NCBI GenBank assembly: GCA_027596195.1
Contig: JADGJG010000677.1
Coordinates: 1 to 14,326, forward strand
Direction of reading: 5' to 3'
Origin: Podochytrium sp. JEL0797
Taxonomy: Eukaryota; Chytridiomycota; Chytridiomycetes; Chytridiales; Chytriomycetaceae
DNA: 14,326 nucleotides
This document shows positions 1-14,326 of this stretch, one piece after another; position 1 is the stretch's first letter, and the number at the start of each line of letters is the position of its first letter. The notes beneath the pieces were generated by a model. It saw nothing but the letters and a program-made list of their open reading frames with translations. It had not been told where the DNA came from and searched no databases. The position numbers were made by a program, and so were the translations under genes.

Positions 1-7
1 GCAGAGC

Positions 8-105
8 CGGTTCGAAACCGCCGTATTACAAATACGTATTCGAACATTGCCGAATTGTCAACACGGAATCCTGACAAGGGGGCCCAACCCAAAGCGACTG
101 CAGTC
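8..105. repeat. Cluster of small palindromes and a 9-bp direct repeat
   Basis: Read directly: CGGTT-CGA-AACCG at 8-20, the palindrome AATACGTATT at 31-40, the palindrome GACTGCAGTC at 96-105, and a 9-bp direct repeat AGCGACTGC at 93-101 and 107-115. Each is short enough to occur by chance. The density before the TATA box is what stands out. No function is assigned. Confidence 0.5.
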
Positions 106-137
106 CAGCGACTGCCGTTATTTTTCACTACGGTGAT

Positions 138-165
138 GGCGAGAAATCGCTCACAGCTTGCTGTG
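138..165. repeat. Paired-hairpin motif, copy A
   Basis: Two adjacent hairpins: GCGA-GAAA-TCGC (139-150), closing a GNRA-type tetraloop, then a short inverted repeat CACAGC/GCTGTG (152-165). A near-identical motif occurs at 780-808 inside a probable intron, with a different GNRA loop (GCAA). Here it lies about 30 bp upstream of the TATA box. Possible readings are a short mobile or interspersed host motif, or a conserved RNA structure in introns or leaders. Confidence 0.6.
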
Positions 166-186
166 CCCAGTTTAACTGGTAGTTTC

Positions 187-204
187 TCACTTTTATAAAA
201 GTGA
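187..204 (+). promoter_or_regulatory. TATA box inside a perfect 18-bp palindrome
   Basis: TCACTTTTATAAAAGTGA (187-204) is its own reverse complement. Its centre holds a consensus TATA box, TATAAAAG, at 194-201. Transcription would be expected to start about 25-30 bp downstream, near 220-230, ahead of the first in-frame ATG at 388. Because it is symmetrical, a TATA core exists on both strands, so the sequence alone does not set direction. The downstream + strand gene suggests rightward use. Promoter function is inferred from consensus match only. Confidence 0.5.
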
Positions 205-247
205 TTGTTTTATTTGAGACTGGGGGAAATAATGCCCAATTTTAGAA

Positions 248-253
248 AATAAA
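248..253 (+). promoter_or_regulatory. AATAAA poly(A)-signal-like hexamer
   Basis: A canonical AATAAA lies about 50 bp downstream of the TATA box. In an LTR this would mark R/U5. In a host leader it could be chance in an A/T-rich stretch. There is no second LTR to compare with. Confidence 0.3.
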
Positions 254-387
254 GTAGTACCCCTCCTCTTGTTCTGAATGTGGAATGCAAAAGCCCGTAT
301 TTAACAACTGACAATTTGAGCTGACGTGACGTGTTCTGTTTCAGTTTTATTTCTAAGAACCCAGGCGACCGCCAACCTGCCTCCTCC

Positions 388-3300
388 ATGCAAATGGACA
401 ACCATGCCGAGGAGACCTCCGAGGTGCTTCGGCTCCGTGCCGAGTTGGAGACCGCGCTTCAAGCGAATAACGCCTACAAGGTCGCGGCCGACGCTGCTGC
501 GGCTGCTGACGCCGCTGCCCGCGCTGAAGAGGAACGACGCGCCATCGCCGAAGCTGAACGTTGCACCGATGTGGAGACCCGCGCTATTGCGCTGGAGGAG
601 GCGTACTCCGTGCGCGATAGAATCCCACAGATGGAGGATGAGTTTGTCGAACGCGCCTCTGTTGGCCCGTCCCCCGACCACTTCCCAGTCACTCAGCGCA
701 TGTGGGACCGAGTCGAAGCCGAGCGCAGACAGGGGAAGACTAGGCGTGAGTCCCCCACTTCTTTGGCGCTTAGACGCTTGGCGAGCAATCGCTCACAGCT
801 TAGCTGTGTTTTCCGACCATTTGGGCTTACTATCCTCCCTCCCACAGGAGACGAGAGGAAAGACTACTTCCGCGAAGCAGGCCAACGGCAACATGCTGCT
901 AACATGGGTATCTACATGGACCACGCGCGCGACTTCAGCCAAGAAGAGTGCATCCGCCTCGCCGCGGGGACTGCTGTGTTCACGCAGGCCACCCAGCAGG
1001 CCAAGGACGCGCATCGTAACGCGAAGCAGGCGAAGCGCCGCAGAAGTAAGGGCTTGTTGAAATATCCACGGGCCGCCGTCTCATGTATTTATTCGCACAA
1101 AAAGATGGCGACGACAGCAGATCCGTCTCTTCTTCCCAAGGAGGGCGTTACAGCCGCGGAAACCGTTTGGACTGAAGTGCTCCCTCTTGTTAGTGACCTC
1201 AGAAGAGGATTTGAAATAAAAACTTTGATTCTTGAGATCTCGCCTTGCAATAATGGCACCTTTTCACGTCCGATCCATAGTTTGTGTTGGTGGCTGAGCA
1301 ACAGTCTGCAAGCCGTTGTCACCTTTACGATTTTGCCAAGGCTTGGCATTTTTACAATCTTGCCAAGGAAAGGCTTGAATATGACCCTTCTTTTGTTGGT
1401 TCTGTCAAAGAAAGTTGGCGCTCAAGAAGTCATCCCAAATCCGGAATTCCCTCTCTTAAGGAAGCAACATGTCGATGAACGATTCTTCCATGTGAGTACT
1501 GCTCCCTCTTTCGGGTTCACGGTGCTATTGGGGTTTTTGGTGTTATCAGTCCCACTCATTGTTGTATACTCACTTCGCCACAAACCATCCAGTGTATCCA
1601 TCATCCCCAGGAGGGTCACTTTCCGAGCCTTGGGCAGAGAGTTCTACGTGGAACGCGCCACGGGACAGGCCTTCAAGGGTGTCGGTACCAGACTCAACAA
1701 CCACGAGAAGGCGGCCCTCTACTCGGTCATGCGCCACTCGGTCCAGAAGTTCAGAGACCTGCCCGACACCTTCAACGAAACCAACTTCGGCTTGATGGCT
1801 GCGGCCATTGCTCTCATTGAGGGTGAAACGGAGGCTACCTTCGAAGCTTCCCTCACTGGAATCTCCCGTCTCACGCACCCTCAAGGTTTTATGACCATGG
1901 ACGCTGCCCACAGGGCCCTCGAGGTCGGTGAACATGAAGCTCACGATGCCCGTGACGCTCGCGACGTTCTGTCCCAGTTGTCAAACACGTCCGCCCATGC
2001 GAGTGACTCCCCCTTGGACGAGGAGAACGGAAACGCCACGCCAAGCGCCGAGGACAAGGGACCTGCCCCCCAGTCCTCGTACAAGACCCCAGCGGCTCGT
2101 TCCGCGACCTCTCCTTCGCCACAACCCATGTTGTCTGCCCCGGCGCATGCCACCCCTGTGTTCACACCTGCGACCCTGAGCGCAATGGCCAGTATTCTCA
2201 AGATCTCCTTGAGCGAGGCTTCGCGCGACCAGGAGCTCCTACGCCAACTCCGCGACATGACTGGAGATCGCCTCGGCAACTGCGAGCTCAGCTCGCGTAA
2301 CGCACTTGTCTACAAGCAGACCTCTGATGCGCTCTACGTGGAATTCGTTGGTCCTGGCAAGATCCTGTCCCAGCAGGACAAGGATCAGCTAACTCGCCAC
2401 ATTGTGGACAAGACCAAGTACGTGGGTCCCGAGGCTGAACGCTTCAGGAGACATGTCAACCAGAACTGTACGCGCTCGAGTTTCGACTCCAAGTTTGACT
2501 CCATCTTTTTGGACGAGAAGGCCCAGTACAACTTCCAGAGCCGTGTCCGTAACTTTGCATGGACGTCGACTGATGCGATGGCGGAAGCCGATGAGTTGGA
2601 ATTGCTGAATGACCAGCTCGGAGTGAACCGACTCGACCCTCCCTCGCTGGCCCGCTCCTTCACGGAAGGCTTCAAGCTTGACCACTCGCGTGAGCACGAC
2701 AAGCTTGTAAATTCGGAGATTAAGTCCGCTGCCTTGGGAGGCCGCAAGGTTCGTTACGGCCACAAGGACCTCACTGTCATGGACTACGCTGCCCACCTGA
2801 AGAGACAAGGTTTCGTCAAGGACAAGGTCCCCGATCCTTCCTCGGTTATCACGGCGAGGCTCAAGGCTCTCGAGTCGGCAGTGACCTCCTTGACTCCCCC
2901 ACGCGGCACCGGAGCCGTCACTCGCCCCTTTGCGGGCCTGCCAAGAAAGCTTGCCGGTACTCCTCCTCCCCCCAAGTTGGAGACCCACGTCTCCACCACC
3001 GAGGAACAGTCGGCACTCGATGACGACGCCGCTGTCCTCATGGAGGAGGAAGCTCTTCTCGAATCGGTCTACGAAACCTTCGCAATGCACGTCGAAGACG
3101 AGGACAAGCGTGCTGAGTTCAGAGAGAAACTCTTCCGTTGCTTCAACTGCGGTGAGACGGGTCACTTCCAACGGGACTGTCCTCAACCCCGCAGAGGTGA
3201 GAAAACGGAGAACGTTGTTGATGTAACTGAAATTCCTCCCATTCAGAGCGCCGCCGCCCTGCCGACACTCGCTGATCATCCGAGTTCATCAGAAGAGACT

Positions 3301-6300
3301 GCCTCGAAAGAGGAGGTTGAGGAGTGCCCTTTGGAAGTTACTTCTTTGAATAAAAAATCTTTTGACCCGACGCTTGAGGCCGCGAAAAACTGGGATGAAC
3401 CAATCATTAACCCTGAAATGAATGCTACCCAACTAGAGGTCGCGCCCCATTCGCAGGTTCCAGATGAGAGTCACATTCCCGACACTATTTGTCACGACGC
3501 CACTGCGACAACTGATGAAGAGGCCCCATATTGGGACTGTGTAAAACCGGACTCACTCGCGTGCCAGGCGCAACTCGCTGAAGAATATCGAAATCAGTGG
3601 ACGGCCATTCCCCTCGGAAAAACAACCATCTCGAGAGAAATTGGTCACTCAGACGAAATGATCTCTTGTTTGAAAAAATCTAACACCGCATCTGAAAAAC
3701 GAGTCAAATTCGACGAATCTGTTGAAGGCGCATTCACAGACTGGTCCTTTGCGACTACCGGTTTGTGCACGGTACCGAGCGAGTGGGGCTGGGCAGAACC
3801 TCGCCGAAAACTCCAGAATAAAGGGTATCACAGGTCCCACGGGGTTGTTCATTGCCCTGGATGGATTGGTTCTACCTTTGCGACGGACATGCTCCTAGAC
3901 AGTTGTTCCAACGGTGCCGTTATGAGTCACGACTTTTATAGGAGCCAGCCAAACCGACCCCCACTAATTCCGGTGAAAAAACCGACACTCAACCACGGCA
4001 TTGCGGGTGCAACATCCGTGTTGGGTTTCGCGTATTTCCCCACATGCATTGGAAACTCTCCGGTTTTGCGCCAATCGGTCCGTTTCGCAATTCTCGAAAG
4101 ATGTGCGCGACCAGTTATCTTGGGAACACCCCAGTTGGAACAATTTCAGGTTGACCTACTGTTCACAATCGACGAAGTCTTTTGGGGGCCAAATCTGAAA
4201 GCTCACGCGGACCAACTGAGTCCCGAGCTCAAAGTTGCTATTTGCGGCTCGAAAACCCCACGGTTGAGCATGCCGCTCCGATATTACACGGAGTACATTC
4301 CCGATGATGTGGGAAAAGCGAATACGCGGATGCATATGCGACTGGAAGAAGACTTGGTTATGACACGAAACCACAAATACCGGGTCAACATCAGGTTGCC
4401 CCACTCGTTTGATCGCGAGCCTCTGTGTTTGGCGAAAACCTGCCTCGCCATTGGCCTTCCCGAATTGGCAGATAAAAGCGTTTTCATCACAAAAACGATT
4501 TATAACTCCTCTGACATTCTCAAAGGAAGCGTACCAATCGAAGTTTGTTATGTCGGAATGAAACCCTTGCGATTGCCTGCTTTCTCTGTCGTTGCGACAC
4601 TCGAAGGGAACGGTCAGTATGACGTCAACGTTCTCAATGTTCCAGAAGAAATGAATGGATCTCAAACTGACTTGGCCGCCATGGTGACGGCAGCGACATA
4701 TTTCCAACCACGTGATAATGACTCATTCCTCGATTGCCTTACTAATGGAAGGCCCGAAGATGAACACCTCCCTTCGGCGGAAGAGTGTGAATTTGAAGAC
4801 GAAACGGTACTCAGTACAATGGTGGCGGAATCTACGCCAGAAGATGAACTCCCACTGGCGTTTGAAGAGGACGAATTGGACAAAATCTTCAAGACGCTGC
4901 CCACGGTAAGAGAAATCTATGCCGGCCGAAACACACTCGGACAAAACGTACAGCGGAAGATTCTTCGCTCGCGACCTAGAATCCGAAAACTCCTCACTTT
5001 TCTGGACGAAAGCGATAACGAAGACACGCGTAATCTGTTGATGAACTCAACACCAGCGCGCGACACCTCAAAAGAGGAGAAGCGAGACTATATCCCTGAG
5101 CCCGAGGCTAAAGACGACCAAGAATTCATTGGAAAATTTGACCTTGAACACATGGACAACCTCCCCAACACCTCCATAAAGGAAAAACTTGTTGACATGC
5201 TGCTCGAGTTCCGTGGTGTATTCACCACGCAAATGAAAACAGGATCTCAAACGCTGCCGGCGCATGAGATTGACACCAAACCAGGTGCCCGTGTCCCACA
5301 CTCGCCACCGTACCCGGAAGGGCCGGGGCGAACAACGGTCTTGCGTGAGCATATTCAGAAGATGCTCGATGATGATGTCATTAGACCCTCGAAATCCCAA
5401 TACGCGGCACCAGTCGTTTTGGCGAAGAAACCAGATGGCAGTTGGCGTTTTTGCGTCGATTATCGCAAACTGAACGAAATCACCGTTCCCGACCGGTACC
5501 CTTTACCCAATATTGAGGACATGTTTACGACGATTGGAAATCGATACTACTTCAGTAGTGTGGACCTCCAATCCGGTTTCTGGCAAATCAAGTTGGACGA
5601 AGCCAGCAAAGCCAAAACGGCATTCATCTCTTCCCAAGGACTCTTTGAGTTCAATGTTCTCCCATTTGGACTCACAAACGCACCACCGACGTTCCAACGC
5701 CTCATGGACGTCGTCCTTGCCGGTTATAAGTACGTATTCGCACTCGTTTACATCGATGACGTCGTGATTTATAGCGACAACGAGGATGAGCACCTCGGTC
5801 ACATTCGTCACATTTTGCAAAGAATGTACAATTACAACTTGAAAATAAAACCATCTAAGTGTCACTTCTTCTACACTGTCTTACCCTTTTTGGGGCATGT
5901 CATCTCAAAGGAAGGCCTACGAGTCGATCCGCACAAAATCGCGACCCTTGAAAATTGGCCTGTTCCGAAAACGGTGAAACAACTTCAACAGTTCCTGGGT
6001 TTCGCGAACTACTTTAAGCGATTTGTGAAAAGTTTTGCACAAACGGCAACCCCTTTATACCACCTTCTGAAAGAAACAACACCATGGAAATGGACACCCG
6101 AATGCGAGGACGCGTTCAGAAAATTGATTTCCAAACTACAGAAGGACATTGTACTCCACAACCCAACGGAGACAGATGAATTCATCATCGAATGCGACGC
6201 CTCAGGCAACGCATTGGGTGCGGCGCTGTATGCAAAGGGCGACACCAATGCGCGAACAGCCCGGAAACCCATCGCATTCATTTCGAGAACCCTCACACCC

Positions 6301-9048
6301 GTGGAGCAACGATATTCGAACACAGATCGAGAGGGACTCGCTTGTGTGTGGGCAGTAAACTGTTTTGACAAATGGATTTGGAATCGCCCAGTCACCATTG
6401 AAACTGATCACTCAGCATTAGTACCGCTCTTCCACAAGGGTGACTTGACTGGACGATTCGCAAGATGGGCTTATGCCCTGTCAGATTATGACATCACGCT
6501 GGTGCATGTGCCAGGGAAAACACAAGTTGTCGCCGATGCGCTATCAAGAGTGAATATCCACAACACCATGTTCTCCTTCCGGAGGAAGGACATTCTTAAA
6601 AAAGGACCCTATAGTCACGAGGGTGACCAAGAGGTTGAAGAAACTCCTGAAACGTTCGTAAGTGAAGTCTCAACGGGACTACCCCCTTTAAAAAATCTAT
6701 TCCAAACGTACGTGCTTGGTCTCCCAAACAACAAGGACGAGCCCGCCCCTCAGAACGAAGCTGATCACGCCAAGCGCGAATTTGTTAGATTATACACGTT
6801 GATGGCGAAAACGGACGCGGACGAGACTCACAAACTTGTAAGTGACTTATCCAAGCGGATCCTGAAATACCGGAAAAAGGAAGAAATCAAGTCCATCGAG
6901 GACCTCCGGAAAGAAGTCAAACGAACCCCCGCGTTCAAGGCGGGACAGAGCAGTCTCAATATCATGACTTGGAACATCAACGGATTCCGGCACGTATTCA
7001 AGAAACATGTTAAGGAACATGACCTCTCCAAGGAGAAGATGGAAATACAGTTGGACCACTTCTTCAATTCGACGAATTGCGGAGTTATCTGCCTCCAAGA
7101 GACTCGTATGGGAACAAACGCCAAGGGCAAGAACATTTTCGAGGCCATGCGAAACCTTCAACAATGGAACTGTTACTTTAATGACAAAAACATCGGTTAC
7201 GCTGGCGTTGCCGTTATTATCCGAAAGGAGTTGGCACAGAAAGTCGATGAGGTCATCATTTTGCCCGAGATGGGAGATTGGACAGATGACGAGGGTCGCG
7301 TCATCACCATTTTGGTTGGCGAAATCGCAATCGTCACCGCATACATTCCCAGTGGAATGCGAAAGGACGATAGACAAGAGTTTAAACTACGGTTCTTCGA
7401 AGAATTTAAGGCTCATTGCGACAAGCTCCGGGACACTCACCTTGTTATAGTGGCAGGCGACTTCAACGTCGCACCCTCACCCAGAGATGTTCTGGAATTC
7501 GTGGAGAAAGAACCCGGACTGAAGGACCGGTTCCGGTCAACAATTACAAAAGAGGAGCAAGAGTGGTTCAACTCCATGTCGGACAACTTTCATGACGGAT
7601 TCCGCATCAAACATCCCCATGATATGGGCGCCACATGGACCCTTAAAACCGTCGACGGAAAGGAGTACCCTTTCTGGCGTATTGACCATTTCCTGATTGA
7701 CAAGCGCGTCTCCACTGACTGCTTCGATATCCGCGTTAACACGCGAAACACAATGAGTGACCACCTGCAACTGCGCGCTGACTTGAAGCTGGACCATTTC
7801 GCTGTCCCCCTGGTCAACCAGTCCACATGGATCCCCACCGAAGGAGTCCAAGAAAGCGAACACGCGACGTATGCGATGGAATGTTACCTCGGTCTCACAT
7901 CGCTCCCACTGTTCGGACTTGACCCCGAGAAAATGCGGGAATTGCAGCTCAAAGATTCCTACTTTGGAAGCGTTATCCGTTTCTTGGAAGATGGCGCAAT
8001 CCCGGACGAAAAAGACGCCGAGGAAATGAGGACTCTCTCGAGACACTTTGTGCTCGACGACGCGGGGCTTCTTTATCTGGTTTCCGATATTACGTCAAAA
8101 TCCGTTCGACGCCAACCTGGTCGTATCGCATTATGTGCACCCGACTCGCTGCGGCGAGAAATTCTGGAGCGTCACCACGACGACATTTACAGCGGCCACC
8201 TGGGAGTTTCGAAGGTCCTCCCAACTCTCATGGATAGATTCTGGTGGCCTAACATGGCTTCCCAAGTGAAGAACCATATTCAATCGTGTGTCGATTGTCA
8301 AAGGTCAAAGGATCATTCGGCGAAAACAGGTTTCGTACACCCCATTCCACTTGGCGAGTTCCCGATGGAACGAGTCTTTGTTGATTTCATGGGTCCCATG
8401 ACGGAAACCGAGGAGGGTAACAAATATGTGATGGTTCTGGTGGACAGTTTTACGAAATGGGCGGAGGCAATTCCGCTTTCCGACATATCCGGTCCCACCG
8501 TCGCAAAGGCACTCGTAAAAGACGTCTTCTCAAGGACCGGTGTCCCAGTATTCCTGCACTCGGATCAAGGCCCCCCATTTGACGACAACTTGATGAGGGA
8601 GCTCAGCAAGATGCTCGGGTTCAGCAAGACGTTTACCGCGCCATATTGGCCCCGCGCAAATGGGCCCGTTGAACGACTAATCAAAACTCTCTCACAAGAA
8701 TTACGAGCATATATCAATCAATATGATTACAACGACTGGGATGAGATTCTGCCTTTCATCCTTTTTGCGTACCGAACGCATGTTCACTCGTCAACAGGCG
8801 AAACCCCATTTTTTATGTACCATGGGCGCGACGCGCGTCTCCCCTCCGATTTGTTTTTCGGAATAAGTCCGGATGATCCCCTGTACCCGAAACCCACGCT
8901 TGATCCCAACGCTGGTGAGGAGATCCCAACGCTGGTGAGGAGGGCGAAGATGAACTTGAGGTGTTCCTCGCCGAGAGCGGCCGCAGCGCCCGCACCACCA
9001 GGAGCTTCAGATTCCCGAATCTCGCAATCGCGGAGTTTAGCAGTTTAA
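388..9048 (+). CDS. Ty3/gypsy-type Gag-Pol polyprotein with embedded EEP nuclease, integrase tail frameshifted
   Basis: A single open frame of about 2886 residues from the first ATG (388); the frame is open from 325, but 331 is GTG, an unlikely eukaryotic start. Order, residues counted from 388: Ala-rich coiled coil (1-220); Gag (about 410-900); CCHC knuckle (918-931); aspartic protease (Asp 1171); RT (Asp 1726, YIDD 1788-1791); RNase H (D1937, E1982, D2007, D2050); EEP nuclease (about 2190-2465); integrase HHCC and DD35E (D2666, D2726, E2762). Gag and Pol share one frame, with no stop or frameshift between them. A 20-bp duplication at 8902-8941 throws the end out of frame, so the last roughly 35 residues are missense before the TAA at 9046-9048. 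The 5' part may be spliced (746-847, 1492-1610), so the true Gag start could be 1469. It produces the structural protein and enzymes for replicating an LTR retrotransposon. Family assignment is firm; start and splicing are not. Confidence 0.85.
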   Translation: MQMDNHAEETSEVLRLRAELETALQANNAYKVAADAAAAADAAARAEEERRAIAEAERCTDVETRAIALEEAYSVRDRIPQMEDEFVERASVGPSPDHFPVTQRMWDRVEAERRQGKTRRESPTSLALRRLASNRSQLSCVFRPFGLTILPPTGDERKDYFREAGQRQHAANMGIYMDHARDFSQEECIRLAAGTAVFTQATQQAKDAHRNAKQAKRRRSKGLLKYPRAAVSCIYSHKKMATTADPSLLPKEGVTAAETVWTEVLPLVSDLRRGFEIKTLILEISPCNNGTFSRPIHSLCWWLSNSLQAVVTFTILPRLGIFTILPRKGLNMTLLLLVLSKKVGAQEVIPNPEFPLLRKQHVDERFFHVSTAPSFGFTVLLGFLVLSVPLIVVYSLRHKPSSVSIIPRRVTFRALGREFYVERATGQAFKGVGTRLNNHEKAALYSVMRHSVQKFRDLPDTFNETNFGLMAAAIALIEGETEATFEASLTGISRLTHPQGFMTMDAAHRALEVGEHEAHDARDARDVLSQLSNTSAHASDSPLDEENGNATPSAEDKGPAPQSSYKTPAARSATSPSPQPMLSAPAHATPVFTPATLSAMASILKISLSEASRDQELLRQLRDMTGDRLGNCELSSRNALVYKQTSDALYVEFVGPGKILSQQDKDQLTRHIVDKTKYVGPEAERFRRHVNQNCTRSSFDSKFDSIFLDEKAQYNFQSRVRNFAWTSTDAMAEADELELLNDQLGVNRLDPPSLARSFTEGFKLDHSREHDKLVNSEIKSAALGGRKVRYGHKDLTVMDYAAHLKRQGFVKDKVPDPSSVITARLKALESAVTSLTPPRGTGAVTRPFAGLPRKLAGTPPPPKLETHVSTTEEQSALDDDAAVLMEEEALLESVYETFAMHVEDEDKRAEFREKLFRCFNCGETGHFQRDCPQPRRGEKTENVVDVTEIPPIQSAAALPTLADHPSSSEETASKEEVEECPLEVTSLNKKSFDPTLEAAKNWDEPIINPEMNATQLEVAPHSQVPDESHIPDTICHDATATTDEEAPYWDCVKPDSLACQAQLAEEYRNQWTAIPLGKTTISREIGHSDEMISCLKKSNTASEKRVKFDESVEGAFTDWSFATTGLCTVPSEWGWAEPRRKLQNKGYHRSHGVVHCPGWIGSTFATDMLLDSCSNGAVMSHDFYRSQPNRPPLIPVKKPTLNHGIAGATSVLGFAYFPTCIGNSPVLRQSVRFAILERCARPVILGTPQLEQFQVDLLFTIDEVFWGPNLKAHADQLSPELKVAICGSKTPRLSMPLRYYTEYIPDDVGKANTRMHMRLEEDLVMTRNHKYRVNIRLPHSFDREPLCLAKTCLAIGLPELADKSVFITKTIYNSSDILKGSVPIEVCYVGMKPLRLPAFSVVATLEGNGQYDVNVLNVPEEMNGSQTDLAAMVTAATYFQPRDNDSFLDCLTNGRPEDEHLPSAEECEFEDETVLSTMVAESTPEDELPLAFEEDELDKIFKTLPTVREIYAGRNTLGQNVQRKILRSRPRIRKLLTFLDESDNEDTRNLLMNSTPARDTSKEEKRDYIPEPEAKDDQEFIGKFDLEHMDNLPNTSIKEKLVDMLLEFRGVFTTQMKTGSQTLPAHEIDTKPGARVPHSPPYPEGPGRTTVLREHIQKMLDDDVIRPSKSQYAAPVVLAKKPDGSWRFCVDYRKLNEITVPDRYPLPNIEDMFTTIGNRYYFSSVDLQSGFWQIKLDEASKAKTAFISSQGLFEFNVLPFGLTNAPPTFQRLMDVVLAGYKYVFALVYIDDVVIYSDNEDEHLGHIRHILQRMYNYNLKIKPSKCHFFYTVLPFLGHVISKEGLRVDPHKIATLENWPVPKTVKQLQQFLGFANYFKRFVKSFAQTATPLYHLLKETTPWKWTPECEDAFRKLISKLQKDIVLHNPTETDEFIIECDASGNALGAALYAKGDTNARTARKPIAFISRTLTPVEQRYSNTDREGLACVWAVNCFDKWIWNRPVTIETDHSALVPLFHKGDLTGRFARWAYALSDYDITLVHVPGKTQVVADALSRVNIHNTMFSFRRKDILKKGPYSHEGDQEVEETPETFVSEVSTGLPPLKNLFQTYVLGLPNNKDEPAPQNEADHAKREFVRLYTLMAKTDADETHKLVSDLSKRILKYRKKEEIKSIEDLRKEVKRTPAFKAGQSSLNIMTWNINGFRHVFKKHVKEHDLSKEKMEIQLDHFFNSTNCGVICLQETRMGTNAKGKNIFEAMRNLQQWNCYFNDKNIGYAGVAVIIRKELAQKVDEVIILPEMGDWTDDEGRVITILVGEIAIVTAYIPSGMRKDDRQEFKLRFFEEFKAHCDKLRDTHLVIVAGDFNVAPSPRDVLEFVEKEPGLKDRFRSTITKEEQEWFNSMSDNFHDGFRIKHPHDMGATWTLKTVDGKEYPFWRIDHFLIDKRVSTDCFDIRVNTRNTMSDHLQLRADLKLDHFAVPLVNQSTWIPTEGVQESEHATYAMECYLGLTSLPLFGLDPEKMRELQLKDSYFGSVIRFLEDGAIPDEKDAEEMRTLSRHFVLDDAGLLYLVSDITSKSVRRQPGRIALCAPDSLRREILERHHDDIYSGHLGVSKVLPTLMDRFWWPNMASQVKNHIQSCVDCQRSKDHSAKTGFVHPIPLGEFPMERVFVDFMGPMTETEEGNKYVMVLVDSFTKWAEAIPLSDISGPTVAKALVKDVFSRTGVPVFLHSDQGPPFDDNLMRELSKMLGFSKTFTAPYWPRANGPVERLIKTLSQELRAYINQYDYNDWDEILPFILFAYRTHVHSSTGETPFFMYHGRDARLPSDLFFGISPDDPLYPKPTLDPNAGEEIPTLVRRAKMNLRCSSPRAAAAPAPPGASDSRISQSRSLAV
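746..847 (+). other. Probable spliceosomal intron (102 bp)
   Basis: Begins GTGAGT, contains a branch-like CTTAC near 826-830, then a pyrimidine-rich tract ending CCCACAG at 847. Length is 102 bp with no stop, so the frame stays open whether or not it is spliced. Removal joins the first base of an Arg codon (C745) to GA (848-849), giving Arg then an acidic/basic stretch that matches the hydrophilic flanks better than the intron's own translation. It also carries copy B of the paired-hairpin motif. Confidence 0.6.
780..808. repeat. Paired-hairpin motif, copy B (inside putative intron)
   Basis: GCGA-GCAA-TCGC (781-792) followed by the inverted repeat CACAGCT-T-AGCTGTG (794-808). It matches copy A (138-165) except for one loop base and one extra base in the second hairpin. 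Both changes leave the stems intact, and both first loops fit GNRA. Confidence 0.6.
1046..1468 (+). other. Open but unrecognised leader-like stretch before Gag
   Basis: The frame is open throughout, but the translation resembles no domain I know. It starts with donor-like GTAAGG (1046), and TGTTG at about 1056 resembles an LTR 5' end. An ATG at 1105 has a strong context (AAAGATGGC), is in frame with Gag and is an alternative start. The stretch also contains an imperfect direct repeat (1321-1378). It may be LTR/leader DNA, an intron with its flanks, or a fast-evolving N-terminus. No stop in 141 codons argues mildly for past or present coding. Confidence 0.35.
1321..1378. repeat. Imperfect tandem repeat with palindrome
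   Basis: Two imperfect units of about 27-30 bp share a core TTGCCAAGG followed by CTTG or AAAGGCTTG. The first unit contains the inverted repeat TGCCAA-GGC-TTGGCA (1334-1348). If translated it gives two similar short peptides (TILPRLGIF and TILPRKGLN). No function is assigned. Confidence 0.5.
1492..1610 (+). other. Probable spliceosomal intron (119 bp) at the Gag start
   Basis: GTGAGT at 1492-1497, branch-like CTCAC near 1569-1573, acceptor CCCCAG ending at 1610. Splicing would join a short exon beginning at ATG 1469 (context GCAACATGTCG, A at -3) in phase 2 to the Gag frame at 1611, giving Met-Ser-Met-Asn-Asp-Ser-Ser-Met-Arg-Val-Thr. The ATG exon uses a different frame upstream (1469 is 2 mod 3) and only matches Gag after removal of 119 bp, which supports real splicing. 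The intron's unspliced translation is a hydrophobic, membrane-like run, as T-rich introns often give, and out of place in a Gag. Confidence 0.55.
1611..3220 (+). other. gag: Gag (capsid/nucleocapsid) region
   Basis: Begins with a basic, folded-looking segment (Arg-Val-Thr-Phe-Arg...), then a Ser/Pro/Ala/acidic linker (about 1930-2170), then a helical, charged capsid-like region (about 2170-2850), a Pro-rich/acidic spacer, and the CCHC knuckle at its end. Gag assembles the virus-like particle and packages element RNA; this role is assigned from position and the knuckle, since Gag sequence is poorly conserved. Hand-read codons here favour G/C in third position (about 60-85% in three sampled 20-codon stretches), against about 50% in sampled protease to RNase H stretches. 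Confidence 0.65.
3139..3180 (+). other. CCHC zinc knuckle of nucleocapsid
   Basis: C-X2-C-X4-H-X4-C (CFNCGETGHFQRDC), the retroviral-type knuckle that binds genomic RNA. All four zinc ligands are present. It sits at the Gag/Pol border, as in many Ty3/gypsy elements. A donor-like GGTGAG follows at about 3195, but nothing shows it is used. Confidence 0.95.
3868..4149 (+). other. Retropepsin-like aspartic protease with atypical active site
   Basis: Located between the knuckle and RT. The candidate active site is a hydrophobic run followed by Leu-Leu-Asp-Ser-Cys-Ser-Asn-Gly (Asp codon 3898). A hydrophobic Val-Ile-Leu-Gly motif follows near 4120, where family members have ILG-(M/T)-(D/P). The position and the second motif fit a protease that cuts the polyprotein. 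The usual Asp-Ser/Thr-Gly is Asp-Ser-Cys, a change at a nearly invariant Gly. It may be a divergent but working lineage variant or a damaged protease. Confidence 0.7.
5263..5970 (+). other. Reverse transcriptase domain
   Basis: Copies element RNA into cDNA. Conserved blocks are present in order: the entry segment with His-Glu-Ile-Asp; AAPVVLAKKPDGSWRFCVDY; DRYPLP; SSVDLQSGFWQ with catalytic Asp at 5563; LPFGLTNAPPTFQRLM; YIDD at 5749-5760 supplying the other two metal-binding Asp; FLGHVIS; and the LGFANYFKRF connection. All catalytic Asp are intact. Asn-Ala-Pro-Pro-Thr-Phe replaces the usual NAPATF, a mild variant. This is unmistakably of Ty3/gypsy type rather than copia, BEL or LINE. Confidence 0.97.
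6163..6560 (+). other. RNase H domain
   Basis: Degrades the RNA strand of the RNA/DNA hybrid. The four acidic catalytic positions are visible: Asp at 6196 in ECDASGNALGAAL, Glu at 6331 in TDREGLA, Asp at 6406 in ETDHSAL and Asp at 6535 in VADALSR. It follows RT directly, as in Ty3/gypsy elements. A hydrophilic linker (about 6560-6950) separates it from the EEP domain, and the tandem repeat begins inside that linker at 6732. Confidence 0.95.
6955..7785 (+). other. Exonuclease III / AP-endonuclease-like EEP domain, unit 1
   Basis: Members cut DNA at abasic sites or act as 3'-5' exonucleases; LINE relatives nick target DNA. The signature residues run in order: Asn 6973 in TWNINGF; Glu 7099 in CLQETRMG; YAGVAV (about 7198); AYIPSG; Asp 7459 and Asn 7465 in AGDFNVAP; Asp 7684 in FWRIDHFL; Asp-His 7759-7764 in SDHLQL. 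The wording is closer to bacterial ExoIII/APE1 repair enzymes than to LINE endonucleases. It is fused in frame between RNase H and integrase, an unusual place for such a domain. The catalytic set is complete, so activity is plausible. Its role (target nicking, repair of integration gaps, cDNA processing) is unknown. Confidence 0.93.
8120..8800 (+). other. Integrase: HHCC zinc-binding and DD35E core, unit 1
   Basis: Inserts element cDNA into the genome. The HHCC module has His at 8173/8176 and 8197, and Cys at 8287 and 8296 (CVDC). The catalytic core has Asp 8383 (VDFMGP), Asp 8563 (HSDQG) and Glu 8671 (GPVER); spacing is 59 residues then 35, the classic DD35E. The core is intact, but the C-terminal part is cut off in this frame by the 20-bp duplication at 8902. 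As encoded here, the integrase lacks its GPY/F and chromodomain-like regions. Confidence 0.96.
8902..8941 (+). repeat. 20-bp tandem duplication causing a frameshift
   Basis: The unit GATCCCAACGCTGGTGAGGA occurs twice back to back (8902-8921, 8922-8941). Unit 2 of the large repeat has it once (12703-12722, with one substitution). Twenty bases is not a multiple of three, so the frame moves from that of the polyprotein to the one in which the downstream homology to unit 2 continues. Confidence 0.95.
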
Positions 9049-10577
9049 GGCAATTTCAGGACAAGTGTTGCAAAAAGATGCATGGTTTCCACAAGGATGA
9101 GCAGCTGTTCGAAACTCTTCGGGATGTTTTCGAACACCTCGACCTCGACATGTTGTGTTTGTCTTATAACCCAAGGCGGCAGCGAAGCTCTGCAAGCGAT
9201 TTCCCCGGATATTTCTATCTCAGGGACGGAAGTATTGTTTCAATGAGGGACCACGTGTACCGACTCAATCCTGAATCTGACACGCCTGTCGTGTGTACGC
9301 CCCGACAAAAGGCCCAGCGGATTTCTGTCGTTTACGCGCGAGAAGGTGTCCTCAACATCGGACCCCCTCCCTTGTCTCTCGACGATGTCCAAAGCGCGGT
9401 CAAGCACCCATTCCTCTGCACAGGTACTGTGAACCAAGTTGTGTGTGTTCACCGATGCTTCCGACCCGACGGGTCGTATCTCGATAAGCAGCAAATACTT
9501 TTTGATCCCCTCAAAAGGCTCTCGGCAGTGTTTTCAAACACACCGATGTGGGAGAACTCGGGCAAGTTTGTGTGGGTGAAAAGTCCACTGTTGTCAATCA
9601 AAACCGACACCCACCGCGGTTCATACGTCTTTGTGAATGAAACGTCAAACGAGATGGAGTTCGAAACATATTACGTGGAACCCCCCCCACCCAACCGGGC
9701 AGCTTTAGAATGTTATATTCTTGAGGAGGATGCACACACCCGTGCACCTACGCCTGACGAGTCTCGCGTTGCGACCTTGAGGAGTATTCTTCTTGGCTTG
9801 CAGGCAAGCCAAGATGTTATCAAAGCGAAGGTTGCTCAGAATCAGGAGAAACAGCGTTTGCGGTCGAAAGAAGACGATCATGCACCACATGAATTCGGCA
9901 TTGGAGATCGAGCTTGGCTCTCGGTACCACTACAAGGCGAATCTCAGCGCTTGGGTGTTACCAAGAAGCTGATTTTTCGGTGGGTAGGACCCGTTCGCGT
10001 CATCTCTCGATCCGGCGGGACTAGCAAGACCCATTACACTGTTGTTGAAACCTTCCCAGGTGGTGAAATCACCTGTCGAAAGGTGCACGTCAGTAGACTC
10101 CGACCTTTCGTGGCAAGAGTACCGGTAGACTCAGCTGAAGTCGCCGCCGCCTTGGCAGGTGACGACTTCGAAGCCGAACTCAAGAAGTTTGAGAAGGCGT
10201 TGTTACTCAAACAACGGCCACGACACTCGCACCAGAGTAAGCTCGCCGGGACCAATCTTTGGATGGCCCGGAAATTCGACCCTGATTTCGAAGAACGAGA
10301 CCTTCATGACCCACGAATAGTCATCAAGGAGGTGCTTGAGGTCGCTTACGACAGCGACAGAGCGGGCTCGTTTGTATACCGTGTCGTAGCAATGGATCAG
10401 GCCCGCCGCCACGCTTGGTGGCAGAAACACGCTGACATGCCCGACGCGGTCCTTGACGAGTTCTGGAAACTCATGTGCCAGAAGAAAAGTGTTTGGTGGA
10501 AGCGTTATTCCACCTGGTGCAAGAACCAAAGGAAAATTGTTGACCAAGGACGAGCCCGCCCCTCAGAACGAAGCTGA
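8942..10577 (+). pseudogene. Frameshifted C-terminal part of polyprotein, unit 1 (insert, GPY/F, chromodomain-like)
   Basis: Downstream of the 20-bp duplication the original protein continues in a different frame with no stop until TGA 10575-10577, where it has already run 32 bp into unit 2 out of frame. There is no ATG in this frame until 9078, so it would need ribosomal frameshifting or its own start. It contains an unrecognised insert (about 8942-9760), a basic helical segment, the GPY/F-like module (about 9969-10115) and a chromodomain-like tail (about 10308-10484). Because no other lesion is visible, the frameshift looks recent. Confidence 0.8.
9792..9813. repeat. Inverted repeat with 10-bp arms
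   Basis: Perfect arms CTTGGCTTGC and GCAAGCCAAG are separated by AG. It lies within coding sequence. The matching place in unit 2 (about 13573-13594) has two substitutions that break the pairing, so the structure is not conserved and is probably incidental. Confidence 0.5.
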
Positions 10578-10614
10578 TCACGCCAAGCGCGAATTTGTTA
10601 GATTATACACGTTG

Positions 10615-13600
10615 ATGGCGAAAACAGACGAGACTCACAAACTTGTAAGTGACTTATCCAAGCGGATCCTGAAATACCGGAAAAAGGAAGAAATCAAGTC
10701 CATCAAGGACCTCCGGAAAGAAGTCAAACGAACCCCCGCGTTCAAGGCGGGACAGAGCAGTCTCAATATCATGACTTGGAACATCAACGGATTCCGGCAC
10801 GTATTCAAGAAACATGTTAAGGAACATGACCTCTCCAAGGAGAAGATGGAAATACAGTTGGACCACTTCTTCAATTCGACGAATTGCGGAGTTATCTGCC
10901 TCCAAGAGACTCGTATGGGAACAAACGCCAAGAGCAAGAACATTTTCGAGGCCATGCGAAACCTTCAACAATGGAACTGTTACTTTAATGACAAAAACAT
11001 CGGTTACGCTGGCGTTGCCGTTATTATCCGAAAGGAGTTGGCACAGAAAGTCGATGAGGTCATCATTTTGCCCGAGATGGGAGATGGAGACGAGGGTCGC
11101 GTCATCACCATTTTGGTGGGTGAAATCGCAATCGTCACCGCATACATTCCCAGTGGAATGCGAAAGGACGATAGACAAGAGTTTAAACTACGGTTCTTGG
11201 AAGAATTTAAGGCACACTGCGACAAGCTCCGGGACACTCACCTTGTTATAGTGGCAGGCGACTTCAACGTCGCACCCTCACCCAGAGATGTTCTGGAATT
11301 CGTGGAGAAAGAACCCGGACTGAAGGACCGGTTCCGGTCAACAATTACAAAAGAGGAGCAAGAGTGGTTCAACTCCATGTCGGACAACTTTCACGACGGA
11401 TTCCGCATCAAACATCCCCTCGACATGGGCGCCACATGGACCCTTAAAACCGTCGATGGAAAAGAATATCCTTTCTGGCGCATCGACCATTTCCTGATTG
11501 ACAAGCGCGTCTCCACTGACTGCTTCGATATCCGCGTTAACACGCGAAACACAATGAGTGACCACCTGCAACTGCGCGCTGACTTGAAGCTGGACCATTT
11601 CGCTGTCCCCCTGGTCAACCAGTCCACATGGATCCCCACCGAAGGAGTCCAAGAAAGCGAACACGCGACGTATGCGATGGAATGTTACCTCGGTCTCACA
11701 TCGCTCCCACTGTTCGGGCTCGACCCCGAGAAAATGCGAGAGCTACAACTCAAAGATTCCTACTTTGGAGGCGTTATCCGTTTCTTGGAAGATGGCGCAA
11801 TCCCGGACGAAAAAGACGCCGAGGAAATGAGGACTCTCTCGAGACACTTTGTGCTCGACGACGCGGGGCTTCTTTATCTGGTTTCCGATATTACGTCAAA
11901 ATCCGTTCGACGCCAACCTGGTCGTATCGCATTATGTGCACCCGACTCGCTGCGGCGAGAAATTCTGGAGCGTCACCACGACGACATTTACAGCGGCCAC
12001 CTGGGAGTTTCGAAGGTCCTCCCAACTCTCATGGATAGATTCTGGTGGCCTAACATGGCTTCCCAAGTGAAGAACCATATTCAATCGTGTGTCGATTGTC
12101 AAAGGTCAAAGGATCATTCGGCGAAAACAGGTTTCGTACACCCCATTCCACTTGGCGAGTTCCCGATGGAACGAGTCTTTGTTGATTTCATGGGTCCTAT
12201 GACGGAAACCGAGGAGGGTAAGAAATATGTGATGGTTCTGGTGGACAGTTTTACGAAATGGGCGGAGGCAATTCCGCTTCCCGACACATCCGGTCCCACC
12301 GTCGCAAAGGCACTCGTAAAAGACGTCTTCTCGAGGACCGGTGTCCCAGTATTCCTGCACTCGGATCAAGGCCCCCCATTTGACGACAAGTTGATGAGGG
12401 AGCTCAGCAAGATGCTCGGGTTCAGCAAAACGTTTACCGCGCCATATTGGCCCCGCGCAAATGGGCCCGTTGAACGACTAATCAAAACTCTCTCACAAGA
12501 ATTACGAGCATATATCAATCAATATGATTACAACGACTGGGATGAGATTCTGCCTTTCATCCTTTTTGCGTACCGAACGCATGTTCACTCGTCAACAGGC
12601 GAAACCCCATTTTTTATGTACCATGGGCGCGACGCGCGTCTCCCCTCCGATTTGTTTTTCGGAATAAGTCCGGATGATCCCCTGTACCCGAAACCCACGC
12701 TTGATCCCGACGCTGGTGAGGAGGGCGAAGATGAACTTGAGGTGTTCCTCGCCGAGAGCGGCCGCAGCGCCCGCACCACCAGGAGCTTCAGATTCCCGAA
12801 TCTCGCAATCGCGGAGTTTAGCAGTTTAAGGCAATTCCAGGATAAGTGTTGCAAAAAGATACACGGGTTCCACAAGGATGAACAGTTGTTCGAAACCCTC
12901 CGAGATGTTTTCGAACATTTCGACCTCGACATATTGTGTTTGTCCTATGATCCAAGGAGGAAGCGAAGCTCTGCAAATGATTTCCCCGGATATTTCTACC
13001 TCCGGGACGGGTGTATTGTTTCTATGAAGGACCACGCGTACCGGCTCAATCCTGAATCTGACACGCCTGTCGTGTGTACGCCCCGACAAAAGGCCCAGCG
13101 GATTTCTGTCGTTTACGCGCGAGAAGGTGTCCTCAACATCGGACCCCCTCCCTTGTCTCTCGACGATGTCCAAAGCGCGGTCAAGCACCCATTCCTTTGC
13201 ACAGGTACTGTGAACCAAGTTGTGTGTGTCCACCGTTGTTTCCAACCCGACGGATCATACGTTGATAAGCAACAAATACTCTTTGACCCCCTCAAGAAGC
13301 CTTCAGCAGTGTTTTCAAACGCGCCGATGTGGGATAACTCTGGCAAGTTTGTGTGGGTGAAAAGTCCACTGTTGTCAATCAAAACCGACACCCACCGCGG
13401 TTCATATGTCTTTGTGAATGAAACTTCAAACGAGATAGAGTTTGAGACATATTATGTTGAACCCCCCCCACCCAACCGGGCAGCTTTAGAATGTTATATT
13501 CTTGAGGAGGATGCACACACCAGTGTACCCACGCCCGACGAATCCCGTGTTGCGACACTGAGGGGCATCCTCCTTGGCTTGCAGACGAGCCAAGATATCA

Positions 13601-14326
13601 TCAAAGCGAAGGTTGCTCAGAATCAGGAGAAACAGCGTTTGCGGTCGAAAGAAGACGATCATGCACCACATGAGTTCGGCATTGGAGATCGAGCTTGGCT
13701 CTCGGTACCACTACAAGGCGAATCTCAGCGCTTGGGTGTTACCAAGAAGCTGATTTTTCGGTGGGTAGGACCCGTTCGCGTCATCTCTCGATCCGGCGGG
13801 ACTAGCAAGACCCATTATACTGTTGTCGAAACCTTCCCAGGTGGTGAAATCACCTGTCGAAAGGTGCACGTCAGTAGACTCCGACCTTTCGTGGCAAGGG
13901 TACCGGTAGACAAAGCTGAAGTCGCCGCCGCCTTGGCAGGTGACGACTTCGAGGCCGAACTCAAGAAGTTTGAGAAGGCGTTGTTACTCAAACAACGGCC
14001 ACGACACTCGCACCAGAGTAAGCTCGCCGGGACCAATCTTTGGATGGCCCGGAAATTCGACCCTGATTTCGAAGAACGAGACCTTCATGACCCTCGAATA
14101 GTCATCAAGGAGGTGCTTGAGGTCGCTTACGACAGCGACAGAGCGGGTTCGTTCGTATACCGTGTCGTAGCAATGGATCAGGCCCGCCGCCACGCTTGGT
14201 GGCAGAAACACGCTGACATGCCCGACGCGGTCCTCGACGAGTTCTGGAAACTCATGTGCCAGAAGAAAAGTGTTTGGTGGAAGCGTTATTCCACCTGGTG
14301 CAAGAACCAAAGGAAAATTGTTGACC
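10615..14326 (+). CDS. Partial Pol polyprotein: EEP nuclease + integrase + insert + GPY/F + chromodomain-like, 3' end open
   Basis: The frame is open from 10390 (after TAG 10387-10389) to the window edge with no stop; I read every codon. The first ATG is 10615, giving at least 1237 residues. Domains: linker (10615-10760), EEP (10762-11586), integrase HHCC and core (about 11920-12600), unknown insert (12723 to about 13555), basic segment with GPY/F-like module (13750-13896), chromodomain-like tail (about 14089-14265). It lacks gag, protease, RT and RNase H. The incoming unit 1 frame does not match it, so translation would need an independent start. Against unit 1, EEP-integrase changes are mostly synonymous (roughly 20 or more versus about 10 amino-acid changes by eye), consistent with past selection on the protein. 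The natural C-terminus is not seen. Confidence 0.85.
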   Translation, partial: MAKTDETHKLVSDLSKRILKYRKKEEIKSIKDLRKEVKRTPAFKAGQSSLNIMTWNINGFRHVFKKHVKEHDLSKEKMEIQLDHFFNSTNCGVICLQETRMGTNAKSKNIFEAMRNLQQWNCYFNDKNIGYAGVAVIIRKELAQKVDEVIILPEMGDGDEGRVITILVGEIAIVTAYIPSGMRKDDRQEFKLRFLEEFKAHCDKLRDTHLVIVAGDFNVAPSPRDVLEFVEKEPGLKDRFRSTITKEEQEWFNSMSDNFHDGFRIKHPLDMGATWTLKTVDGKEYPFWRIDHFLIDKRVSTDCFDIRVNTRNTMSDHLQLRADLKLDHFAVPLVNQSTWIPTEGVQESEHATYAMECYLGLTSLPLFGLDPEKMRELQLKDSYFGGVIRFLEDGAIPDEKDAEEMRTLSRHFVLDDAGLLYLVSDITSKSVRRQPGRIALCAPDSLRREILERHHDDIYSGHLGVSKVLPTLMDRFWWPNMASQVKNHIQSCVDCQRSKDHSAKTGFVHPIPLGEFPMERVFVDFMGPMTETEEGKKYVMVLVDSFTKWAEAIPLPDTSGPTVAKALVKDVFSRTGVPVFLHSDQGPPFDDKLMRELSKMLGFSKTFTAPYWPRANGPVERLIKTLSQELRAYINQYDYNDWDEILPFILFAYRTHVHSSTGETPFFMYHGRDARLPSDLFFGISPDDPLYPKPTLDPDAGEEGEDELEVFLAESGRSARTTRSFRFPNLAIAEFSSLRQFQDKCCKKIHGFHKDEQLFETLRDVFEHFDLDILCLSYDPRRKRSSANDFPGYFYLRDGCIVSMKDHAYRLNPESDTPVVCTPRQKAQRISVVYAREGVLNIGPPPLSLDDVQSAVKHPFLCTGTVNQVVCVHRCFQPDGSYVDKQQILFDPLKKPSAVFSNAPMWDNSGKFVWVKSPLLSIKTDTHRGSYVFVNETSNEIEFETYYVEPPPPNRAALECYILEEDAHTSVPTPDESRVATLRGILLGLQTSQDIIKAKVAQNQEKQRLRSKEDDHAPHEFGIGDRAWLSVPLQGESQRLGVTKKLIFRWVGPVRVISRSGGTSKTHYTVVETFPGGEITCRKVHVSRLRPFVARVPVDKAEVAAALAGDDFEAELKKFEKALLLKQRPRHSHQSKLAGTNLWMARKFDPDFEERDLHDPRIVIKEVLEVAYDSDRAGSFVYRVVAMDQARRHAWWQKHADMPDAVLDEFWKLMCQKKSVWWKRYSTWCKNQRKIVD
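10762..11586 (+). other. EEP (ExoIII/APE-like) domain, unit 2
   Basis: Same signature set as unit 1: Asn 10780, Glu 10906, Asp 11260 (GDFN), Asp 11485 (WRID), Asp-His 11560-11565 (SDH). Differences from unit 1 avoid all catalytic positions; they include a 2-residue deletion after the MGD motif, Gly to Ser near 10933, Phe to Leu near 11203 and His to Leu near 11419. Conservation of the active site in two diverged copies argues that the domain is a standing part of the element, not a one-off capture. Confidence 0.92.
11920..12600 (+). other. Integrase HHCC and DD35E core, unit 2
   Basis: HHCC: His 11974/11977 and 11998, Cys 12088 and 12097. Core: Asp 12184, Asp 12364, Glu 12472, spaced 59 and 35 residues apart. 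All catalytic residues are present, and here the core stays in frame with its C-terminal modules. The few changes from unit 1 (for example Asn to Lys twice, Ser to Pro, Ile to Thr) lie outside the motifs. Confidence 0.95.
12723..13555 (+). other. Unrecognised insert between integrase core and GPY/F module
   Basis: In typical Ty3/gypsy integrases the segment after the core (here ending ETPFFMYHGRDARLPSD) leads within some tens of residues to a basic helix and the KVGD-W-L/GPY-F module. Here roughly 250 extra residues intervene: an acidic start, a Cys- and His-containing segment, a mixed strand-like part with several Cys, and a short Pro run before the basic helix resumes near 13545. I recognise no family. 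It is present in both units and shows mostly synonymous difference, so it is probably translated in intact copies. Confidence 0.6.
13681..13896 (+). other. GPY/F-like integrase C-terminal module, unit 2
   Basis: The sequence reads IGDRAWL, then about 20 residues on FRWVGPVRVISRSG, and ends HVSRLRPF. This is the pattern of the GPY/F module of Ty3/gypsy and gammaretroviral integrases (GD-W/V-L, then W-GP-(F/Y)-V, ending HVSRLRPY/F), which helps the enzyme multimerise and bind DNA. Gly-Pro-Val replaces Gly-Pro-Tyr/Phe. The same module lies in the displaced frame of unit 1 at about 9900-10115. Confidence 0.8.
14089..14265 (+). other. Chromodomain-like C-terminal region, unit 2
   Basis: After the GPY/F module and a linker comes Ile-Val-Ile-Lys-Glu-Val-Leu-Glu-Val-Ala, then a Tyr-Arg-Val-Val strand, a Trp-Trp and Asp-Ala-Val-Leu-Asp-Glu-Phe helix. 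This order resembles a chromodomain (EVEKIL...YLVKW...W...ALDEF), which in chromoviruses steers integration to marked chromatin. The aromatic cage is not clearly conserved, so this is a tentative call from order and position. The equivalent in unit 1 is at about 10308-10484. Confidence 0.45.

Follow-up and report, generated by a model that had tools for sequence, protein, structure and literature searches.

The window analysed here is a stretch of 14,326 nucleotides of the chytrid Podochytrium sp. JEL0797, and all of its own features described below lie on its forward (+) strand. Positions 331-9048 form one open frame of 2905 aa, which encodes the Gag-Pol of a first copy and ends 3' of the integrase. 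Pfam finds in this frame, in order, zf-CCHC, RVT_1, RT_RNaseH, Exo_endo_phos, Integrase_H2C2 and rve, which is the Ty3/gypsy-type pol order of RT-RNase H-integrase with an EEP nuclease between the RNase H and the integrase. From these matches and their order, the element is classed as a Ty3/gypsy-type LTR retrotransposon. A Gag CCHC zinc knuckle (3136-3186, zf-CCHC, E 2.2e-07) is followed by a protease region (3823-4167) that aligns with family B, the second element family, at 35% identity over 114 residues and carries DSCS where family B has DTGA; no protease match was found there in Pfam. Next are a reverse transcriptase with a YIDD motif (5266-6042, RVT_1, E 1.1e-36) and an RNase H (6043-6552, RT_RNaseH, E 1.4e-27), intact by Pfam and motifs. 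The EEP domain (6949-7785) is flanked by variable linkers, one towards the RNase H (6553-6948, 27% identical to family B vs 44% for the EEP) and one towards the integrase (7786-8106, 33%). The integrase (8107-8862) has an H2C2 zinc domain (E 1.2e-20) and an rve core (E 1.7e-11) with D1, D2 and E motifs, the second D and the E being separated by 35 residues. The C-terminal region of the first copy follows in a frame other than that of 331-9048 (8961-10577). The C-terminal frames of the window have no Pfam match, and the family B C-terminus scores 24.2 bits for Chromo, under the cut-off of 25.1. The window RT is 40% identical to that of another contig (C381), which by reading has RT-RH-INT with a chromodomain-like C-terminal stretch.

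Positions 1-76 are the probable 3' end of the 5' LTR, ending in CCTGACA. They are matched at C679:27-102 and C138:3345-3420, where similarity stops directly after CCTGACA, and partially on C686 and C140; this LTR end at position 76 has solo copies at other genome sites. No direct repeat pair was found within C905 or C404, the two other contigs that carry the EEP. The putative primer-binding site (77-90) has the motif GGGGGCCCAACC, which C905, C791 and C404 also carry in their leaders. The unit of EEP, integrase and C-terminus is repeated in tandem: 10545-14326, which ends with the contig, is 96.1% identical to 6732-10544 and may be an assembly effect, and its EEP (10756-11586) shares 98.6% aa identity with the first. 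The first-pass annotation mentions neither this repeat nor the end of the first copy's long frame at 9048. Tandem duplications are found at contig ends in two of the EEP-carrying contigs.

Between its RNase H and DD35E integrase, Gag-Pol thus contains a nuclease domain of the ExoIII/APE1 (xth) family. Exo_endo_phos (PF03372) matches aa 2212-2478 of the frame (E 5.4e-14), and the NCBIfam xth match spans 6955-7776, in agreement with the nuclease previously placed at 6955-7785. The match is not due to chance because the xth model TIGR00633 scores 133.4 bits against a curated cut-off of 99.05; a second score of 136.8 bits also exceeds it, and those for the narrower TIGR00195 (113 and 119.4 bits) are below its cut-off of 182.55. 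The motifs WNING, CLQET, AYIPSG, GDFNVA, WRIDH and SDH are present. Alignments and motifs together give the full ExoIII/APE1 catalytic set, which we take to be Asn, Glu, Tyr, Asp-x-Asn, Asp and Asp-His, and the domain is modelled with an EEP fold. Pfam order and motifs thus bear out the first-pass annotation, which had read RT, RNase H, a full set of EEP motifs and a DD35E integrase in one frame. Identity to 36 aligned cellular rows is 25-31%. At the site of APE1 F266-W267 these elements have one aromatic fewer, an effect on substrate choice being unreadable as the alignments disagree.

In this genome the EEP occurs on three contigs only: that of the window, C905 (93% identical to the window EEP) and C404 (42%). 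Elements with RNase H and integrase but no EEP are also present. The first-pass annotation pointed to algal and protist genomes for related architectures; an RNA polymerase II exon of this host scores highest against fungal entries. It had been conceded that the segment might be an assembly join without counterpart in other copies; it is not a join, because C905 and C404 carry it within long stop-free frames (single Gag-Pol frames of 3369 and 3521 codons, respectively) with the same domain order. Two diverged element families share the EEP position and catalytic set. Between the families, the EEP changes faster (44% identity) than integrase (68%) and RT (61%). The proposed dN/dS comparison indicates that the EEP is under purifying selection: against C905, a single informative pair with dS near 1, dN/dS is 0.028 for the EEP, 0.030 for RNase H, 0.021 for RT and 0.014 for integrase, the lowest of the domains measured. 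The two copies in the window, with few changes, give 0.082 for the EEP and 0.387 for integrase.

In the proposed phylogeny, a single group of the retroelement EEPs and eight sampled APE1 rows, none of them fungal, is disfavoured (AU test, p-AU 0.026); a clade with a LINE endonuclease, represented by a single, very long row, is not rejected (p-AU 0.215). The tree leaves the donor unsettled and appears compatible with kinship to the LINE endonuclease. A host repair nuclease may have been captured, as the first-pass annotation suggested; a search of the draft genome with NCBIfam xth found no host xth gene.

We predict that the EEP acts on the element's own reverse transcript before insertion by the integrase, a reading to which we give an even chance. 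The EEP would be packaged together with RT and integrase because all are parts of one precursor. If cDNA were abasic or blocked, plus-strand synthesis or end processing by integrase would stall; an AP endonuclease, 3'-phosphodiesterase or exonuclease carried on board would clear such ends. It would cleave the cDNA at abasic sites and trim or unblock its 3' ends ahead of insertion. The dUTPase of non-primate lentiviruses occupies the same pol position, between RNase H and integrase, and by analogy would serve the same idea through another enzyme, keeping cDNA free of base damage. Counting against this reading are the faster evolution of the EEP between families, the single informative dN/dS pair with dS near 1, the values from the few changes between the window's two copies, the LINE kinship not rejected by the AU test and the missing aromatic at the F266-W267 site.

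Alternatively, the EEP may be the first to nick chromosomal DNA, in the manner of LINEs, which would offer an alternative to the integrase or assist it in entry. The EEP fold, the unrejected LINE clade and a LINE-type element in the same genome (C119, in which an EEP is followed, judged by eye, by a YVDD) are in keeping with such nicking. We nevertheless consider it unlikely: of the three functions offered in the first-pass annotation it is the least likely, because the DD35E integrase is complete and the domain passes the xth cut-off, which the LINE-type EEP of this genome fails. The integrase also has the lowest dN/dS, and the EEP retains the tryptophan of WRIDH, which the LINE row does not. 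The element departs from APE-type LINEs in that, by Pfam, its EEP follows RT and RNase H, not N-terminal to RT as in those LINEs, and in that H2C2, rve and D-D-35-E motifs are present where such LINEs lack a DDE integrase. Repair or end processing of cDNA, as a predicted function, fits better.

ExoIII-family enzymes degrade RNA in hybrids, and the EEP, directly C-terminal to RNase H, might strip the tRNA primer or polypurine tract from the hybrid, as a second RNase H-like enzyme or as a 3' RNA phosphodiesterase. An extra RNase H beside the original in the LTR elements Archon and Tat (PMC5348765) is a precedent. Against this role, which we rate as quite improbable, the element already has an intact RNase H, and other elements in the genome combine RNase H and integrase with no EEP. 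The EEP could also remove host-imposed cDNA damage, for example after deamination, or disturb host sensing, rather than serve routine replication. The predicted biochemistry would be identical to that of cDNA repair, and other elements have captured DNA-modifying enzymes, such as Dnmt3 in a Gypsy pol (PMC5890265); no hint of a particular host defence turned up in either the window or the genome, and we rate such a role as distinctly improbable. That a host or bacterial xth gene was caught by accident or assembly and does nothing for the element, as its presence on only three contigs and the terminal tandem duplications might suggest, is largely refuted by the shared position and catalytic set in two families with 44% EEP identity, the EEP dN/dS and the long open frames, and is very improbable.

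A wider reading would be that integrase-bearing retroelements repeatedly gained a cellular-type base-excision-repair nuclease (RNase H-EEP-integrase here, integrase-EEP in thrips, perhaps an EEP by a DIRS-like region in a metagenome) as an on-board module for cDNA repair and end cleaning, the nuclease counterpart of the lentiviral dUTPase; we offer this tentatively and with more doubt than confidence. The usual view, to our knowledge, is that LTR elements depend on their host for the repair of cDNA. With an element that brings an AP-endonuclease-type enzyme of its own, conserved in two families, one can ask experimentally if retrotransposon cDNA is limited by base damage or by blocked 3' ends. 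The element also crosses the usual split between EEP nucleases in LINEs and DDE integrases in LTR elements.

Ty3/gypsy chromoviruses resemble this element in RT-RH-INT order, LTR end and the chromodomain-like, sub-threshold match of family B, but here an EEP nuclease of ~280 aa is inserted and Gag-Pol is a single frame on C905 and C404. ExoIII/APE1 AP endonucleases share the score over the curated cut-off, the predicted fold and the catalytic residues; they differ in identity and at the F266-W267 site, and the enzyme here lies within a retroelement polyprotein. Thrips palmi LOC117651926 (P0121), known here as a gene model only, combines a retroelement-type integrase with an xth EEP (210.8 bits), although its EEP follows the integrase and the integrases are 30% identical. 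APE-bearing LINEs and a described dual-endonuclease LINE family, presumably Dualen, likewise have an EEP nuclease inside a retroelement, but the LINE EEP is N-terminal to RT, and we know of no LINE with an LTR or DD35E integrase. The lentiviral dUTPase, likewise an accessory enzyme encoded between RNase H and integrase, safeguards the quality of the cDNA but is a nucleotide pyrophosphatase and no nuclease. Bdelloid Juno and Vesta are LTR elements with a captured nuclease, in their case a DEDDy exonuclease in a separate ORF3, for which the authors report no significant departure from neutrality (PMC5408684). Tat and Archon are Ty3/gypsy elements that also gained an extra domain beside RNase H, but theirs is itself an RNase H (PMC5348765).

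The first-pass annotation placed an ExoIII/APE1-type nuclease domain (EEP) at 6955-7785, between the RNase H and the integrase of the retroelement in the window, and profile searches bear this arrangement out. Positions 331-9048 form a single open frame of 2905 codons, in which Pfam domains follow in the order CCHC knuckle, reverse transcriptase (RT), RNase H, EEP nuclease, H2C2 zinc domain and integrase core, and TIGR00633, the curated model of the ExoIII/APE1 (xth) family, matches 6955-7776. The RT motif is YIDD and the integrase is D-D-35-E.

The same order recurs elsewhere in the genome, which was searched as 24.4 Mb in 995 contigs, the window being contig C642. The host is likely a fungus: an RNA polymerase II exon on C39 aligns at 388 bits with 3h0g, at 366 and 361 bits with the two entries after it, at 351 bits with 9mu7 and at 331-332 bits with the group that comes next, the top three being fission and budding yeast entries and the final group mammalian ones. 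A search with the EEP yields five hits, spread over three contigs: the window has two, C905 one (93% identity to the window copy) and C404 two (42%). The frames of C905 and C404 run for 3369 and 3521 codons from the first listed ATG, and both have the pol order of the window, with no CCHC match in C404. Judged by sequence, C642/C905 and C404 are two element families (A and B, respectively). The annotation had allowed that other copies might lack this order, or that the EEP might be an assembly join; its presence on three contigs, in two families and in long stop-free frames throughout, rules out chance or an assembly join as its source. Between the window and C404, identity is 44% in the EEP, 61% in RT, 57% in RNase H and 68% in integrase. 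The linkers that flank the EEP are less conserved than the EEP itself (27% and 33%), as would be expected of a separately folding unit. In both families the N-terminal part of Gag shows, by eye, hydrophobic stretches that resemble membrane spans (window about 1350-1600 and the N-terminal parts of the L006 and L008 frames). The protease of family A has the motif DSCS/DSCA (window 3898-3909 and C905), in contrast to the usual DTGA of family B.

Head-to-tail duplicates occur on three retroelement contigs: the window (6732-10544 and 10545-14326), C404 (period 7427) and C119, which carries a LINE-type element (period 7258). The contig ends of C642 and C404 coincide with the end of the second tandem unit. 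In the window, the divergence between the two units is about 4% and includes some in-frame indels. The duplicates may be genuine tandems, a pair of alleles or an effect of the assembly.

Repeats elsewhere in the genome match window 1-76. In two cases (C679:27-102 and C138:3345-3420) the match breaks off directly past CCTGACA, and window position 76 is therefore taken as the 3' end of the LTR. The motif GGGGGCCCAACC, a putative primer-binding site, comes after the LTR end in the window as well as in C905 and C791, and is also found in the C404 leader. On these features the window element is read as an LTR element. Neither C905 nor C404 yielded a direct LTR pair, so that full LTRs were not seen. 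C791 (locus L068, C791:1-10000) holds a decayed relative of the window element. It shares the 5' end, with the LTR end and the leader, and retains remnants of RT-RNase H, after which come frames of no relation; the stretch that matches the window frame stops before the EEP.

Among the best candidates scored, the genome has 11 RT matches, of which four lie in EEP-bearing elements. No EEP was seen in four of the other seven whose frames were read (C381, C529, C318 and C344). Searching the whole genome with the Pfam EEP model gave 10 matches among the best candidates scored: five in EEP-bearing elements, two in the LINE-type element of C119 and three in other proteins (C55, C509 and C825; the frames of C55 and C825 were read and are other EEP proteins). 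None lay on the contigs of the seven remaining RT elements, which indicates, within the candidates scored, that the EEP marks one lineage here. TIGR00633 gave eight matches (five in EEP-bearing elements, two in the LINE-type element and a weak one on C825), and only the EEP-bearing elements passed its cut-off. No cellular xth/APE1 gene was found with this model, in a search limited by the draft assembly and by introns.

The annotation called for dN/dS on the EEP across copies, and the ratio is low. By the Nei-Gojobori method, applied domain by domain to one pair, window and C905, dN/dS is 0.028 for EEP, 0.021 for RT, 0.030 for RNase H and 0.014 for integrase, and 0.099 for the protease region, 0.38 for the Gag region and 0.148 and 0.083 for the two linkers; with dS close to 1 in most domains, these ratios are rough. 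Between the two copies of the window, which have few changes, it is 0.082 for EEP and 0.387 for integrase.

The origin of the domain was posed earlier as ExoIII/APE1 versus LINE. We chose 56 rows for a tree: five from this genome, 19 of the 42 from a search with an EEP-integrase alignment, and 32 of the 120 further matches listed, with no fungal APE. The four retroelement EEPs form one group (100/100) among xth rows, on a long branch to which long-branch warnings apply, and their sister is unsure. In AU tests of a single clade with the retroelement EEPs, the eight APE1 rows gave a p-AU of 0.026 and the five APE2 rows 0.359; neither the LINE row (0.215), whose branch exceeds 5 changes per column, nor the row of P0121, a thrips protein (0.255), was rejected. 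P0059, a JGI metagenome fragment of 521 aa, groups with the retroelement EEPs (96/71) and is flagged as long branches meeting; known here from the protein alone, it has an xth EEP and then a weak Dam match (E 0.01), in a stretch that we take to resemble DIRS elements. Loss of the equivalent of APE1 F266 in EEP-bearing elements was considered and dropped, since alignments conflict at the site: one has Thr, and another has a gap, with the Thr paired with a neighbouring conserved Thr. Exonuclease rates go up in APE1 F266A (PMC5785985).

A full-length query restricted to the EEP region gave no match at E <= 1e-3; the 2008 candidates were each 0.55-1.75 times its length. No confirmed relative was found in a viral contig collection, by single-protein query or alignment, or in a genome contig collection; absence from both means little because they hold few eukaryotic genomes. 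The EEP-integrase alignment search gave at least 42 proteins among the best 7999 candidates scored. In P0128 (metagenome, 941 aa), an xth EEP shares its frame with a group II intron-type RT and a maturase domain.

Xth enzymes cleave abasic sites and also remove 3' nucleotides that are blocked or mismatched. In APE1, abasic-site cutting and 3' nucleotide removal are carried out by one site (PMC5785985). The most economical role of the EEP, to which we give about an even chance, is action on the cDNA of the element. As part of one precursor with RT and integrase, the EEP would be packaged with them, and it would cut abasic sites in the cDNA and clear 3' ends that are blocked or mismatched. With an intact integrase under strong constraint, the EEP is an addition.

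Fungal complex LTR elements with many inserted domains are mentioned in one paper (PMC3248453), and dUTPase is a keyword of another (PMC5408684). The available parts of these two and of PMC5348765, PMC5890265, PMC9926174, PMC5785985 and PMC6338049 name no EEP in an LTR element. A literature search, mostly of titles and abstract starts, found no description of one. The accessory domains of LTR elements named in the portions of the literature at hand are chromodomain, DnaQ-like or DEDDy exonuclease, added RNase H, helicase, GDSL esterase and Dnmt3. Among the matches of the EEP-integrase alignment search, only P0121 (Thrips palmi LOC117651926) has both EEP and integrase by the Pfam domains listed. 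Its order is the last part of an RNase H region (by eye), H2C2, rve and then an xth EEP at 581-820 (210.8 bits); known here from the protein alone, it thus has the same parts as the window element but in another order, with the EEP after the integrase. The dUTPase of lentiviruses occupies the same pol position as the EEP, between RNase H and integrase, and is its nearest analogue in logic.
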